From contig NZ_JACHMH010000001.1 of NCBI RefSeq assembly GCF_014204915.1, forward strand, positions 6,039,501 through 6,103,500: a stretch of DNA of 64,000 nt, read 5' to 3'. Origin of the DNA: Crossiella cryophila (GTDB lineage: Bacteria; Actinomycetota; Actinomycetes; Mycobacteriales; Pseudonocardiaceae). Below, in pieces: positions 1-64,000 of the stretch (positions are counted from its first letter, which is position 1; every line of letters starts with the position of its first letter). The notes beneath the pieces were generated by a model that saw only the letters and a program-made list of their open reading frames with translations, made no database searches and was not told the DNA's origin. A program made the position numbers and the translations under genes.

Positions 1-2
1 GG

Positions 3-431
3 CGGGAAGTGCTGCGCGCGCACGACCGCTACGGCGACCCCGCGGCACTGGCCCACGCCGACCATCCGCGGATGCGACTGCTGGCCGCGCTGGACGTGGT
101 GGTGAACAACGCCGACCGCAAGGGCGGCCACGTGCTGCACGAGGTCGGCGGCGCGGTGTACGGGGTGGATCACGGGATCTGTCTCAACGCCGATGACAAG
201 TTGCGGACGGTGTTGTGGGGGTGGCTGGGGGAGCCGCTGGGGGATGAGGCGGTGGACGGGCTGCGGCGGTTGCGGGCCGGGCTGGATGGGGAGTTCGGGG
301 AGTCGTTGCATGAGCACCTGACGATCACCGAGGTGCGGATGCTGGTTGAGCGGACGGAGAAGTTGCTGGGGGCTGGGGTTTTTCCGGCTCCGGGTGGGGA
401 CTGGCCGCCTATTCCTTGGCCTGCGTTTTAG
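3..431 (+). CDS. SCO1664 family kinase-like protein, C-terminal part
   Basis: Only the last ~142 codons are present; the start lies before the window. The motifs VVNNADRKGGH, GVDHGICLN and KLRTVLWGW match the catalytic core of SCO1664-type actinobacterial proteins, which have a distant PI3/PI4-kinase-like fold; by family analogy the N-N-A-D and D-H positions would hold nucleotide and metal. The substrate is not known to me. In Streptomyces this family is encoded beside mshC; here mshC lies 17 kb downstream, which suggests an interrupted core block. Family assignment is good, function unproven. Confidence 0.75.
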   Translation, partial: REVLRAHDRYGDPAALAHADHPRMRLLAALDVVVNNADRKGGHVLHEVGGAVYGVDHGICLNADDKLRTVLWGWLGEPLGDEAVDGLRRLRAGLDGEFGESLHEHLTITEVRMLVERTEKLLGAGVFPAPGGDWPPIPWPAF

Positions 432-659
432 GGGCTTTGTTCTGGGGGCTGCGTTTCAGGGGCTTGCGTTCTCGGGGCTTGCGGTTTGGTCGGTTTGGCT
501 GGTTTGGCGTTGGGTCGGGTGGGTGCCAGGCTGGTGGGGTGGTGGTGGGTGCTCGTCGTGGTGGGGGTGCCCGTTGCTGAGGCGGGTCGTCGGTGGCATG
601 GGTTTCGGGCGATCTGGGTGATTTGGTGGCGCATAGGGCCTGGTCGCCGAGGATCTTTC

Positions 660-742
660 ACCCGGTCGGGTTAGAAGATCCAGACGGCGAGGCAACCAAA
701 ACGGGGGTTTGAGCGTTCCGCTAGTGAGCGGTGGCGGGGCGG
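660..742 (-). repeat. Dispersed ~90-bp repeat, copy 1 (divergent)
   Basis: Shares a core with copies at 35568-35663 and 57714-57811. Conserved blocks on the + strand include AAGATCCA, AGGCAACCAAAAC, GCGTTCCGC and CGGTGGCGG. Read on the minus strand, the core translates to RHRSLAERSNPRFGCLAVWIF and then a stop, against RHRSSAER..NGCFGCL.VWILSLDRV in the other copies. A hairpin CCGCT-CACT-AGCGG occupies the place of the CGTTCC/GGAACG hairpin of the other copies. No target-site duplication or transposase is visible. Origin and function unknown. Confidence 0.8.
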
Positions 743-1237
743 AGGGCCGGAGGCTCGGTTCGGTCGGTGCCTGGGGCCGAGGTCGAGGTCGGGATCGAGT
801 TCGGGTTGGGATCGAGCTTGAGGTCGGGCTCGTGTTCGGAGTCGGGCTGGGGCTCGGGTGAGTTGTAGGTCATGGCCGAGGTAGGGCGGCGCGGTCGGCT
901 GTGGGGGATGGTCGTTGGCGTTGGGTGGTGCTGGGTGACGGCCGAGGCTGCAGGGTGATGGGGCAGGGTCACCGGGTGACGGGGCAGGTGTGAGTGCCCG
1001 CAACCGGCCTCGCCCGCGGTTCTGGGCAGCGGGCGGGCAGCCTGGGCTGCCAGTGCTGGAGTGCCTCGGCCCCTCCCGGGCCCAGGTCGAGGACGAGGAA
1101 CTGTGACGCGCCGCGGCCCGGCCCGGCCCGGTCCGGCCCGGTGCGGTTCGGTGCGGCGTGAGCGGGCAGTGGCGGCGGCGGGCGCTGCCGGGCTTGGGGC
1201 CGCCTCCGGCATTCGGTGCTGGCGGGCGAAGTTCGGT

Positions 1238-1277
1238 CCCGTGCGCCCGTGCGCCCGTGCGCCCGTGCGCCCGTGCG
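1238..1277. repeat. Tandem 8-mer array (CCCGTGCG)x5
   Basis: Five exact, uninterrupted head-to-tail copies of the octamer CCCGTGCG inside gene-free island 1, about 230 bases before the DUF6493 start codon. Such arrays change copy number easily by slippage; whether this one affects anything is unknown. Confidence 0.9.
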
Positions 1278-1509
1278 GGCAGTGCGGTTGGCGTGGTTGG
1301 AGTGGCCGGCCCGGCTGGCGCGGTCAGCGCGACCGGTGAGGATCAGGTTCGTGGTCCGGCGTGGGGCCGTGGGATCCGCGCATGGGGTGGGGGAGCGGAG
1401 CGGCTTGCGCGTGGGTTGGGGCGCCGGTGGGTGTGTGCGGGCCGTGAGCGGGGCTGTGACCTGGGTTATTGGGCGGGCTCTTGTCGGGGTTGGGGGTTAG
1501 GTTGGCGGG

Positions 1510-3966
1510 GTGTTGCTGCGTGAGGTGTTGGCTGGTGGGCCCGAGGATGTGCTGACCCGGGTGCTGGGGTTGTCGCGGGAGCGGCGGCGGGAACTGGTGC
1601 CGGAGTTGACGGCCGTGTTGCGGGAGGGGCGGGAGGTCGTCGAGGGGCCGCCGGGGAGTTTTGGCGCGCGGGATGCGGAGGGGGCGGAGCGGGCTTCGGT
1701 GGCGTTGATGGCCTCCGTTTCGGCTCGGGATCCGTTGTGGCGGGAGTTGCGGGTCGGGGATCCGGGGATTCTGCGGCGGGTGTTGCTGGCGCGGGAGCCT
1801 GCTGAGCGGGCGGTACTGGCTGAGCGGGCGGTGCGGGGGCCGGTGGGGTGGGGGGTTGTGCGGGAGTTGGTTCGGGCTGGGGAGCTTGAGCCGGTGCGGA
1901 CCGCGGAGTACTTCGCCGGGTGGTTCGGGTGGCATTGGGGGGAGCCGGAGCTGCCGTTGGCCGAGCGGTTGCGGAAGGAGCCGGGGGCGCTGGAAGAGCT
2001 GTGGGAGTTGTTGCCGGTCGAGGGGGCCGGGGATTCGAGTTTCGCCGCCTATGACAAGTACGTGGCGGAGTCGGAGAAGTGGGGGCCCGCGCTGGTGGAG
2101 TTGAGCCGGAGTGGGGAGGTTGACCGGGCGCGGCTGCTGGAGCTGACCGTGGAGGTGCTGGGGCGGGACTTCTCGGCTTATCGGGCTCAGTGGTACACGG
2201 CGTTGCATGAGGGGTTGGCGCCCTCGGCGGAGGAACGCGCCGGGTTGCAGCATCGGTACGCGCGGTTGTGTGGGAGTGGGTTGCCTCGGACCGTCTCTTT
2301 CGCGGTGAAGGCGTTGGGGGCGGTGGACAAGGCGGGGTTGTTGGATGACGAGGTCGCCTTGCGGCATCTGCCTGCGGCGGCCGCGGGGCGGGGGGCCGGG
2401 ACGGCCAAGCTGGCGGTGCGGTTGGCCGGTGTCGTGGTGAAGCGGCGGCCGGAGTTGGCCGCGGTGGCGGCCGAGGTGTTCCGGGCTGGGCTGGGGCATG
2501 AGGCATCGGATGTGCGGGAGTTGGCCGCGGCCCGGCTGGATGTGCCGTTGGCGGCGCCCGCGCCGGTGGTGGTGAGTGACGCCGCGTATCCGGAGCCGGT
2601 GGTGGTGCCGTGGGCGCAGCGGCGGATGTTGGTGCGGCCGTTGGGGGTGCCGGATTCGCCTGCCGCGTTGGCGGAGGGGTTGTCGGCGTTGCTGGCCGAT
2701 GAGCACCAGGCGGATCTCTTCCTGGCGGTGTTGGGTGGGGCGTCCCGGGTTGACGGGGATGTGGCTGGGGCGGTGGCGCCGTTGGTCAAGCGGGCCAGGA
2801 AGGTGCTGGGTGGGCGGCAGCCCAGCCTGCTGCAGCAGCTGGTCGGGTCGTTGGTGCTGGGGCTGGCGGGGCAGGAGGTCGTGCCGCCGGAGCTGGGCTC
2901 GGGGTGGCAGCTGCCGTTGCGGCATCGGGTGGCTGCGTTGCTCGCGGGCACCGCGGTGCCGGTGTCGGCGGCCACGCACGAGGGCGGGTGGCTGGATCCG
3001 GTGGTGTTCGTGACCCGGATGATCGAGCACCCGGCGGTGGCCGAGGTTGATGTGGTGGACGCGTTGCTGCGGTTGGCGCCGGAGGGGCGGCGCGAGGCGC
3101 TGGCGCTGGCGGCGGGGTTGAGCGGGCCTTACGCGGAGGTCGTGCGGTACGCGCTGGGTGGCGATGGCGTGGTCGCGGAGGACTGGGTCGGGCTGGCGGC
3201 GACCAGGGCGCGGTATCCGGAGGCGGCTGATCCGCTCGCCGCGTTGCGGGGCGAGCCGCGGCCGGAGGTGGTGTGGTCGGCGCGGGTGGGCCAGGACTCC
3301 TTCGGGCTGACCAAGTTGTTCTTCGAGGAGAGCCCGGAGCCGGTGACGCCGAAGGGGCTGTGGCTGGGCTGGGCGACCGAGTGGCCGTGGGACGGGGTGT
3401 GGGACGGGTACACCCTTCCGCACGAGGTGCTGTCCTCGCCCTATGACCGGGACTGGGTGGACGCCACGGTGGCCCAGCACCTGTTCTACTTCGACATCGA
3501 GGTCGCCGATCCGACCGAGATCGCGGGGCTGACCCCCTACCTGGACCGGCCGTCGGCGCCCGGGTTCGCCGGGGTGATGATGATCGCCGCGGCCCTCAAC
3601 ACCCGGCGTGAGGAGGGCGCGCAGCTGGGTGTGGATGTCGCGGTGGCGTTGTTCGAGCAGCGGTTGCTGGGGCCGCGGGCACTGGGCCGGGCGCTGGGTG
3701 TACTGGGGGCGGAGCTGACGCCGACGCGGCTGGTCAAGCGGCTGTCGGTGGTGGCGGGGGAGCATCCGGCCGCGGTGCTGTCCACTGTGGACGCACTGCT
3801 GCCCGCGCTGGATCCCGGGTTGCGCGGGGTGTTCGCGTTGCTGGAGCTGGCCGCGGAACAGCTCGAGCGGGGTGCCGGGGCGATCAGCGCGGAGACCCGG
3901 CAGTGGCTGGGCGGGTTCAGCGGGTCCTCGAAGGCGGCGAAGGCGGCCTCACGACTGGCCCGCTGA
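1510..3966 (+). CDS. DUF6493-type HEAT-like repeat protein
   Basis: 818-residue soluble protein from a GTG start at the edge of island 1; no strong ribosome-binding site is visible. The sequence is mostly alpha-helical and Leu/Ala/Arg-rich (for example LSRERRRELVPELTAVL, PELAAVAAEVFRAGL), as expected for HEAT-type repeats, with a less repetitive C-terminal part rich in Trp (LWLGWATEWPWDGVWDG, about residues 617-635). In Streptomyces such DUF6493 proteins are, as I recall, found next to a SWIM zinc-finger protein, and here a SWIM gene is convergent and overlaps the 3' end by 18 bp. A joint role is therefore likely, but the biochemical function is unknown. No catalytic motif was seen. Confidence 0.7.
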   Translation: MLLREVLAGGPEDVLTRVLGLSRERRRELVPELTAVLREGREVVEGPPGSFGARDAEGAERASVALMASVSARDPLWRELRVGDPGILRRVLLAREPAERAVLAERAVRGPVGWGVVRELVRAGELEPVRTAEYFAGWFGWHWGEPELPLAERLRKEPGALEELWELLPVEGAGDSSFAAYDKYVAESEKWGPALVELSRSGEVDRARLLELTVEVLGRDFSAYRAQWYTALHEGLAPSAEERAGLQHRYARLCGSGLPRTVSFAVKALGAVDKAGLLDDEVALRHLPAAAAGRGAGTAKLAVRLAGVVVKRRPELAAVAAEVFRAGLGHEASDVRELAAARLDVPLAAPAPVVVSDAAYPEPVVVPWAQRRMLVRPLGVPDSPAALAEGLSALLADEHQADLFLAVLGGASRVDGDVAGAVAPLVKRARKVLGGRQPSLLQQLVGSLVLGLAGQEVVPPELGSGWQLPLRHRVAALLAGTAVPVSAATHEGGWLDPVVFVTRMIEHPAVAEVDVVDALLRLAPEGRREALALAAGLSGPYAEVVRYALGGDGVVAEDWVGLAATRARYPEAADPLAALRGEPRPEVVWSARVGQDSFGLTKLFFEESPEPVTPKGLWLGWATEWPWDGVWDGYTLPHEVLSSPYDRDWVDATVAQHLFYFDIEVADPTEIAGLTPYLDRPSAPGFAGVMMIAAALNTRREEGAQLGVDVAVALFEQRLLGPRALGRALGVLGAELTPTRLVKRLSVVAGEHPAAVLSTVDALLPALDPGLRGVFALLELAAEQLERGAGAISAETRQWLGGFSGSSKAAKAASRLAR

Positions 3967-5085
3967 CATCCGGGCGGCCAGCAGGTGCGAGCACGGGCCC
4001 CGGCTCTCCTGGTTCTCGGCGAACCAGGCGCAGGTGCAGCCCGCCGGGTCCAGGCGGACCCGCTGCACCGAACCGCCGTGCGCGATCTCGTAGCCGCCCG
4101 CCGGCAGCGCCCGCACCGCACCCGCCTCGACCAGGGCTTTCGCCTTGGTCAGGCGGGCGTTGCCGGGGGCCCGGCCAGAGGGCAGTGGGCGGGCGAACCA
4201 GGTGCCGTCGACCACGTCGTGGCCGGTGCGGCCGGTGACCAGGTCGTCCCCGCTGTCCAGGCCCGCGGCCAGCGCGGTCAGCCAGCCGCCCTCGCCGGAG
4301 AAACCGCGGGACGGCGTGGGGGACAGGGTCACGGTCAGCCGGGCCCGGTCCAGGTGCAGCACCCAGCTCGCGACTTCGGCGCCGGGGGTGGCGTACACGG
4401 TGAGGCCCTCGGTGAAGCGGACCAGGGGGTCGACCACGCGTAGCCGGTGCAGGCCGGTGGCCGGGATGGCCGCCGGGCCGCCCCGCGCGGTCAGCCGCAG
4501 GCCGCGGCCGGAACGGACCGCCCAGGCCGCGGTGGCCTTGGTCGGAAGCTGGCGCAGGAAGGCGCGGGCCTCGGCCGGACCCAGTTCGGCACGCGGGGTG
4601 GCGCGGGCGGTGACCGCGGCGATCTCGGCGAACCCGGCCACCCAGCGGTCCGGCAGCGGCACCCGGGACTCCTGGTGCCCGCCGTCGAGGGTGCGCAGCG
4701 CGATGCCCTCGCCGCGCACGGTCAGGTGCAGTGGTTCCTGACCGGCCACGCCGGCCAGCACCGAGCGGGTCGCCTCGGACAGGTCCACGTTGGTGCAGCC
4801 GCTGCCGAGGTGGCCGACCGGGCGCAGGTCCAGGCGGGCGTGCACACCGCAGCAGGGCGAGAAGGACTCGGCGCGCAGGACCTGCCCGTCCGCGGTGAAC
4901 ACCGGGTCGGACTCGGCGATGAGCCGGTTCACCATCGACGGCGGCAGCCAGAACCTCGTGCGGGCGATCTTGCCCAGCACCAGCAGCGCCTGCGCGGCCT
5001 GCGCGCCCGGTTCGAGGAGGCCGTCGACGATCGCCGGGGCGGCCTGGCCCAGGTCGGGGTGGCTGAGCAGGACGTCCGTGGTCAC
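3949..5085 (-). CDS. SWIM zinc-finger domain protein
   Basis: 378 residues from GTG at 5085. The longer open frame upstream overlaps the AHSA1 gene in another frame and has unnatural composition, so it is not part of the protein. The C-terminus carries the SWIM signature C-x-C-x(n)-C-x-H in CTCAWF...GPCSHLL, a zinc-binding module used for DNA or protein contact. The preceding ~340 residues are unassigned. It is convergent with and overlaps the DUF6493 gene. SWIM proteins accompany MoxR/VWA systems (E. coli YehQ is one), and a MoxR/VWA pair lies 3-8 kb away; the functional link is inference. Confidence 0.8.
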   Translation of the reverse strand: MTTDVLLSHPDLGQAAPAIVDGLLEPGAQAAQALLVLGKIARTRFWLPPSMVNRLIAESDPVFTADGQVLRAESFSPCCGVHARLDLRPVGHLGSGCTNVDLSEATRSVLAGVAGQEPLHLTVRGEGIALRTLDGGHQESRVPLPDRWVAGFAEIAAVTARATPRAELGPAEARAFLRQLPTKATAAWAVRSGRGLRLTARGGPAAIPATGLHRLRVVDPLVRFTEGLTVYATPGAEVASWVLHLDRARLTVTLSPTPSRGFSGEGGWLTALAAGLDSGDDLVTGRTGHDVVDGTWFARPLPSGRAPGNARLTKAKALVEAGAVRALPAGGYEIAHGGSVQRVRLDPAGCTCAWFAENQESRGPCSHLLAARMSAGQS

Positions 5086-5110
5086 CCCGACACGATAACC
5101 ACGGGCACCG

Positions 5111-5548
5111 TCAGGGCAGGCGTTCGCCGGTCTCCAGGAGGGTTTTGAGGCCGGAGAGGATCGCCGGCCAGCCCTGTGAGACCGAGGCGCGCACCTGCCC
5201 GCGCGGGTCGAACCGGTCGTGGGTGAGGGTGAGTTTGACCGTCTCGCCGTCGGGTTCCAGGGTGAAGGTGACCCGGGATGCCTCCTCGGCGTGCAGGTCT
5301 GGGTAGTCCGCGCCAACCTTGAAGGTGTAGCTGAGGCGGCGCGGCGGGTCGGATTCCAGGACGGTTTCGCCGGAGGTGCCCAGGCTGCCGTCCTCCTCGC
5401 GCCAGTGGATCAGGGAGCCGACCTGCCAGTCCGAGACCAGGTGCACGCCGTAGTACTGCTCGGTGAACTCGCCGTTGGTCAGGGCGGTCCAGAGTTTGTC
5501 CGGGGTGGTCTTGATGTAGGTGACGTAGATGAAGTCGAGGTCACTCAT
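5111..5548 (-). CDS. SRPBCC/AHSA1-type ligand-binding protein
   Basis: 145 residues with a START/Bet v 1-like fold: DFIYVTYIKTTPDKLWTALT at the N-terminus (typical of AHSA1 proteins), the YYGVHLVSDWQVGS strand pair, RLSYTFKV, and a C-terminal helix GWPAILSGLKTLLETG. Such cytosolic proteins bind hydrophobic ligands in a cavity; the ligand is unknown. It overlaps the upstream ArsR gene by 8 bp and is certainly co-transcribed with it. ArsR-AHSA1 pairs are common, and the regulator is expected to control both genes. Confidence 0.88.
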   Translation of the reverse strand: MSDLDFIYVTYIKTTPDKLWTALTNGEFTEQYYGVHLVSDWQVGSLIHWREEDGSLGTSGETVLESDPPRRLSYTFKVGADYPDLHAEEASRVTFTLEPDGETVKLTLTHDRFDPRGQVRASVSQGWPAILSGLKTLLETGERLP

Positions 5549-5861
5549 CGTTGTCCTCCAAGGCTTTCTTGAGGGTGGCCAGCGCGTTCAGCTGTTGGCG
5601 GTCGTACTTGCCGAGCCACCGGTTGGTGATGTCGTTGAGCGGGGCCGGATTGAGGTGGTGCAGCTTCTCCCGGCCGGCGCGGGTGGTGACGACCAGGTTG
5701 GCGGCCTCCAGGATCGCCAGGTGCTTGGTCACCGCCTGCCGGGTGAGGTCGGTGCCCGCGCACAGCTCGTGCAGGCGCTGCCCGTCGTGGCTGTGCAGGG
5801 CGTCGAGGAGGCGGCGGCGGGTGGGGTCGGCCAGGGCCTTGAACACCGCGTCGAAGTCCAT
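5541..5861 (-). CDS. ArsR family HTH transcriptional regulator
   Basis: 106 residues. The winged helix starts with FKALADPTRRRLLDAL, followed by the recognition helix LTRQAVTKHLAILEAANLV and the wing TTRAGREKLHHLNP. No metal-binding CxC is present, so it is of the metal-independent type usually paired with AHSA1 proteins. First gene of a two-gene unit with the AHSA1 gene. Two inverted repeats sit directly upstream (5877-5894 and 5914-5929) and are the likely self-operator. Start chosen at the ATG that opens the family's MDFDAVFKALADPTRR. Confidence 0.92.
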   Translation of the reverse strand: MDFDAVFKALADPTRRRLLDALHSHDGQRLHELCAGTDLTRQAVTKHLAILEAANLVVTTRAGREKLHHLNPAPLNDITNRWLGKYDRQQLNALATLKKALEDNDE

Positions 5862-5876
5862 CCGGCCGCCTCCATT

Positions 5877-5929
5877 GGCAACCGTTCGGTTGCCTTTCTG
5901 GAGGTGAGATTAGGCAACCGGATGGTTGC
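5877..5929 (-). promoter_or_regulatory. Tandem inverted-repeat operator of the ArsR-AHSA1 unit
   Basis: Two related palindromes lie just upstream of the ArsR start: GGCAACCG-TT-CGGTTGCC (5877-5894, perfect 8-bp arms) and GCAACC-GGAT-GGTTGC (5914-5929). Both share the half-site GCAACC. The near one is 16 bases from the start codon. Position and symmetry fit binding of a dimeric ArsR repressor, with cooperative binding at two sites possible. Confidence 0.75.
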
Positions 5930-5939
5930 GTGTCAATGG

Positions 5940-7037
5940 TCAGGCGTGCGTGACGCGGACCTCGGGCAGGTCGCGGATGGTGGCCATCAGCTCGGCCTCG
6001 CGGTCCACGGCGGCGCGCTGGGACTTGGTCAGTGGCTGGAAGGCGGTGATGGTCAGGTCCAGGCGTTTCGCGGTGGTCTTCGCCCGCCAGATGCCGGTGA
6101 TCTCGCCGTCGGCCAGCACCGCGCCCGGGTTGCCGATCATCTTCCAGATCTCCTTGCGGTGCGCCGCTTCCGGCACCAGGCGTTCCCGGTCGCGGGACTG
6201 GAGGTAGGGATCCAGCGGGGGCAGCAGCCGGACGATCGTGTCCTGGGGTGGCTTGCGCAGCAGGGGCAGGGCGTCGGCGGGCAGCCAGGCCGGGGCGCCG
6301 TCCAGGTCGACCTCGGCCAGCCCGCCAGGCCAGACCGGGGTGAGCGCGGCCTGGGAGGTGCCGAGGTAGGCGGCGGCCTCGGCCTTGCCCGCTGGGCCGT
6401 GCAGGCGCAGGTAGGCGGTGATCAGCGGGGTGGCGCCGGCGGAGGTGTCCGGGACGGGCGCGCGGTCCTCCAGGGGACTGATCACCAGGGTGGGGCTGGT
6501 CAGGTCGTGGCGCACGCCGGCGAACAGGCCGATGCTCTGGAACAGGCCGCCGTAGATGTGCCGGGACGCACAGGTGCGGCAGTCATAGGAGTAGGCCGGG
6601 GGCAGCAGACTCGTCACCGCGCCGCTGACCTCACCCTTGGTCATCGGCCCGGTGACCGCCGCACGCAGCGCCGCACTCGCCTCGCCGAACGCGGTCAGCG
6701 ACGGGATTCCGGCTTCCCGCAACGGTTTCCGCTCCGCGGCCAGCCGGGCGAAGGCGTCCTTCTCGTCTCTTGGCCACAGCTGCGCGGACAACGCGGCCAG
6801 CTCGGCGCGGCGGTGCAGGTGCGGGGCGCCGCGGACCGACCAGAGCAGGGCCAGGTCCTCGGTCAGTTCCGGCGGGCCCGGCAGCCGGGCGGCCAGCGCG
6901 AGCCGGGCCGAACCCCGGGAGTCCTGCACGCCCAGGGACAACACGTCCAGCTCACGGGCGAGAGTCTGTTCGCGGTGCAGGCCCTGGGCGGCCATCCGGT
7001 ACGCCAGGGCCTGGGTGCGCGTCACCTTGGTGGCCAT
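5940..7037 (-). CDS. Winged-helix DNA-binding protein, AlkZ/YcaQ-like family
   Basis: 365 residues from ATG at 7037 (MATKVTRTQALAYRMAAQGL); an earlier in-frame ATG adds 11 residues and is less likely. The repeated winged-helix pattern, with LALLWSVRGAPHLHRR near the N-terminus and LLPPLDPYLQSRDRERLVP plus GNPGAVLADGEITGIW near the C-terminus, is that of the AlkZ/YcaQ-like (HTH_42) family. Characterised members are DNA glycosylases that unhook interstrand crosslinks, and the family's QxQ-type catalytic motif is not evident here, so activity is uncertain. It lies upstream of the ArsR unit on the same strand, separated by the operator. Confidence 0.75.
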   Translation of the reverse strand: MATKVTRTQALAYRMAAQGLHREQTLARELDVLSLGVQDSRGSARLALAARLPGPPELTEDLALLWSVRGAPHLHRRAELAALSAQLWPRDEKDAFARLAAERKPLREAGIPSLTAFGEASAALRAAVTGPMTKGEVSGAVTSLLPPAYSYDCRTCASRHIYGGLFQSIGLFAGVRHDLTSPTLVISPLEDRAPVPDTSAGATPLITAYLRLHGPAGKAEAAAYLGTSQAALTPVWPGGLAEVDLDGAPAWLPADALPLLRKPPQDTIVRLLPPLDPYLQSRDRERLVPEAAHRKEIWKMIGNPGAVLADGEITGIWRAKTTAKRLDLTITAFQPLTKSQRAAVDREAELMATIRDLPEVRVTHA

Positions 7038-7217
7038 GGCGACAGCATGCCGTGTTCGAATCCAGTCCACACGGGTAAGGGACGCTTCACTCGTACGTGG
7101 TCGTCATTCCCGGGAAAGCCCGTCGTCTCATGCACGAAACGTGGTGTGGGCCGTGTCCTGTTTTCGACCCGATCGTGACTGCGCGGCAACGGCTCCAAGG
7201 CGGATGTGGGTGAGAGG

Positions 7218-7331
7218 ATGCGGTTCGAGTTCGAGACCTGCCCCCGGTGTGCGGGTTCCGGAGTGGACGTCGACAACGACTACGGCCCTTGCGGGAGATG
7301 CGGTGGAACCGGAGACATCCCGAAGCAGTGA
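7218..7331 (+). CDS. 37-residue DnaJ-type zinc-ribbon peptide
   Basis: A short open frame from ATG with a GAGAGG sequence directly upstream. The product is MRFEFETCPRCAGSGVD... followed by YGPCGRCGGTGDIPKQ. It contains two CxxCxGxG units, the repeat that forms the zinc centre of DnaJ cysteine-rich domains, and almost nothing else. It should fold around one zinc ion. The stop region overlaps the start of the next cysteine-rich small gene by 29 bp, which argues for translation coupling. Such free-standing DnaJ zinc ribbons are poorly characterised; function unknown. Confidence 0.65.
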   Translation: MRFEFETCPRCAGSGVDVDNDYGPCGRCGGTGDIPKQ

Positions 7332-7581
7332 ACCCGACTTAGCGCCGCGTTGCCATTGGTGCGCGGACACCGGGTTCATCACGTGGAGTCAGCCGGTGCC
7401 CCAGGCGGACGGGAGTTTCCGGTTCGCCCAGCTGTCCCACCCGTGCACCCAGGGGTGCTCGGGCTGGTGGAAACAACCCGCGGCACAGCGCGGCCGGGTC
7501 GTGGAGACCCCGGCCGCGTTGCCGTTGCCGCCCGGTCAGCGACGCAGGGCGAGCAGCTCGGAGACCGTGACGAAGCGGTAG
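7303..7581 (+). CDS. Small cysteine-rich protein, unknown function
   Basis: 92 residues from a GTG inside the end of the preceding 37-residue gene. Cysteines are arranged as CHWCADTG, then about 30 residues on HPCTQGCSGWW, giving a likely zinc-binding four-cysteine site. The C-terminal third is Arg/Ser-rich and probably disordered. The 3' end overlaps the convergent deacetylase gene by 46 bp. Reading-frame composition around the cysteine core fits coding DNA; the exact start is uncertain. I do not recognise a family. Confidence 0.55.
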   Translation: MEPETSRSSEPDLAPRCHWCADTGFITWSQPVPQADGSFRFAQLSHPCTQGCSGWWKQPAAQRGRVVETPAALPLPPGQRRRASSSETVTKR

Positions 7582-8279
7582 CCGCGTTCGGTCAGCCCGG
7601 CGATCAGCCCCGGCACCGCGGCCAGGGACGGCTGCCGCACCGGGTACATCACGTGCAACAGGACAATCGACCCCGGGCGGGTCCGCTCCAGCACTGATCT
7701 GGTGATCGCGGCGGGGTCGGCGGCGTTGGTGCCGTCGGACTCTGGCTCCACATCCCACATGATCGTCTGACGCTGGTGCGCGGCCAGGTAGCGCGGCAGC
7801 GTGAACAGCTTCTTCCCGTTCGGCGGCCGGAAGTGGATCGGCCCGGTGTGCCCGGCCGCCCGGATCAACGCGTCGGTGCGCTCGATCTCCGAACGCACGA
7901 AGTCCTCGCCGACCAGGACCATCCGCTCGTGCGAGTAGCTGTGGTTGCCCAGCTCGTGCCCGGCCCGCACGATCGCCTCCCCCTGACCCGGATTCGCCGC
8001 CAGTTCCCGGCCGGTGACGAAGAAGGTCGCCCGCACCTTCGCCGCGGCCAGGGCGGCCAGCACCTCCGGGGTGTGCTCGGTGGGGCCGTCGTCGAAGGTC
8101 AGCGCGACCACCTTCTCGCCGGTGCCGACCCGGTCGGTGAGCCCGCCGTAGAGCTGGAAGGAGCGCGCGTTGGTCAGCTCCCAGGTGCCCCACAGCGAAC
8201 CGGCCACCACCAGGATGATCACCAGGGTCCACACCAGCCACCGGCGAGGTCGAAACTTCCGCATGTCCCCAGGACGCAC
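7536..8279 (-). CDS. Membrane-anchored polysaccharide deacetylase (NodB domain)
   Basis: 247 residues. A signal anchor (WLVWTLVIILVVAGSLWG) precedes a NodB domain with the family motifs in order: TFDDGP (catalytic base and metal Asp), HSYSH (metal histidines), RPPNG and the C-terminal HVMYP. Expected to remove N- or O-acetyl groups from cell-wall or exopolysaccharide outside the membrane. The GTG at 8279 has GAGGGAGG upstream; ATG at 8264 is an alternative start. It is transcribed divergently from the MoxR-type ATPase, about 70 bases apart, so promoters overlap there. Confidence 0.9.
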   Translation of the reverse strand: MRPGDMRKFRPRRWLVWTLVIILVVAGSLWGTWELTNARSFQLYGGLTDRVGTGEKVVALTFDDGPTEHTPEVLAALAAAKVRATFFVTGRELAANPGQGEAIVRAGHELGNHSYSHERMVLVGEDFVRSEIERTDALIRAAGHTGPIHFRPPNGKKLFTLPRYLAAHQRQTIMWDVEPESDGTNAADPAAITRSVLERTRPGSIVLLHVMYPVRQPSLAAVPGLIAGLTERGYRFVTVSELLALRR

Positions 8280-8348
8280 GGGCCTCCCTCAGGTTGATCA
8301 TCGATATCGGGCGGCGGGCAGCCCGCGGACAGGCGTACCGTCGCCCGA

Positions 8349-9758
8349 GTGAACACCAGTGTGCCTACGGCTCCCGCCGATCTGCCGCGCACCGCGGGCG
8401 CCCTGCGCGCCGCCGGGCACCAGCCGCGCGGTGTCGCCGAGGAGATCCGGACCAACCTGCTGGCCGCGCTGAGCGAACAGCGTCCGGTGTGGCGCGGCAT
8501 CGTCGGCTTCGACGAGACCGTGTTGCCGCAGCTGGAACGCGCCCTGCTGGCCGGCCACCACGTGGTGCTGCTCGGTGAGCGCGGCCAGGGCAAGACCCGC
8601 CTGGCCCGCACCCTCGCCGAACTGCTGGACGAGTGGACGCCGGTGATCGAGGGCGCCGAACTCGCCGAACACCCCCTGGACCCGATCACCCCCGCCTCCC
8701 GCCGCCGCGCCGCCGAACTCGGCGATGACCTGCCGGTGGCCTGGCTGCACCGCTCGCTGCGCTACGCCGAGAAACTCGCCACCCCCGACACCTCCGTCGG
8801 CGACCTGGTCGGCGACGTCGACCCGGTCAAGGTCGCCGAAGGCCGCAGCCTCGGCGACCCCGAGACCATCCACTTCGGGCTCATCCCGCGCGCCCACCGC
8901 GGCATCGTGGCCATCAACGAACTGCCCGACCTGGCCGAACGCATCCAGGTCGCGCTGCTCAACGTGATGGAGGAACGCGACGTCCAGGTCCGCGGCTACA
9001 CCCTGCGGCTGCCACTGGACGTGCTGCTGGTGGCCACCGCCAACCCGGAGGACTACACCAACCGCGGCCGCATCATCACCCCGCTCAAGGACCGCTTCGG
9101 CGCCGAGATCCGCACCCACTACCTCAGCGACCTCGACGACGAGATCAACCTGGTCCGTCAGGAAGCCGACCTGGTCGCCGAGGTCGGCGACCCGCTCCTG
9201 GAGGTCCTGGCCCGCTTCGTGGGGCACCTGCGCGAGTCCAGCGCGGTCGACCAGCGCTCCGGCGTCTCGGCCCGCTTCGCCGTGTCCGCGGCCGAGACCG
9301 TGGCCGCCGCTGCCCTGCAACGCGCCGCCCGCACCGGTGAGTGGCCCGCGGTGGCCCGGCCGGTGGACCTGGACGCGGTGACCCCGGTGCTGCGCGGCAA
9401 ACTCGAGTTCCACGCCGGCCTGGAGGAAGAAGCCGAGGAGCTGCTCACCCACCTGCTGCGCCGCTCCCTGGCCGAGACCGCCCGCACCGCTCTGGCCGGG
9501 ATCGACCTGCGCTCCCTGGTCGAGGCCGTCGCCGAGGGACACCCGGTGCGCACCGGACCGCGGGTGCGCGCCGCCGAGGTCCTCGCGGCCCTGCCCGAAC
9601 TGCCGGTGCTGCACGAGGTCGCCGCCCGCTTCGGCGTGCAGGCCACCGACCCGCCCGGCCGGATCGCCGCCGTGGTCGAACTGGCCCTGGAGTCGCTCTA
9701 CCTATCCAGGAACCTGGCCAAGGATCTCGAATCAGGAGACGCCGTCTACGGGGCCTGA
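8349..9758 (+). CDS. MoxR/Mg-chelatase-type AAA+ ATPase
   Basis: 469 residues. Walker A is GERGQGKT (about residues 77-84). The Walker B-like strand is GIVAINELPDL, with Asn in place of the usual Asp before Glu. Sensor 1 is LLVATANPEDY and an arginine-finger region follows (RGRIITPLKDRFG). This is the ATPase half of MoxR/VWA chaperone-like pairs that load metals or remodel protein complexes. The VWA partner (11096-13060) is not adjacent: a dipeptidase and a small secreted protein lie between. GTG start follows the divergent promoter region. Confidence 0.85.
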   Translation: MNTSVPTAPADLPRTAGALRAAGHQPRGVAEEIRTNLLAALSEQRPVWRGIVGFDETVLPQLERALLAGHHVVLLGERGQGKTRLARTLAELLDEWTPVIEGAELAEHPLDPITPASRRRAAELGDDLPVAWLHRSLRYAEKLATPDTSVGDLVGDVDPVKVAEGRSLGDPETIHFGLIPRAHRGIVAINELPDLAERIQVALLNVMEERDVQVRGYTLRLPLDVLLVATANPEDYTNRGRIITPLKDRFGAEIRTHYLSDLDDEINLVRQEADLVAEVGDPLLEVLARFVGHLRESSAVDQRSGVSARFAVSAAETVAAAALQRAARTGEWPAVARPVDLDAVTPVLRGKLEFHAGLEEEAEELLTHLLRRSLAETARTALAGIDLRSLVEAVAEGHPVRTGPRVRAAEVLAALPELPVLHEVAARFGVQATDPPGRIAAVVELALESLYLSRNLAKDLESGDAVYGA

Positions 9759-9787
9759 AACCCCTCCGGGGCTGGTAGAACAGGCCG

Positions 9788-10579
9788 ATGTCCTCGCGTT
9801 TGCGCCGAGCCATCGGCTCCGCCCTGCTCGCCCTGACCGCCTGCGCCACGCTCACGCCCCCGGCCACCGCGGCCGGGGGCGGGCTGCCGCCGGGGTTCGT
9901 CGCCCTGCACGAGGTCGACCCGACCATCCGGCACGACATCCGCTACTTCGGGCGGCACAACTTCGTCGGCGAACGCATCGACGGTTACCGGCAGCCGCTG
10001 TGCGTGCTGACCCGGCAGGCCGCGACCGCGTTGCGCGCCGCCCAGCGTGTGCTGCTGCGGCAGGGCTACACGCTCAAGGTCTATGACTGCTACCGGCCAC
10101 AGCGGGCGGTGGACCACTTCGTGCGCTGGGCCAAGGACCTCGCCGACGAGCGGATGAAACCCGAGTTCTACCCCAACGTGGACAAGTCCCGGCTCTTCGC
10201 CGACGGCTACATCGCGGAGAAGTCCGGGCACAGCCGCGGCAGCACCCTGGACGTCACCCTGGTCAAACTCCCCGTCCACCCGCAGCGCCCCTACCGGCCC
10301 GGCGAGCCCCTGGTGCCGTGCTTCGCGCCGGTGGGCCAGCGGTTCCCGGACAACACGGTGGACATGGGCACCGGCTACGACTGCTTCGACCCGTTGTCGC
10401 ACACCGAAAACCCGGCCATCACCGGCCCGGCCCGGGTGCACCGCGACCTGCTGCGCGGCACCCTGATCGCGGCCGGGTTCCGCAACCTGGCCGAGGAATG
10501 GTGGCACTTCACCCTCAACAACGAGCCCTTCCCGAGCACCTACTTCGACTTCCCGGTCGGGCGGCGCGCACTGCCCTGA
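9788..10579 (+). CDS. VanX-type D-Ala-D-Ala dipeptidase (M15D), lipoprotein
   Basis: 263 residues. The N-terminus (SALLALTACATLTPP) is a signal peptide with a lipobox-like LTAC, so the protein is probably exported and lipid-anchored. Zinc-dipeptidase motifs are present: SGHSRGSTLDVTL (SxHxxGxxxD, zinc His and Asp) and EEWWHF (catalytic Glu and zinc His), with VYDCYRPQRAV upstream. It cleaves D-Ala-D-Ala or related cell-wall dipeptides. Because it is exported, a housekeeping wall-recycling role is more likely than vancomycin resistance, and no vanHA neighbours exist. It interrupts the ATPase/VWA gene pair. Confidence 0.9.
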   Translation: MSSRLRRAIGSALLALTACATLTPPATAAGGGLPPGFVALHEVDPTIRHDIRYFGRHNFVGERIDGYRQPLCVLTRQAATALRAAQRVLLRQGYTLKVYDCYRPQRAVDHFVRWAKDLADERMKPEFYPNVDKSRLFADGYIAEKSGHSRGSTLDVTLVKLPVHPQRPYRPGEPLVPCFAPVGQRFPDNTVDMGTGYDCFDPLSHTENPAITGPARVHRDLLRGTLIAAGFRNLAEEWWHFTLNNEPFPSTYFDFPVGRRALP

Positions 10580-10694
10580 ACCGGCAGCTTTCCCGGGTCT
10601 GTTCAGTTGTGGCCGAATGCGGTGCCGGGATCGTCCTGGTTCTGGTTACGTGGCGGGACAGGGACATTCCGCGGGGCCAGAGCAGGGGAGAACC

Positions 10695-11006
10695 ATGCGT
10701 GAGTCGTTGAGGAAGATCGTCGTGGCCGGGGCGAGCCTGGCACTGGCCGGGGGTGCGGCGCTGGCCGTCAGCGCGCCCGCACAGGCCGCCGGGTCCGCCG
10801 CGGTGCCCAGCTGCGTGCGGGCGCTGGTCGGGGACTCCGCCACGCACGTGACCGTGGCCGTGCGCAACGACTGCGACTTCCCGGTGCGGGTGCGGGTCAA
10901 CTTCGTGCCCGGTCCGGCCGGCCCGTGCACCACGGTGCCGCCCCGGTGGACCCACACCGAGTCCCGGGCCAAGCCGGTCGCCTTCGGGCAGCTCACCGCC
11001 TGCTGA
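10695..11006 (+). CDS. Small secreted four-cysteine protein, tendamistat-like spacing
   Basis: 103 residues from ATG with GGGGAG upstream. A clear Sec signal peptide ends in APAQAA. The mature ~70 residues have four cysteines spaced 19-17-24; the central 17-residue spacing equals that of the Streptomyces alpha-amylase inhibitor tendamistat, and NDC-x-FPVRVRVNF fits its beta-strand pattern. The inhibitor's WRY active triad is absent, so amylase inhibition is doubtful. A strong terminator follows at once, making this a single-gene or short unit inside the ATPase/VWA locus. Confidence 0.7.
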   Translation: MRESLRKIVVAGASLALAGGAALAVSAPAQAAGSAAVPSCVRALVGDSATHVTVAVRNDCDFPVRVRVNFVPGPAGPCTTVPPRWTHTESRAKPVAFGQLTAC

Positions 11007-11018
11007 CCAGCGAATCGA

Positions 11019-11056
11019 CGGCAGGCCGCGCTCCCTCCGGCGGCCTGCCGTTTTCC
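11019..11056 (+). terminator. Rho-independent terminator
   Basis: Perfect 11-bp stem CGGCAGGCCGC / GCGGCCTGCCG with a 10-base loop, followed by TTTTCC. It lies 12 bases after the small secreted protein gene and 40 bases before the VWA gene, so the VWA gene probably has its own start of transcription or relies on read-through. Confidence 0.9.
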
Positions 11057-11095
11057 GTTGCGGGGCCGGTGATCGGCAGGCGTAGGGTGACGGAC

Positions 11096-13060
11096 ATGAG
11101 CGATCCGGTTCGGCGCTACCGGTATGGGCCGTTCTCCGGCGGGCCCGACCCGCTGGCGCCACCGCCCGACCTGCGCGCGGCACTGGAGGAGATCGGCCGG
11201 GACGTCATGGAGGGCCGCTCGCCCGACGCCGCACTGCGTGAACTGCTCCGCCGCGGCCTGCCCGAACAGCACGGACTCGACGAGATCACCCAGCGGCTCT
11301 GGCGCAAGCGCAGTGAGCTGCAACGACGCCACCGCCTGGACGGCACCCTGGAGCAGGTCAAGGAGCTGCTCCAGCAGGCGCTGACCAAGGAACGACAGGC
11401 CCTCGCCAGGGACCTGGACGACGACGCCCGGTTCCAGGAGTTCCAGCTCGACGAACTGCCCGGCAGCCCGGCCGGGGCCGTGCGCGAACTCGCCGAATAC
11501 CAGTGGCGCTCCAGCGAGGCCAGGGAGAGTTTCCAGGAGATCCGGCGACTGCTCGGCCAGGAAGCCCTCGAACAGCGCTTCCGCGGGATGAGCGAGGCAC
11601 TCAAGGCCACCACGCCCGAGGACGTCGAACGGGTGCGGGAGATGCTCGAGGACCTGTCCGCGCTGCTCGGCCAGCGGGCCCAGGGCGCACCCGACATCGA
11701 GCAGAAGTTCGCCGAGTTCATGGCCAGGCACGGCGAGTTCTTCCCGGAGAACCCGCGCACCGTCGACGAACTCGTCGACCTGCTCGCCGCCAGGGCCGCC
11801 GCCGCCCAGCGCCTGCTCAACTCGCTGTCCCAGCAGCAACGCCAGGAACTCGCCCAGCTCTCCCAGCAGGCATTCGGCGACCCGCGGCTGGCCCAGTCGC
11901 TGCAACAGCTCGACAACCAGCTCCGGCAACTCCGGCCAGGTCAGGACTGGACCGGGCGCGGCCGCTTCCGCGGTGAGAACCCCCTGGGTATGGCCGAGGG
12001 CGCGGCCGCGCTGCAGGACCTGGCCGAACTCGACCAGCTCGCCGAACAACTCGCCCAGTCCTACCCCGGCGCGCGCCTGGAGGACATCGACCTGGAGGCC
12101 CTCGCCCGCCAGCTCGGCCGTGAGTCCACCGTGGACATGCGGCGGCTGGCCGACCTCGAACGCCAGCTCCGCGACCGCGGCCTGCTCGAACGCGCCCCCG
12201 ACGGCGACCTGCGCCTGACCCCCAAGGCCATGCGCCAACTCGGCGACACCGCGTTGCGCGATGTGCTCGACCAGATCCGCACCCGCCGCGGCGACCGGGC
12301 CAGCCAGGCCGCGGGCGCCGCCGGCGAACTCAGCGGCGCGACCCGGCAGTGGCGCTTCGGCGACACCGAACCGTGGGACGTCGGCCGCACCGTGCGCAAC
12401 GCCGTCCTGCGCACCGCCGCCGCCCAACGGGACCGGGCGGTGCGCCTGGACGTGGCCGATGTGGAGATCGCCGAGACCGAACACCGCTCCAGGGCCGCGG
12501 TCGCGCTGTGCGTGGACACCTCCTGGTCGATGGTCCAGGACGGGCGGTGGCTGCCGATGAAACGCACCGCGCTGGCCCTGCACCACCTGATCAGCACCCG
12601 CTTCCGCGCGGACGCCCTGCAGGTCATCACCTTCGGCCGGGAAGCCGCCACCACCGGCATCGCGGAACTGACAGCGCTGGAAGGCGCGTGGGAACAGGGC
12701 ACCAACCTGCACCACGCACTACTGCTCGCCGGACGGCACCTGCGCCGCCACCCCGACGCCCAGCCGGTGGTCCTGGTCGTCACCGACGGCGAACCCACCG
12801 CGCACCTGGAACCCGACGGCGAGGCCGTCTTCGACTACCCACCCCGCCCGGAAACCCTGGCCCGCACCCTGGCCGAACTCGACGCGCTGGCCAGACTGGG
12901 CAGCAACCTCACCGTGTTCCGCCTCGGCGAGGACCCGCGGCTGACCCGATTCGTCGACCTGATGGCCCGCCGCAGCAACGGCCGCGTAGTCGCCCCGGAC
13001 CTGGACGGCCTGGGCGCCGCAGTGGTCACGGACTACCTCCGCAACCGCCGCCCCCGCTGA
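11096..13060 (+). CDS. VWA domain protein, partner of the MoxR-type ATPase
   Basis: 654 residues from ATG at 11096 (MSDPVRRYRYGPFSGG). Residues 1-430 are charged and helical with many Gln/Glu/Arg repeats, likely a coiled-coil scaffold. The C-terminal VWA domain carries the MIDAS motif DTSWS, the second-site Thr in EQGTNLHHAL and the Asp in VTDGEP. Such proteins couple with MoxR-type ATPases in metal insertion or complex remodelling. It is separated from its ATPase by 1.3 kb holding two exported-protein genes and a terminator, an unusual split of a normally adjacent pair. Confidence 0.87.
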   Translation: MSDPVRRYRYGPFSGGPDPLAPPPDLRAALEEIGRDVMEGRSPDAALRELLRRGLPEQHGLDEITQRLWRKRSELQRRHRLDGTLEQVKELLQQALTKERQALARDLDDDARFQEFQLDELPGSPAGAVRELAEYQWRSSEARESFQEIRRLLGQEALEQRFRGMSEALKATTPEDVERVREMLEDLSALLGQRAQGAPDIEQKFAEFMARHGEFFPENPRTVDELVDLLAARAAAAQRLLNSLSQQQRQELAQLSQQAFGDPRLAQSLQQLDNQLRQLRPGQDWTGRGRFRGENPLGMAEGAAALQDLAELDQLAEQLAQSYPGARLEDIDLEALARQLGRESTVDMRRLADLERQLRDRGLLERAPDGDLRLTPKAMRQLGDTALRDVLDQIRTRRGDRASQAAGAAGELSGATRQWRFGDTEPWDVGRTVRNAVLRTAAAQRDRAVRLDVADVEIAETEHRSRAAVALCVDTSWSMVQDGRWLPMKRTALALHHLISTRFRADALQVITFGREAATTGIAELTALEGAWEQGTNLHHALLLAGRHLRRHPDAQPVVLVVTDGEPTAHLEPDGEAVFDYPPRPETLARTLAELDALARLGSNLTVFRLGEDPRLTRFVDLMARRSNGRVVAPDLDGLGAAVVTDYLRNRRPR

Positions 13061-13087
13061 CCCAAAACCGCCAACACCCCGTACGAG

Positions 13088-13236
13088 AACGGCCAACACA
13101 CCGCCCATAACGGCCAACACACCGTACGAGAACGGCCAACACGCCGGGGGAGGGTTCGGGTTTGAACCCCCTCCGCGCGTGTTGGCCGTTCTCGTACCCA
13201 GTGTTGGCCGTTATGGGACGGTGTGTTGGCCGTTGC
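13088..13236. repeat. Long imperfect inverted repeat 1 (AACGGCCAACAC units)
   Basis: Three copies of AACGGCCAACAC on the + strand (13088, 13109, 13132) face three copies of its complement GTGTTGGCCGTT (13179, 13201, 13223). The two arms of about 65 bases match nearly throughout, including the spacers (CCCATAACGG, GTACGAGAACGG), and close through GGGTTC/GAACCC. A degenerate seventh unit lies at about 13066. The whole could extrude as one long hairpin. It sits between the convergent ends of the VWA and ABC-F genes. Confidence 0.9.
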
Positions 13237-13297
13237 GGACGGGCAGGCGGGTGAAGCCCGAACAGGCGGCCGGGGTGGCTTTTCAACACTCCCCGAG

Positions 13298-13450
13298 CGG
13301 TTCCCCCATCCCCGTCAGCCTGGAGAGGACACACCACATCCCGGGCAAGCGGCCCGCAACACAAACCGCCACCCGGCGAACCCCAACGCGACCGGCCGCT
13401 TGCCCGGGATGTGGTTTGGTATCGGAAGGCTGACGGGGATGGGGGAACCG
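13298..13450. repeat. Long inverted repeat 2, two-block arms
   Basis: Left blocks at 13298-13320 and 13334-13354 are exact reverse complements of right blocks at 13428-13450 and 13394-13414 (23 bp and 21 bp). The two 13-base segments between blocks are unrelated, giving a symmetric internal bulge; the central loop is 39 bases. Exact arms with diverged interior suggest selection on the arms or recent formation. The rest of the 13061-13561 intergenic stretch holds inverted repeat 1 and, near 13455-13475, a small GAGCAC/GTGCTC hairpin; no gene is evident. Confidence 0.92.
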
Positions 13451-13561
13451 TACGAGCACTGCTCTGTGCTCTTGTTCTTGATTTCCCCCCCATCCTTTGA
13501 TTCCTGCCCGTCCGGCGAGGACGCTCTTGATCTTCGCTCTTGCCCCAACACGCCGGGTGGA

Positions 13562-15160
13562 TCACATGGGGTCTACCTCTGTCAGGTCGGTGTCCAGGTG
13601 TAGCCAGCGGGTGATGCCGAGGCAACGCAGGAACGGGATGTCGTGGCTGGAGACCACCAGGGCGCCGGCGTAGGCGGTCAGGGCCTGGGTCAGCTGGGCG
13701 ACGCTGGCCAGGTCCAGGTTGTTCGTCGGCTCGTCCAGCAGGAACAGTTGCGGGGCGGGTTCGGCGAGCAGCAGGGTGGCCAGGGATGCGCGGAAGCGTT
13801 CGCCGCCGGAGAGCGTGCCGGCCTGCTGTTCGGCTTTGCGGCCGCGCAGCAGGAACTTGGCCAGCTGGGCCCTGATCGACTGCGCCGAGGCATCCGGCGC
13901 CGCCGCGGCCACGTTGTCGATCGTGGACAACCGGTCGTCCAGCACGTCCAGGCGTTGTGGCAGCCAGCGCATCGGGACCTTCAGCGCCACCTCCCCGGAC
14001 ACCGGCGCCAGGGTGCCCGCGATGGTGCGCAGCAGGGTCGTCTTGCCGGAGCCGTTCGCCCCGACCAGTGCGATCCGCTCCGGCCCGCGCAGGTCCAAAT
14101 CGAGCACCGGACCGTTGCGCAATTCCACTGTGGACAGTCGAAGCACCTCGCGGCCGGGCGGGACCTCGGTGTGCGGCAACCGGATCCGGATCTCCTCGTC
14201 CACCCGCACCGCCTCCTCGGCCTCCTTGACCCGGTCCTTGGCCTCGGCCAGCTTCTCCAGATGCATGTTCCGGTGCTTGCCGGCCGAGACCTCCGCGGCC
14301 CGCTTCCGGTTGCCCATCACGATCTTGGGCTCCCGTTTCTGCTCACTCATCTTCTGCCCGTACCGCTGCCGCCGGTCCAGCTTGGTCCGCGCCTCGATCA
14401 TCTCCCGCTGCTGCCGCCGCAGGTCCTGCTCGGCCGCGCGCACCAGGCGGTGCGCGGTCTCCTGTTCGGCGGCCACCGCGGCCTCGTAATCGCTGAAGTT
14501 GCCGCCGTAGTACCGGACCTCGCCCTCGCGCAGGTCCGCGATCCGGTCCACCAGGTCCAGGAGTTCCCGGTCGTGTGAGACCACCACCAGCACCCCCGGC
14601 CAGTCCGCTACGGCGCGGTGCACCAGGCGGCGGGCACGAAGGTCCAGGTTGTTGGTCGGCTCGTCGAGCAGCAGGACCGGCGGCCGTCGCACCAGCAGCG
14701 CGGCAAGCGCGAGCAGGACGGACTCACCTCCGGAGACGGCTCCGACGGTGCGGTCGAGGTCGAGGTGGCCGAGGCCGAGCCGGTCGAGGGTGGCCCTGGT
14801 GCGTTCCTCGACGTCCCAGTCCTCGCCGACGACGCCGAAGTCGGCTTCGGTGCCGCGACCGGATTCGATCGCCGCGAGGGCTTGGCGCTGCGCCGTGATA
14901 CCGAGTACGTCATCGATCCTCCTGGTGGCGTCCAACGTGATGGTCTGCGGCAGGTAACCCAGCTCGCCGGTGATGCTGATCGACCCGGACGCGGGGGTCA
15001 GCTCACCGGCCAGCAGCCGCAGCAGGGTGGATTTCCCGGATCCGTTGACCCCGATCAGCCCGGTCCGGCCTTCGCCGATGAGCAGGTTGAGGTCGGTGAA
15101 GACGGAATCACCGTCAGGCCAACGGAATCCGAGCGCGGAACACACAATGGATGCGCTCAT
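13562..15160 (-). CDS. ABC-F ATPase, antibiotic-resistance/translation type
   Basis: 532 residues from ATG at 15160, preceded by GGGAGGTG. Two ABC domains without membrane segments: Walker A GVNGSGKST and GANGSGKTT, signatures VSGGE and LSGGE, Walker B LLLDEPTNNLDL and LFLLDEPTNNLDL. Between them is a charged linker (about residues 240-310) of the kind that reaches the ribosomal P-site region. ABC-F proteins of this class protect ribosomes from antibiotics or tune translation; the drug cannot be told from sequence. A short open frame ends on its ATGA start and may be a leader. Convergent with the VWA gene. Confidence 0.9.
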   Translation of the reverse strand: MSASIVCSALGFRWPDGDSVFTDLNLLIGEGRTGLIGVNGSGKSTLLRLLAGELTPASGSISITGELGYLPQTITLDATRRIDDVLGITAQRQALAAIESGRGTEADFGVVGEDWDVEERTRATLDRLGLGHLDLDRTVGAVSGGESVLLALAALLVRRPPVLLLDEPTNNLDLRARRLVHRAVADWPGVLVVVSHDRELLDLVDRIADLREGEVRYYGGNFSDYEAAVAAEQETAHRLVRAAEQDLRRQQREMIEARTKLDRRQRYGQKMSEQKREPKIVMGNRKRAAEVSAGKHRNMHLEKLAEAKDRVKEAEEAVRVDEEIRIRLPHTEVPPGREVLRLSTVELRNGPVLDLDLRGPERIALVGANGSGKTTLLRTIAGTLAPVSGEVALKVPMRWLPQRLDVLDDRLSTIDNVAAAAPDASAQSIRAQLAKFLLRGRKAEQQAGTLSGGERFRASLATLLLAEPAPQLFLLDEPTNNLDLASVAQLTQALTAYAGALVVSSHDIPFLRCLGITRWLHLDTDLTEVDPM

Positions 15161-15294
15161 GCGCACCTCCCGGGAAGTCGTCGCGAAGAAAGAGGGGGGC
15201 GACGGACGAGCGCACGGCGACGGCACAACTCAGGAGGGAGGCAACGCGTCCAAGAAGGGAGCGGCCAGGTCCGAGCACGGGCGGAGGCGGACAT
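15157..15294 (-). CDS. Possible leader peptide of the ABC-F gene
   Basis: A 45-codon open frame from ATG at 15294 ends with TGA that overlaps the ABC-F start as ATGA. The product is Arg- and Pro-rich, with Arg-Arg-Arg, Arg-Arg-Pro-Pro and Arg-Arg-Leu-Pro runs that could stall a ribosome. ABC-F resistance genes are often controlled by short leaders. Against it: codon bias is weak and GAGG lies too close to the ATG for a normal ribosome-binding site. Kept as a low-confidence call. Confidence 0.25.
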   Translation of the reverse strand: MSASARARTWPLPSWTRCLPPELCRRRALVRRPPLSSRRLPGRCA

Positions 15295-15425
15295 GCCTCA
15301 ACGTCGCGGTGACTCGTAACCTCAGCCGGTCAACCTGTACTCCCTGGGACGGCAATGGGACGCGTTCCACGTTAGGACCGCCCGGATCGCGCCGCAACCC
15401 CATTTCGCTCAGTCCACATGAGACG

Positions 15426-16313
15426 ATGCTCGCCGTGCTGGATCACGGCCTGCCGACCCCGGTCGGTTTCGTCCTCGGCGGCGGCGGAAGCCTGGGCGCC
15501 ATCCAGGTCGGCATGCTGCGCGCGCTGGCCGAACACGGCATCCGCCCCGATCTGGTGATCGGCACCTCGGTCGGCTCGGTCAACGGCTCGCTGCTGGCCC
15601 TGGACCCGGAGCACGCGGCCGGGCGGCTCACCCGGATGTGGGCGAAGATGACCCGCTCCCGGGTCTTCCCCGGCGGCCCGCTCAAACAACTCCGCACCCT
15701 GCGCGCCGGGCGCAACCACCTCTTCCGCAACACCGGCCTGGCCGAGGTGCTCGCCGAGGGCCTGGACGGCGCCACCCGGTTCACCGACCTGACGCTGCCC
15801 TTCGGCGCGGTCGCGGTGGACGCGGTCACCGCGCTGCCGGTGCTGCTGCACGAGGGCGACCTGGTCCCGGCGATCCTGGCCAGCGCGGCCATCCCCGGCA
15901 TCTACCCGCCGGTGCGCATCGGCGAGCAGGTGCTCTACGACGGGGGCGTGCTGGCCAACGTGCCGGTGCGGCAGGCCCTGAGCATGGGCGCGAAATCGCT
16001 GATCGTGCTGGACTGCGCCTTCCCCGGCCACCTGCCCGGCGTGCCCGCCTCGCTGCCGGAGACCCTGCTGTTCTGGGCCACCCTGGCCACCCGCAACCAG
16101 GCGGTGCTGGAGGCGACCAGGTGCGCGGAGTTCGCGCCGATCGTCTACCTGCCCGGCGCCCCCGCCCGCCCGGTCACGCCCCTGGACTTCCGGTTCACCA
16201 GCGAGCTGATCGCCAGCTCCTACGCCGAGTGCACCGAGTTCCTGTCCCGGCTGCGGGTGGACGGGCCAGGGCTGTACGGACATCCCGCGGGGCCGACGCC
16301 CGGCACGCCCTGA
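15426..16313 (+). CDS. Patatin-like phospholipase/acylhydrolase
   Basis: 295 residues. The glycine-rich oxyanion loop GFVLGGGGSLGAIQVG is followed by the nucleophile elbow GTSVGS (GxSxG) and the catalytic Asp in YDGGVLANVP (DGG motif), together the Ser-Asp dyad of bacterial patatins. Cytosolic or membrane-associated lipid acylhydrolase; the substrate is unknown. It diverges from the ABC-F gene and is 22 bases upstream of an MFS transporter gene, likely one transcript. Start at the ATG nearest the conserved N-terminus; the open frame extends further upstream without family sequence. Confidence 0.88.
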   Translation: MLAVLDHGLPTPVGFVLGGGGSLGAIQVGMLRALAEHGIRPDLVIGTSVGSVNGSLLALDPEHAAGRLTRMWAKMTRSRVFPGGPLKQLRTLRAGRNHLFRNTGLAEVLAEGLDGATRFTDLTLPFGAVAVDAVTALPVLLHEGDLVPAILASAAIPGIYPPVRIGEQVLYDGGVLANVPVRQALSMGAKSLIVLDCAFPGHLPGVPASLPETLLFWATLATRNQAVLEATRCAEFAPIVYLPGAPARPVTPLDFRFTSELIASSYAECTEFLSRLRVDGPGLYGHPAGPTPGTP

Positions 16314-16335
16314 CCCGTCTGGTTGTCTGGACAAC

Positions 16336-17511
16336 ATGGGGAGAAACGCGCTGCTGGTCGCGCTCGGGGTGGATTCCTTCGGCACCGGGGTGTTCCTGCC
16401 GATCAGCGTGCTGTACCTGACCTTCGTCATCGGTGTGGACCTGCCCACCGCCGGGATCGTCGGCGCGGCGGCCACCGCGGTCGGGCTGTTCGTGCCGCCG
16501 CTGGCCGGGCACCTGGTCGACCGGTGGGGGCCAAGGGCCGTGCTGGTCACCGCCCAGTTCGTGCAGGCGGCGGGCGCGGTGTTGTACCTGGTCGCCACGA
16601 GTGTGCCGGAGGCGTTCCTGGCCGCGGCGCTGCTGGCGGCCGGGCAGCGCGGGTTCTACTGCTCGGTGTTCGTGCTCATCGCCGACCTGTCCGCCGAGAT
16701 CGCCAAGGACAAGCCGTTCGCGCTGGCCGGGGTCACCATGTCGGTGTGCTTCGGCGCGGGCGCGGGCGTGGCCGGGTTGCTGATCGGGCAGGGCGACTGG
16801 GCGTACCGGCTGGTCGCGGCGGGCAACGCGATCAGCTTCCTGGTGTGCGCGGCCATCCTGCTGCGCTTCGTCCGGCCGGTCGCGCACCGGCCCAGCGAGC
16901 CTGGCGACGGCGGCTTCCGGTCGCTGCTGCGGGACCGGCCCTACCTGGGACTGATCCTGGTCAACTTCGCCTTCGCGCTGGCCGTGGACCTGTTCGTGCT
17001 CGGCATCCCGGTCTACCTGCGCCTGGTGCTGGGCGCCCCGGCCTGGACGGTCGGCGCGGTCGTCGTCGTCAGCACCGTGTTCCGGCTGTTCTTCCAGGTC
17101 CCGGTGGTGCACTGGCTGCGCGAGGTCCCACGCACCACCGCGTTGCTGGGTGCCGGGGTGCTGTGGATCGGCTGGGCCCTGGCCACCGCGGCCGCCCTGC
17201 TGGTGCCAGCGCCGTGGCAGCTGCCCTACCTGCTGGTGATCACCCTGGTGTGCTGCCTGGCCGCCCTGGTGCACGCGCCCACCTCCACCGCACTGGCCGA
17301 GGCGGCCGCCCCACCCGGCGCGCGCGGCCGGTACGTGGCCGCCTTCCAGTACTCCTTCGGCGCCTCCAACGTGGCCGCGCCCGCGGTGATCGGCCTGACC
17401 GCCTTCGGCCCCGCCATCCCGTGGCTGCTGCTCGCCGGGGTCCTCGCGCTCGCCACCGCCGCCCTGCCCTGGCTGGGCCGATCACTGCCGATGGCGGCTG
17501 TGCGCCGCTGA
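16336..17511 (+). CDS. MFS transporter
   Basis: 391 residues with about 12 hydrophobic segments in two halves, and a motif-A-like loop GHLVDRWGPRAVL after the second helix. No strong specificity motif; an efflux-type permease is the most likely reading. It starts 22 bases after the patatin stop. A perfect palindrome AGGGAATTCCCT (17514-17525) lies directly after its stop and upstream of mshC; it could serve as an operator for the latter. Confidence 0.85.
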   Translation: MGRNALLVALGVDSFGTGVFLPISVLYLTFVIGVDLPTAGIVGAAATAVGLFVPPLAGHLVDRWGPRAVLVTAQFVQAAGAVLYLVATSVPEAFLAAALLAAGQRGFYCSVFVLIADLSAEIAKDKPFALAGVTMSVCFGAGAGVAGLLIGQGDWAYRLVAAGNAISFLVCAAILLRFVRPVAHRPSEPGDGGFRSLLRDRPYLGLILVNFAFALAVDLFVLGIPVYLRLVLGAPAWTVGAVVVVSTVFRLFFQVPVVHWLREVPRTTALLGAGVLWIGWALATAAALLVPAPWQLPYLLVITLVCCLAALVHAPTSTALAEAAAPPGARGRYVAAFQYSFGASNVAAPAVIGLTAFGPAIPWLLLAGVLALATAALPWLGRSLPMAAVRR

Positions 17512-17596
17512 CCAGGGAATTCCCTCATGTTGGGAGGATCACGCGGAAGCGCGGTGGGCTGTGACTCATGCGGAACTGTTGATTATCGTCTGAGGA

Positions 17597-18838
17597 ATGC
17601 AGACCTGGTCGTCAATTCCGGTACCCCGGCTCCCCGGCACCCCCCGCCCGCTGCGGCTCTACGACACCGCCACCGCGGAGGTCCGGCCGACGACCCCGGG
17701 CGACACCGCCCGGCTCTACGTCTGCGGCATCACCCCCTACGACGCCACCCACCTCGGCCACGCCGCCACCTACCTGGCCTTCGACCTGGTGCACCGGCAG
17801 TGGCTGGACAACGGGCACGACGTGCACTACGTGCAGAACGTCACCGACATCGACGACCCGCTGCTGGAACGCGCCATCCGGGACCAGGACGACTGGGTGG
17901 TCCTGGGCATGCGGGAGACCGCGTTGTTCCGGGAGGACATGGAGGCGCTGCGGGTGCTGCCGCCGCGGCACTACGTCGGCGCGGTGGAGGCCATCCCGGA
18001 GATCACCGAGGCCATCGGCAAGCTGCTCGCCGAGGGCGCGGCCTACCGGGTGGACGATGACGAGTACGCCGACATCTACTTCGACCACAACGCCACCGGC
18101 CGGTTCGGCTACGAGTCCAACTACGACGAGCCGACCATGCTCGGCTACTTCGCCGAACGCGGCGGCGACCCCGACCGCCCCGGCAAACGGCACCCCCTGG
18201 ACGCGCTGCTGTGGCGCCTGGAACGGCCGGGCGAACCCGCCTGGGACTCCGAGTTCGGCCGCGGCCGTCCCGGCTGGCACATCGAGTGTTCGGTGATCGC
18301 GCTCAACCGGCTCGGCGCCGGACCCGACGTGCAGGGCGGCGGGTCCGACCTGATCTTCCCGCACCACGAGTACAGCGCCGCGCACGCCGAGGCGCTCACC
18401 GGGTTCCAGCCCTTCGCCCGGCACTACAGCCACGCCGGGATGATCGGGCTGGACGGGGAGAAGATGTCCAAGTCCCGCGGCAACCTGGTCTTCGTCTCCC
18501 GGCTGCGCGCGGACAAGGTCGACTCGATGGCGGTGCGCCTGGGCCTGCTCGCCGATCACTACCGGGCCGACCGGCCGTGGAGCGCGGCACTGCTGGAGAC
18601 CGCCCAGCGGCGGCTGGACACCTGGCGGGCCGCGGTCGCCCTGGACACCGCACCCGAGGCGGCATCGCTGGTGGACCGGCTGCGCGACCACCTCGCCGAC
18701 GACCTGGACACCCCGCGCGCGCTGGCCGCTGTGGACGCCTGGGCGGCGCAGGCCCTTGAGCAGCGCGGCGGGGGCGACCCGGCCGCGCCGGCACTGGTGC
18801 GCGCCGCGGTCGACGCGCTGCTGGGCGTGGCACTCTAG
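17597..18838 (+). CDS. mshC: Mycothiol ligase MshC
   Basis: 413 residues. It joins cysteine to glucosaminyl-inositol with ATP, the third step of mycothiol synthesis. It resembles cysteinyl-tRNA synthetase and shows the HIGH-like [16 protein letters not shown], the zinc-ligand region [18 protein letters not shown] and the KMSKS loop in EKMSKSRGN. Length and N-terminus ([14 protein letters not shown]) match the family closely. It marks the host as an actinomycete using mycothiol. The SARP-type regulator gene begins 5 bases after its stop. The usual PAC2 and HAD neighbours are 21 kb away. Confidence 0.97.
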
Positions 18839-18843
18839 GCACC

Positions 18844-21762
18844 GTGCGCGCCCTCGACTTCCGCCTGCTCGGCCCCCTGGACGTGGTCATCGACGGGCGC
18901 ACGGTCGAGATCGGCGCGAGCAAGCACCGGGTCGTGCTGGCCTGCCTGCTGCTGCGGGCGGGCCGCACGGTCCCGGTCGGCGACCTGGTCCGCGAACTCT
19001 GGGCCGGGGACGCCGGGGACCGGGCCAAAGCCACCCTGCAGACCTACGTCTCCCGGCTGCGCAGGCAGCTCGGCGCGGACCTGCTGCACACCGAGCCGAC
19101 CGGGTACCGGCTCGCGGTGCCGCCGGAAACCGTGGACGTGCACCGGTTCCGGGCGCTGCTGACCGACGGCCCGGGGGAGCGGCAGCGGCTGCACGAGGCC
19201 CTGGAGCTGTGGCGTGGCCCCGCGTTGCAGGGCATCCCCGCCGACGGCCTGCACGAACTCGAGGCCCCCCGCCTGGAGGCCGAACGGCTGCGGGCCCTGG
19301 AACGCCGGATCGAACTGGACCTGGCCGCCGGGCAGCACGCCGACCTGGTCGCCGAACTCCAGGTGCTCACCGCCCGGCACCCGCTGCACGAGGGTTTCTG
19401 GCGGCTGCTCATGCTCGCCCTGCGCCAGGGCGACCGGCAGGGCGAGGCGCTCACCGCCTACCAGCGTGCCCGCACCCTGCTGGCCGCGGAACTGGGCGCC
19501 GAACCCGGTCCGGCCCTGCGCGCCGCCCACCAGGCCATCCTCACCGGCGAGGCCACCCCGGCGCGTACCTGGCGGCCGGTCAACCAGCTCCCCGGCGACC
19601 TCGGCGCGTTCATCGGCCGCGCGGGTCTGCTCGCCGACCTGGACGCCGCACTGCGCCCCGGCGCCACCGTGCTGCTCTCCGGCCCGCCCGGCATCGGCAA
19701 GACCGCACTGGCCGTGCACCTGGCGCACCGGCTGCGCCCCCGGTTCCCCGACGGCCTGCTGCACGTCAACCTGCGCGGCTACACCACCGGCGCCATCACC
19801 GACCCGGCCCAGGTGCTGGCCCGCCTGCTGCGCGCGCTCGGCCTGCCCCCGGCCGAACTCCCCGCCGAGACCGCCGCGCTGACCACCCTGCTGCACGAGG
19901 TCACCGCCGGCAGGCGACTGCTGGTCCTGCTGGACAACCTCGCCGACCCCGGCCTGCTGCCCGACCTGGGCGACTGCGCCGTGCTGGCCACCAGCCGCGC
20001 CGAGTTCGCCCTGCCCCGCGCGCACTCCTGCCCGGTCGGCGTGCTCACCACCCGGGAATCCCTCGACCTGCTCACCAGCCTGCTCGGCGACCAGGTCGAG
20101 GCCGAACCCGAAGCCGCCCGCGACCTCCTGGACCTGTGCGGCCGCCTGCCCCTGGCCCTGCGCATCGCCGCGGCCAACGCCCTGGACGAGGCCGACCTGG
20201 CCACCCACGTCACCCGCCTGCGCGCGGGCAACCGCCTCTCCGCGCTGTCCATCACCGGCGACCCCGACGCCGCCGTCCGCGGCGTCTTCGCCCAGTCCTA
20301 CCAACGCCTCAGTCCCGCCGCCCGCCGCCTGTTCCGCCTCTTCGGCCTGATCCCCGGCCCGGACATCACCACCCCGGCCGCCACCGCGCTGTGTGGCGCC
20401 GAGGCCACCCCGCTGCTGGCCGAACTGACCACCGCGGGGCTGCTGACGGCTGAGGACGACCGGCACACCAGCCACGACCTGCTGCGGCTCTACGCCGCGG
20501 AACTCGGTGCGGCGGACGTTGACGGCCCGGCGGCACTGGACCGGCTGACCGAGCACTACGCCAGCACCGCGGTGGCCGCCTCCTCGGACTGGCTGATCGC
20601 CGAACGCGCGGTCCTGCTCGCCACCGTCGAGCATGCCGCCCAGCAGGGGCCGTACCGCGCCTGCCACCAGCTCTCCACCGCGATGTTGCCCGATCTGTTC
20701 GGCCACGGTCTCTCCAGCGATCTCACCGCTGTCTGCTCAGCCGGGCAACAGGCCGCGGCCAAGGACGGCGACCGGGCGGCCGAGGCGCACCTGGCGCTCA
20801 TGCTCGGCGAACACCTGATGGAGTCCGGTCGCAACGATCTCGGTGCCGAATGGATCGACCGCGCCTACGAATTGACCGAAGGCGTGCCTGAGCGAGGCGT
20901 TGTCGAGATCGCGCGGCTGCTGGCTGCCGGATTCCGGGACGGGTGGCCGCCCGAGGTGCTCACCGAGGCCGAGGACCTCAGTCGGCGTTGTGCCGCTCTC
21001 GGCGACCACGACGGTCAGGTGGGGGCGACCTCGGTGCTCGTCCACGGGCTGTGGGCGGTAGGGGAGATCGACGAACTCATCCACCAGGCCGAACTGGGTC
21101 TGGCCCTGACCGCCAACACGGGCGACCAGTCGGGGTTCCTCGCCGCCCTGGCCTTCGGGCAGAGGGAACGCGGGCAGCTCGAGCCCGCTATCAAGCGGCT
21201 CCGGCACGCCGTCGAGATCACCGAGAACAGCGAGTTCTGGCACAGCGCCATGTCGATGCGGATCTGGCTCGCCGAAGTCCTCATCGACGCAGGTGGGGAT
21301 GCTGAGGCCCGCGCCATCGCCCAAGAGGTGCACGCCCAGATCGCTGATGCCCACGACCACCGGTTGCGGGCATCAGCGCTGAACGTCTTCGGCGTGCTGC
21401 ACCGTCGGGCCGGCCGCCTCGCCGAATCCCTTGGCTGTCATCAGGAAGCCCTCGCCGAGCTGAAGCGCGACACGGGCGGCCTTGTCGACGAGACCCGGAT
21501 CCGATTGTCGGAAACGCTGCGGACGCTTGGCCGGGCGGCGGAGGCACTGCCGATCATCGAGCCGGTCCTGTTCCAGCCGGGCCGGATGGACTCCCAGGTC
21601 GTCGCCATCCGGGCGGTGCTGGAATGCGCCGAGGTGCACGCGGCCCTGGGCGCGACCGCGAAGGCCGTCGAACTGGGGGAGCGGGCGGCGGAGCAGTTCC
21701 GGCGGGCAGGCAGCTCGCTGGGCATGCGGCGGGCGGCGGAGTTCCTGGGCGGATTCAGCTAG
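18844..21762 (+). CDS. SARP/AfsR-type regulator with NB-ARC and TPR domains
   Basis: 972 residues from GTG. Domains in order: OmpR-type winged helix (about 1-90, FRLLGPLDVVIDGR, LQTYVSRLRRQLG), BTAD helical domain (about 95-240), an NB-ARC/STAND ATPase with P-loop SGPPGIGKTAL and LLVLLDNLADP (about 250-520), then about 400 residues of TPR-like helices. AfsR-type proteins switch on secondary-metabolite or stress genes after ATP-dependent oligomerisation. It follows mshC by 5 bases, so it is either co-transcribed or read from inside mshC. No biosynthetic cluster is adjacent, so the target is unclear. Confidence 0.9.
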   Translation: MRALDFRLLGPLDVVIDGRTVEIGASKHRVVLACLLLRAGRTVPVGDLVRELWAGDAGDRAKATLQTYVSRLRRQLGADLLHTEPTGYRLAVPPETVDVHRFRALLTDGPGERQRLHEALELWRGPALQGIPADGLHELEAPRLEAERLRALERRIELDLAAGQHADLVAELQVLTARHPLHEGFWRLLMLALRQGDRQGEALTAYQRARTLLAAELGAEPGPALRAAHQAILTGEATPARTWRPVNQLPGDLGAFIGRAGLLADLDAALRPGATVLLSGPPGIGKTALAVHLAHRLRPRFPDGLLHVNLRGYTTGAITDPAQVLARLLRALGLPPAELPAETAALTTLLHEVTAGRRLLVLLDNLADPGLLPDLGDCAVLATSRAEFALPRAHSCPVGVLTTRESLDLLTSLLGDQVEAEPEAARDLLDLCGRLPLALRIAAANALDEADLATHVTRLRAGNRLSALSITGDPDAAVRGVFAQSYQRLSPAARRLFRLFGLIPGPDITTPAATALCGAEATPLLAELTTAGLLTAEDDRHTSHDLLRLYAAELGAADVDGPAALDRLTEHYASTAVAASSDWLIAERAVLLATVEHAAQQGPYRACHQLSTAMLPDLFGHGLSSDLTAVCSAGQQAAAKDGDRAAEAHLALMLGEHLMESGRNDLGAEWIDRAYELTEGVPERGVVEIARLLAAGFRDGWPPEVLTEAEDLSRRCAALGDHDGQVGATSVLVHGLWAVGEIDELIHQAELGLALTANTGDQSGFLAALAFGQRERGQLEPAIKRLRHAVEITENSEFWHSAMSMRIWLAEVLIDAGGDAEARAIAQEVHAQIADAHDHRLRASALNVFGVLHRRAGRLAESLGCHQEALAELKRDTGGLVDETRIRLSETLRTLGRAAEALPIIEPVLFQPGRMDSQVVAIRAVLECAEVHAALGATAKAVELGERAAEQFRRAGSSLGMRRAAEFLGGFS

Positions 21763-21811
21763 CCCGGAACCCGGTTGCGCCCCGGCCGCCGGTGCCCGAA
21801 GGTAGGTCGCC

Positions 21812-23089
21812 GTGACGATCACCAGCCCCGCGCTCGCCGCACTCGCCGGCACCCCAGCCGACCTCGCCGCCCACCTCCGCACCGCGGGCGGCCCGCTGAT
21901 CGAACCGGTCCCCGGCACCCCCGGCTCCGTGCTCGTCACCTTCGTCTGGCTGGGCCCCGCCGAGTCCGTCTCGATCCGCGCCGGACAGCTCTTCCCCGAC
22001 CACCTCGCCCCCGCGCACCCGATGCACCGGATCGAGGGCACCGACATCTGGCACCTGTCCACCACCGTGCCCGCCGATGTCACCAGCGGCTATCAGTACA
22101 TTGTGGACGAACCGGCCCCCGGCGACCTGATCGCCGACCCCTTCGAGGCGCTGCGCCGCCAGGTCGACTGCTGGCGGGCGGATCCGTTCAACCCCAAGCG
22201 GCTCTACCCGCAGACCGGCCTCATCGCCGGGCGCCTTGACCTGCCCGAGCACCAGTGGGACTCGATCCTCGAACTCCCCGGCACCGAACCCGCGCCCTGG
22301 TTCACCCCGGCGGAGGTGCCCAAGGGGACGCTGACCGAACTGCGGCTGACCTCGGCCGCACTGGGCAACGAACGCCGGGTCACCGTGTACCGGCCCGCGG
22401 TCGGTGACGGGCCGTTCCCCCTGGTGGTCATGCTCGACGGGGAGTGCTGGACCCGGGTCGCCGACCTGCCCACCGCGCTGGACAACCGGATCGCCGACGG
22501 CGCCCTGGCCCCGGTCGTGGTCGCCTTCGTGCACACCCCGGAGGTCGCCGACCGGCCGGGCGCGCGGCTGCGGGAGAGCACCTGCGACCCGGCGCTGACC
22601 ATGCTGCTCGCCGACGAACTGCCGCCGCTGCTGCGCGAGTTCGACGTCAGCACCGACCCCGCCCGCACCGTCCTGGCCGGCAACAGCCTCACCGGACTGG
22701 CCGCCGCCTACACCGCCCTGGAACGGCCCGAGGTCTACGGCAACGTGCTGTCCAACTCCGGGTCCTTCTGGTGGGGCTACGCCGACCACCCCATCGCCGC
22801 CACCCTCGGCGGCAAGGACGGCGAACCGGAATGGCTCACCCGGCAGTACGCCGACGCGCCCGCGGTACCGGTCCGGTTCTGGCTGGACTGCGGCGTCCTG
22901 GAAGCCGGGAACGTGCCGTGGATCCCCGGCGTCGACCCGCGCGCGGCGAACCGGCACTTCCGGACCGTGTTGCGGGCCAAGGGAAACCGGGTCGACTACT
23001 TCGAGGCGCCTGGCGGGCACGAGTTCGTCTCCTTCCGGCGCAACGCGATCCGCGGCCTGTGCACGCTGCTGCCCGGCGAGCGGGCGTGA
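21812..23089 (+). CDS. Enterochelin-esterase-like (Fes) hydrolase
   Basis: 425 residues. An N-terminal Ig-like domain (SVLVTFVWLGPAESVSI, MHRIEGTDIWHLSTTVP) typical of Fes precedes an esterase D-like alpha/beta hydrolase: FPLVVMLDGECW, the nucleophile in AGNSLTGLAA (GxS; the usual second Gly is Thr) and the C-terminal His in PGGHEFVSF. Fes enzymes cut catecholate siderophore esters to release iron in the cytosol. No siderophore genes are near, so another ester is possible. Its GTGA stop region overlaps the next hydrolase start by 4 bp. Confidence 0.85.
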   Translation: MTITSPALAALAGTPADLAAHLRTAGGPLIEPVPGTPGSVLVTFVWLGPAESVSIRAGQLFPDHLAPAHPMHRIEGTDIWHLSTTVPADVTSGYQYIVDEPAPGDLIADPFEALRRQVDCWRADPFNPKRLYPQTGLIAGRLDLPEHQWDSILELPGTEPAPWFTPAEVPKGTLTELRLTSAALGNERRVTVYRPAVGDGPFPLVVMLDGECWTRVADLPTALDNRIADGALAPVVVAFVHTPEVADRPGARLRESTCDPALTMLLADELPPLLREFDVSTDPARTVLAGNSLTGLAAAYTALERPEVYGNVLSNSGSFWWGYADHPIAATLGGKDGEPEWLTRQYADAPAVPVRFWLDCGVLEAGNVPWIPGVDPRAANRHFRTVLRAKGNRVDYFEAPGGHEFVSFRRNAIRGLCTLLPGERA

Positions 23090-23871
23090 TCGAGTCAACG
23101 GTGCACCTGCGGGGGCGGCGGTTCGGTCAGGTCGACTTCGGCGGACCGGGACGGCCGTTGCTCGCCCTGCACGGGAGTTTCGGGCGGGGCAGCCAGTTCG
23201 CGCGGCTGGCGGCCGATCTGGGCACCGAGTTCCGGGTGATCGCCCTCGACCAGCGCGGGCACGGGCGCAGCGAACACGGCGGGGACTTCGGGCGCGCGGA
23301 GTTCGTAGCTGACGCGGCGGAGTTCCTGCGCCACCTGGACCTGGGGCCGCTGCCGGTGCTGGGCCACTCGCTGGGCGGACTCAACGCCTTCCAGCTCGCC
23401 GCCCGGCACCCGGACCTGGTCTCCGCACTCGTCGTCGAGGACTTCGGCGCGGTCATGCGCGCACCCGAGGTCGAACACCCCGAACTCGACCTCACCGGCT
23501 GGCCGCTGCTGGCCGACTCCGCGGCCGGACTGCGGGCCGCGCTGGCCGAACTGGTGCCGGTGGCCGACTACTTCATGGCCAGCGCCATCGAGACCGCCCA
23601 GGGCTGGCGGCTGTGCTTCGACTACGCCGACATGGCCGCCGCCCAGCGCGGCGGACTCGGCGACCACTGGCCGGACTGGCTGGCCGTGCGCTGCCCGATC
23701 CTGTTGCTGCGCGGGCAACACAGCCCGCTGCTGCCCGCCGCACTGGCCGCCGACATGGTCCGGCCCGGGGTGGAACTCCTGGAGCTGCCCGGCTGCGGGC
23801 ACTGGATCCACGACGACGATCCGGCCGGATTCGCCGCCGCCGTGCGCGGCTTCCTGCGCCAGGCCGCCTGA
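23086..23871 (+). CDS. Alpha/beta hydrolase
   Basis: 261 residues from GTG overlapping the Fes-like stop. Fold markers: HGSFGRG oxyanion loop, ALDQRGHGRS, nucleophile elbow GHSLGG, and the catalytic His in GCGHWIHDDDP. A small soluble hydrolase of unknown substrate, translationally coupled to the Fes-like esterase, so both probably act in one pathway. A second GTG 15 bases downstream is a possible alternative start. Confidence 0.88.
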   Translation: MIESTVHLRGRRFGQVDFGGPGRPLLALHGSFGRGSQFARLAADLGTEFRVIALDQRGHGRSEHGGDFGRAEFVADAAEFLRHLDLGPLPVLGHSLGGLNAFQLAARHPDLVSALVVEDFGAVMRAPEVEHPELDLTGWPLLADSAAGLRAALAELVPVADYFMASAIETAQGWRLCFDYADMAAAQRGGLGDHWPDWLAVRCPILLLRGQHSPLLPAALAADMVRPGVELLELPGCGHWIHDDDPAGFAAAVRGFLRQAA

Positions 23872-23888
23872 ACCGGCATGATGCGCCG

Positions 23889-24518
23889 ATGACCGACCGC
23901 CCGGCACCCGGCCAGGACGCGATCGAGGCCGCCATGGCCCGCCTCTACCCGGGCCGCACGCCGCGGCGGGTCGGCTACCGGCCCGGCCGCGGCGAACCGG
24001 GCGGCGCGCTCGCCGGCTGCGCGGCCTATCCGGCCGACGGGCACTGGCACTACATCGGCTACGGCCTCAGCGAACTGCACCAGGCCGGTCCCGAGGAGGA
24101 CCCGGAGTTCTCCGGCTGGGGCTTCGAGCTGACCCTGCGGGTGCGCCGCGGCGCCGAATCCACCGCACCCGGCTGGCCGTTCGACATCGTGCAGCACCTG
24201 GCCCGGCACGTGAACACCCGCCTGGTCATCCTGGAACCCGGCCACCGCCTCGACCTGCGCCGCCCGGCCACCGGCCACCCCACCCTGCCGGATGCCCCAC
24301 CCACCGGCCTGACCGGGTTCGCCCTCACCGTCGACCCCGGCCTGGGCGAGCTGGTCACCCCCAACGGCAAGGTGCTGTTCCTGCAGGCCGTCGGCATCAC
24401 CCCGGCCGAACAAACCCGGATCCGCGAACACGGCGCGGACACCGTGCTCGCCGAACTCGCCACCGGCAACCCACTGCTGATCACCGACCCGGCCCGCGCG
24501 CATCCACCATCCGGTTGA
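23889..24518 (+). CDS. Suppressor-of-fused (Sufu) domain protein
   Basis: 209 residues from ATG. The Sufu-like core shows [13 protein letters not shown], followed by [13 protein letters not shown] and [12 protein letters not shown], and a C-terminal beta-rich part ([25 protein letters not shown]). Bacterial Sufu-domain proteins are soluble; several act as immunity proteins in polymorphic toxin loci, but no toxin is near. 17 bases after the hydrolase gene, so it may belong to the same transcript. Function unknown. Confidence 0.8.
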
Positions 24519-24599
24519 CCCCGCCCCGGCCACGGTGGAGGGCGCTCCGCCACCGCCTGATCGATGTCGCCAAACGCCATGATCAGCAGGCTGGAACCC

Positions 24600-25856
24600 A
24601 TGTCCCACAGCCAGAACCGGCTGCTCACCCCGGACCTCGCCCGGGGCGGCATGCTCGCGCTGATCGCCTTGGCCAACTCGACCCTCTACCTCTACGGCCG
24701 TCCCTACGGACTGCGCCAGCACATCGTGGAGACCGGCCTGCCGGACCGGATCGTCAGCCTGCTCACCAGCACCCTGGTCGACACCCGTGCCTACCCGCTC
24801 TTCGCCGCCCTGTTCGCCTACGGCCTCGCCCGGCAAACCACCCCGGTGGCGCGGCGACGCTGCCGGTGGCTGATCGTCTTCGGCTTCGCGCACGCCCTGC
24901 TGCTCTTCCCCGGCGACGTCCTCGGCTTCTATGGCGTGCTCGGCCTGCTGCTGACCTGCCTGACCAAGGTCCGCGACCGCACCCTGCTGATCCTGGCCAC
25001 CGGCTGGCTGGCCGTGGTCGCGCTGGTCCAGGGCATGGCGCACACCACCCCACCGGGGGAGCGGCGCAGCCACCTCTGGTCCTTCGCCATCGCCGACCCG
25101 GAGACCGCGTTCGGTCTGCACGCCCTGGAATGGGTGATGACCCCGTTCGGGATCATCGGCGTGGTCAGCGCCGGCTGGCCGGCCTCTGGGCGGGCCGCCG
25201 AGGGCGATCCGGTGCGCGGCCGGATCGGCACCGCCCGGCGGCTGGCCAGGGACAGCCTGGTCGAGGTCCGCCGGGCCATCGACGCACCGCACCCGGGGCC
25301 GCTGCGCCAGGCCGGGCTCGCCGACGCGATCGGCCGGGTCGTGACCGACTGGCGGGACCAGCACCAGGTCACGGCCACCTGCGTGCTCACCGGCGACCCC
25401 CGGCCACTGCACCCCGAACTGGAGATCACCCTGCTGCGCGCCGCCCAGGAGACCCTGGCCAACGCGGGCAGGCACGCACGGGCCGACCGGGTGGATCTGA
25501 CCCTGTCCTACATGGAGGATGTGGTGGTGCTGGACGTCTGGTCGTGGATGACCACCCGGTGGTGCGGGACGGACTGCGCGGCATGCTCGGCACCCAGCCC
25601 GACTTCGAGGTCGTCGGCGAGGTCGCCGGTGGCGCCGAGGCTCTCACCGTCGGTGGCCGCCCGCCTGCTCGACCGGGTCCGCACGCCGGAACCACCGCGC
25701 GGCGGCACGGTCAGCAACCGGGAGATCGCCGCCGTGCCGCACATCAGCCAGGCCACCGTGAAAACCCATCTGCTGCACCTGTTCGCCAAGCTCGACGCGC
25801 CCGATCGGGCCGCCGCGGTCGCCGCCGGGTACCAGCGCGGAATCCTGAACCGCTGA
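24600..25856 (+). pseudogene. Collapsed remnant: DUF418 protein + histidine kinase + response regulator
   Basis: One open frame reads through pieces of three unrelated genes. First ~190 residues: the N-terminal half of a DUF418/YeiB-type membrane protein ([19 protein letters not shown] and several helices). From about 25210: part of a NarL-class histidine kinase ([31 protein letters not shown]), without its ATP-binding end. From about 25540, in a different frame, the start of a response regulator ([16 protein letters not shown]); back in the first frame from about 25660, a damaged LuxR-type helix-turn-helix ([20 protein letters not shown]). Serial deletions explain it; no functional product is expected. 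Confidence 0.75.
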
Positions 25857-25910
25857 CCAGCGCGGCCACCCGCTCGTGTAACCTTGGCCGCCTCGACACC
25901 GGATCGACCG

Positions 25911-25978
25911 AGGAGGTGGGACCCATTACCGCTTGTGCAGCGGGGTGCTCCCCTCACCCGGTCCCGCGGTCCGCCTGA
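25911..25978 (+). promoter_or_regulatory. Possible leader: strong Shine-Dalgarno before an ATT codon
   Basis: AGGAGGTG (25911-25918) is the best ribosome-binding site in its surroundings and is followed, six bases on, by ATT and 16 more sense codons before TGA (product start (I/M)[11 protein letters not shown]). Hairpins GGGG-TGCT-CCCC and CGGTC/GACCG lie within it. The glutamine methyltransferase starts 47 bases after the stop. It could be a non-canonical start leader with attenuation, or a decayed gene start whose ATG has mutated to ATT. Confidence 0.3.
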
Positions 25979-26025
25979 CCGCGTCGAACCCGAGCGCCCC
26001 TATCGGCATCCCGAAAGGCGCGTTC

Positions 26026-26805
26026 ATGACGACCCTCTCTGCCCGGAACACCCTCAGCACCGTCGCCCGGCTCCGCGCCGCGGGCTGTGTCTTCGCCGAG
26101 GACGAGGCCCGCCTCATCCTGGAGACCGCGACCGGCCCGGACCACGCCGAGGCCATGGTGCTGCGCCGCATCGACGGCGAACCCCTCGAACACGTGCTGG
26201 GCTGGGCGGAGTTCCACGGCCTGCGCATCTCGGTGGATCGCGGCGTGTTCGTGCCCCGCCGCCGCACCGAGTTCCTGGTCAGCCGCGCCATCGCGCTGGC
26301 GAAAACCGGGGCGGTGGTCCTCGACCTGTGCTGCGGCTCCGGCGCGGTGGCCGCGGCCATCGAGGCCGAACTCGGCGAGGTCGAATCACACGCCGCCGAC
26401 ATCGATCCGGCCGCGGTGCGCTGCGCCCGCCGCAACATGCTCGGCGAGGTGCACGAGGGCGACCTCTACCAGCCGCTGCCCGCCGACCTGCGCGAACGCA
26501 TCGACGTGCTGGTCGCCAACGCGCCGTACGTGCCCACCGACGCCATCGGCCTGCTGCCAGCCGAGGCCCGACTGCACGAACCGTGGGTGGCCCTGGACGG
26601 CGGTCCCGACGGCCTGGACGTGCAACGCCGGGTCGCCGCGCAGGCCCTGGCGTGGCTGGCCCCCGGCGGTCACCTGCTGGTGGAGACCAGCAGCCGCCAG
26701 GCCCCGCACACCGCGGCCACCTTCGCCCGGCACGGCCTGGTCCCGGAGATCGCCGAGGACGAGGACGCGGGCGCCACCGTGGTCATCGGGCAGCGCCCGG
26801 CCTAG
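26026..26805 (+). CDS. Putative protein N5-glutamine methyltransferase (PrmC/HemK-like)
   Basis: 259 residues. The SAM-binding motif VLDLCCGSGAVAAAI and the catalytic-site tetrapeptide as NAPYVP (NPPY in classical PrmC) identify this paralogous actinobacterial group, along with the N-terminal LEHVLGWAEFHGL and VPRRRTEFLV. Classical relatives methylate the GGQ glutamine of release factors; the substrate of this paralogue is unproven. Start at the ATG matching the family N-terminus. A possible leader precedes it. Its 3' end overlaps a convergent small gene by 4 bp. Confidence 0.88.
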   Translation: MTTLSARNTLSTVARLRAAGCVFAEDEARLILETATGPDHAEAMVLRRIDGEPLEHVLGWAEFHGLRISVDRGVFVPRRRTEFLVSRAIALAKTGAVVLDLCCGSGAVAAAIEAELGEVESHAADIDPAAVRCARRNMLGEVHEGDLYQPLPADLRERIDVLVANAPYVPTDAIGLLPAEARLHEPWVALDGGPDGLDVQRRVAAQALAWLAPGGHLLVETSSRQAPHTAATFARHGLVPEIAEDEDAGATVVIGQRPA

Positions 26806-26975
26806 CCCTCGTCGGAGGTGGGTTCGGCCGCCTTGCGTGCTGCGGGGCGGCCGAACCGCACGACACCGGACTCCAGGTCCAGGGGTCCGCGTTCGAACTT
26901 CTCGCCGTCGTCGTCCTCGTTCGTGGTCACCTTGCCGAGCTTGCGGCTGGGGAACAGTTCACCGAGTTGTGCCAT
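26802..26975 (-). CDS. Small conserved-looking hydrophilic protein
   Basis: 57 residues from ATG at 26975; an upstream GTG would add three residues. Highly charged: LFPSRKLGKVTTNEDDDGE and RGPLDLESGVVRFGRPA. The pattern of a short basic segment, an acidic stretch and a final LDLxxGxVRF resembles small DUF6191-like actinobacterial proteins, but this is uncertain. Convergent with the methyltransferase and next to the end of phoD. Function unknown. Confidence 0.55.
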   Translation of the reverse strand: MAQLGELFPSRKLGKVTTNEDDDGEKFERGPLDLESGVVRFGRPAARKAAEPTSDEG

Positions 26976-26993
26976 GTCCCCCACGGTAACCGG

Positions 26994-28514
26994 TCAGAGC
27001 CGCTGCACGCCCGGCCTGCCGTCCAGCACCGCGTACCTGCGGGCCACCGACAGCGTCACCTTCGCCGGATCCTTCTCCAGCACCGAGGAGACCTGCATGA
27101 ACTCCGCGGTGAGCTGGGCGGGGGTGAGTGTGGCCCGCACGTAGCCGCGGGTGTGCCCGACGTAGTTGAGGTGCGGGTTCTTGTCCAGCCCGCCGGGCAC
27201 GGTGGTGGAGCTGCGTGAGGTGATCGAGGTGGTGACCAGTTCCGCGCCCACGATCGGCGAGGTGTGCTGGAAGTAGTTGAGCCGCAGGTTGTTCGCCCAG
27301 GCCCGGTGCACATCGCCGGTCAGCACCACCGGGTTGCGCACGCCGCGGTCGATCCAGCCCTTGGTGAGGCGTTCCCGGTTGCGCCGGTAGCCGTCCCAGG
27401 AGTCGGTGCTGACATCGCAGGTGCCTGCCGCGCCGTCGGTGTCGCGCTGGGCGAAGAACACCTGCTGCCCCAGGATGTCCCAGCGCGAGTCCTTGATCGC
27501 CAGCCGATCCAGGAGCCACTTCTCCTGGGCCGCGCCGGTGAGGGTGCGGGCCTCCTTGGTGATCTCCGCGCAACTCCCGGCCGGTGCCTGCAACCAGCGG
27601 TGCTGCCGGGTGTCCATCATGTGGAAGCGAGCCAGCGAACCCCAGGCCAGACCGCGGTAGAGGTTGATCTTGCCGCCGGCCGGTTTCATCGCCTTGGGCA
27701 GTGGCATGTTCTCCCAGAACGCCTGGAAGGAGGCCTGTTTGCGGGCCGCGGCCGGTTCGGTGTGCCCGCCGGCCCAGTTGTTGCGCAGCTCGTGATCGTC
27801 GAAGACGACCAGCCAGGGCGCGGCGGCGTGCGCGGCCCGCAGCATCGGATCGAGGCGGTGCTGGGCATAGCGGATCCGGTACTCGCCGAGGGTGTCGGTC
27901 TCGTCGAAATCGGTGTAGCCACGCACCTTGTCGGCCTGCCCGGAGGGCTTCTCGTACATGTAGTCGCCGAGGAAGAGCACCAGGTCGGGCCGGTCGGCGG
28001 CCAGGTAGCGGTAGGCGTGGTACCAGCCCTCCTCGAAGTGCGCGCAGGAGGCGAAGGAGAAGGTCAGCTTGGCCGGTTCGGTGCCGGCGGCCGGTGCGGT
28101 GCGGGTGCGGCCGACGGGGGAGAGGGCGGCACCGGCCTTGAAGCGGTAGAAGTACTCCCGGCCCGGCTGCAGGCCGCGGGGTTCGGCGTGCACGCTGTGG
28201 CCCTCGGCGGCGATCGCGGTTTCCTTGCCGGAGGCCACGATCGCGGTCATCGCGGCGTCGGTGGCCAGCTGCCACTCGACCTCCACCGCGGCGGCGCCCA
28301 TGCCACCGTCGGGGTCCAGGGGGTTCTGCGCGAGGCGGGTCCACAGCACCATGCCGTCCGGCCGCGGTTCGCCGGAGCCGACACCCAGGGTGAAGGGGTC
28401 GGCCAGTGGGGCGAGCCTGCGGGCGGGGGCGTCGGAGAGTCCGATTCCGGGGGCGGCCAGGGTGCCGGTGGCGGCCAGGCCGGTGACCAGGAACAGGCGA
28501 CGGTTCAGCGACAT
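26994..28514 (-). CDS. phoD: PhoD-family alkaline phosphatase/phosphodiesterase, Tat-exported
   Basis: 506 residues from ATG at 28514. The N-terminus NRRLFLVTGLAATG is a twin-arginine signal. PhoD features follow: an N-terminal Ig-like domain (PLADPFTLGVGSGEP), then a calcineurin-like core with SCAHFEEGW, FLGDYMYE, FDDHELRNNW and LTGDVHRAWANNL, which hold the metal ligands (Fe/Ca). It acts outside the cell on phosphomono- or diesters under phosphate shortage. A small secreted-protein gene ends 13 bases upstream and is probably in the same operon. No clear Pho box was identified. Confidence 0.92.
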   Translation of the reverse strand: MSLNRRLFLVTGLAATGTLAAPGIGLSDAPARRLAPLADPFTLGVGSGEPRPDGMVLWTRLAQNPLDPDGGMGAAAVEVEWQLATDAAMTAIVASGKETAIAAEGHSVHAEPRGLQPGREYFYRFKAGAALSPVGRTRTAPAAGTEPAKLTFSFASCAHFEEGWYHAYRYLAADRPDLVLFLGDYMYEKPSGQADKVRGYTDFDETDTLGEYRIRYAQHRLDPMLRAAHAAAPWLVVFDDHELRNNWAGGHTEPAAARKQASFQAFWENMPLPKAMKPAGGKINLYRGLAWGSLARFHMMDTRQHRWLQAPAGSCAEITKEARTLTGAAQEKWLLDRLAIKDSRWDILGQQVFFAQRDTDGAAGTCDVSTDSWDGYRRNRERLTKGWIDRGVRNPVVLTGDVHRAWANNLRLNYFQHTSPIVGAELVTTSITSRSSTTVPGGLDKNPHLNYVGHTRGYVRATLTPAQLTAEFMQVSSVLEKDPAKVTLSVARRYAVLDGRPGVQRL

Positions 28515-28527
28515 CGGGATCCTCCGG

Positions 28528-28914
28528 TCAGGCTCGGTCGGTGATGGGGGCGCCGCAGGTGTTCTCCAGGACGTCCTTGCTGCCGTGTTCGCCGAGGCAG
28601 ACCCGGTAGTGCACCCAGCTGCCCTCGCCCAGTTCGAGGTTCGCGGTGACGCTGGTGCCCTTGCCGTTGGGGTTCCACACCAGGTGCGGGCCGGTGCCGT
28701 CGGGCAGCCAGTACAGGAGCACCGCGGAATGCCCGTCGCCGACCTGGTCGGTGAGGGTGAAGACCTCGCCGAGGGACTTGAAGCTCGCCTTGCCCGCACA
28801 CGCGGTGTCCGCGGTGCAGCGGGTGGAATCGGCCAGCGCGGCCGGGGTCGCCGACAGCGCCGCCACTAAGGCGGCGCCGCCGACGACCAGGGGACGTGAC
28901 AGTGTTCTTCGCAT
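28528..28914 (-). CDS. Small secreted protein, unknown function
   Basis: 128 residues from ATG at 28914 (MRRTLSRPLVVGGAAL); a longer frame upstream adds unlikely sequence. A Sec signal peptide ends near ATPAALA. The mature part has four cysteines (TRCTADTACAG at its start; RVCLG and ENTCG near its end), suggesting two disulfides, and a beta-rich middle (SAVLLYWLPDGTGPHLVWN). Located 13 bases upstream of phoD, so likely co-expressed. No family recognised. Confidence 0.75.
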   Translation of the reverse strand: MRRTLSRPLVVGGAALVAALSATPAALADSTRCTADTACAGKASFKSLGEVFTLTDQVGDGHSAVLLYWLPDGTGPHLVWNPNGKGTSVTANLELGEGSWVHYRVCLGEHGSKDVLENTCGAPITDRA

Positions 28915-29035
28915 CGACACCTGCCGTGGTGGGGGACGGCACGGCATGGTTACCAATTGGCAACCTTGCCGCAGGAACAGTAAGTTCCTAACATGCGGTG
29001 TCCTGGCCAGGCTAGCGCCGTTCAGCGGTTGCGGA

Positions 29036-30397
29036 TCAGGGCAGCAGCAGGCCCCAGTACAGGCCGAACGGCACCAGCACCGCGGTCCCGGCCAGCAGCA
29101 GCGGCAGCCGGAACCTGGCGGTCACGCTCGCCCGTTCCCGCCGCCAGGCCAGCGCGGTGAACACCCCGGCCACCACGGTCGCCACCCACAGCAGCTGCAC
29201 GGCCAGCCAGGGCAGCGGACGGCCCAGGATGATCGGCCCGCCGACATAGAAGGCGTTGCTGGTGAACAGGAATCCGACGTAACCGAGCGCGCCGAGCACC
29301 GCGGCCGAGCCGAGTCCGGCCAGCCAGCGGGCCGGGCGGACCGAGCGGGTGCGCCGCAGCGCGCCGATCCCGTAGCCCAGGAAGGCGATCAGCAGCAGCG
29401 CCAGCACGGCCAGCTGCGACCAGCCCGCCTCCCACCAGCCCAGGGGCTCCCGCGGCAGGGTGCGCGCGTCCTGCTTCGCCGGAGCGTCCACAGTGGACAC
29501 CGGCGGGCCGAAGGCGACCGTGTTCACCCACTCGCCCAACAGGTTCAGGTAACCCGGCTGGTAGTCCGCGCGCTTGGTGAAACCGCGGTCGTCGGTGCCC
29601 AGGATCCGGTGCTGACCGTCCGGGTAGGTCTTGAGCGTGTGGTGCCGGTGTCCGGTGCGGGCGAAGGTGTCCCGGTAGACCTCCAGGGATTCCCCCGGCG
29701 GGGTCAGCACGTCGTGACCACCCCAGACCGCGAGCACCGGCACGGTCACCTTGGCCAGGGTGGGCACCGGGTCGTAGAACGGCTCCGGGAACACCCCGCC
29801 CTCGGTGACCTGGCGCATCGCGGTGCGCAGCATGTGTCCCATCGAGCCCTGGATGCCGTGCCAGCGGACCCGGTTGGCCACCGCCCAGGTCTCCTGCCGG
29901 GCCGGGGTCAATCCGTTGGCGCCCACGGTGATCAGGAACTTCACCGCCTCCGAGCGGGTCGCCGCCAGGGGCGCGACCCAGCCGCCCTCGGAGAAGCCGA
30001 GCAGGCCGATCCGGGCCGGATCCACATCCGGGCGGTCCTTGATCAGCTGGGCCATCCCGGCGAGCGCGTCATCGGCGAGCTGGGTGTAGTCGCGGTGCAC
30101 CTTCGAGTAGCCCACGGTGCGCTTGCGGTAGGTCAGCGCGACGATCCCGGCCCTGGCGAATGCCTGCGCCTCGGGCAGCATGTTGTCCGCCTCGGTGGCC
30201 CCGGAACCGCTGATCAGCACCACCGCGGGATGGCGGCCGGGGGTGCCGGGGGAGGTGACGATGGCCGGGAAGGACAGCCCGTCCCTGGTGAAACTGGTCT
30301 GCTCGGCCTTGGCCGCGGGTTGAGCGTTCCCTGGTAAGGCGGTAGCGAGGGTGGCGACGGTCGCCAGCAGCGTGGCGAGCTTGATCCGGAGCAGCAC
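29036..30397 (-). CDS. Exported alpha/beta hydrolase with C-terminal membrane domain
   Basis: 453 residues from GTG at 30397, with GGAAAGGAG upstream. A signal peptide (LLRIKLATLLATVATLATALPG) precedes a dienelactone/prolyl-peptidase-like hydrolase: ISGSGATEADN, the elbow GFSEGG, the Asp in WGGHDVLTPP and the His in DGQHRIL. After residue ~330 come about four membrane helices (LAVLALLLIAFLGYGIGAL and others). The catalytic domain should face outside, tethered by the C-terminal helices. The fusion is unusual but known in actinomycetes. Substrate unknown. Confidence 0.82.
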   Translation of the reverse strand: MLLRIKLATLLATVATLATALPGNAQPAAKAEQTSFTRDGLSFPAIVTSPGTPGRHPAVVLISGSGATEADNMLPEAQAFARAGIVALTYRKRTVGYSKVHRDYTQLADDALAGMAQLIKDRPDVDPARIGLLGFSEGGWVAPLAATRSEAVKFLITVGANGLTPARQETWAVANRVRWHGIQGSMGHMLRTAMRQVTEGGVFPEPFYDPVPTLAKVTVPVLAVWGGHDVLTPPGESLEVYRDTFARTGHRHHTLKTYPDGQHRILGTDDRGFTKRADYQPGYLNLLGEWVNTVAFGPPVSTVDAPAKQDARTLPREPLGWWEAGWSQLAVLALLLIAFLGYGIGALRRTRSVRPARWLAGLGSAAVLGALGYVGFLFTSNAFYVGGPIILGRPLPWLAVQLLWVATVVAGVFTALAWRRERASVTARFRLPLLLAGTAVLVPFGLYWGLLLP

Positions 30398-30460
30398 GGA
30401 GTGCTCTCCTTTCCTTGCGGAGGTTGCGTACACGGGAAATGGCGCGTGCTTCCGTTGCTC

Positions 30461-30492
30461 CGGTGTCGCCGAGCGGCAACTCGGCGACACCG
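30461..30492 (-). terminator. Strong hairpin after the HTH regulator gene
   Basis: Perfect 13-bp stem CGGTGTCGCCGAG / CTCGGCGACACCG with a six-base loop, between the regulator stop (30507) and the hydrolase start (30397), both on the minus strand. There is no long U-tract, so it may act as a pause or processing site as well as a terminator. Confidence 0.7.
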
Positions 30493-30506
30493 GCCTTACT
30501 TCTTGC

Positions 30507-31073
30507 TCAGCCGTCCCCCGGATCGGGGAAGGCGACCCACCTGACCAGCAGCCGGCGGGAGTTCTGGGCGTCCGGGTCGTGGTTGTCCCGGTAGCGGTTG
30601 AGCAGGTCGAGGTAGTCGGCGAAGAACCGCATGAGTTCCTCCGGGGTCAGCGTGACCGCGCCCCGCGAGTAGGGCACCGCGTCGGCCCACTCGCCGAACT
30701 CCGCGCGACGCTCGGCGAAGCGCGCGTAGGTGGCCAGGTCCGCGGCCAGTCCGTCGTCGGCGAGCTTGGCCAGCACGGCCTGAACCTCCGGCGACTGACC
30801 GGCCGAGCGCGGGAAGCGGATGTCGGTGGAGACCGGCCGCCACCAGCGTTCCTTGCCGTGGCCCAGTTCGGTGTCCTCGCGGACGAAGTCGTGCCGGGCG
30901 AGCTGGCGCAGGTGGTAGCTGGTGGCCCCGGTGTTCTCCCCGAGCGCGGTGGCCAGGGTGGTCGCGGTGGCCGGGCCGTTGCGGTGCAGCTCCCGCAGGA
31001 TGCGCTGCCGCAGCGGATGCGCATAGGCCTTCAGCGCCGCTGGGTCGGTCAGCTCCCGGGGAGGCTCGGTCAT
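30507..31073 (-). CDS. ArsR-like winged-helix regulator
   Basis: 188 residues from ATG at 31073 (MTEPPRELTDPAALKAYAHPLRQ). HTH motif: RQRILRELHRNGPATATTLA, then GENTGATSYHLRQLARHDFV and a charged wing (DTELGHGKERWW). The C-terminal ~100 residues form a helical domain (LTPEELMRFFADYLDLL) typical of the HTH_20 group of actinobacterial regulators. Divergent from the deazaflavin oxidoreductase with a 131-bp intergenic region that contains an A/T-rich stretch, the likely shared control region. Confidence 0.87.
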   Translation of the reverse strand: MTEPPRELTDPAALKAYAHPLRQRILRELHRNGPATATTLATALGENTGATSYHLRQLARHDFVREDTELGHGKERWWRPVSTDIRFPRSAGQSPEVQAVLAKLADDGLAADLATYARFAERRAEFGEWADAVPYSRGAVTLTPEELMRFFADYLDLLNRYRDNHDPDAQNSRRLLVRWVAFPDPGDG

Positions 31074-31204
31074 GCCGCGACCATACCTGTGCAAAGAAAC
31101 CTGTGCACACATTTTTCTGCAAGTCGCGCGGAGAAGTTGTGGACAGCTCCGCGGCCTGTGGACAACCTCCGCCACCGTCCCGAAGATCGTGGTAAACCCT
31201 GGGT

Positions 31205-31615
31205 ATGAACGAGTTCAACCGGAAGCTGATCGAGGAGTTCCGGGCCAACGCCGGCCAGGTCGGCGGCATGTTCGCCGGATCCGACCTGGTCCTGCTCACC
31301 ACCACCGGGGCCAAGTCGGGGCTGCCCCGCACCAGCCCGACGCTGTACTTCCAGGAGGGCGACCAGCTCGGCGTGGTGGCCTCCAACGGCGGCGCGGACC
31401 AGCACCCGGCCTGGTACCACAACCTCAGGGCCAACCCGGTCGGCACCGCCGAGATCGGCGCGGAGACCTTCGCCTTCACCGCCACCGAGATCGCCGAGGA
31501 GTCCGAGCGGGTCCGCTGGTACGCCAAGGCGGTGGCGCACAACAAGTCCTTCGCCGAGTACGAGGCGGGCACCAGCCGCCGCATCCCGGTGCTGTTGCTG
31601 CGGCGGCACCCGTGA
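31205..31615 (+). CDS. Deazaflavin (F420)-dependent nitroreductase-family protein
   Basis: 136 residues, full length for the Ddn-like split-barrel family. Characteristic LVLLTTTGAKSGLPRTSPTLYF (strand and phosphate-binding turn), HPAWYHNLRANPVGTAEIG and C-terminal RRIPVLLLRR. Members use reduced F420 to reduce quinones or nitro-compounds. First gene of a tightly overlapping trio with a MarR/GbsR-like regulator (GTGA overlap) and a GNAT gene (GTGA overlap). Confidence 0.9.
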   Translation: MNEFNRKLIEEFRANAGQVGGMFAGSDLVLLTTTGAKSGLPRTSPTLYFQEGDQLGVVASNGGADQHPAWYHNLRANPVGTAEIGAETFAFTATEIAEESERVRWYAKAVAHNKSFAEYEAGTSRRIPVLLLRRHP

Positions 31616-32109
31616 GCGCGCAGGAGGTCACCGAGGCCGAGCGGCCGCGCGATGAGGAGGCGGTGGCCCGGTTCGTGGAGCGCTTCGCCCTGCTCATGAC
31701 CGAGGGCGGCATGCCGAGGATGGCAGCCAGGGTGTTCGCGCTGATCATGGCCTCCGAACAGGGCGCGCACACCGCGGCGGAGATCGCCAAGCGGCTGGAG
31801 ATCAGCCCGGCCGCGGTGTCCGGGGCGGTGCGCTTCCTGACCGAGACCCGCCTGGTCATCCGGGACCGGGAGCCGGGGCAGCGGCGCGATGTCTTCCGGG
31901 TCGGCGACGAGTTCTGGTACGACACCCTCTCCCGCAAGAACCGGGCCATGGACGACCTGCTGGCCGCGGCCAACGAGGGCGCGGCCGCACTCGGCCCGGA
32001 CACCCCGGCGGGCAGGCGGATGGCCGTCACCGGCGACTTCCTGTCCTACCTGCGCGAGCAACTGCCCAACCTGATCACCCGCTGGCAGGCGGAACGAGCC
32101 CCCCGGTGA
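31612..32109 (+). CDS. GbsR/MarR-type transcriptional regulator
   Basis: 165 residues from a GTG that overlaps the preceding stop by 4 bp. Winged helix: ARFVERFALLMTEGGMPRMAARVFALIMAS then TAAEIAKRLEISPAAVSGAVRFL and the wing RDREPGQRRDVFRV. The GbsR-like opening (EGGMPRMAARVFA) is distinctive. It may regulate its own operon of oxidoreductase and acetyltransferase genes. The ligand is unknown. Confidence 0.88.
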   Translation: MSAQEVTEAERPRDEEAVARFVERFALLMTEGGMPRMAARVFALIMASEQGAHTAAEIAKRLEISPAAVSGAVRFLTETRLVIRDREPGQRRDVFRVGDEFWYDTLSRKNRAMDDLLAAANEGAAALGPDTPAGRRMAVTGDFLSYLREQLPNLITRWQAERAPR

Positions 32110-32720
32110 CCGAGATCCACATCCGGCCCGCCGCCACCGAGGACGTCCCGGCCCTGACCGGGCTGCTGGTCCGCGCCTTCGCCGGGGACGAGTTCATCAA
32201 CTGGGTCTACCTCGACCCGCCCAGCCGCCCTCGGGTGCACGGCGGCCTGACCGCCGACGCACTGCGCCGCCAGTACCTGCCCGGCGGCGGCGTGCAGGTC
32301 GCCGTCGACGAACAGGACCGATTACTCGGCGGCGGGGTGTGGGCCCCGCCCGACCCGGCCCACGGCGGTCGCTGGCGCAAACTCCTGCTGATCCCGGCGA
32401 TCCTGACCGCCATGGGCCCGGCCAACTTCCGCGAGTTCCTCCGCCGTGGCAAGGCGGTCGACCACGCCCTGGCCGCCGCCCGCCCGCGCGAACCGCACTG
32501 GTACCTGTCCCTGCTGGCCGCCGACCCGGACCGGCAGCGCTCCGGCGTGGGCGGCGCGCTGCTGCGGGCCCGCCTCACCGGCCTGCACGCGCCCGCCTAC
32601 CTGGAATGCGTGCGGGACAACGTGGCCTACTACGAACGGTTCGGCTTCACCGTCACCGAGAAACTCGACCTGCCGACGGCGGCGCCGGCGCTGTTCGGGA
32701 TGTGGCGGGAGCCGAGCTGA
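32106..32720 (+). CDS. GNAT family N-acetyltransferase
   Basis: 204 residues from GTG overlapping the regulator stop. GNAT signature: N-terminal IHIRPAATEDVPALTGLL, motif A in YLSLLAADPDRQRSGVGGAL (acetyl-CoA pyrophosphate loop R-x-S-G-V-G-G) and motif B region VAYYERFGFTVTEKLDLP. The acceptor is unknown. Third gene of the overlapping trio that starts at 31205. Confidence 0.9.
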   Translation: MTEIHIRPAATEDVPALTGLLVRAFAGDEFINWVYLDPPSRPRVHGGLTADALRRQYLPGGGVQVAVDEQDRLLGGGVWAPPDPAHGGRWRKLLLIPAILTAMGPANFREFLRRGKAVDHALAAARPREPHWYLSLLAADPDRQRSGVGGALLRARLTGLHAPAYLECVRDNVAYYERFGFTVTEKLDLPTAAPALFGMWREPS

Positions 32721-32762
32721 GGAAGGCGCGCCGGCGGGCGATCGTCCATCGGCGCGGCTCCC

Positions 32763-33611
32763 TCACGCCTGTTCGTACTGCCTGGCCAGACCGGCGATGA
32801 ACTCCACCGACCTGGCGGGGCTCAACGCGACCTCGATCAGCTTGTCCACCTCGTGCTGGAAGAAGGCCAGCTCCTCCGGCTTGTCCAGGAACAACCCGGA
32901 GATCTTGTGATCGAGGAAGGCCACCGGCCCCTGCTCGGCGAAGTCGAGCAGGGTGAACGGCCCGTCCAGCCCGGCATGCCCACCCAGGTCGAAGGGCAGC
33001 ACCTGCAGGGTCACCGACGGCCGCTCGGCGGTGTCCACCAGCTGCCGGAGCTGGCGGGCCATCACCCGAGGGTTGCCCAGCACCCGCCGCAACGCCATCT
33101 CGTCCATGATCGCGTGGTACTCCGGCGGCACGTCCCGGCTGAGCACCGCCTGCCGCCCCATCCGCACCGCCACCCGCCCCTCGACCTCGGCCTCCGGCAT
33201 GCCACCGGCCTTCATCAGCGCCCGGGTGTAGTCGGCGGTCTGCAACAAACCCGGCACCAGCAGCGGCTGGCAGCTGTCGATCCGGATCGCCTCGTTCTCC
33301 AGCCGGATGAGCGTCTTGACCTCCTCCGACAACGGCCCGCTCAGCTCCCACCAGGCGTCCTCGCCATCGCGTTCGGCCAGCGTCAGCAACCGCTGCCGCT
33401 CCACCCCGACCACCCGGTAGATGGCCAGCATGGAGGCCGCGTCCGCCGGATTCACCCCCTGCTTGCCGGTCTCCATCCGCGAGATCTTGGATGCCTGCCA
33501 GCCCAGTTCCGCGGCCACCTGGACGCAGGTCAGCCCACGCTGTTTGCGCAGGGCACGGAGTTCACCGCCGACACTGCGCCCAGGCAGGATGGCGTGCTTC
33601 GGGCTGGACAT
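32763..33611 (-). CDS. XRE-type regulator with DUF5753 domain
   Basis: 282 residues from ATG at 33611; an in-frame start 24 bases further up is less likely. N-terminal helix-turn-helix (LRALRKQRGLTCVQVAAELG, then ASKISRMETGKQGV), followed by the DUF5753 domain (FQHEVDKLIEVAL at its end, LRQLVDTAERPSVTLQVLP in the middle). This is the Scr1-type architecture very numerous in actinomycetes, often paired with a small DUF397 protein; none is adjacent here. A perfect palindrome lies just upstream and may be its operator. Confidence 0.9.
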   Translation of the reverse strand: MSSPKHAILPGRSVGGELRALRKQRGLTCVQVAAELGWQASKISRMETGKQGVNPADAASMLAIYRVVGVERQRLLTLAERDGEDAWWELSGPLSEEVKTLIRLENEAIRIDSCQPLLVPGLLQTADYTRALMKAGGMPEAEVEGRVAVRMGRQAVLSRDVPPEYHAIMDEMALRRVLGNPRVMARQLRQLVDTAERPSVTLQVLPFDLGGHAGLDGPFTLLDFAEQGPVAFLDHKISGLFLDKPEELAFFQHEVDKLIEVALSPARSVEFIAGLARQYEQA

Positions 33612-33630
33612 GATCCCACGTATACCTGTA

Positions 33631-33642
33631 CGCAAATTTGCG
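33631..33642 (-). promoter_or_regulatory. Palindrome upstream of the DUF5753 regulator
   Basis: Perfect 12-bp palindrome CGCAAATTTGCG, 20 bases upstream of the regulator's start codon, in a locally A/T-rich stretch (TATACCTGTACGCAAATTTG). XRE repressors commonly bind such sites over their own promoters. Assignment as an operator is inference from position and symmetry. Confidence 0.5.
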
Positions 33643-33678
33643 AGCAGGCTCAGCCCGCCCCGTGACCCGATGAGGTGA

Positions 33679-34644
33679 TCACGCCGTCTGCCCAGGCCGA
33701 TCCACCACAGCCCGCCGCATGATCAGCACCGGCCCGAAGCTCTGCCCCTCCTGGTTGAACTGGTCGGCCTTGAGCGCCACACTGTGCTGCCCGAGGTACT
33801 CGTAGGTGCTGCGGTCGAACAACCATTCGACCCGCGTGTCGCCCACGACGAACCCGACCGCGACCGCGGGACGCCGCTTCACGTCCATCGTCTGGCCCAC
33901 CAGGTGCACGCCGGGAATCCGGGCCGCGGCCTGGTACAGCCCGACCAGCAACTCCGGCGGCGCGTTCCCCATCATCAGCAGCTCGTGAATCCGCTTGAAC
34001 ACCCGCCAATCCCGGGGCTGCTGATCGGGCTCGACCTCCCCGTAGAACTGGGCGAGCAGCTTGTCCGGGTCCGTGGGCAGTGTGCTGACCGGCGGAATGT
34101 TGCGGTCCGACTCATCCCAGCTCTGCCCTTCCCGCAGCTCACCCCCATCGTGCCGGGAAGCGCCCCGGACACTGGTGGCCGCCGGATACCAGTCCTCCCT
34201 CCGGTTGAACTCCGGCCCGGGAAGCACCCGGACCTGCCCGTCCTGGCCTATCTCGTGCCCCCGCCACTGATTGAAGCTGTCCACGTAGAGGTACTGATCG
34301 GGCCGAACCACCAACGGCCGGGCCCGCACCGCCTCCACCGCCTTGCTCAGCAACTCGGCCGCGTTCCGCACCGACGACCCCGCCACCTGCGAGTTCGACC
34401 CCACCGGCGCCGCCTCCCGAATGGCGGGAGCCACCAGCACCACCGCGGCCACCGCGGCCGCCACCACGAACGGAACCACCACCACCGGCCACCGCACCCA
34501 CGACCACCGGAACCGGGGCGTGGGGGAGTGCACCCGGCGCAGGAACTCCGCCCGCAACTCCGCGTGCCGCTGTTCGGACAATCCAGGATCCCCCGGCGGC
34601 GGCAACAGCCGGGTCAACTCAACCCGCTCCTGATCAAGGCTCAC
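33679..34644 (-). CDS. CU044_5270 family membrane-anchored protein
   Basis: 321 residues. A cytosolic N-terminus with DQERVELTRLLPPPGDPGL, one membrane helix (WPVVVVPFVVAAAVAAVVLV, about residues 52-72) and an extracytoplasmic domain (YLYVDSFNQWRG, GVHLVGQTMDVKRRPAVAVG). The family is found next to ECF sigma factors and probably acts as membrane sensor or anti-sigma partner. It overlaps the upstream sigma gene by 4 bp (ATGA), confirming coupled expression. No zinc-binding anti-sigma HxxxCxxC motif is present, so its regulatory mode is unknown. Confidence 0.88.
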   Translation of the reverse strand: MSLDQERVELTRLLPPPGDPGLSEQRHAELRAEFLRRVHSPTPRFRWSWVRWPVVVVPFVVAAAVAAVVLVAPAIREAAPVGSNSQVAGSSVRNAAELLSKAVEAVRARPLVVRPDQYLYVDSFNQWRGHEIGQDGQVRVLPGPEFNRREDWYPAATSVRGASRHDGGELREGQSWDESDRNIPPVSTLPTDPDKLLAQFYGEVEPDQQPRDWRVFKRIHELLMMGNAPPELLVGLYQAAARIPGVHLVGQTMDVKRRPAVAVGFVVGDTRVEWLFDRSTYEYLGQHSVALKADQFNQEGQSFGPVLIMRRAVVDRPGQTA

Positions 34645-35240
34645 AGTCCACTCTCCACAGGTGAAATTCCCAGGTCACCCGCTACCTGTCCGACCCGGCT
34701 CCCCGGTTCCGCCGCCCAGGCCCGCAACCGCGTACGGGCCCGCGAGAGCCGAGATCGCACCGTCCCCACCGGAATCCCCAACGCCGAGGCGGTCTCGGCA
34801 TAGTCGAGACCGGCCCACACGCACAACGTGAACACCTCCCGCTCAGCCCGCCGCAACTTCCCCAACGCCGCGGTAGCCCGAGCCACCAGCTCCCCATCAT
34901 GCAACCGCCCAACCACCTCCTCAGCGAAGTCCGGCACCACTTCCGGCGGCGGCAGTTTCCCCAGCGCGACCTGATGCCGCCGAGCCGCCCGAGTCACATT
35001 GCGCAAGACGTTGGTGGCGATCCCGAACAACCAGGGCCGCACCGAGTCGCCCTCCGGATCCAGCCGGGCCCGAGCCCGCCAAGCCTCCAGAAAGGTCAAC
35101 GACACCACATCCTCAGCCACCGACACATTGCCGGTGACCCGCGCCGCGTGCCGATGCACCACCCCCGCATGCTCATCGAACAACTCCGCAAAAGCGCCCG
35201 GATCACCCGCACGCAACCGAGCCCGAATGGATATCCCCAC
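34641..35240 (-). CDS. ECF sigma-70 family sigma factor
   Basis: 199 residues from GTG at 35240. Region 2: FAELFDEHAGVVHRHAARVTG, EDVVSLTFLEAWRAR, RPWLFGIATNVLRN; region 4: LRRAEREVFTLCVWAGLDYAE and IPVGTVRSRLSRARTRLR. The next gene, overlapping by 4 bp, encodes its likely membrane partner. The upstream region is the C-rich gene-free island 2, so the promoter should lie around 35250-35350. Reading further upstream gives low-complexity Gly/Trp sequence that is not family-like, supporting this start. Confidence 0.9.
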   Translation of the reverse strand: MGISIRARLRAGDPGAFAELFDEHAGVVHRHAARVTGNVSVAEDVVSLTFLEAWRARARLDPEGDSVRPWLFGIATNVLRNVTRAARRHQVALGKLPPPEVVPDFAEEVVGRLHDGELVARATAALGKLRRAEREVFTLCVWAGLDYAETASALGIPVGTVRSRLSRARTRLRAWAAEPGSRVGQVAGDLGISPVESGL

Positions 35241-36503
35241 ACCCCCTCCTGTCCGCTCCCCACCCCAGGTTCCCACCACCCCCAAAAAATCTCGCCCGCC
35301 CCCCAACCCCCACCACCTCCCCACCCAGAACCGCCCCTCCCACAAGGCCCCCACCCACCCCACCCTCAAACACCAAGCCCCTGAACAGCCAAAACACGGA
35401 CGTACGAATCACCGCCCCCGCCACCAAGCGCTTCAACCCAACATCCCCCAGGAACGCCAAAGCCCACGCCCCACCCCAGCCTCCGAACAGCGCACCTCCT
35501 GCTGTGACCCAGCCCACAATTCCACGGTAAACTGGCCCCCACACACGCCTGGGCCAACCCACTCCAGACCCGATCGAGTGACAAGATCCAAACATCAAGG
35601 CAACCAAAACAGCCGTTTCTGCGTTCCGCAGAGGAACGGTGGCGGCGGCGGACCCGGCACGGGCTCACGGCACACAGCAGCCCAGGCGACCGACAATGCA
35701 ACAGCCCCAGCGACGCAACGACCCGACCAAGAAGACACAGCACGCCCCGGCCAAGCACCAGCCCCGGTCCCAGCCCAGCGGCCCAGCCGCCAGCACCACC
35801 CGGCGCCCACCGCTACCCGGCCCCGGAGCGCGCCGACCACCAGGCACACCTGACCACCGAGCCCCGGTCAGCAGCCACGCCCGGCTGGCAGCCACGCCTG
35901 GCCAGCAGCCACGCCTGGCCAGCAGCGTGGCGCAGCCCAGCCGCGAACGCCGCCAGGTGCCAGGCACCAGGCATCGCCACCTGCCCCGCTCAAGCCCTCG
36001 CATGGTTGGGCAGGGGCAGCGCGCCGAGGAGTCCGGTGACGGGATCATCCAGAGAAGCGGTGCGGCATAGCCCGAGGGAAGCGGCGTAGCCCGGCGGTCG
36101 GCTGACCCGCCCGCCAGCCCCCAGCCCCCAGTGAGGTCCCGCTCCGCTCCACTCACCAGGCCAGGCTTACCGGGCAGTCGCGCATCGACGCGCGACAGAC
36201 GTTCCGCCCGCCCCCCGGCCCCCCGGCCCCCGCGATCGGCGGCCGGCGCTCCGCGAAACGCGCCCTGCGCCCGCCCGCCAAGCCAGCCGACCCTGCCACC
36301 CTCGCCGCCTGCACGGGGCGCTCCGGGCGGGCCCAGCAAGGGCGATCCGGGTGGCGCGTCGTGAAACGGCCGCCGCGCGAAACGGCTGCCGCCGCACGCA
36401 CCGCCAGCCGGCCGGCCGAGGCGGCAAGCAGGGTGGGTCGAGCGGGGCAGGTCGAGCGGGGCAAGCCGAAGCTGGGAGCCGCAGGTCACGATGGAAGCCG
36501 GGG
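35241..36503. other. Gene-free island 2
   Basis: About 1.26 kb without a convincing gene. The + strand is strongly C-rich and reading frames are low-complexity. It contains copy 2 of the dispersed repeat (35568-35663) and imperfect tandem units like CAGCAGCCACGCCTGGC (about 35870-35930). From about 36130 the sequence is a GC-only simple mix up to the methyltransferase start. The ECF sigma promoter is expected at the left edge and the methyltransferase promoter at the right. No RNA gene recognised. Confidence 0.6.
35568..35663 (-). repeat. Dispersed ~90-bp repeat, copy 2
   Basis: Nearly identical to copy 3 at 57714-57811 (opposite orientation) and related to copy 1 at 660-742. Over about 95 bases copies 2 and 3 differ at about six positions plus one single-base indel at the edge. 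On the minus strand it holds the hairpin CGTTCC-TCTGC-GGAACG, then (A/G)AAAC-GGCT-GTTTT, and an open core RHRSSAERRNGCFGCLDVW. It lies in the middle of a gene-free island. Confidence 0.9.
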
Positions 36504-37655
36504 ATGCGGGCCGGCCGGAACGGGACGATCATCGATCAGGTGGACCGGGAGAAGATCGACTATCGCGAGGTGCGGGAGACCAATCTCGTGACCCTCTATG
36601 GGCGGGCGTTGCACAGTCGGGAGCCGGAGCCGATTTTGCGGGATGAGGTGGCTGAGTGGCTGGTGGCGCGGATCGATTACGACTTCGACGGGTTGCGGGT
36701 TGCTCGGGCCTCGGCGATGGCGGTGGCGATGCGGGCCCGGCAGTTCGACGAGTGGGTGGGGACCTTCTTGCGGCGGTATCCGGATGCTGTGGTGTTGCAT
36801 CTGGCCTGTGGCATGGACAGTCGGTACCTGCGGCTGCGGCCGCCGTCCACTGTGGACTGGTTCGATGTGGACTTTCCGGATGTCGTCGAGTTGCGGCGCA
36901 GGCTCTTCCCGCTCGCGGCGTTCGCGGCTCCTGCGGCACCCGGGTCGCCTGACCGGTATGGGTCGCCTGGCGAGGCCGCGGCACCCGGTCGGCCTGCGTT
37001 GCTCGACCGGTCCGCGTCCCTCGACCGACCGGCCCCGTTTGAGTCGCTTGATCAACCTGCGGAACCCGGACAGCTCGCCGCACCCAGCTCGCCCAACTCA
37101 CCCACCGCACCCGCTTCGCCCACCGCGCCCAGGCAAGCCGACCAGGCCGGACCAACCACCCAACCCGGACCAAGCACCCAACCCGGACCAACCGGCCACG
37201 CCGAACCAAGCAGCCAACCCGGCTACCACCTGATCGGCGCCTCCGTCACCGACCCCGCCTGGTTCGACCAGATCCCCACCGGCCGCCCCGGCCTCATGGT
37301 CGCCGAGGGCCTGACCATGTACCTCACCGAAGCCGAACTGCTCCCACTCCTCCGCCGGGTCACCGGCCACTTCCCGCACGGCGAACTCCACTTCGACGCG
37401 ATGAACCGCCTCAGCACCCGGGTCGGCAACCTCAGCCCACTGTTGCGGCGGATGGGAGCGCGGTTCCGGTGGGGAGTGGACGACGCGCGGGAGCTGGAGC
37501 GGCTGGTGCCGGGGGTTCGGTTGGCTGAGGAGTTGGCGGCGGTGCGGTTGCGGGGGCTCAATCGGTTGCCGCACCTCTATCAACTGGTGGCGCGGTTCGC
37601 GGATCGGGTCGGGCCGTTGCGGCGGGTCAGTCGGTTGGTCCGGTATCGGTTCTGA
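36504..37655 (+). CDS. LCM-type class I methyltransferase with low-complexity insertion
   Basis: 383 residues from ATG at 36504. Matches the leucine-carboxyl/PPM1-like methyltransferase family: the N-terminal ALHSREPEPILRDEVAEWL, the SAM loop VVLHLACGMDSRYLRL, the acidic strand WFDVDFPDVVELRRRLFP, and GLMVAEGLTMYLTEAEL near the C-terminus. Typical members have about 270 residues. Here roughly 100 residues rich in Pro, Ala, Ser, Gln and Asp (about residues 140-240, bases 36920-37225) sit between RRRLFP and YHLIGASVTDPAWFD, within the Rossmann fold. Both flanks remain in frame, so the enzyme may be functional. Substrate unknown. Confidence 0.82.
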   Translation: MRAGRNGTIIDQVDREKIDYREVRETNLVTLYGRALHSREPEPILRDEVAEWLVARIDYDFDGLRVARASAMAVAMRARQFDEWVGTFLRRYPDAVVLHLACGMDSRYLRLRPPSTVDWFDVDFPDVVELRRRLFPLAAFAAPAAPGSPDRYGSPGEAAAPGRPALLDRSASLDRPAPFESLDQPAEPGQLAAPSSPNSPTAPASPTAPRQADQAGPTTQPGPSTQPGPTGHAEPSSQPGYHLIGASVTDPAWFDQIPTGRPGLMVAEGLTMYLTEAELLPLLRRVTGHFPHGELHFDAMNRLSTRVGNLSPLLRRMGARFRWGVDDARELERLVPGVRLAEELAAVRLRGLNRLPHLYQLVARFADRVGPLRRVSRLVRYRF

Positions 37656-37657
37656 TC

Positions 37658-38227
37658 ATGGTTAGGATGATTCCTGTGCCGGAGCGGTCGATGCGTGCGG
37701 ACGCGCGCCGCAACTATGACCGGATTCTCGCCGCGGCCGAGGTGGCCTTCGCCCGGGACGGGGCCGAGGCGTCGCTGGAGGAGATCGCTCGGCAGGCCGG
37801 GGTTGGGTCCGCCACGTTGCACCGGCATTTCCCGGCTCGGCGCGCGCTGCTGGAAGCCGTCTTCCGGGATCGGGTGCAGGGGTTGTGTGATCGGGCCGAT
37901 GTGTTGGCCGAGACCCTGGAGCCGGGGGTGGCGTTGGTGGGGTGGCTGCAGGAGTTCGCGGCGTTGGCCACCGCCAACCGGGGGTTGGCCGCTTCGGTGT
38001 TGCCCGGGGTGGGGGATGGGGTGGGGTGGCACGCCATGATCAGCGAAGCCGGTGGTGAGTTGTTGCGGCGGGCTCAGCGGGCCGGGGTGGTTCGGGACGG
38101 GGTTGGGCTGGGGGATTTGTTGACGTTGGTCAACGCGATCTCCCTGTTCACCGAGCCGGCCGCGGATGGCGGGGTCACGGCGAGCCGGGTGTTGGCGCTG
38201 GCGCTGGACGGGATTCATCCGCGTTAG
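37658..38227 (+). CDS. TetR family transcriptional regulator
   Basis: 189 residues. DNA-binding domain: ARRNYDRILAAAEVAFARDG, then SLEEIARQAGVGSATLHRHFPARRALLEAVF. The C-terminal part (EPGVALVGWLQEFAALA and LLTLVNAISLFTE) fits the TetR ligand-binding fold. It follows the methyltransferase by two bases, so they share a transcript, and is convergent with an SDR gene (4-bp overlap). In-frame starts at 37658 and 37667 are both possible. Confidence 0.92.
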   Translation: MVRMIPVPERSMRADARRNYDRILAAAEVAFARDGAEASLEEIARQAGVGSATLHRHFPARRALLEAVFRDRVQGLCDRADVLAETLEPGVALVGWLQEFAALATANRGLAASVLPGVGDGVGWHAMISEAGGELLRRAQRAGVVRDGVGLGDLLTLVNAISLFTEPAADGGVTASRVLALALDGIHPR

Positions 38228-39021
38228 CCGCGGCGGAAGCCGCCCTCGCTGTTGAGCACCTGGCCGGTGATCCACTCGGCCTCGTCGGTGGCCAGCCAGG
38301 CGATCAGGCGGGCCGGATCGTCGGGGCGGCCCCAGCGGCCGGCGGGGAAGCTCTGTGCGACGAACTCGTCCAGGTCCGGGGTGGCCCAGCCGGTGTCCAC
38401 CGGGCCGGGGTTGACCGCGTTGACGGTGATGCCGGACCCGGCCAGTTCGTCGGAGACGGTGGCGGTGATCGCGGCCAGCGCGCCCTTGGCGGCGGCGTAG
38501 GCGACCTCGCCGCGCATCGGGCCCAGTTGCTGGCCGGAGGTCAGGTAGACCACCCGGCCGCCTCGGTCTGCCTGGAAGTGGTGGGCGAAGCGCTGGGTGA
38601 GCAGCAGGGTGGAGCGGGTGTTGACCGCGTAGTGCTCGTCGAGTCTGGCCGCGGTCATCTCCTGCAGGGTGCCGTCGCCGCCGCTGCGGGCGTGGTTGCA
38701 GATGAGGATGTCCAGGCGGCCGAATCGTTCGATGGCGGCGTCCACGATCCGGGCGGGCGCGTCGGGGGCGACCAGGTCGCCGCTGATCTCCTCGACCCGG
38801 CCCTGGCCTGCCGCGCGCACCCCGGCGAGCACCTCGGCCATGGGCTGCGCGCCCCAGGGCTGGGCGGCGTCGTGCGGGCTGTGGTGGTGCAGCAGCAGGT
38901 CGGCGCCGTAGGCGTGCAGGCGGCGGGCGGTGGCGTAGCCGATGCCGGCGACGCGGCTGGCGCCGGTCACCAGGGCGACTCGGCCACGCAGCGGGAACGG
39001 GTCACGTCCAAGATCAGCCAC
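38224..39021 (-). CDS. SDR family oxidoreductase
   Basis: 265 residues from GTG at 39021. Rossmann signature is VALVTGASRVAGIGYATA, a TGxxxGxG loop lengthened by two residues. ILICNHARSGG replaces the usual NNAG. Catalytic residues are Ser in VVYLTSGQQ and YxxxK in VAYAAAKGAL. GITVNAVNPGPVDTGW and the C-terminal ITGQVLNSEGGF are typical. NAD(P)H-dependent, substrate unknown; FabG-like in overall form. Convergent with the TetR gene, which may regulate it or its neighbours. Confidence 0.9.
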   Translation of the reverse strand: MADLGRDPFPLRGRVALVTGASRVAGIGYATARRLHAYGADLLLHHHSPHDAAQPWGAQPMAEVLAGVRAAGQGRVEEISGDLVAPDAPARIVDAAIERFGRLDILICNHARSGGDGTLQEMTAARLDEHYAVNTRSTLLLTQRFAHHFQADRGGRVVYLTSGQQLGPMRGEVAYAAAKGALAAITATVSDELAGSGITVNAVNPGPVDTGWATPDLDEFVAQSFPAGRWGRPDDPARLIAWLATDEAEWITGQVLNSEGGFRRG

Positions 39022-39059
39022 GAGGCGGCACGCTAGTGCGTCACCACGACTGTGGCGAG

Positions 39060-40202
39060 CTATTTTTCCGTGCCCTGACCAGGCGGTATCCGGGGAAGTA
39101 CCACAGGTGCGGTGGTCAGCAGCAGGGCGGCGGGCAGCAGGAACGCGGCCAGGGGGTCCAGGTGGTAGACGGGGACGAAGGCCACTGGGGAGAGCGCGCC
39201 GCCGCCGAAGCGCAGGGACTGCACCACCGAGACGGCGCCGCCGCGGTTGTCGCCGTTTCCGGCCAGGACCAGCGCGTTCAGGCCGACCATGATCAGTTGC
39301 ATGGCCGGTCCGGCCGCCGCCCACAGCAGGCCCACCGCCAGCAGCGAGGGCACCAGGCCGACCCCGGCCAGCAGCACGCCGCCGAGCACGGTGCCGGTCA
39401 GCACGCAGCGGCGGGCGCCGAAGCGGTCGATGGCCCGGCCGACCGCCCGCGCGGTGAGGATCCCGGTCAGCCCGAACCCGGTCAGCACCAGGCCCCTGGT
39501 GCCCGCGGAGAGCTGGAAGTCATCGTCCAGACGCAGCGCCACCAGGTAGGACAGGCCGCCAAGGCAGCCCCAGCCGATCCCGGCGACCAGGCCGGCGCGC
39601 AGCACCGCGGGTCGCCACGCGGTGCGCAGGCTGGCCGAGCGGCGCGGGCCGGACTCGCCGCCCGGCAGGCCCAGCACTGCCAGCCCCGCCGCCACCACGG
39701 CCACCCCGAGGAAGGCGTAACGCCAGCTCACCTCGGCCGCCAGGCCGCCGATCAGCGGGGCGGAGGTCTGGCCTGCGGCCTGCATGGAGGCGAACCAGCC
39801 CAGCGTGCGGCCCAGCCGGGTCGGTGGGGTGATCGCGGCCAGCGCGCCCAGCAACAGGGGAGTGACGAAGGCGTTGGCCGCCCCCTGCACCGCGCGCCCG
39901 GCCAGGAACAGGTACTCGTCCTGGGCCAGGGCGCAGCCCAGCGAGGCGGCCACGTACACCAGGTAGGCGGTGATCACCGTGCGGCGGGCGCCCCAGCGCT
40001 GACCCCAGGTGCCGGAGAACAGCATGAACCCGGCAAAAGGGATCATGTACACCGTGAGCGAGGCCGAGGCGGCCCCGGCGGAGAGCTGGAACGCCTCGCC
40101 CAGCTCCGGCAGCATCGAGGCCACCACGCCTCCGCCGAAGGGCCCGAGGAACCCGCCCGCGTACAGCCCGGCGACCGCGAGGCGCCCGGGTAAGCGGCTC
40201 AG
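39060..40202 (-). CDS. MFS transporter, probable CTG start
   Basis: 380 residues if started at CTG 40202. The first membrane helix (LAVAGLYAGGFLGPFGGGVVAS) lies upstream of the first GTG/ATG, and an in-frame stop lies not far above, so the only candidate that keeps the helix is this CTG, whose TGA overlaps the PAC2 stop in the same CTGA pattern as the ATGA overlaps elsewhere here. Motif A-like GQRWGARRTVI follows helix 2, and 12 helices are likely. Drug-efflux type (AraJ/YnfM-like) with unknown substrate. Confidence 0.83.
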   Translation of the reverse strand: MSRLPGRLAVAGLYAGGFLGPFGGGVVASMLPELGEAFQLSAGAASASLTVYMIPFAGFMLFSGTWGQRWGARRTVITAYLVYVAASLGCALAQDEYLFLAGRAVQGAANAFVTPLLLGALAAITPPTRLGRTLGWFASMQAAGQTSAPLIGGLAAEVSWRYAFLGVAVVAAGLAVLGLPGGESGPRRSASLRTAWRPAVLRAGLVAGIGWGCLGGLSYLVALRLDDDFQLSAGTRGLVLTGFGLTGILTARAVGRAIDRFGARRCVLTGTVLGGVLLAGVGLVPSLLAVGLLWAAAGPAMQLIMVGLNALVLAGNGDNRGGAVSVVQSLRFGGGALSPVAFVPVYHLDPLAAFLLPAALLLTTAPVVLPRIPPGQGTEK

Positions 40203-41137
40203 CGCGCGCCCGGCCCGTGCGGCCCCGGCTGATCACCGCGTCCGCCCCGGCCGCCACGACGGCGCAGGTACCGCTCGAAGTCCGCGGCGATGGCGTCCCC
40301 GCTCAGCTCGGTGAGCCGGTCGTTCATGTCGCCGTCAGGGTCGCCACGTTCTTCGAGGGACCGGACGTAGCTGGCCACGTCCTCGTCCTCCTCGGCCATC
40401 TCCGAGACCGTGCGCTCCCACTCCTCGGCCTGTTCCGGCAGCGCGCCCAGGGGCACCTCCAGGTCCAGGACCTCCTCCACCCGGTGCAGCAGCGCCAGGG
40501 TGGCCTTGGGTGAGGGTGGCTGGGAGACGTAGTGCGGCACCGCGGCCCAGAAGGAGATCGCGGGCACGCCCATCTGCACGCAGGCGTCCTGGAAGACCCC
40601 GACGATGCCGGTGGCCCCCTCATACCGCGAGCGCTCCAGGCCGAAGGTGGCCGCCGACTCCGCGTCGTAGGCGGTGCCGGTGACCTGCACCGGGCGGGTG
40701 TGCGCGATGTCCATGAGCAGCGCGCCCAGGGTCACCACGGTGGTCACGCCCAGGCTCTCCACGTGGTGCAGCAGCTCGGCGCAGAAGGCCCGCCAGCGCA
40801 TGTTCGGCTCTATGCCGTGCATGAGCACGACGTCGAAGTCCGCGCCGGGCGGGCGGCACACCGACAGCCTGGTGGTGGGCCACTCGACCCTGCGGGTGAC
40901 CCCGTCCACCATGTGCACAGTGGGCCTGGTCACCTGGAAGTCGTAGTAGTCGTCCGGGTCGATCTCCGCCAGCGGGGTGGCGTCCCAGGTGAGCTGGAGG
41001 TGCTCAATCGCGGTGCTGGCCGCGTCACCTGCGTCGTTCCACCCTTCGAACGCCGCGATGAGCACCGGGTTGACGAGGGTCGGCGGGTCAGCCTGGGTGT
41101 CCTCGGATGCTGCGGGGCGCTCTTCGGGATCTGTCAC
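40199..41137 (-). CDS. PAC2 family protein (proteasome assembly chaperone-like)
   Basis: 312 residues from GTG. PAC2 features: PVLIAAFEGWNDAGDAAS, FDVVLMHGIEPNMRWRAF, TTVVTLGALLMDIAHTRP and TGIVGVFQDACVQMGVPAISFWAAVPHYV. Such proteins occur in proteasome-bearing actinomycetes near mshC; their exact role is undefined, with a chaperone or ligand-binding role suggested by fold. It is divergent from the HAD gene. Its 3' end is coupled to the MFS gene by the CTGA overlap. Confidence 0.93.
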   Translation of the reverse strand: MTDPEERPAASEDTQADPPTLVNPVLIAAFEGWNDAGDAASTAIEHLQLTWDATPLAEIDPDDYYDFQVTRPTVHMVDGVTRRVEWPTTRLSVCRPPGADFDVVLMHGIEPNMRWRAFCAELLHHVESLGVTTVVTLGALLMDIAHTRPVQVTGTAYDAESAATFGLERSRYEGATGIVGVFQDACVQMGVPAISFWAAVPHYVSQPPSPKATLALLHRVEEVLDLEVPLGALPEQAEEWERTVSEMAEEDEDVASYVRSLEERGDPDGDMNDRLTELSGDAIAADFERYLRRRGGRGGRGDQPGPHGPGAR

Positions 41138-41188
41138 CGGGCAAGACTAAGGCCCAGCACCCCCGGTGCGGGCCCGTAGGCTGTCGGC

Positions 41189-41929
41189 ATGTCTGATCAT
41201 GACGTGTCGCCGCTGTTAGAAGCGTTGCCGCGACCCGCAAGGAGCACGGGTTTCCCGGCCGCGGTGCTGTGGGACATGGACGGCACCCTGGTCGACTCGG
41301 AGAAGGTCTGGGACATCTCCCTGGACGATCTGGCCGCCGAACTCGGCGGCACGCTGTCCCTGGCCACCCGGCAGGCGATGGTCGGCTCCAACCAGGAGCG
41401 CACCATCGCGATGCTGTTCACCGAACTCGGTCTGGCCCACGTCGAGTCGGAGCTGGCCGCGGCCTCGGCCTGGCTGACCAGGCGCACCGCCGAGCTGTTC
41501 ACTCTCGGCCTGCCCTGGCGGCCCGGCGCCCTGGAAGCGCTGCGGATGGTGCGCGCGAGCGGGCTGCCGACCGCGCTGGTGACCTCCACCCAGCGGGACC
41601 TGACCGAGCTGGCCCTGGACAGCATCGGCCGGGAGTTCTTCGACTTCACCCTCTGCGGTGACGAGGTCAGCCGGACCAAACCGCATCCGGAGCCGTATCT
41701 GACCGCGGCCGCCCGGCTCGGTGTCGCGCCGGCGGACTGCCTGGTGGTGGAGGACTCGCCCACCGGCGCGGCCTCGGCGGCCGCGGCCGGCTGCACGGTG
41801 CTGGTGGTGCCGTGTGAGGTGCCGGTCGAGCCAGGCCCCCGACGCGTCTTCCGGGACACCCTGGAGAACCTCGACCTGGCCACGTTGGCCGGATTGCGCT
41901 CGGAACAATATGACGACACCGCGCGCTGA
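41189..41929 (+). CDS. HAD superfamily phosphatase
   Basis: 246 residues. HAD motifs: I AVLWDMDGTLVDSEKVW (nucleophile Asp and acid Asp), II ALVTSTQRD, III K in SRTKPHPEPYL, IV CLVVEDSPTGAASA. A subclass I cap lies between motifs I and II. Phosphoglycolate- or sugar-phosphate-type phosphatase; the substrate cannot be told. In related genomes it sits with PAC2 and mshC, as I recall. A strong hairpin follows its stop. Confidence 0.92.
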   Translation: MSDHDVSPLLEALPRPARSTGFPAAVLWDMDGTLVDSEKVWDISLDDLAAELGGTLSLATRQAMVGSNQERTIAMLFTELGLAHVESELAAASAWLTRRTAELFTLGLPWRPGALEALRMVRASGLPTALVTSTQRDLTELALDSIGREFFDFTLCGDEVSRTKPHPEPYLTAAARLGVAPADCLVVEDSPTGAASAAAAGCTVLVVPCEVPVEPGPRRVFRDTLENLDLATLAGLRSEQYDDTAR

Positions 41930-42295
41930 TAAAAGGTTGCCAAGCTTCGCGTAACGAATAGATCACCGTTTCCGGCGGCCGGAGAAACGCAACATGCATT
42001 TCCCGGCCGCCGGCTCGGTGTCCAGGTCAGGTGATGGTCACCTTCCACCCCTCTGCCTGCTGGTACGGGCTGACTGGTCCCAGCCCCGCGTGTGCTGTCG
42101 CGCCCGCCGGCTCTGCCTTCCCCTGGCATTGCCGAGCGATCCCCATTTTTCCCCCATGGAAACGCTCCCCAGTTCTGTTGTCACCAAACAATGTGGTGCA
42201 GCACCAATAATGCCCAACTCGCCGGGTGGCTGCCATCGAAATTAGTTGGTTTTTCGATATCCGCAGGTCACCGGGAAATGATGCGGCCGGATGGC
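41930..42295. other. A/T-richer intergenic stretch
   Basis: 366 bases between the HAD and GNAT genes with visibly lower GC than the rest (for example AATAATGCCC, TTTTTCCCCC, TTAGTTGGTTTTTCG). It contains the hairpin at 41972-42013 and a weaker ATCGAAA/TTTCGAT hairpin at 42235-42258. A 69-codon minus-strand frame (42027-42236) has poor codon bias and no recognisable family, so it was not called. The stretch may be foreign or a decayed gene. Confidence 0.5.
41972..42013 (+). terminator. Strong hairpin after the HAD gene
   Basis: Perfect 11-bp stem CCGGCGGCCGG / CCGGCCGCCGG, extended inward by GAAA/TTTC, about 45 bases after the HAD stop. No T-run follows, so it is either a Rho-independent terminator of the T-poor actinomycete kind or a processing structure. 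Confidence 0.65.
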
Positions 42296-43138
42296 TCAGC
42301 CCAGTGCCTGCATCAGGGGGCTGTAGAGGCGACTCCGGTCAGCGGGCAGCCGACCACCGTGGGTCATGATCGTCGGGGCGAAGCCGGGCGTGAGCCCGCG
42401 GGCCACCACCCACTCGGTCAGGCCGGTGTGCACGTCGTCGACGTCGATGCGCACGCCGGCCTCGCCCGCTTCCAGGGCCAGGTCGGTGAGCAGGGCCTGA
42501 GCCAGTTCGGGGCGCTGGGCGACCACCGGGCCGAGCACCAGGTGGTCGTCGTTGCGCCAGGCCGCGGCGAACCCGGCCAGCCCGCCGTCGACCTCGATCA
42601 CCCGGAGGTGTTCGGCGAAGGCGTGCAGGCGGCGCAGCACCGGGGAGCGGTCGGCGCCGAACACCGCCAGGTCCAGTTCCAGGATCGCGGTGAGGTCGGC
42701 CGGGGTGGCCGGGCGGCTGTGCCCGGCGGCGCCGGGTTCGGCCTGGAAGCGGCCCCGGTGGGACTGGATCCGGCCGTGCGAGGTGAAGCCCAGCTGCTGG
42801 TACAGGCCGAGGCCCTGGGCGGTGGCGGTCAGCGCCAAGGTGGCCCCGTCGGCCTGGTCGATGGCGTGCCGCATGAGGCGTTTGCCCAGGCCCTGGCGGG
42901 TGAAGCGGGCGGCGACCAGGACCATGCTGACCGCGATCAGCTCGGCCCGGTAGCGGGTGAGCACCACGGTCCCGGCCAGGCCGCCGTCGGGGTCGCGCAG
43001 CGCGTGCACCTCGCCGACGGCCATCAGGAACCGCCACTTGCGTTCCTCCCTCGGCCACTCGCGGTCCAGGGCCAGCGCGGAGCAGGCGGGCAGGTCAGCC
43101 GGGGTGAGCCGCTCGAACGGCGTGGTCGGGGCGATCAT
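42296..43138 (-). CDS. Two-domain GNAT acetyltransferase
   Basis: 280 residues from ATG at 43138 (MIAPTTPFERLTPADLP). The first GNAT domain has ISVAARFTRQGLGKRLM-like motif A in SMVLVAARFTRQGLGKRL and YQQLGFTSHGR; the second (about residue 145 on) has TPADLTAILELDLAVFGADR and ends with a predicted SCP2-like or GNAT-like fold (WVVARGLTPGFAPTIM). Similar tandem GNATs are common in actinomycetes. Substrate unknown. The longer frame upstream is unnatural in composition and overlaps the next gene. Confidence 0.85.
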   Translation of the reverse strand: MIAPTTPFERLTPADLPACSALALDREWPREERKWRFLMAVGEVHALRDPDGGLAGTVVLTRYRAELIAVSMVLVAARFTRQGLGKRLMRHAIDQADGATLALTATAQGLGLYQQLGFTSHGRIQSHRGRFQAEPGAAGHSRPATPADLTAILELDLAVFGADRSPVLRRLHAFAEHLRVIEVDGGLAGFAAAWRNDDHLVLGPVVAQRPELAQALLTDLALEAGEAGVRIDVDDVHTGLTEWVVARGLTPGFAPTIMTHGGRLPADRSRLYSPLMQALG

Positions 43139-43178
43139 GCGAGCAGCATCGCCCCGGGGCCGTCGGCGGCAAATTCTT

Positions 43179-44726
43179 TTAGTCCACGCTGAACCATGGC
43201 TCCACGACGAGGCCGCCGTCCCCTGGCACGGCCTGGTACTCGCCGCGCCGCAACTCGACCCGGAGCAGCCGGGCCCCGACCCGCGCCCAGTCCCGGATAT
43301 CCACCGGCAGCACCACCTGCGCCGGGCCTTCCCACACCAGTCCGTGGTCGGGCCGGGTCCCACCGGGCAGCCAGCGCACCACCCCGGTGGGATCGGCTTC
43401 GGCCAGGTCGAACCAGGTCAGCGCGGGTGGGGCGTGGCTGGTGGTGAACAGGCCGGCGCCGCCGGGCGTCAGCCGCACCGTGCCGGGCAGCCACAGTTCC
43501 CGGCGCAGCCCGCCGGGCCCGGTGATCACCACGTCGTCGGCGGAGGCGACGGTGAGCATGAGTCCGGATCGCGAGTCGGCCTGGCTGACCGGCCCGGTCG
43601 GCCATTCGTACTCCGGCAGCCACTCCAGCCGCTGGGCGCCGTCGAGCAGGTCCAGGTGGTGTCGTCGCCGGTAGGACTGGCGGCCGATGTGGTGCTCGTC
43701 CACGCACAGCCGCCTGCCGTCCGGGTCCAGCCGCGCCGTGCCGGGTAGGTGCCCGCTACCCAGCCGGAGCAGCTCGCCGTCGGGCCGCACCAGCACGGTC
43801 TGCTCGCCGAAGACGACCACGCCGTAGGGGGTCTCCAGGGCCCGCCGCGGATTCGGCACGGTCGGGCAGGTGACCGGTTCGCCGTCGAGCCAGCGGGTCA
43901 GCGTGCCGTCCGGCCCGAGCAGCCCGGCCCGTGGCGGCGGACCCGGTGGCGGCCGGTAGCCGGGGGAGTCCCAGGGCGCGCCGGGCGGCGGGAGCTGGAC
44001 GACACCGCCGCCGGTGTGGCCTGCTTCCCTCGGCGGGTTCGTGGTGAGCGCGAACTCGCCGAGGAGGTCCCCGGTGGAGACCACGGTGCCGCGGTCGGCG
44101 ACCTGTTCGAGCGCGTCGAGCACGGTGGTGCGGTCCACCAGCAGCCAGTCGGCGAGTTCGGCCAGCCGCCAGCGCCGCCCGGTCAGCTCGCTCCACGCGC
44201 CCATCATGATCAGGTCGGTGACGAACCACTTCATCCGGCCCTGGCCGCGCTCGCCACGGGCGTACCAGCGTGGTGGTTCCGGTTCGGCGGGCCAGAACTG
44301 CAGCCGCCAAAGCAGCCCCTGGTCCTGCGCTGCCCGGCTGGACACCCGCACCCGGTAGGCCCCTGGCGCGCCCAGGTCCAGGCCCTCCTCGATGAGCCCG
44401 CCGGTGAGGAAGGTCAGCCCGACGAACCCGGAGTAGCTGAGGTAGGGGGTCTCGACCACCTCGGTCCAGGCCACCCGCTCCGGCGGCGGGGCCGCGTCGT
44501 GCAGTTCCAGGGCGACCCGGTGGTAGCCGTCGAAGGCGTTGCCGTGCAGCCACCCCCACCCGGCCACCGCCACCGTCCCGCCCGGCAGCAGGTCCAGGGC
44601 GCCGTCGGTGAGCTGCTCGCCGCCCTCCGGTGGTTCCGGATCGCCGCCGCGGAAGGCGTCGATCACCACCAGGGTGCTGTACTCGGGCAGGTAGTCGTCC
44701 TTGATGAAGATCCCCCGTAAGGCCAC
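43179..44726 (-). CDS. Hypothetical protein with HTH-like middle and propeller-like C-terminus
   Basis: 515 residues, no family recognised. About residues 1-150 are beta-rich (YSTLVVIDAFRGG, GTVAVAGWGWLHG). A helical part with a winged-helix look follows (WRLAELADWLLVDRTTVLDALEQVADRGTVV split over residues 185-215). A Pro-rich linker then leads to a repetitive beta-rich C-terminal half with GPDGTLTRWLDG- and PDGELLRLGSG-like strands, as in beta-propellers. No signal peptide. ATG start fits a clear change in codon use. Neighbours give no clue. Confidence 0.7.
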   Translation of the reverse strand: MALRGIFIKDDYLPEYSTLVVIDAFRGGDPEPPEGGEQLTDGALDLLPGGTVAVAGWGWLHGNAFDGYHRVALELHDAAPPPERVAWTEVVETPYLSYSGFVGLTFLTGGLIEEGLDLGAPGAYRVRVSSRAAQDQGLLWRLQFWPAEPEPPRWYARGERGQGRMKWFVTDLIMMGAWSELTGRRWRLAELADWLLVDRTTVLDALEQVADRGTVVSTGDLLGEFALTTNPPREAGHTGGGVVQLPPPGAPWDSPGYRPPPGPPPRAGLLGPDGTLTRWLDGEPVTCPTVPNPRRALETPYGVVVFGEQTVLVRPDGELLRLGSGHLPGTARLDPDGRRLCVDEHHIGRQSYRRRHHLDLLDGAQRLEWLPEYEWPTGPVSQADSRSGLMLTVASADDVVITGPGGLRRELWLPGTVRLTPGGAGLFTTSHAPPALTWFDLAEADPTGVVRWLPGGTRPDHGLVWEGPAQVVLPVDIRDWARVGARLLRVELRRGEYQAVPGDGGLVVEPWFSVD

Positions 44727-44768
44727 CCGGGGAACCTAGCGGTCGGCACCGACAGCGCCGGGACGGTC

Positions 44769-44924
44769 CTACTCGCCTCGGATGGGCTTGACGATGGTGT
44801 GGGTGATCACCTGCCCGGAGATGTGCTTCGTCTCCAGCCTCTGGGTGCCCTTCACGACCTTCTTCTCGGTCTGCGCGGCAGGCTTGTCGGCGCCGGTCTC
44901 GGTGGGTTCCTCGTTGTCCGCCAT
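44769..44924 (-). CDS. 51-residue small hydrophilic protein
   Basis: Short gene from ATG at 44924 with an excellent ribosome-binding region (GAGGAGAGGAGAG). Product begins MADNEEPTETGADKP and ends GQVITHTIVKPIRGE. The N-terminal half is acidic and probably disordered; the C-terminal half (QRLETKHISGQVITHTIV) could form two beta-strands. Strong G/C bias at third codon positions supports coding. Between the 515-residue unknown gene and sigJ; function unknown. Confidence 0.7.
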   Translation of the reverse strand: MADNEEPTETGADKPAAQTEKKVVKGTQRLETKHISGQVITHTIVKPIRGE

Positions 44925-44978
44925 GGCTCTCCTCTCCTCGGGGGGTACCTCGACCTTTCCATCGGACCGAGGCGGCGA

Positions 44979-45857
44979 CTAGCGGCCTACGGGTGACACC
45001 AGTGCCGCGAGCCGGGCCGGGTCGACCAGGATCGCGATCGCGGTGATCCGGTCCTCGGCCACGGTGAAGGAGATCAGCGAGAGCGGGGTGCCGTCCGCCT
45101 GCCAGGACAGGTACCCGGGCAGTCCGTTGACCAGCACCGCCTGATGGCGGGCGACCGCACCGGCGCCCATGCGCACGCCGGCGGCGACCGCGGTGGCGCC
45201 CAGGGTGATCACCACCCCGCCCGGGGTGTCCACCGCCAGCCGCACGTCCGGGTCGAGCACCCGCAGCAGCGCCGCGAAGTCACCGCCCGCCGCGGCCGCG
45301 CGGAAGGCCTGGACCACCGCGCGCTGCTCCCGGCTGGGCGCGGTCGGCGGCTCGGTGGCCCGCACCTTGCGGCGGGCGCGGCTGGCGATCATCTTGGTGG
45401 CGTCGGCGGATTTGCCCAGGATCTGGCCGATCTCGGCGAAGGGCACCCCGAACAGGTCGTGCAGCACGAAGGCCAGCCGCTCGCCCGGCCCGAGCGAGTC
45501 CAGGACGACGAGCAGCGCGAGCCCGACCGAATCGGCCAGGGCCACGTGCTCGGCCGGTTCCGGGCCCTCGTCGACGGTGACCACGTATCCGGGCACCTGT
45601 TCGCCGTAGGAGGTCTCCGGCCGGGTCTGCCGGGAGCGCAGCACGTCCAGGCTGATCCGGCCGACCACCGTGGTCAGCCAGCCCGCCAGGTTGCCGATGG
45701 TCGCGGTGTCCTGGCGGGCGACCCGCAGCCAGGCCTCCTGGACGGCGTCCTCGGCGTCGGCGTGTGAGCCGAGCACCCGGTAGGCCAGGGCGCGCAGCCG
45801 GTCGCGCTGGGCCTGGAACGCCGCGGCCACCAGGTTCGCCTGACTGGGGTCGGTCAT
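44979..45857 (-). CDS. sigJ: ECF41-type sigma factor (SigJ-like) with SnoaL-like C-terminus
   Basis: 292 residues. Region 2: AFQAQRDRLRALAYRVLGSHADAEDAVQEAWLR; region 4: LGPGERLAFVLHDLFGVPFAEIGQILGKSADATKMIASRARRKV, with the ECF41 spacing. The C-terminal ~110 residues form the SnoaL/NTF2-like domain that controls activity in this group instead of an anti-sigma factor. The upstream gene, four bases away, encodes a VOC protein, in place of the carboxymuconolactone-decarboxylase or oxidoreductase genes that ECF41 factors usually accompany. Confidence 0.92.
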   Translation of the reverse strand: MTDPSQANLVAAAFQAQRDRLRALAYRVLGSHADAEDAVQEAWLRVARQDTATIGNLAGWLTTVVGRISLDVLRSRQTRPETSYGEQVPGYVVTVDEGPEPAEHVALADSVGLALLVVLDSLGPGERLAFVLHDLFGVPFAEIGQILGKSADATKMIASRARRKVRATEPPTAPSREQRAVVQAFRAAAAGGDFAALLRVLDPDVRLAVDTPGGVVITLGATAVAAGVRMGAGAVARHQAVLVNGLPGYLSWQADGTPLSLISFTVAEDRITAIAILVDPARLAALVSPVGR

Positions 45858-45861
45858 CGCG

Positions 45862-46251
45862 TCACTGTCCCCGGCGCGGTTCGCGCAGTGAGATCCGGTT
45901 GCCGTCGGGGTCCACCGCCGCGATGCGCACGCCGAAGGGGTAGTCCTCCGGTTCGGACCGGTCGAAGATCACCCCACGCGCACGCATCACCTTGAAATCC
46001 TCGCGCAGGTCGTCGGATTCGAGGACCAGGGGACCGGGCGCGCTGACCTGCCACGCCGCGGTGCGCGGGTCCGGTTCGTGCGCCCACAGGATGATCTGCA
46101 CCGGGCCGCCCGGCACGCCCACGGTGAGGAAACGGCCCTCCGCGCCCGGGTAGTCGATCTGTTTCTCCAGGCCGAGCCCCTCGGTGTAGAACTCCAGCGC
46201 GCGGTCCTGGTCGGTGACGCAGACCGTCACGAACATGATGTTCTTCAGCAT
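45862..46251 (-). CDS. VOC (glyoxalase/dioxygenase) family protein
   Basis: 129 residues from ATG at 46251. Two babbabbb-type halves: IMFVTVCVTDQDRALEFYTEGLGLEKQID and VMRARGVIFDRSEPEDYPFGVRIAAVDPDGN. Metal-ligand positions of classical glyoxalase I are not obvious, so a binding or resistance role is possible. Four bases upstream of sigJ, hence one operon; it may be a target or sensor partner of that sigma factor. Confidence 0.9.
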   Translation of the reverse strand: MLKNIMFVTVCVTDQDRALEFYTEGLGLEKQIDYPGAEGRFLTVGVPGGPVQIILWAHEPDPRTAAWQVSAPGPLVLESDDLREDFKVMRARGVIFDRSEPEDYPFGVRIAAVDPDGNRISLREPRRGQ

Positions 46252-46422
46252 TCCGCTCTCTCCACTCCACTTCTCGGTGTCGCCGGTATGACGGGAGCGG
46301 GCGGGCGAAGGTAACCAGGGGATCCCCGCACCACCACGACGGTAGGTCCACCACCACTGCGCCGGTCCGGGGCGACCAGCGAGAATGGGCGGGAAACAGT
46401 CGCACTGGGGAGGATCTGACGG

Positions 46423-47697
46423 ATGGCCGTGGCACACCGCGTGGGCAGGTTCGCCCTGCTGAGCTGGACGATTCCGCTGGTCGTCTACGCGGGGCTGGGT
46501 ATCGCGTTGTTCGGGCTGGTGGTGGCCTCCTTCGCGTTGTACACGGTGTGGCTGGGCCTGCCCATGTCGATCCTGTGCTTCGCGATCCTGCGCGGCTACA
46601 ACGACCTGCACCGCCGCTGGGCCGGCACCGTGCTCGGGGTCCGGATCGGCCGCCCCTACCGGCAGCGCACCGACAAGGGGTTCTTCCGGCTGCTGCGGCA
46701 CGTGGTCAGCGATCCGGCCAGCTGGCGGGACTTCGCCTGGCTGCCGCTGAACCTCCTGGTCGGCAGCGCGGTCTGCGTGCTGGTGCTGGCGCTGTTCTTC
46801 GCCGGGCTGGGCGGGATCATCGCGCTGCCCTGGTTCATCTGGCCGTTCCTGCCCGAGGGCAGCAGCTTCACCCTGACCTTCTGGACCATCGACTCCTGGA
46901 TCTCGGCCTTCTTCGTCGGCACCGGACACGGTCTCGTCTACCTGGCGCTGTGGTACATCGGCAGCCAGTGGATTTTCCGCGGCTACGCCATCCTGGCCAG
47001 GGCGCTGCTGGCCCCCACCGAGAAGACCATGCTGGTCACCAGGGTGCGTGAGCTGGCCGAATCGCGGGCGGACGCGGTGGACACCCAGGCCGCCGAGCTG
47101 CGCCGGATCGAACGCGACCTGCACGACGGGGCGCAGGCCCGGATGGTCGCCATGGGCATGAGCCTGGGTATGGCCGAGCAACTCATGACGAAGGATCCGA
47201 AGGCCGCGCAGGAGCTGCTGGCCGAGGCGCGGCACGCCAACACCCAGGCGCTCTCCGAGCTGCGGGACCTGGTGCGCGGCATCCACCCGCCGGTGCTGGC
47301 CGACCGCGGGCTGGCCGGGGCGGTGCAGGCGCTGGTGCTGGCCAACCCGCTGCCCACCGACGTGGAGATCGAGCTGCCCGGCCGGTTGCCGGCGCCGGTG
47401 GAATCGGCCGCCTATTTCGCGGTGGCCGAGGCGCTGACCAACGTGGTCAAGCACAGCGGCGCGGCCAAGGCGTGGGTGCGGGTCACCCACACCGACGGCG
47501 AGCTGCACGTGCTGGTCGGCGATGACGGGCAGGGCGGGGCCAACCCCAGCGGCGGCACCGGCCTGCGCGGCATCGAACGGCGCCTGTCCGCCTTCGACGG
47601 GCGGGTCATGGTGACCAGCCCGCCGGGCGGACCGACGGTGGTGGTGATGGATCTGCCGTGCGAGCCGGTGCCGACCGTGGTCGGTGGCGAGGCCTAA
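46423..47697 (+). CDS. NarL-class sensor histidine kinase, orphan
   Basis: 424 residues from ATG with GGGGAGG upstream. An N-terminal sensor with about four membrane helices (PLVVYAGLGIALFGLVVASF and others), then HisKA_3 with the phospho-acceptor in RIERDLHDGAQARMVAMGMSL, and an ATPase domain (FAVAEALTNVVKHSGA, VGDDGQGGANPSGGTGLRGIERRL). Such kinases nearly always have a LuxR-type regulator next door; here the next gene is a convergent DUF4132 gene overlapping by 4 bp, so the partner is elsewhere. Confidence 0.92.
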   Translation: MAVAHRVGRFALLSWTIPLVVYAGLGIALFGLVVASFALYTVWLGLPMSILCFAILRGYNDLHRRWAGTVLGVRIGRPYRQRTDKGFFRLLRHVVSDPASWRDFAWLPLNLLVGSAVCVLVLALFFAGLGGIIALPWFIWPFLPEGSSFTLTFWTIDSWISAFFVGTGHGLVYLALWYIGSQWIFRGYAILARALLAPTEKTMLVTRVRELAESRADAVDTQAAELRRIERDLHDGAQARMVAMGMSLGMAEQLMTKDPKAAQELLAEARHANTQALSELRDLVRGIHPPVLADRGLAGAVQALVLANPLPTDVEIELPGRLPAPVESAAYFAVAEALTNVVKHSGAAKAWVRVTHTDGELHVLVGDDGQGGANPSGGTGLRGIERRLSAFDGRVMVTSPPGGPTVVVMDLPCEPVPTVVGGEA

Positions 47698-50039
47698 ACG
47701 CGGCCGGGTAGCTGGCTGAGGATGCTCGGGTCGGTGATCCGGTCGTCCTTGGCCAGCAACAGCACCTTGGACAGGATCACGCTGAGCTGGTCGTCGCCGT
47801 CGAAGGGCAGCAGCACCTTGCCGCCCTTGCCACGGCTGCCGGGCACGATGCACAGGTAGCGGTCATCCGGCTCGATGAGCACGTTCGTCGAGCCCAGGTG
47901 CACCCGGTAGCTGGCCAGCTCGCCGCGCACCCGGACGAACCGCTCGGTCAGCTCGACCCGGTCGGCCACGGCGAGTTTGGGCAGCAGGTGCGCCAGCACG
48001 TCGCGGCGGACCTGGGCCCGCGCGCTCAGTTCGCCGAAGCTGACCTGCTGCCAGTAGCCGAAGTGCGGGTCCTCGCCGCGGTCCACCCAGTTGGGGTCCA
48101 GGGCGATCGAGCAGACCCCGACGAACAGGTCCGCGTCGCGCATGGCCTCGGCGAAGACCAGTTCCGGGACCTCGTCCAGGGTGAGTGGGGTCTTGGCGCG
48201 GTCGGTAGTGCGGTGGAACCAGATCCGGTCGGTGGAGCACAGTTCGGCCGGGCCGTGCGCGTTGGCGTCGGTGGCGAAGTGCTCGAAGACCGCGGTCAGG
48301 CCGGCGTCCCGGAACTCCCGGCGGGCCCGGCCCTCGTAGCCGCCGTCGTAGGGGCCGAGGTAGTTGGCCACCCAGCCGCGTTCCTTGAACAGCGCGTAGG
48401 TCTGGTTGTACCGCAGCACGTGCGCGGCGAACCGGTTCGAGTAGGTCCCGGTCACGCGTTCGGCGTCGGTGAGCAGGTAGACCTCGCGGAAGGCCTGCTT
48501 GAACGGCTGCCGGAACTCCTCGGCCAGCAGCCAGTTCCGCCAGGCCGCGACCTGTTCGGTGGCGGCCCGCGCCGGGTGCCACAGCCGCACCCGGCCCGCC
48601 GGGAACCCGACCGCGCCGTCCAGGGTCAGCAGCCGTCCGTCCCTGGGCAGCCCGGTGGTCTCGCCGACGGTCCACAGCAGGCGCGCGGCGATCCGGCCGG
48701 TGATCGGGTGCGCCAGGTAGTACTGGCGCCACTCCGCCTGGTCCCATTCACGGTCCTCGGCGAAGAGCCCTTCCACCCGGCGCCGCTCACCCGCGACCAC
48801 GGCCTTGACCTCGGTGATCCGCCGCTTGAGTGCCCGCACCGCCGAGGCATCGGCCGCCACGGGCGGTTTGGCCACCCAGTCCGCGCCGTCCAACCAGCGC
48901 ACGGTGATCGCGAGATCCTCGCCCAGCAGCACCCGCGCGCGGAGGTCGTCGTGGCTCAGCTCGGCGACCCCGTCGGCGTCGAATCCGGCCTCGTCCACCA
49001 TCCGCTCGGCCAGCTGCCCTGGGGAGAGCCCCAGCTTCGCACCGGCCGCGGTGAGTGCGGCGGCGATCAGCTTGCGGTCGCCGTTGTTGCGGGTGGCCGC
49101 GTCCAGGCGCAGCAACGCCTGCACGGCCTCGGCGCTGCCGAGCAGGCCGAGTGCGAAGTAGGCGGAGTTGGGCACCTTCTGGCTGGTGATCCACCCGTCC
49201 GCGGTGCCGAGCGAGCGCTGCGCGACCCGCACCAGCGCGGGCACCGCCCACTCCGGCCGGAGCTGACCGGCGGCCCAGGCCGCGGCGCGGACCAGGTCGG
49301 CGTTGCGGTCGTGCACGATGGTGGGCAACTGCTCGCCCCAGATGCTGTCCGCCGGGACGGGTCCGGCGTCGGCCACCCGGTCCAGCAGGGTGCGCAGCAC
49401 GTCCACCGCCCCAGGCTGTTCGAACACCGCGGCGGTGGCGGTGGTCCAGGTCTTGGTGGGTTTGGAGCCGGTCGCGGTGGCCAGTTGCCGCAGCACGGCG
49501 GTGGCGACCGCGGGATCGTGCCCGGCCAGGTCCGCGCGCACCGCGATCGCCCAGCCGTCCGCGCCGAAGAGCACCGACAGGTCCAGCTCCACGCCCTGTT
49601 CCCCGGGCAGCGCCGCGGCCAGCCGGGACCGCAGCGAGCCGCGGTCCTCCGGGGCCAGGTCGGACCGCTGGTTGAGCGCGCTCAGCAAGGTCCGGATGGC
49701 CTCGATCGAGCCTGCCTGCCTGGCCAGCGCCGAGGCGACCCGGAAGGGCACCACGACGTCCCCGTGCTTTGCCTTGATCGCCACCGCGACCGCCTGTTCG
49801 GCGTCGGCGGGGGTGACGGTGAACGGGATCCGCAGCACCGCGGTGACCAGTTCGCGCAGCTCCCACCAGTGACCGTTGCTCACCCGCCCGGCCGCGGTCA
49901 GCCGCACCAACGTCATCAGCGCCGACCCGACCCGCTCCGGCGGCTCTCCGGCCAAGCCCCGCGCCCACTCATCGAACCGGCCCTCGCGCAGCGGGACCAT
50001 CAGCTCCCTGGCCTGGTTCTCGTGCTCCTTCCAGGACAC
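47694..50039 (-). CDS. DUF4132 (MolR-like) protein
   Basis: 781 residues from GTG at 50039. The first ~400 residues are HEAT-like helices (WAVPALVRVAQRSLGTADGW, ALGLLGSAEAVQALLRL). The DUF4132 core follows: VLLGEDLAITVRWLDG, YYLAHPITGRIAARLLW, FRQPFKQAFREVYLL and YSNRFAAHVLRYNQTYALFK. The C-terminus is beta-rich. E. coli MolR/YehI belongs to this family and sits with MoxR/VWA/SWIM genes; the biochemical role is unknown. It starts one base after a gene for a ubiquitin-like protein ending in Gly-Gly, so the two are translated together. Confidence 0.85.
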   Translation of the reverse strand: MSWKEHENQARELMVPLREGRFDEWARGLAGEPPERVGSALMTLVRLTAAGRVSNGHWWELRELVTAVLRIPFTVTPADAEQAVAVAIKAKHGDVVVPFRVASALARQAGSIEAIRTLLSALNQRSDLAPEDRGSLRSRLAAALPGEQGVELDLSVLFGADGWAIAVRADLAGHDPAVATAVLRQLATATGSKPTKTWTTATAAVFEQPGAVDVLRTLLDRVADAGPVPADSIWGEQLPTIVHDRNADLVRAAAWAAGQLRPEWAVPALVRVAQRSLGTADGWITSQKVPNSAYFALGLLGSAEAVQALLRLDAATRNNGDRKLIAAALTAAGAKLGLSPGQLAERMVDEAGFDADGVAELSHDDLRARVLLGEDLAITVRWLDGADWVAKPPVAADASAVRALKRRITEVKAVVAGERRRVEGLFAEDREWDQAEWRQYYLAHPITGRIAARLLWTVGETTGLPRDGRLLTLDGAVGFPAGRVRLWHPARAATEQVAAWRNWLLAEEFRQPFKQAFREVYLLTDAERVTGTYSNRFAAHVLRYNQTYALFKERGWVANYLGPYDGGYEGRARREFRDAGLTAVFEHFATDANAHGPAELCSTDRIWFHRTTDRAKTPLTLDEVPELVFAEAMRDADLFVGVCSIALDPNWVDRGEDPHFGYWQQVSFGELSARAQVRRDVLAHLLPKLAVADRVELTERFVRVRGELASYRVHLGSTNVLIEPDDRYLCIVPGSRGKGGKVLLPFDGDDQLSVILSKVLLLAKDDRITDPSILSQLPGRV

Positions 50040-50040
50040 C

Positions 50041-50430
50041 TCAGCCCCCCACCAGCGGAACCAGCCGGACAAAGCTCACCTCGTCGGCCTCGGTCAGGGT
50101 CAGCGACTCGTCCAGGTCGCCGACCTGGCGGTCACCGACGAAGACGAAGAACCCGTTGCGCCCGAACGCCCGCACCGCGGTGTCCGCGGCGGCCTCCCAG
50201 TCCACCCGGCGCGGCGGCCGGGACCGGTAGCCGTTGAGCGCGGTCTCCGCCGCCGAGGGCGTGATGAGTCCGGCGAAGCGGGCCGCCGGGCGCGCGTTGT
50301 GCCGGGCGACCTCCTCCCGCACCCGGAAGCGGATCAGCTCGCGCAGCGTGATCGGGCTGGGCACCCCGGCCAGCAGCAGCCGGGCGGTCTCCTGCCCGGT
50401 CGGTGTCGCGTCGGTAATCATGATGTTCAT
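50041..50430 (-). CDS. Ubiquitin/MoaD-like protein with C-terminal Gly-Gly
   Basis: 129 residues from ATG at 50430 (MNIMITDATPTGQETARLLL); an earlier frame adds 12 residues. Reading as a beta-grasp: first strands (NIMITDAT), the main helix ITLRELIRFRVREEVARHN, an inserted helical segment (about residues 50-80), then FFVFVGDRQVGDLDESLTL and the end EVSFVRLVPLVGG. The end closely resembles MoaD/ThiS tails, with Gly-Gly as the last two residues, ready for adenylation or conjugation without processing. One base upstream of the DUF4132 gene. No E1-like gene is nearby. Fold assignment is inference from pattern. Confidence 0.68.
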   Translation of the reverse strand: MNIMITDATPTGQETARLLLAGVPSPITLRELIRFRVREEVARHNARPAARFAGLITPSAAETALNGYRSRPPRRVDWEAAADTAVRAFGRNGFFVFVGDRQVGDLDESLTLTEADEVSFVRLVPLVGG

Positions 50431-50482
50431 CCCCACGGCGCGGACTATGGCAGCCGCCACCGACAATCCCGGGCGCAGGGCC

Positions 50483-50878
50483 TCAGGGCCGGGGGTTCTT
50501 CCGGTGGTTGTCCTTGACCGCCTCGAACCGGCTCTTCTCCACCACGGTGTTGGTGGCGAAGCAGAACCGGTAGACCACGATGCCGCCGCGTCCGCTGGGC
50601 TGTTCGTCCTTGGACAGGAAGTGCCTGCAGCTGGCGCCGCGGGGTTTCGGCGGGCCCTGCTGGCGGTAGCTGGCCAGCATCTTGGAGCTGCCGTGCGGCA
50701 GGATCCGGTCGGCCTCGGCCTTGGTCTGACCCACGCTGACCGCGTCGTAGGTGCTGCGGTCCAGGGCCATGCCGTCCCAGGCCTTGAGGATCCAGCAGCC
50801 GGCGATGAAGCCGACCAGGGCCACCGTCAGCACCACGCCCACACCGATCCCCAAGGCGTTGCGGACTCTCCGGTTCAT
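50483..50878 (-). CDS. Membrane-anchored extracytoplasmic protein (BamE/SmpA-like fold?)
   Basis: 131 residues from ATG at 50878. One N-terminal membrane helix (ALGIGVGVVLTVALVGFIAG), then an exported domain: TYDAVSVGQTKAEADRILPHGSS, ASCRHFLSKDE and IVVYRFCFATN. This domain matches the C-terminal end of the histidine kinase at 51750-53345, with the same VGxT/IGET turn, GPPxPxGxxCR and YRFCF/FRYCF cysteines, so both come from one ancestor. The VGxTxxE start recalls BamE/SmpA lipoproteins. Probably part of the same sensory system; role unknown. Confidence 0.72.
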   Translation of the reverse strand: MNRRVRNALGIGVGVVLTVALVGFIAGCWILKAWDGMALDRSTYDAVSVGQTKAEADRILPHGSSKMLASYRQQGPPKPRGASCRHFLSKDEQPSGRGGIVVYRFCFATNTVVEKSRFEAVKDNHRKNPRP

Positions 50879-51001
50879 CACCCCGACCGTTCCTTCCCCC
50901 ACCGCTGCCGACGACTCAGCCAGACTCCTCCGGCGAGGGCGCCGACCACATCACTCTGAAGTCTGGGTCCGCGCTCACGAAGGTCTACCCGAGGGTCCAT
51001 C

Positions 51002-51658
51002 TCAGGTGTCACCGAGCCCGGCCTCGTGCGCCAGGATCGCGGCCTGCACCCGGTTCGAGCAGTCGAGTTTGCCCAGCACCCGGCTGACATACATCTTGAC
51101 GGTGGCCTCGCTCATGTAGAGCCGCCCGCCGATGTCGGCGTTGGACAGGCCCTGGGCGAGCAGTTCGAGGACCTCGCGTTCGCGGTCGGTGAGCACGTCC
51201 AGGCGGCGCTGGGCGTCCACCGCCTTCGCGGTGCCGCCGGTGGCCGAGACCCGGCCGATCACCCACTTGGTCACCGACGGGGACAGGTATGCCTCGCCGG
51301 CGGCCACCACCTGCACGGCGCGGATGAGTTCCTCGGGCGCGGAGTCCTTGAGCAGGAACCCGGCCGCCCCGGCGTCCAGCGCGCGGCCGATGTACTCGGA
51401 CTCGCCGAAGGTGGTGAGGATGACGACCCTGGTGTCCGGGGCGAGCTTGGTCAGCTCGGCCAGCGCGGTCAGGCCGTCCATGCCGGGCATCCGGATGTCG
51501 AGCAGCAGCACGTCGGCGGAGCGCGCGGTGACCTCGGCGATGGCCGCGCGGCCGTCCCCGGCCTCGGCGATCACCTCGATGTCCTCGGCCGCGGACAGCA
51601 CCAGCTTGATGCCCGCGCGCACCAGCGGTTCATCGTCGGCGACGATCACCCGGACCAC
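51002..51658 (-). CDS. NarL/LuxR-type response regulator
   Basis: 218 residues from GTG at 51658. Receiver domain: VIVADDEPLVRAGI (acidic pocket), LLLDIRMPGMDG (phospho-Asp), ILTTFGESEYI and LLKDSAPEEL (Lys). LuxR-type HTH: LTDREREVLELLAQGLSNADIGGRLYMSEATVKMYVSRVLGKLD (residues ~150-193). Partner of the kinase encoded 91 bases upstream on the same strand. Expected to control the ABC transporter genes of the same operon. Confidence 0.95.
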   Translation of the reverse strand: MVRVIVADDEPLVRAGIKLVLSAAEDIEVIAEAGDGRAAIAEVTARSADVLLLDIRMPGMDGLTALAELTKLAPDTRVVILTTFGESEYIGRALDAGAAGFLLKDSAPEELIRAVQVVAAGEAYLSPSVTKWVIGRVSATGGTAKAVDAQRRLDVLTDREREVLELLAQGLSNADIGGRLYMSEATVKMYVSRVLGKLDCSNRVQAAILAHEAGLGDT

Positions 51659-51749
51659 GTGTGCCTCCCACTTGGCCGCGCCCGGCCCTCGCCCTTTGCT
51701 GGGAGATGCTCGCACATCGAGACGGGGCGAGCCGCGGCGACGGGGAAGA

Positions 51750-53345
51750 TCAGAAGGGCCGCTTGACCACCAACCGGTCTTTCTGGGCCAGCTGGCCGTC
51801 GCGGAAGCAGTAGCGGAACGCCTCGGTGCGGTTGCCGGGCAGCTCGGAGCCGTCCACGTAGTAGTACCGGCAGCGCATGCCCTCGGGCGGCGGGCCCGCC
51901 TGGTCGCTGATCCGCAGCTCAGCCCCTGAACTGGCCTCGCCGAAGCGTTCGATCACGACCTGCTCGGTCTCGCCGATCCTGGCCTCGTCGAAGCGCTCCG
52001 CCGCCAGCATCTCGCCGTTGCGGATGACCATCCAGATGACGGACCCGATGAAGGAGAACATGCTGAACATGACCAGTCCGACAATGGTCACGCCGATGAG
52101 CACCGGGCGGTGCCGGATGGTCCGCATCAGGGTGCTGACCTCGGTGCGGGCCAGCGGATGGGTGGCGGGCGCGGTGGTCGGCGGGGCGTCGAGGTCCTCC
52201 TCGGGCTCGGCGGCGGGCTCACCGTGGAAGGGCAGCACCGCGGCCACCCGGAACCCGCCGTCGGCGGTGTGCGCGGCGTGCAGCACACCCCCGGCCAGCC
52301 GCACCCGTTCCCGCAGCCCGGTCAGCCCCTGCCCGCTGCCACCGCCCCGCGGCGGTGCGGTGGCCAGGGTGTTGACCACCTCGATGATCACCGCGTCGGA
52401 CTCGTAGTTGAGCCGGACGGTGACCGCGCCGCCGGGGGCGTGCCGCAGCGCGTTGGTCAGGCCCTCCTGGGCGACCCGGTAGATCGCGTTCTCGATCGGC
52501 CTTGGCAGCGGCACCGGCTGGCCGGTCTGGGCCTGGCTGACCCTGGCGCCGCTGGTGCGCGCGGATTCCAGCAGTTCGGGCAGCTGGTCCAGGCGGCGGG
52601 CGTGCATCGGCACGTCCTGGCTGTCCTGGCCGAGGACACCGATGATCTCGCGCAACTCCTCCATGGCCCGCCGTGCGGTGTCGTGCAGGATCCCGGCCGC
52701 CTCGGCCTGCGCCGGGTCCTGGCTGGCGGCCAGTTTGAGCCCGCCCGCCTGCAGGGAGATCAGGGTGAGGTGGTGGCCGAGGCTGTCGTGCATGTCCACC
52801 GCGATCCGGGTGCGTTCCCGGATCCGCGCCTCGGCGACCAGCGAACGGCGTTCCCGCTCCAGGTACACCGCTCGTTCCCGCAGCGCCTCCACCAGCAGGG
52901 TCCGCCGGGCGCTGCTGCGGCCGAGCACCGCGGGCAGCAGCACGAACCACAACGTCATGATCACGTTGAGGCCCAGGGACATCATGCTGGACACCACGCT
53001 CTCCCCGTAGAGCGGGGACACCGCGGCGGCCACCGCGAAGTGGCCGAGGGAGGCGGCGAGCAGCTTGTGCAGCGGCCCGATCCGCCTGCCCGCGGCGTAG
53101 GCCAGCGGGATGCCCACCGCGCCCACGCCGAGCGCGCCCACGACCAGCGCGCTGGCCGGGAAGCGACGGCGCAGGAACAGCGAGACCGCGGTGAAGGTCA
53201 CGGCCGGGATGGCGATCTCCGGTGGCATCGGCCAGGGCGGCAGCACCAGCACGGAGATCCCGACGAGTACGTAGAGCGCGATCTCCAGGATCCACTGCTG
53301 CCAGCCGGAGATGCCCAGCCATGGCTGCCGGGCAGTGGTGTCCAT
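51750..53345 (-). CDS. Sensor histidine kinase with extra C-terminal membrane helix and exported domain
   Basis: 531 residues. N-terminal membrane region (about 15-155, five or six helices), HisKA_3 with the acceptor in RIAVDMHDSLGHHLTLISL, ATPase domain AIYRVAQEGLTNALRHAPGG and GGSGQGLTGLRERVRL. Normal kinases of this class end near residue 385. Here a linker, a membrane helix (VLIGVTIVGLVMFSMFSFIG, about 415-435) and a ~90-residue domain follow (ARIGETEQVVIERFGEASSG, GMRCRYYYV, EAFRYCFRDG), which should lie outside. The same domain is encoded separately at 50483-50878. The extension may be a second, extracellular sensor. Confidence 0.93.
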   Translation of the reverse strand: MDTTARQPWLGISGWQQWILEIALYVLVGISVLVLPPWPMPPEIAIPAVTFTAVSLFLRRRFPASALVVGALGVGAVGIPLAYAAGRRIGPLHKLLAASLGHFAVAAAVSPLYGESVVSSMMSLGLNVIMTLWFVLLPAVLGRSSARRTLLVEALRERAVYLERERRSLVAEARIRERTRIAVDMHDSLGHHLTLISLQAGGLKLAASQDPAQAEAAGILHDTARRAMEELREIIGVLGQDSQDVPMHARRLDQLPELLESARTSGARVSQAQTGQPVPLPRPIENAIYRVAQEGLTNALRHAPGGAVTVRLNYESDAVIIEVVNTLATAPPRGGGSGQGLTGLRERVRLAGGVLHAAHTADGGFRVAAVLPFHGEPAAEPEEDLDAPPTTAPATHPLARTEVSTLMRTIRHRPVLIGVTIVGLVMFSMFSFIGSVIWMVIRNGEMLAAERFDEARIGETEQVVIERFGEASSGAELRISDQAGPPPEGMRCRYYYVDGSELPGNRTEAFRYCFRDGQLAQKDRLVVKRPF

Positions 53346-53360
53346 CTGAGCAGTCTAGTT

Positions 53361-54116
53361 TCAGCGCAGGTCGGCGGTGGCGTTGCGGCCCACCGCGATG
53401 ACCAGGGGGCCGCCGATGGCCAGCACCGTGATGGTGATCGCCTGCCACAGCGGCAGGGCGCCGTCGTGGAAGAGCCGGGCGAAGGCGGCGTTGACGTTGA
53501 GCCAGGACAGGATGTCGGCGGCCAGCGGGGACAGGGTGGCCAGGCCGTGCACGGCGCTGAGCACGAACGGCACCGCGATCGCGATGAGCAGGCTGAACAG
53601 CACGCTGCGGGTGGCCGCGCCGAGGGCGAAACCGAAGGCGTAGCTCAGCAGCAGGCTGCCGAAGCCCTCCAGCAGCAGCCCGTCCAGCCGGGCCAGGTTC
53701 TGTCCGTCGAGTGCGGCGAAGGCCGCGGTGGTGATCCCGCCCAGTGCGGTGGCCAGGCCGAAGCCGAGCACGCCGGCCAGCAGCGCGGTCAGCGCCTGGG
53801 CGCTGAACCAGCGGCCGCGGTCGGAGCTGACGCCCAGCACCACGGCGACACCGCGCCGGGCCCAGGGGTCGACCGCGAGCACCGCCCCCGCGACCGGGGC
53901 GAGCAGCACCAGCAGGCCCAGGTAGAGGGCGAGTCCGGTGGTCTGGGTGTCCGGGGTGAGCGCGGTGATGTTGGCCAGCACGGTGCCGAGCACGACGGTG
54001 CCGGCCACCGCGGGCAGCAGCAGTGCGATCAGCCCGGCGCGGTGCGCCCGGAGTGCGCCGAGGTGGGTCTTGACCAGCCGGGGCAGGCCGATGGGCGTGG
54101 GGGTCAGGGTGGTCAT
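53361..54116 (-). CDS. ABC-2 type transporter permease
   Basis: 251 residues with about six membrane helices (GLIALLLPAVAGTVVLGTVL, LALYLGLLVLLAPVAGAVLAV, and others). Its start overlaps the ATPase gene by 4 bp (ATGA) and the kinase follows 15 bases after its stop. With the ATPase it forms an exporter of the kind tied to antimicrobial-peptide or antibiotic sensing by a two-component system. Substrate unknown. Confidence 0.88.
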   Translation of the reverse strand: MTTLTPTPIGLPRLVKTHLGALRAHRAGLIALLLPAVAGTVVLGTVLANITALTPDTQTTGLALYLGLLVLLAPVAGAVLAVDPWARRGVAVVLGVSSDRGRWFSAQALTALLAGVLGFGLATALGGITTAAFAALDGQNLARLDGLLLEGFGSLLLSYAFGFALGAATRSVLFSLLIAIAVPFVLSAVHGLATLSPLAADILSWLNVNAAFARLFHDGALPLWQAITITVLAIGGPLVIAVGRNATADLR

Positions 54117-54826
54117 CCGGCTTTCCTCAGCTCCGCGTCGTGGGCCTGCAGGTACAGCTCTTCGAGGCTGGCGCCGGCGGCGCGCAGCACCTTGATCGAC
54201 TCATCCAGCACGATCCGGCCTTCCCGGATGAGCACGACGCGGTCGACGTAGGTCTCCAGGGCGAGCAGGTCGTGGCTGGAGACGAGCACGGTGGCCCCGG
54301 CCAGGGCGCGTTCGGCCAGGGTGTCGCGGACGAAGCGCTGGGCTACCGGGTCCAGGCCGTTGGTGGGTTCGTCCAGCATCAGCACCGGCCGTTCACCAAG
54401 CAGTGCGAGTCCGAGGGCCAGGCGCTGGCGCATGCCCAGGGAGTAGGTGCGGATGCGGTCCCCGGCGGCCTTGGTCAGATCGACGCGGGCGAGCATCTCC
54501 TCGGCGGCGTGCGCGGGCAGGCCGAGCAGGTCGGCGATGAGGGTGGCGGCCAGGCGGCCGGTCCAGTTGGGCGGCAGCGCGGAGGCGTCCAGGGAGCTGC
54601 CCACGACCCGCCCGACCGAGGGGTAGTCCCGGACGTTCTTGCCGAGTACGAGCAGCCGGCCGGCGTCGGGCCTGGCCAGCCGCAGCGCACTGCGCATCAG
54701 GGTGGTCTTGCCCGCGCCGTTGTGCCCGACCAGTGCGGTGACCTGTCCGGGCGCCGCGGCGAAGGACACCCCGTCCAACACCGTGCGGCGCCCGAACCGC
54801 TTGCTGACGTTCTCTGCCTCAAACAT
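54113..54826 (-). CDS. ABC transporter ATP-binding protein
   Basis: 237 residues. Walker A GHNGAGKTTL, Q-loop region SSLDASALPPNW, signature YSLGMRQRLALG (degenerate LSGGQ, typical of DrrA/BcrA-type exporters), Walker B VLMLDEPTNGLDP and the H-loop in VLVSSHDLLAL. First gene of the operon ATPase-permease-kinase-regulator. The region upstream (54827-54901) carries two similar segments, GGTCACTTCGTCTG and TGACCTTCGTCTGG, that could be regulator-binding sites. Confidence 0.92.
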   Translation of the reverse strand: MFEAENVSKRFGRRTVLDGVSFAAAPGQVTALVGHNGAGKTTLMRSALRLARPDAGRLLVLGKNVRDYPSVGRVVGSSLDASALPPNWTGRLAATLIADLLGLPAHAAEEMLARVDLTKAAGDRIRTYSLGMRQRLALGLALLGERPVLMLDEPTNGLDPVAQRFVRDTLAERALAGATVLVSSHDLLALETYVDRVVLIREGRIVLDESIKVLRAAGASLEELYLQAHDAELRKAG

Positions 54827-54901
54827 GACACCAAGGTAGAAAAGCGCAGGTCACTTCGTCTGTTGCCCAAAGTCGAGCCGATCGCTGACCTTCGTCTGGG
54901 C

Positions 54902-55879
54902 TTAACGGGTGATCGGCAGCGTGGCGGGCAGACCAAAGGCGGTGATCAGCTTCGCCTCGAAGGTGACCACCTCGGCGACCAGCCCGTCCTCCACCCGCAG
55001 CACGTCAAGGGCGACCGCGGTGTACTCGGTGGCGCCGGGCTTGAGCACGTAGTTGGCCAGCGCGGGCTGCCGGTTGACCCAGGTGGGCAACGCGGTCCAC
55101 TGGCCCCAGGAGTCGGCGCCGCCGGGCATGACGGCGCTCCACTGGCTGATGAGTTCCTCCCGGCCGCTGGCGAAGAACGGGTGCGGCGGCATCGTGTGCA
55201 GCGCGTCGGCGTGCAGGAGTTCGGCCATCGCGGCCATGTCGGCGGATTCGGTGGCGGCGATGAAGCGGGCCAGGATGTCGCGTTCCTCGGCGGAGGGTTC
55301 GGCTGGCACGGTCCAGTCCGCGCGGCGCCGGGGCAGGTGTTCCTTGAGGGTGGCGCGGGCGCGCTGCAGGGCGCTGTTGGCCGAGGCGACGGTGGTGTCC
55401 AGGGCCTTGGCGGTCTCGGCGGCGGCCCAGCCGAGCACGTCCCGCAGGATCAGCGCCGCCCGCTGGCGGGGCGGCAGGTGCTGGAGCGCGGTGAGGTAGG
55501 CCAGCTCGATGGTCTCCCGCGCCACCACCACGGCGTCGGGTTCGTCCGCGGCGGGCGCGGCCAGCTCCAGGAGCTGATCCGGGTAGGGCTGGAGCCAGCT
55601 CACCTCACTGGTGGTGGCCGTCTCCGGACCGGCCACCGCGGTCTGCTGCTGAGCTGGCCGCTTGGCGATGGCGTCCAGGGTCGCGTTGGTGGCGATCTTG
55701 TACAGCCAGGCCCGCAAGGTGGCCCGCCCCTGGTAGGTCTCCCGGCGGTGCCAGGCCCGCAGGAAGGTCTCCTGCACGAGGTCCTCGGACTCCTCGAAGG
55801 AGCCGACCATCCGGTAGCAGTGCACCCGCAGCTCGTGCCGGTGCCGTTCGACGAGCTGCCCGAAGTCCTGCTCGTTCAT
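54902..55879 (-). CDS. ECF sigma factor with SnoaL-like C-terminus (SigG-type)
   Basis: 325 residues from ATG at 55879 (MNEQDFGQLVERHRHEL). Region 2: HCYRMVGSFEESEDLVQETFLRAWHRRE, LRAWLYKIATNATLDAI; region 4: LQHLPPRQRAALILRDVLGWAAAETAKALDTTVASANSALQRARATL. The C-terminal ~120 residues are an NTF2/SnoaL-like domain (ERDILARFIAATESADMAAMAELL). This fits the SigG-type (ECF56-like) group, which is self-contained without an anti-sigma gene. Monocistronic by context. Confidence 0.92.
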   Translation of the reverse strand: MNEQDFGQLVERHRHELRVHCYRMVGSFEESEDLVQETFLRAWHRRETYQGRATLRAWLYKIATNATLDAIAKRPAQQQTAVAGPETATTSEVSWLQPYPDQLLELAAPAADEPDAVVVARETIELAYLTALQHLPPRQRAALILRDVLGWAAAETAKALDTTVASANSALQRARATLKEHLPRRRADWTVPAEPSAEERDILARFIAATESADMAAMAELLHADALHTMPPHPFFASGREELISQWSAVMPGGADSWGQWTALPTWVNRQPALANYVLKPGATEYTAVALDVLRVEDGLVAEVVTFEAKLITAFGLPATLPITR

Positions 55880-56033
55880 GGTGGCCACGACGTCCACAAC
55901 GCCTCCCCGTTACGTGCGCCGCTTGTCCGGCGCGTCACCACCTATGACCGGCACACGCCACAAAAGTCATCTCTTCGCAGCTCAACCCCGGTACGACCCG
56001 CCCCAAGCCTGGTCACCGCCCGACCGGCTGTGC

Positions 56034-56882
56034 TCAGACAGGCCGCAACCCGATCGCGGCGAAGGCGGACCGAGGCGCGGGCTCCTCACCACAACTGGCC
56101 GGCGCCGCGGGCAACGCCCGTTCCGCGACCTCCACCAGCCACCTCCGCCCATCCAGATGCTCAACCCGGACCGGCTCATCCTGTTCCTCGAACACCGAGA
56201 GCGCATCCGGATCCAGCTCAGCCAACAACTCCCGCACCGCCAATTCGGCCGCCTGCCCCCGCCGACTCCACGTACTACGCCCCCGCAACCCCACAGTCTC
56301 AACCACCCCCTTACGAGCCCCCAACAACGCGGCCTGGGCGATGGCCAGATCAAGCCGCCCGTAGCTGTAGCCCGTGGGCAGCAGCAGTCCCGTTGGCGCG
56401 AACCGATGCCCACCAAGGTGACTGCACTCCCAGATCGAGGGCCGGAACCCCTGATCGAGTTCCTCGGCGATGGGCCGGCCGAGCTGGGTGCAACAGCGAT
56501 CGCGGCGCCCGTTGGTGCAGATCAGGAGCAGGGGTTCGGCGGTGGGTTCACCCAGGTGGGGGTCGGTGAAGTCGAGGTCGAGCAGCTCACGCGGGTCGGC
56601 GAGGGTGGTGGTGTGCAGACTGGTCGCACCGGGCACGGTCCGCGCCAGAAACACCCGCCGCGGCCGATTCGGCTCAGTCCGCCCCGGCGCCCGAACCAGC
56701 AACACCCTGACCCCGGTGCCTTCGCTCCGCCGGATCAACTCGGCCCCTAGCGCCGGATCCAGCCGGCTTTCCAGGAGAGCCTTGCGCCCCCAGGGGCCGG
56801 GCTGTTCCAGGCAAAGCCAGGTCACGGCAGTGGGCGCGGTAGCCGCCACCGGCTCGGCCAGCCACGCCGCGCAGCCGGTCAT
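56034..56882 (-). CDS. Sucrase-ferredoxin-like protein
   Basis: 282 residues from ATG at 56882. A thioredoxin-like [2Fe-2S] protein: CxnC pairs appear as LICTNGRRDRCCTQLG and WECSHLGGHRFAPTG, the iron-sulfur and histidine signature of the Suc_Fer-like/Apd1 family. The N-terminal half has TWLCLEQPGPWGRKALLESRL, also typical. Yeast relatives act in redox-drug tolerance; the bacterial role is unknown. It starts at the left edge of gene-free island 3 and runs away from it. Confidence 0.88.
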   Translation of the reverse strand: MTGCAAWLAEPVAATAPTAVTWLCLEQPGPWGRKALLESRLDPALGAELIRRSEGTGVRVLLVRAPGRTEPNRPRRVFLARTVPGATSLHTTTLADPRELLDLDFTDPHLGEPTAEPLLLICTNGRRDRCCTQLGRPIAEELDQGFRPSIWECSHLGGHRFAPTGLLLPTGYSYGRLDLAIAQAALLGARKGVVETVGLRGRSTWSRRGQAAELAVRELLAELDPDALSVFEEQDEPVRVEHLDGRRWLVEVAERALPAAPASCGEEPAPRSAFAAIGLRPV

Positions 56883-58292
56883 GCGCGCTCCGTGACGGTG
56901 TTCTCGCTGGTCACGACGCCAGTGTGCACTGTTGGCGGCGGGTGGTGGGTGGCGGGCGGCGGTGTCAGACCGGCGTGGTGGCTGTTCGCCCGGCGGCCCG
57001 CGCATCGTCCGCGCATCGCCTCGCGAGGGCCGTCCGCGATGGCTGTGCTTGGTGGCTGTCCGCAGTGGACGGTGGTTGTTCGCGATGGCTGGCCTCAGCG
57101 CGGATTCAGCGCGGCCTCAGCCGGGCGGCGGCGGGGAGCGTCAGCCGGGGGCGCTACGCGGGGGCGCGGGGCGCTGCGAGGTGCGGCGGGTCCGGGCGCG
57201 GGGAGTCTCAGTCTCAGAGGCAGGGCGGGGCAACCGCGGGGCGGAGGGAGGGAACCTGGGCGGGGCGCTGGGGTTGGCGAGCCGTCGCCTCAACCTGGCC
57301 GACCCGGTCGTTGGCCGGTCCCAGCCCCTGCCGCACGGTCGGGCAGCCTGGTCGGGCAAGCGCCAGAGGCGCGGGCGTTCCGGTGCCGCTTCGCTGCTTC
57401 CACCTCAGCGCCTGCCCAGCACCCGGCAGGGTCCTTGCCAGCCTTGCCGCGGCCGGGCCTGCAGTTGGAGCGTGCCTGCCCCCAGTCCGCGATCGCTGCC
57501 CCGACCGGGCTGGCAGACCTACTCGGGCCGGGGGCCTGCCGGGGCCGGGGCCGAGCCCATTGCCGATGGGCCGAGTCGCTTTGCCCGAGCCGCGGGCCCT
57601 GGCCGCTTGCCCTCCGCGCGCGGGCGCTGCCTCTTACCCTTGCTCCTACCTCTGGCCACTGGCGACCGGCCGTTGCCTCCGGTCGTGGCTGGAGCCTGTC
57701 GCGTCCTGCTCCGTCCCGTGCCGGGGTCCGCCGCCGCCACCGTTCCTCTGCGGAACGCAAAAACGGCTGTTTTGGTTGCCTTGGCGTTTGGATCTTGTCG
57801 CTCGATCGGGTTGTTCGCGATCCGGCGCGCCTGTCCGACTATCCGCGACCTAGCGCACCTTACCGCCTCAACCAGCCGAAACCTGCCAGTCCGCCGCACT
57901 TATCCACACCCACCGCATCCCGGGCCTCCACCGAAAGTGTGCCGAACCCTCGCAGAGTCGAATCCCAGCAGCACAGCCGAAGCGCGGCCGAACCGAGAAC
58001 GCTCGCCGCGCACCCCAGCCGCGCCTAACCGCACCCCGCAACCGCGCAACCCAACCACTCAACCCAGCTGCGAAACCGCGCCACGCCAGCCCAGGCAGCA
58101 CCGCCCCGCGCCCGCGCCACACCGCACCGGGCGAGCCGGGCTGGGCCGGACCACGCCAGGCCGGAACCCAACGGCTCAGGCCACACCCGCGCCCCAAGCC
58201 CCGCCGCCAGTCAGCCACTGACCACCAGTCACCCAGCCACCAACCAGCCGCCCATCAACCCCACCCAACAACCCCCACCCCGCAAGCCCTGC
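56883..58292. other. Gene-free island 3
   Basis: About 1.4 kb without a convincing gene. Left of the repeat copy (57714-57811) the + strand is G-rich; right of it, it turns C-rich with many CCGCAACCGC/CACCCAG-like words. All frames give low-complexity Arg/Ala/Pro/Gly sequence. The composition switch at the repeat is sharp. It lies between the sucrase-ferredoxin promoter and the 3' end of the crotonase gene. No RNA gene recognised. Confidence 0.6.
57714..57811 (+). repeat. Dispersed ~90-bp repeat, copy 3
   Basis: Reference copy in plus orientation. Order: GTGCCGGGGTCCGCC, hairpin CGTTCC-TCTGC-GGAACG, then AAAAC-GGCT-GTTTT, GGTTGCCTTGGCGTTTGG, ATCTTGTCGCTCGATCGGG. Translated core RHRSSAERKNGCFGCLGVW. 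Near-identical to copy 2 (35568-35663, opposite strand) and related to copy 1 (660-742). It marks the point where island 3 changes from G-rich to C-rich on the plus strand. Confidence 0.92.
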
Positions 58293-59045
58293 TCAACACC
58301 CCCGCCACCGCGCCTCCCGCTTCTCACTGAACGCCACAGCCCCCTCCCGAGCATCCATCGACGCCGAAACCTTGTGATACCAAGGATCCTGAACCGCGAA
58401 CGCGTCCCGCTCCACCACCGGACGCACGATCTGCTTCACCGCCGCCAACGCCAACGGCGCATTCCGGCCGATCCGCCCCGCCAGCTCCAACGCCACCCCC
58501 AACGCCTCCCCATCAGGCACCACGCGGTTGACCAACCCGTAACCCGCCGCCGCGGCAGCGGGCAGGGGATCGCCGGTGAGCAGGAGTTCCATCGCGATGT
58601 GGTGGGGGAGGTGTTGGGGGAGGCGGGTTACGCCGCCTTCTCCGGCTATCAGGCCTCGTTTGACTTCGGGGAGGCCGAAGTGGGCGGATTGGGCGGCGAT
58701 GATGAGGTCGCAGGACAGGGCCAGTTCGAAGCCGCCTGCCACGGCGTAGCCCTCGACGGCGGCGAGCAGGGGTTTGGTTAGGGGGCGGCGGGTCAGGCCG
58801 GCCAGGCCGTACTCGCCGACGATGGGGATGTCCTCGCCCGCGGCGAAGGCGCGGAGGTCCATGCCGGAGCAGAAGTGGCCGCCCGCGCCGTGCAGGACCC
58901 CGGCCGTCAGGGCGGGGTTGGACTCGAGGTGGTCCAGGGCGGCGCTGAGGGCGAGGCCGGTGGCGTGGTTGATGGCGTTGCGGGCTTGGGGGCGGTTGAG
59001 GGTGATGATCAGGACGGTGTCGGCGGTCTCGGTGTTGACGGTCAT
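58293..59045 (-). CDS. Enoyl-CoA hydratase/isomerase (crotonase) family protein
   Basis: 250 residues from ATG at 59045, overlapping the P450 stop (ATGA). Crotonase fold: VLIITLNRPQARNAI, GAGGHFCSGMDLRAF (first oxyanion loop), AVEGYAVAGGFELALSCDLI (second oxyanion loop), GLPEVKRGLIAGEGG. The usual catalytic Glu positions are not clear, so hydratase versus isomerase activity is open. Translation-coupled to a cytochrome P450, suggesting a shared lipid or polyketide-like substrate. Confidence 0.9.
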   Translation of the reverse strand: MTVNTETADTVLIITLNRPQARNAINHATGLALSAALDHLESNPALTAGVLHGAGGHFCSGMDLRAFAAGEDIPIVGEYGLAGLTRRPLTKPLLAAVEGYAVAGGFELALSCDLIIAAQSAHFGLPEVKRGLIAGEGGVTRLPQHLPHHIAMELLLTGDPLPAAAAAGYGLVNRVVPDGEALGVALELAGRIGRNAPLALAAVKQIVRPVVERDAFAVQDPWYHKVSASMDAREGAVAFSEKREARWRGC

Positions 59046-60223
59046 CGGCTTGTCACCGGGAGGCTCTCCAGTCCGCGCATGACGCGGGAGGGGCGCCAGC
59101 GCAGTTCGTGGTCGGGGGCGGCCAGGCGGATCTCGCCGAGCCGGTGCAGCACCAGGTTCACCGCGAGCGCACCCTCCATTCTGGACAGTGCGGCGCCGAT
59201 GCAGAAGTGCGGGCCGCGGCCGAAGGCCAGGTGGTCGTTGGGGTTTCGGGTCAGGTCCAGGCGGTCGGGGTCGGGGAAGTGGGACGGGTCGCGGTTGGCC
59301 GAGCCGATCAGCAGGCTGACGATGTCGCCGGGCTGGATCAGCCGGCCGTGCAGGCGGATGGGTTCGGTGGCCACCCGGAAGGTGGCGTCGCGGACCGGGG
59401 AGTCGTAGCGCAGCAGCTCCTCCAGGCCGGTGCCGATCAGGGCCGGGTCCGCGCGCAGTGCCTGGAGCTGGTCGGGGTGGCGGAGCAGGGCGAGCAGGCC
59501 GTTGCCGATGAGGTTGACGGTGGTGTCGTGGCCGACCAGCAGCAGCAGGTACGCGGTGCCGAGTAGTTCTTCCTCGGTGAGCTGTTCCCGTGCGCCGACC
59601 AGGGCGCCCAGCAGGTCGAGTTCGCCGGTGGGGTGGTGGCGTTTGTGTGCGATGAGTTCGGTGAGGAAGGTGCGGAGCCGGGCGTCGGTGCGCTGGCCCG
59701 CGGTGGGCACCACGGTGTTGGTGAGCATGGTGCGGGTGGTGGGGGTGTTGAGGTGTTCGGGTACGCCCAGGATGGTGCAGATCAGGGTGAAGGTCAGGGG
59801 GAGCGCGAACTCGCCGATGAGGTCGACGCCGGTGTCGGGGTCTAGGCGGTCGAGCAGGTCCTCGGCGGTGTGCTGGACGAAGGGTTCCAGTGCGGCGATC
59901 CGGCGGGGCAGGAACGCGGTGCTGACCAGGCGGCGCAGCCGGGTGTGCTCGGGTGGGTCGGCGTGCACGAGGTGTTTGTTGAGTCCCTCGGGGCCCGGCC
60001 GGTAGCCGGGGACGGTGTCGGGGTTCTTGCTCAGGCGTTCGTCGCCGAGCAGGGCGCGCACGTCGTCGTGGCGGGAGATGTGCCAGATGGTGCGGCCGTC
60101 GCGTTTGCGTTCGGCGAAGACCGGGGCGTGCTCGCGCAGCCAGCGGAAGTACGGGTAGGGATCGCTGGCCCGGCTGGCCAGCAGCTCGGCGGGTGGGGCC
60201 GCCTGCACCAGGACGTCGGTCAT
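59042..60223 (-). CDS. Cytochrome P450
   Basis: 393 residues from ATG at 60223 (MTDVLVQAAPPAELL). P450 landmarks: I-helix LLLLVGHDTTVN (oxygen-activating Thr), ExxR in LEELLRYDSPV, and the heme loop FGRGPHFCIGAALSR with the Cys ligand. HADPPEHTRLRRLV is the usual actinomycete C-helix. Soluble class I enzyme needing ferredoxin and reductase from elsewhere. Coupled to the crotonase gene downstream. Divergent from the PPOX flavoprotein gene. Confidence 0.95.
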   Translation of the reverse strand: MTDVLVQAAPPAELLASRASDPYPYFRWLREHAPVFAERKRDGRTIWHISRHDDVRALLGDERLSKNPDTVPGYRPGPEGLNKHLVHADPPEHTRLRRLVSTAFLPRRIAALEPFVQHTAEDLLDRLDPDTGVDLIGEFALPLTFTLICTILGVPEHLNTPTTRTMLTNTVVPTAGQRTDARLRTFLTELIAHKRHHPTGELDLLGALVGAREQLTEEELLGTAYLLLLVGHDTTVNLIGNGLLALLRHPDQLQALRADPALIGTGLEELLRYDSPVRDATFRVATEPIRLHGRLIQPGDIVSLLIGSANRDPSHFPDPDRLDLTRNPNDHLAFGRGPHFCIGAALSRMEGALAVNLVLHRLGEIRLAAPDHELRWRPSRVMRGLESLPVTSR

Positions 60224-60403
60224 CTGCGCGTCGGCGCCTTTCGCTCCTGCGATCGACCCCGAGGCGGGTCCGCTCTCCCCGATCGAAACCCATCCGGGCG
60301 GCACTGCGGCGCAAGATCACCCGATCTCGTGGTGATCGCCGCAGTGGACTTGCGGGCGAAATCGGCGCGTGCCATCCGATCATCCGCGACTAGCCTGGGC
60401 GGC

Positions 60404-61039
60404 ATGACTGGGGACCTGTTCGCCGACGCCATCCGCTCACCCGAGCAACTACGCTCGCTCTACGAGGCGCCCTCGCCGCTGGCCGCACGCAAGCAGATCA
60501 GCGAGATCGACGAGATGGCCCGCCGGTTCATCGCCTGCTCCCCGCTGGTGTTCATCTCCAGCACCAGCGCGGCGGGTGACTGCGATGTCACCCCGCGCGG
60601 CGGCCCGGCCGGATTCGTCACCGTGCTCGACGACAAGCACCTGGTCATCCCGGACGCCACCGGCAACAAGCGCCTGGACACCTGGCACAACGTGCTGGAG
60701 ACCGGGCGGGCCGGACTGCTCTTCCTCATCCCCGGCCGCGGGCAGACCCTGCGGATCAACGGCGCCGCCTGCGTCAGCGCCCGCCCGGAACTCCTGGACT
60801 CCCTCACCGCCGTGGGCAAGGCCCCGCGCAGCGCGCTGGTGCTGCGTGCCGAGGAGGTCTACGCGCACTGCCCCAAGGCGTTCGTGCGCTCCAAGACCTG
60901 GCAGCCGGAGAGCTGGCTGGACCCCAGTGCCCAGCCCAGCCCGGCCGAACTGACCCACGCGCACCTGCGCTCACCCGAGATCACCATCGCGATGGTCGAG
61001 CAGAGCCAGCGGGACAGCCTGCTCTACCGCTTGGAATGA
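60404..61039 (+). CDS. PPOX-type FMN-binding flavoprotein (MSMEG_1061-like)
   Basis: 211 residues from ATG. Split-barrel FMN-binding fold: ISEIDEMARRFIACSPLVFISS, DCDVTPRGGPAGFVTVLDD, LVIPDATGNKRLDTWHNVLE and GRGQTLRINGAACVS. Family members bind FMN and may be oxidoreductases or stress proteins. It is divergent from the P450 gene, and its 3' end overlaps that of a tiny convergent TetR-type gene by 16 bp. Confidence 0.9.
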   Translation: MTGDLFADAIRSPEQLRSLYEAPSPLAARKQISEIDEMARRFIACSPLVFISSTSAAGDCDVTPRGGPAGFVTVLDDKHLVIPDATGNKRLDTWHNVLETGRAGLLFLIPGRGQTLRINGAACVSARPELLDSLTAVGKAPRSALVLRAEEVYAHCPKAFVRSKTWQPESWLDPSAQPSPAELTHAHLRSPEITIAMVEQSQRDSLLYRLE

Positions 61040-61263
61040 TCGTCGGGTAACCGGGTGCGCACCAGTTCCACCAGTTCCTCCTTGTCCTTGATGTGGCGGT
61101 ACAGGGCCATCGGGGAGCAACGCATCCGCTCGGCGACCCGGCGCATGCTCACCCCCGCGAGCCCCTCCTCCGTGGCAATGGCCACCGCGGCGGCGACCAC
61201 CGCCTCCCGTGTCAACCTGGCCGGGCGACCCGGCCGGCGTGGTTGCTGGCCCCCAGGCGTCAT
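61024..61263 (-). CDS. TetR-type DNA-binding domain only (truncated regulator)
   Basis: 79 residues from ATG at 61263. The TetR helix-turn-helix is intact (LTREAVVAAAVAIATEEGLAG, then VSMRRVAERMRCSPMALYRHIKDKEELVELV), but the protein stops about where the ligand-binding domain of a ~200-residue TetR protein should begin. The stop lies inside the convergent flavoprotein gene's end. It may be a truncated pseudogene or a working domain-only regulator. Divergent from an SDR gene, the arrangement of a normal TetR target. Confidence 0.7.
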   Translation of the reverse strand: MTPGGQQPRRPGRPARLTREAVVAAAVAIATEEGLAGVSMRRVAERMRCSPMALYRHIKDKEELVELVRTRLPDDHSKR

Positions 61264-61380
61264 CACATGAGTGTGCCTGAGACAAGCCAGTCCCAAACTA
61301 CGCAAAACGTGCACCAGCAGAACCGTTGTGTTTCGGTCTTGACACCAGGCGCCCACCAGCGCAACCGATTGGAGCAGCCC

Positions 61381-62127
61381 ATGCCACCCGTCACCGTGAT
61401 CACCGGCGGCAGTCGCGGCATCGGGGCGGCCACCGCCCGCCGCCTCAGCGCCGACGGCCACCGGGTCGCCATCAGCTACGTCCAGGCAGGCGGACCAGCC
61501 GAGGAACTGGCCAGGGAGATCGTCGGCGCGGGCGGCCGGTGCGTGGCGGTGCGCGCCGACACCACCATGCAGGCCGACGTGGACCGGCTCTTCGACCTGG
61601 CCGGGCAGGAACTGGGCGTGGTCACCGGGCTGGTCAACAACGCCGGCATCACCGGACCGCTGGGCAGGCTGGCCGACCTGTCCGGGGACACCCTGCGCCG
61701 GGTGGTGGAGGTCAACGTGGTCGGCTACCTGCTCTGCGCCCAGCGCGCCGCCCGCCAGATGGCCACCTCCGCCGGCGGTGCGGGCGGGGCGATCGTGAAC
61801 ATCTCCTCGGCCGCGGCCACCCTGGGCAGCCCCAACGAGTACGTGCACTACGCCGCGTCCAAGGGCGCGGTGGACTCGATGACGGTGGGCCTGGCCAAGG
61901 AACTCGCGCCCGAGGGCATCCGGGTCAACGCGGTCGCCCCCGGCATCATCCAGACCGAGATCCACGCCGCCATGGGCGATCCGGACCGCCCGCAACGCCT
62001 GGCCGGGCGCATCCCGGCCGGACGGCCCGGCGAACCGGCCGAGATCGCGGCGGCCATCGCCTGGCTGCTGGGCCCGGACTCCTCCTTCACCACCGGTGCG
62101 GTGGTCCGGGTGGCGGGCGGCCTCTAG
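61381..62127 (+). CDS. SDR family oxidoreductase (FabG-like)
   Basis: 248 residues from ATG. VTVITGGSRGIGAATA (TGxxxGxG), LVNNAGITGP, catalytic IVNISSAAAT (Ser) and YVHYAASKGAVDSM (YxxxK), C-terminal TGAVVRVAGGL. Full-length classical SDR using NAD(P)H; substrate unknown. Divergent from the TetR-domain gene, whose product may control it. The 118-bp gap contains GTGTTTCGGTCTTGACAC, which could be an operator or -35 element. Confidence 0.93.
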   Translation: MPPVTVITGGSRGIGAATARRLSADGHRVAISYVQAGGPAEELAREIVGAGGRCVAVRADTTMQADVDRLFDLAGQELGVVTGLVNNAGITGPLGRLADLSGDTLRRVVEVNVVGYLLCAQRAARQMATSAGGAGGAIVNISSAAATLGSPNEYVHYAASKGAVDSMTVGLAKELAPEGIRVNAVAPGIIQTEIHAAMGDPDRPQRLAGRIPAGRPGEPAEIAAAIAWLLGPDSSFTTGAVVRVAGGL

Positions 62128-62199
62128 CCGGTCAGCGGGCTGTGCCCGCGTTGTGTTCGCGGTAAGCGCGACGTCAGAACTGCCGCCTACGCTGCCGCC

Positions 62200-62550
62200 A
62201 TGACCTACCTGAGCAGCGCGAACGCCGCCGAGCGCACGCTGACGCTCGCCGCGGGCCCGGAACGGCCGAAGCTGACCTACCACACCGATGGTGACCGCCT
62301 GGTCGTCTTCGCTGCCGTCGGTGGGGCGCCACAGCACCCCAACTGGTTCCACGAGGTCCTCACCCACCCGGAGGTCACCGTCGAACTCGACGGCGAGACC
62401 TTCCCCGCCGTCGCCGCGGTCACCACCGGCCCCGAGCGGTACCGGATCTGGTCCACCGCGGTCCGCCGCACCCCCGCCCTGGCGGAGTACCAGGTCAGGG
62501 CCGGGGCGCGGACGATCCCAGTGATCACGTTGCGCCGCCGGGAAGTCTGA
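62200..62550 (+). CDS. Short deazaflavin-type nitroreductase-family protein
   Basis: 116 residues. The second half matches the Ddn-like split barrel (HPNWFHEVLTHPEVTVELDG, TIPVITLRRREV), but the usual TTTGxKSGxxR strand before it is changed to LTYHTDGDRLVVFAAVGG, so it is shorter than the family norm (about 130-150). F420 binding is uncertain. A paralogue with the complete motif is encoded at 31205-31615. Probably monocistronic. Confidence 0.72.
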   Translation: MTYLSSANAAERTLTLAAGPERPKLTYHTDGDRLVVFAAVGGAPQHPNWFHEVLTHPEVTVELDGETFPAVAAVTTGPERYRIWSTAVRRTPALAEYQVRAGARTIPVITLRRREV

Positions 62551-62587
62551 AGACGAGGGTGTCGGTGCGGGCTGGCAAGATCGCCGT

Positions 62588-64000
62588 GTGCGCTTCTACG
62601 CTGACCTGCACATCCACTCCAAGTACTCCCGCGCCTGCAGCCGCGACTGCGACCTGGAACACCTGACCTGGTGGGCCAGGCGCAAGGGCATCGCCCTGGT
62701 CGGCACCGGGGACTTCACCCACCCCGCGTGGTACGCGCACCTGGCCGAGACCCTGGAGCCGGCCGAACCCGGGCTGTACCGGCTCAAACCCGACCTCGAC
62801 CGCGATATCAACCGGACCCTGCCCACCAGCTGCGCGGGCACCGATGTGCGGTTCATGCTCTCAGTGGAGATCTCCACCATCTACAAGCGCGGTGACAAGA
62901 CCCGCAAGGTCCACCACCTCATCTACATGCCCGACCTGGAAGCCGCCGCCCGGTTCAACCAGCGCCTTGGCAAGATCGGCAACCTCGGCTCGGACGGCCG
63001 CCCCATCCTCGGCCTGGACTCCCGCGACCTCCTGGAGATCACCCTGGAGGCCAGCCCGGACGCCTACCTGGTGCCCGCCCACGTGTGGACGCCGTGGTTC
63101 GCGGTGCTGGGCTCCAAATCCGGCTTCGACGCCATCGAGGACTGCTACCTCGACCTGGCCCAGCACATCTTCGCCGTGGAGACCGGCCTGTCCAGCGACC
63201 CGGAGATGAACTGGCAGGTCTCCGGCCTGGACAAGTACCGCCTGGTCAGCAACAGCGACGCGCACTCCCCGCCGATGCTGGGCCGGGAGGCCACCGTCTT
63301 CGACACCGACCTGGACTACTACGCGCTGCGCCGGGCCCTGGAGACCGGCGAGGGCTTCGCAGGCACCGCGGAGTTCTTCCCCGAGGAGGGCAAGTACCAC
63401 CTCGACGGGCACCGCAAATGCGATGTCCGCTTCGACCCGGCGCAGACCCGCGCGCACGACGGCCGCTGCCCGGAGTGCAAAAAGCCGCTCACCGTCGGCG
63501 TGCTCAGCCGGATCACCGACCTGGCCGACCGGCCACTGGGTTTCCGGCCGCAGGGCGCGGCCGGGTTCCGCAACCTGGTGCCGCTGCCGGAGATCATGAG
63601 CGAGATCGTCGGGGTCGGACCGAAGTCGAAGAAGGTGCAGACCGAGCTGAACGCGCTGACCACCGCGCTGGGCCCGGAACTGGCCATCCTGGACGAGGTG
63701 CCGCTGCACCTGATCGCCGAACAGCACGAGCTGCTGGGTGAGGCGATCGGCCGGTTGCGGCAGGGCAAGGTCTTCCGCGACTCCGGTTTCGACGGCGAGT
63801 ACGGCGTGATCCGGATGTTCGAGCCGGGTGAGCTGCGCCGCCGCGCCGAGGCCAACACCTTCGCCCTGTTCGAGGACTCCCTCTTCGCCGCCGAACCCAC
63901 CGCACCCGCCCGCCGCGCCGATCCGGAACCGGACCTGTTCGCCGACCCGGAACCCCAGCCCGAGCCCGCCGCGCCGATCGAGCCCGCCGACCTCGCCCCC
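62588..64000 (+). CDS. PHP-domain EndoQ-like nuclease, N-terminal part
   Basis: 471 codons from GTG at 62588; open through the right window edge. PHP metal-site motifs: YADLHIHSKYSRACS, GTGDFTHPAW, SVEIST, PAHVWTPWF and VSNSDAHSPPML. A zinc-finger region follows (HRKCDV, then GRCPECKKPLTVGV), as in endonuclease Q, which nicks DNA beside deaminated bases. From about residue 435 an acidic Pro-rich linker begins (PEPDLFADPEP). Actinobacterial relatives often continue into a UvrD-type helicase; that part, if present, is beyond the window. Confidence 0.85.
   Translation, partial: MRFYADLHIHSKYSRACSRDCDLEHLTWWARRKGIALVGTGDFTHPAWYAHLAETLEPAEPGLYRLKPDLDRDINRTLPTSCAGTDVRFMLSVEISTIYKRGDKTRKVHHLIYMPDLEAAARFNQRLGKIGNLGSDGRPILGLDSRDLLEITLEASPDAYLVPAHVWTPWFAVLGSKSGFDAIEDCYLDLAQHIFAVETGLSSDPEMNWQVSGLDKYRLVSNSDAHSPPMLGREATVFDTDLDYYALRRALETGEGFAGTAEFFPEEGKYHLDGHRKCDVRFDPAQTRAHDGRCPECKKPLTVGVLSRITDLADRPLGFRPQGAAGFRNLVPLPEIMSEIVGVGPKSKKVQTELNALTTALGPELAILDEVPLHLIAEQHELLGEAIGRLRQGKVFRDSGFDGEYGVIRMFEPGELRRRAEANTFALFEDSLFAAEPTAPARRADPEPDLFADPEPQPEPAAPIEPADLAP

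Follow-up and report, generated by a model that had tools for sequence, protein, structure and literature searches.

A dispersed intergenic repeat of Crossiella that looks like a protein-binding DNA module beside repeat-rich, gene-free islands

Introduction

Intergenic DNA in bacteria is usually compact, and the dispersed repeats that it carries are usually ascribed to transposon debris. The stretch of the Crossiella cryophila chromosome analysed here (64 kb, called the window below) raises the question of what else such a repeat may be, as it contains three gene-free islands, each with one copy of the same short sequence. The first-pass annotation of this DNA offered three guesses: a non-autonomous mobile unit, a structured RNA or a chromosome-organisation site. 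We followed the repeat through the C. cryophila genome (G000), four other Crossiella genomes (G001–G004) and wider sets of genomes. Judged by comparison of sequences, it does not look like an RNA gene but like a dispersed DNA module that binds a protein and is inherited mostly vertically.

Results

Three copies in three gene-free islands

Profile matches confirmed the three-copy repeat at 659–742 (minus strand), 35568–35652 (minus) and 57727–57811 (plus), at most ∼13 bases from the places given at first, with scores of 77.5, 89.0 and 88.6 bits respectively. Two copies had been called near-identical, and the 35.6-kb copy indeed matches the 57.7-kb query copy with 95% identity over 97 query bases; for the 0.7-kb copy the value is 78% over 85 bases. 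The claim of shared sequence blocks stood in part: AGGCAACCAAAAC and GCGTTCCGC occur in all three copies, but AAGATCCAAAC is imperfect by one base in the 0.7-kb copy. In the 10.06-Mb genome, GGAACGC-N0–12-GTTTTGGTTGCC had 10 matches vs none for a reversed-pattern control, and GCAACC-N15-GCGTTC had 22 vs one in its control; with counts so far above the controls, the repeat is beyond chance.

Each copy lies within a gene-free island of 1.20–1.46 kb, slightly longer than the 1.1–1.4 kb first claimed, and the largest other gap in the window is 507 bp. A simple gene finder gave gaps of 3.6 and 2.4 kb at the second and third islands, where the bounds were corrected by Pfam matches and relatives; the finder is crude, so island lengths derived from it are upper estimates. 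The island of copy 1 (432–1893) is flanked by a predicted gene of 246 aa and a DUF6493 gene of 690 aa. Its element has the core at ∼691–719, belongs to a subfamily with CTCACTA ahead of GCGGAACGC, and has an ortholog at G001:C33:295612 with identical neighbours on both sides. Copy 2 (core ∼35599–35627) lies in an island at approximately 35295–36496, bordered by an ECF-type sigma gene (minus) and an LCM methyltransferase gene (plus). The island of copy 3 (57006–58292) is bordered by a Suc_Fer-like gene and an enoyl-CoA hydratase gene, both on the minus strand; the element has its core at ∼57752–57780, orthologs at G002:4779372 and G004:C67:75294, and a DnaA-box-like match, TTATCCACA, in its 3′ flank (57900–57908, plus).

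Strand skew of the islands does not consistently match element orientation, and was rejected as a marker of element direction. The 160 bp 5′ of the element have a T-over-A skew on the forward strand in all five Crossiella genomes, weak in G003. In G000 the genes bordering island 2 (34641–35369 and 36500–37655) score poorly for typical codons and their coding strands are rich in G and T, as if from transcription-linked mutation bias; by eye, the stretch beside this junction is skewed in G001 as in G000, and normal-looking in G002 and G004. Within the methyltransferase gene of G000, positions 36921–37214 form an in-frame low-complexity stretch of 294 bp (98 codons) that is not present in G001, G002 or G004.

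Distribution of the family

A 16-copy profile (E up to 0.01) placed the family at 73 sites in all five Crossiella genomes: 23 in G000, 14 each in G001, G002 and G004, and eight in G003. The window copies are thus part of a larger set, with lineage-specific subfamilies. The suggested avoidance of coding DNA also held: among the 72 placed copies (for G004:C17:190–259 no locus was retrieved), none lies in a predicted gene scoring at least 40, three overlap a weak predicted frame, and no element contains a predicted gene. Four pairs of G000 copies are 8.2–8.6 kb apart (4018/4026, 5994/6003, 6031/6040 and 8463/8472 kb), with similar spacings in G001, G002 and G004; outside those four pairs, no G000 copies are closer than ∼22 kb.

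Beyond the genus, a profile search of 390 genomes of the same taxonomic family gave only matches of 18–24 bits. When the pattern was counted in 397 genomes of the order, G000 had 26 matches (control 2) and no other genome more than eight. One of these others, G018 (genus g15), has eight matches of GCGSAACG-N17-GTTSC vs one in the control, and may represent another genus with the site. A scan of named genomes returned 25 stretches, four of them outside Crossiella (Planctomycetaceae, Pararhodobacter, Alphaproteobacteria and Rhodopirellula); these look like chance, one scoring 19.8 bits and three having no profile match at E up to 1. Carriage by phages was likewise set aside: 33 viral contigs match the short pattern, and nine of the 33 loci have a profile match (E up to 1), none above 15.7 bits.

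Anatomy and conservation of the core

Read 5′ to 3′, the element consists of GCCGCC-rich DNA, a stem region of CCGC, pyrimidine loop and GCGG, then GCGGAACGC, 15 bp and GGTTGC, followed by a loosely conserved GTNTGGATCTTG and, in many copies, by CGATCGGGTGA. The core, GCGGAACGC-N15-GGTTGC, has all 15 letters in 66 of the 72 copies, and a gap of 15 bp was the best fit in 71 of them when gaps of 10–20 were tried. The sequence of the gap varies, being AAAAC..GTTTT, TTTTC..GAAAA or neither. As DNA, the core is therefore a bipartite site, GSAAC-N18-GTTSC, with fixed spacing. At one orthologous locus, present in four genomes, the core reads GCGCAACG[CT] and GGTTCC, with the half-site G and C swapped. 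A protein-coding reading of the element was rejected, as subfamilies differ by single-base length changes 5′ of the core.

Orthologous pairs were found through the core-containing profile, from which decayed copies may escape, so that the core rate is biased down: for 14 pairs detected between G000 and G001, substitutions numbered 1/210 in the core and 21/210 in the spacer. Over windows of 95–100 bp, in which indels inflate the mismatches, 23% of the 3′ flank and 39% of the 5′ flank differed in the same pairs. Nine G000–G002 pairs gave 1/135 for the core and ∼50% for the flanks (0.51 at most), and the one G000–G003 pair gave 0/15; this copy, common to G000 and the distant G003, has kept its relative orientation. 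Low substitution in the core against high substitution in the flanks suggests that selection acts on the core place by place. Gene conversion among copies could add to this pattern, yet would not spare the core alone. For many copies the neighbours on both sides are conserved between species. Their functions are mixed: the 40 neighbouring proteins inspected, among them PadR, RPE65-type, BTAD and LuxR regulators, PBP, P450, dehydrogenases and transporters, have no function in common, and we dropped a shared neighbour function as an explanation.

A related element in a second genus

Four weak profile matches in genus g8 align over 133 bp and are real relatives of the Crossiella element. A profile of these four matches 21 g8 genomes (E up to 0.001), with one to seven copies per genome, which are lower bounds since eight candidates per genome were scored; it also gave one match, of 24.8 bits, in a single genome of a third genus. 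Weak matches of the g8 profile (23–29 bits) occur in Crossiella outside the known family, at G000:7802936, G000:8136673, G002:6310357, G004:C13:45733 and G001:C41:53199.

With the gap held at 15 bp, 11 of 24 g8 loci match GCGGAACGA/GGTTCC in all 15 letters, the others in 12–14. The half-sites are mostly GGAAC and GTTCC, making the g8 core a near-palindrome. At one locus (L295) the best core match is on the other strand, and the repeat and box tests used the remaining 23, none of which overlaps a gene scoring at least 25. Behind the core lie two inverted DnaA-box-like motifs whose starts are 52–54 bp apart, box 1 in 22 of the 23 copies and box 2 in all 23. The search for these boxes fixed TCCACA and left only three letters free; those letters were CTG, CTA, TTG, TTA or GTA in box 1, and TTG or TTA in box 2.

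Repeat polarity and turnover of the islands

The repeats within the islands are short, degenerate and tandem, and lie mainly on the 5′ side of the element. With orthologous copies counted apart, tandem repeats cover 28.1% of 40,627 bp of 5′ flank and 10.9% of 25,962 bp of 3′ flank, vs 8.2% of 37,040 bp in 104 control gaps. An equal-length comparison took in the 62 of 72 Crossiella copies with enough island on both sides. In G000 the 5′ side led at 16 sites and the 3′ side at five (two-sided sign p 0.027); the counts were 6 vs 3 in G001, 6 vs 2 in G002, 4 vs 1 in G003 and 7 vs 0 in G004, small numbers that are not significant alone in G002 (p 0.29) and G003 (p 0.38). Repeats in g8 also favour the 5′ side (13 vs 4, p 0.049, 23 copies). 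Fork direction is ruled out as the cause of this polarity by the 5′ bias in both copy orientations, G000 copies that run with the replication fork giving 9 vs 3 and those against it 7 vs 2.

Some islands differ between relatives. Where G000 has the 1.2-kb island of copy 2 (window 35.3–36.5 kb), G001 has 11 bp, and both island and element are absent from G002 and G004 as well. At the G000 copy at genome position 5,752,622, the junction measures 1.95 kb in G000 vs ∼120 bp without the element in G002, G003 and G004, and holds 3.0 kb of different DNA in G001; by eye, the G000 island is similar to old intergenic DNA in its outer part. Conversely, a copy with an island of ∼510 bp is found at G002:2810485 and G004:C15:102002, but G000 and G001 have 13 and 28 bp respectively between the predicted gene ends, and no copy. 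At least some islands are thus younger than the surrounding genes. The two G000 copies at variable junctions have in common only ∼205 bp (35494–35695 in the window). The 797 bp of island DNA at 35700–36496 has no clear source in the five Crossiella genomes, where the best match is 79% over 81 bp in G000; with matches this short and weak, copying of the island from elsewhere was set aside.

Discussion

Alternative explanations

Of the first guesses, a structured non-coding RNA family, with the repeat as its conserved stem-loops, is highly improbable. Some folding signal does exist: in the 70 of 72 copies used for stem tests (two with a core score below 13/15 were left out), the CCGC/pyrimidine loop/GCGG region pairs above shuffles in 61, outside G003 most Crossiella copies have a self-complementary spacer, and the best of seven folded strands reached z −2.0. 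Most folds, however, were near shuffles, copy 3 giving z 1.18 on the plus strand and −0.28 on the minus strand; the 3′ stem was found in 41 of 70 copies vs 34 and 29 in controls, and was dropped as a general feature; and in six of the seven G003 copies the spacer dyad keeps at most three of six pairs. The window had no Rfam match at gathering scores, and a relaxed search of copy 3 gave one sub-threshold match, to P37, that lies next to the element (E 0.74). Constant spacing of 15 bp with no constant pairing suggests a DNA site, not an RNA. The guess of a mobile unit fared better. A non-autonomous unit of ∼100–250 bp, moved by an enzyme coded elsewhere and inserting between genes, with surroundings that then swell by repeat growth, would fit the junctions that lack island and element in relatives (copy 2 in G001, G002 and G004; 5,752,622 in G002, G003 and G004), the copy of G002 and G004 missing in G000 and G001, the ∼205 bp shared by two recent, near-identical copies, and the lineage-specific subfamilies. 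Yet the copy 2 junction, compared base by base, showed neither terminal repeats nor a target duplication (that at 5,752,622 is too diverged to judge), none of the 72 elements contains a predicted gene, and the core stays fixed at detected orthologous sites while the flanks change, the copy shared with distant G003 included. We regard mobility of this kind as doubtful, yet as a close rival of the promoter reading set out below.

The g8 boxes bring in a different candidate, a DnaA-linked nucleoprotein hub like datA, DARS or a DnaA-box cluster, in which a dimeric protein would sit on GSAAC-N18-GTTSC, and DnaA, in g8, on the two adjoining inverted boxes; the copies would serve to titrate DnaA, to process it, or to organise the replication-distal part of the chromosome, and the boxes would have been lost or degraded in Crossiella. 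It would account for the two boxes in nearly all 23 g8 copies and for a core that is preserved site by site without a common neighbour function. The copies are also far from dnaA: if the chromosomes are circular, all 23 G000 copies are more than 2.3 Mb away, and 13 of 14 in G002 and seven of eight in G003 more than 2.1 Mb, although the threshold was picked after the data had been seen and a terminus-side bias is usual for accessory DNA too. One exceptional G002 copy (C1:9166560–9166638, L116) lies ∼5 kb from dnaA across the record start. Loose DnaA boxes are rare near the Crossiella copies, with five in 3′ flanks against 0.94 expected, two of these five at one orthologous site, and none in 5′ flanks; nor is copy orientation consistent relative to replication. 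The known sites are, like the element, intergenic and non-coding, and g8 has inverted DnaA-box-like motifs, but the element differs in its many dispersed copies, its extra bipartite site and its mostly missing boxes in Crossiella. A DnaA hub seems rather unlikely to us, but it too is a close rival of the promoter reading, and a broader role in chromosome organisation or other DNA binding may apply.

A putative ECF-type promoter

The reading as a DNA site for a protein rests on fixed spacing around a free spacer, a position at junctions of mixed function, a core better kept than its flanks, and the lack of a kept RNA fold. Actinobacterial ECF promoters have G[GC]AAC and CGTT boxes. Our preferred reading, which we put forward tentatively, is that the core is an ECF-type promoter on the reverse strand, firing into the island and used by one sigma factor or activator. 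The −35 would be G[GC]AAC, followed by 17 bp and a −10 of CGTT[CG]C; at copy 3, the putative promoter (57752–57780, minus) has GCAAC, a 17-bp spacer and CGTT, and points toward lower coordinates. The variant locus reads GGAACC and CGTTGC on this strand in place of the usual boxes, both acceptable as ECF boxes. The constant two-box spacing falls within the 16–17-bp range of ECF promoters; a Streptomyces ECF sigma factor uses spacers of 16 or 17 bp, as summarized in PMC6767563.

The transcript would be mostly non-coding, and its transcription through the island (or a nucleoprotein complex on the core) would promote slippage and duplication and so give rise to the repeats. Tandem repeats do lie on the side that the putative promoter would transcribe, in G000 for both fork directions and again in g8. 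The T-over-A skew of the 160 bp 5′ of the element also speaks for this reading. In g8 the two inverted boxes stand just upstream of the putative −35, for which reason we propose that DnaA would regulate the promoter there. The factor concerned would seldom, if ever, bind elsewhere, as every one of the 22 genome matches of GCAACC-N15-GCGTTC belongs to the family. A candidate cognate factor, from a single case, is encoded beside copy 3, where an ECF-type sigma gene with sigma-70 regions 2/4 and a SnoaL domain (54902–55897, minus) lies 1.8 kb away on the 5′ side, in the direction in which the putative promoter reads. It is one gene away in G000, beyond the Suc_Fer-like gene; G002 and G004 have a relative two predicted genes from the copy, with side and relative direction unchanged.

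Against a promoter stands the lack of a common downstream gene: the first gene on the 5′ side (score at least 40) has its start toward the element in 29 of 70 copies and its end in 41. The other sigma gene by a window copy (34641–35369) also counts against it, since G001, G002 and G004 have kept this gene but lack the element, and the near-palindromic g8 core would serve a dimeric protein just as well. Promoters are not usually under selection as strict as that on the nine letters around the −10. ECF promoters such as those of sigma-E of Streptomyces coelicolor resemble the core in having two short boxes with fixed 16–17-bp spacing and G[GC]AAC and CGTT letters; unlike them, the element's copies face no common gene, its exact matches all belong to one family, and conservation extends past the boxes. 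Extended to its full reach, the promoter reading would describe a nearly closed set of DnaA-linked promoter-like sites with one dedicated factor, perhaps the sigma beside copy 3, firing into islands that they make grow as minisatellites; this would be a replication-coupled system, common to two genera, by which empty gene junctions become transcribed domains of repeats. This extended version strikes us as improbable.

Relation to known repeat classes

The element is not described in Rfam or in the literature found by our searches, which covered abstract-level listings. Dispersed intergenic sites are of a known kind. Within the scope of these searches, however, we met no description of a family that combines a nearly closed set of sites with a core conserved place by place and a polar island of repeats. 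The preserved core at orthologous places, the bipartite protein-site anatomy and the position at the edge of fast-changing repeat DNA contrast with transposon debris. If the binder were found, two questions would become testable: what keeps large actinobacterial chromosomes from losing their gene-free islands, and whether minisatellites can be driven to grow in one direction by a fixed DNA site.

REP and REPIN sequences with their RAYT transposases are, like the element, dispersed, intergenic and partly palindromic; as outlined in the sources cited, they usually exceed 100 copies per genome (PMC2817692) and carry a GTAG or CGTC tag at one end (PMC3733652). By contrast, the element has 23 copies in G000, a core preserved at orthologous places, and no invariant GTAG or CGTC columns in its alignments. 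MIRU-VNTR and other bacterial minisatellites consist of short tandem repeats arrayed between genes, with differences from strain to strain. The islands share with them such arrays; unlike in minisatellites, the repeat units differ between Crossiella islands, and only a single site, at one edge, stays constant.
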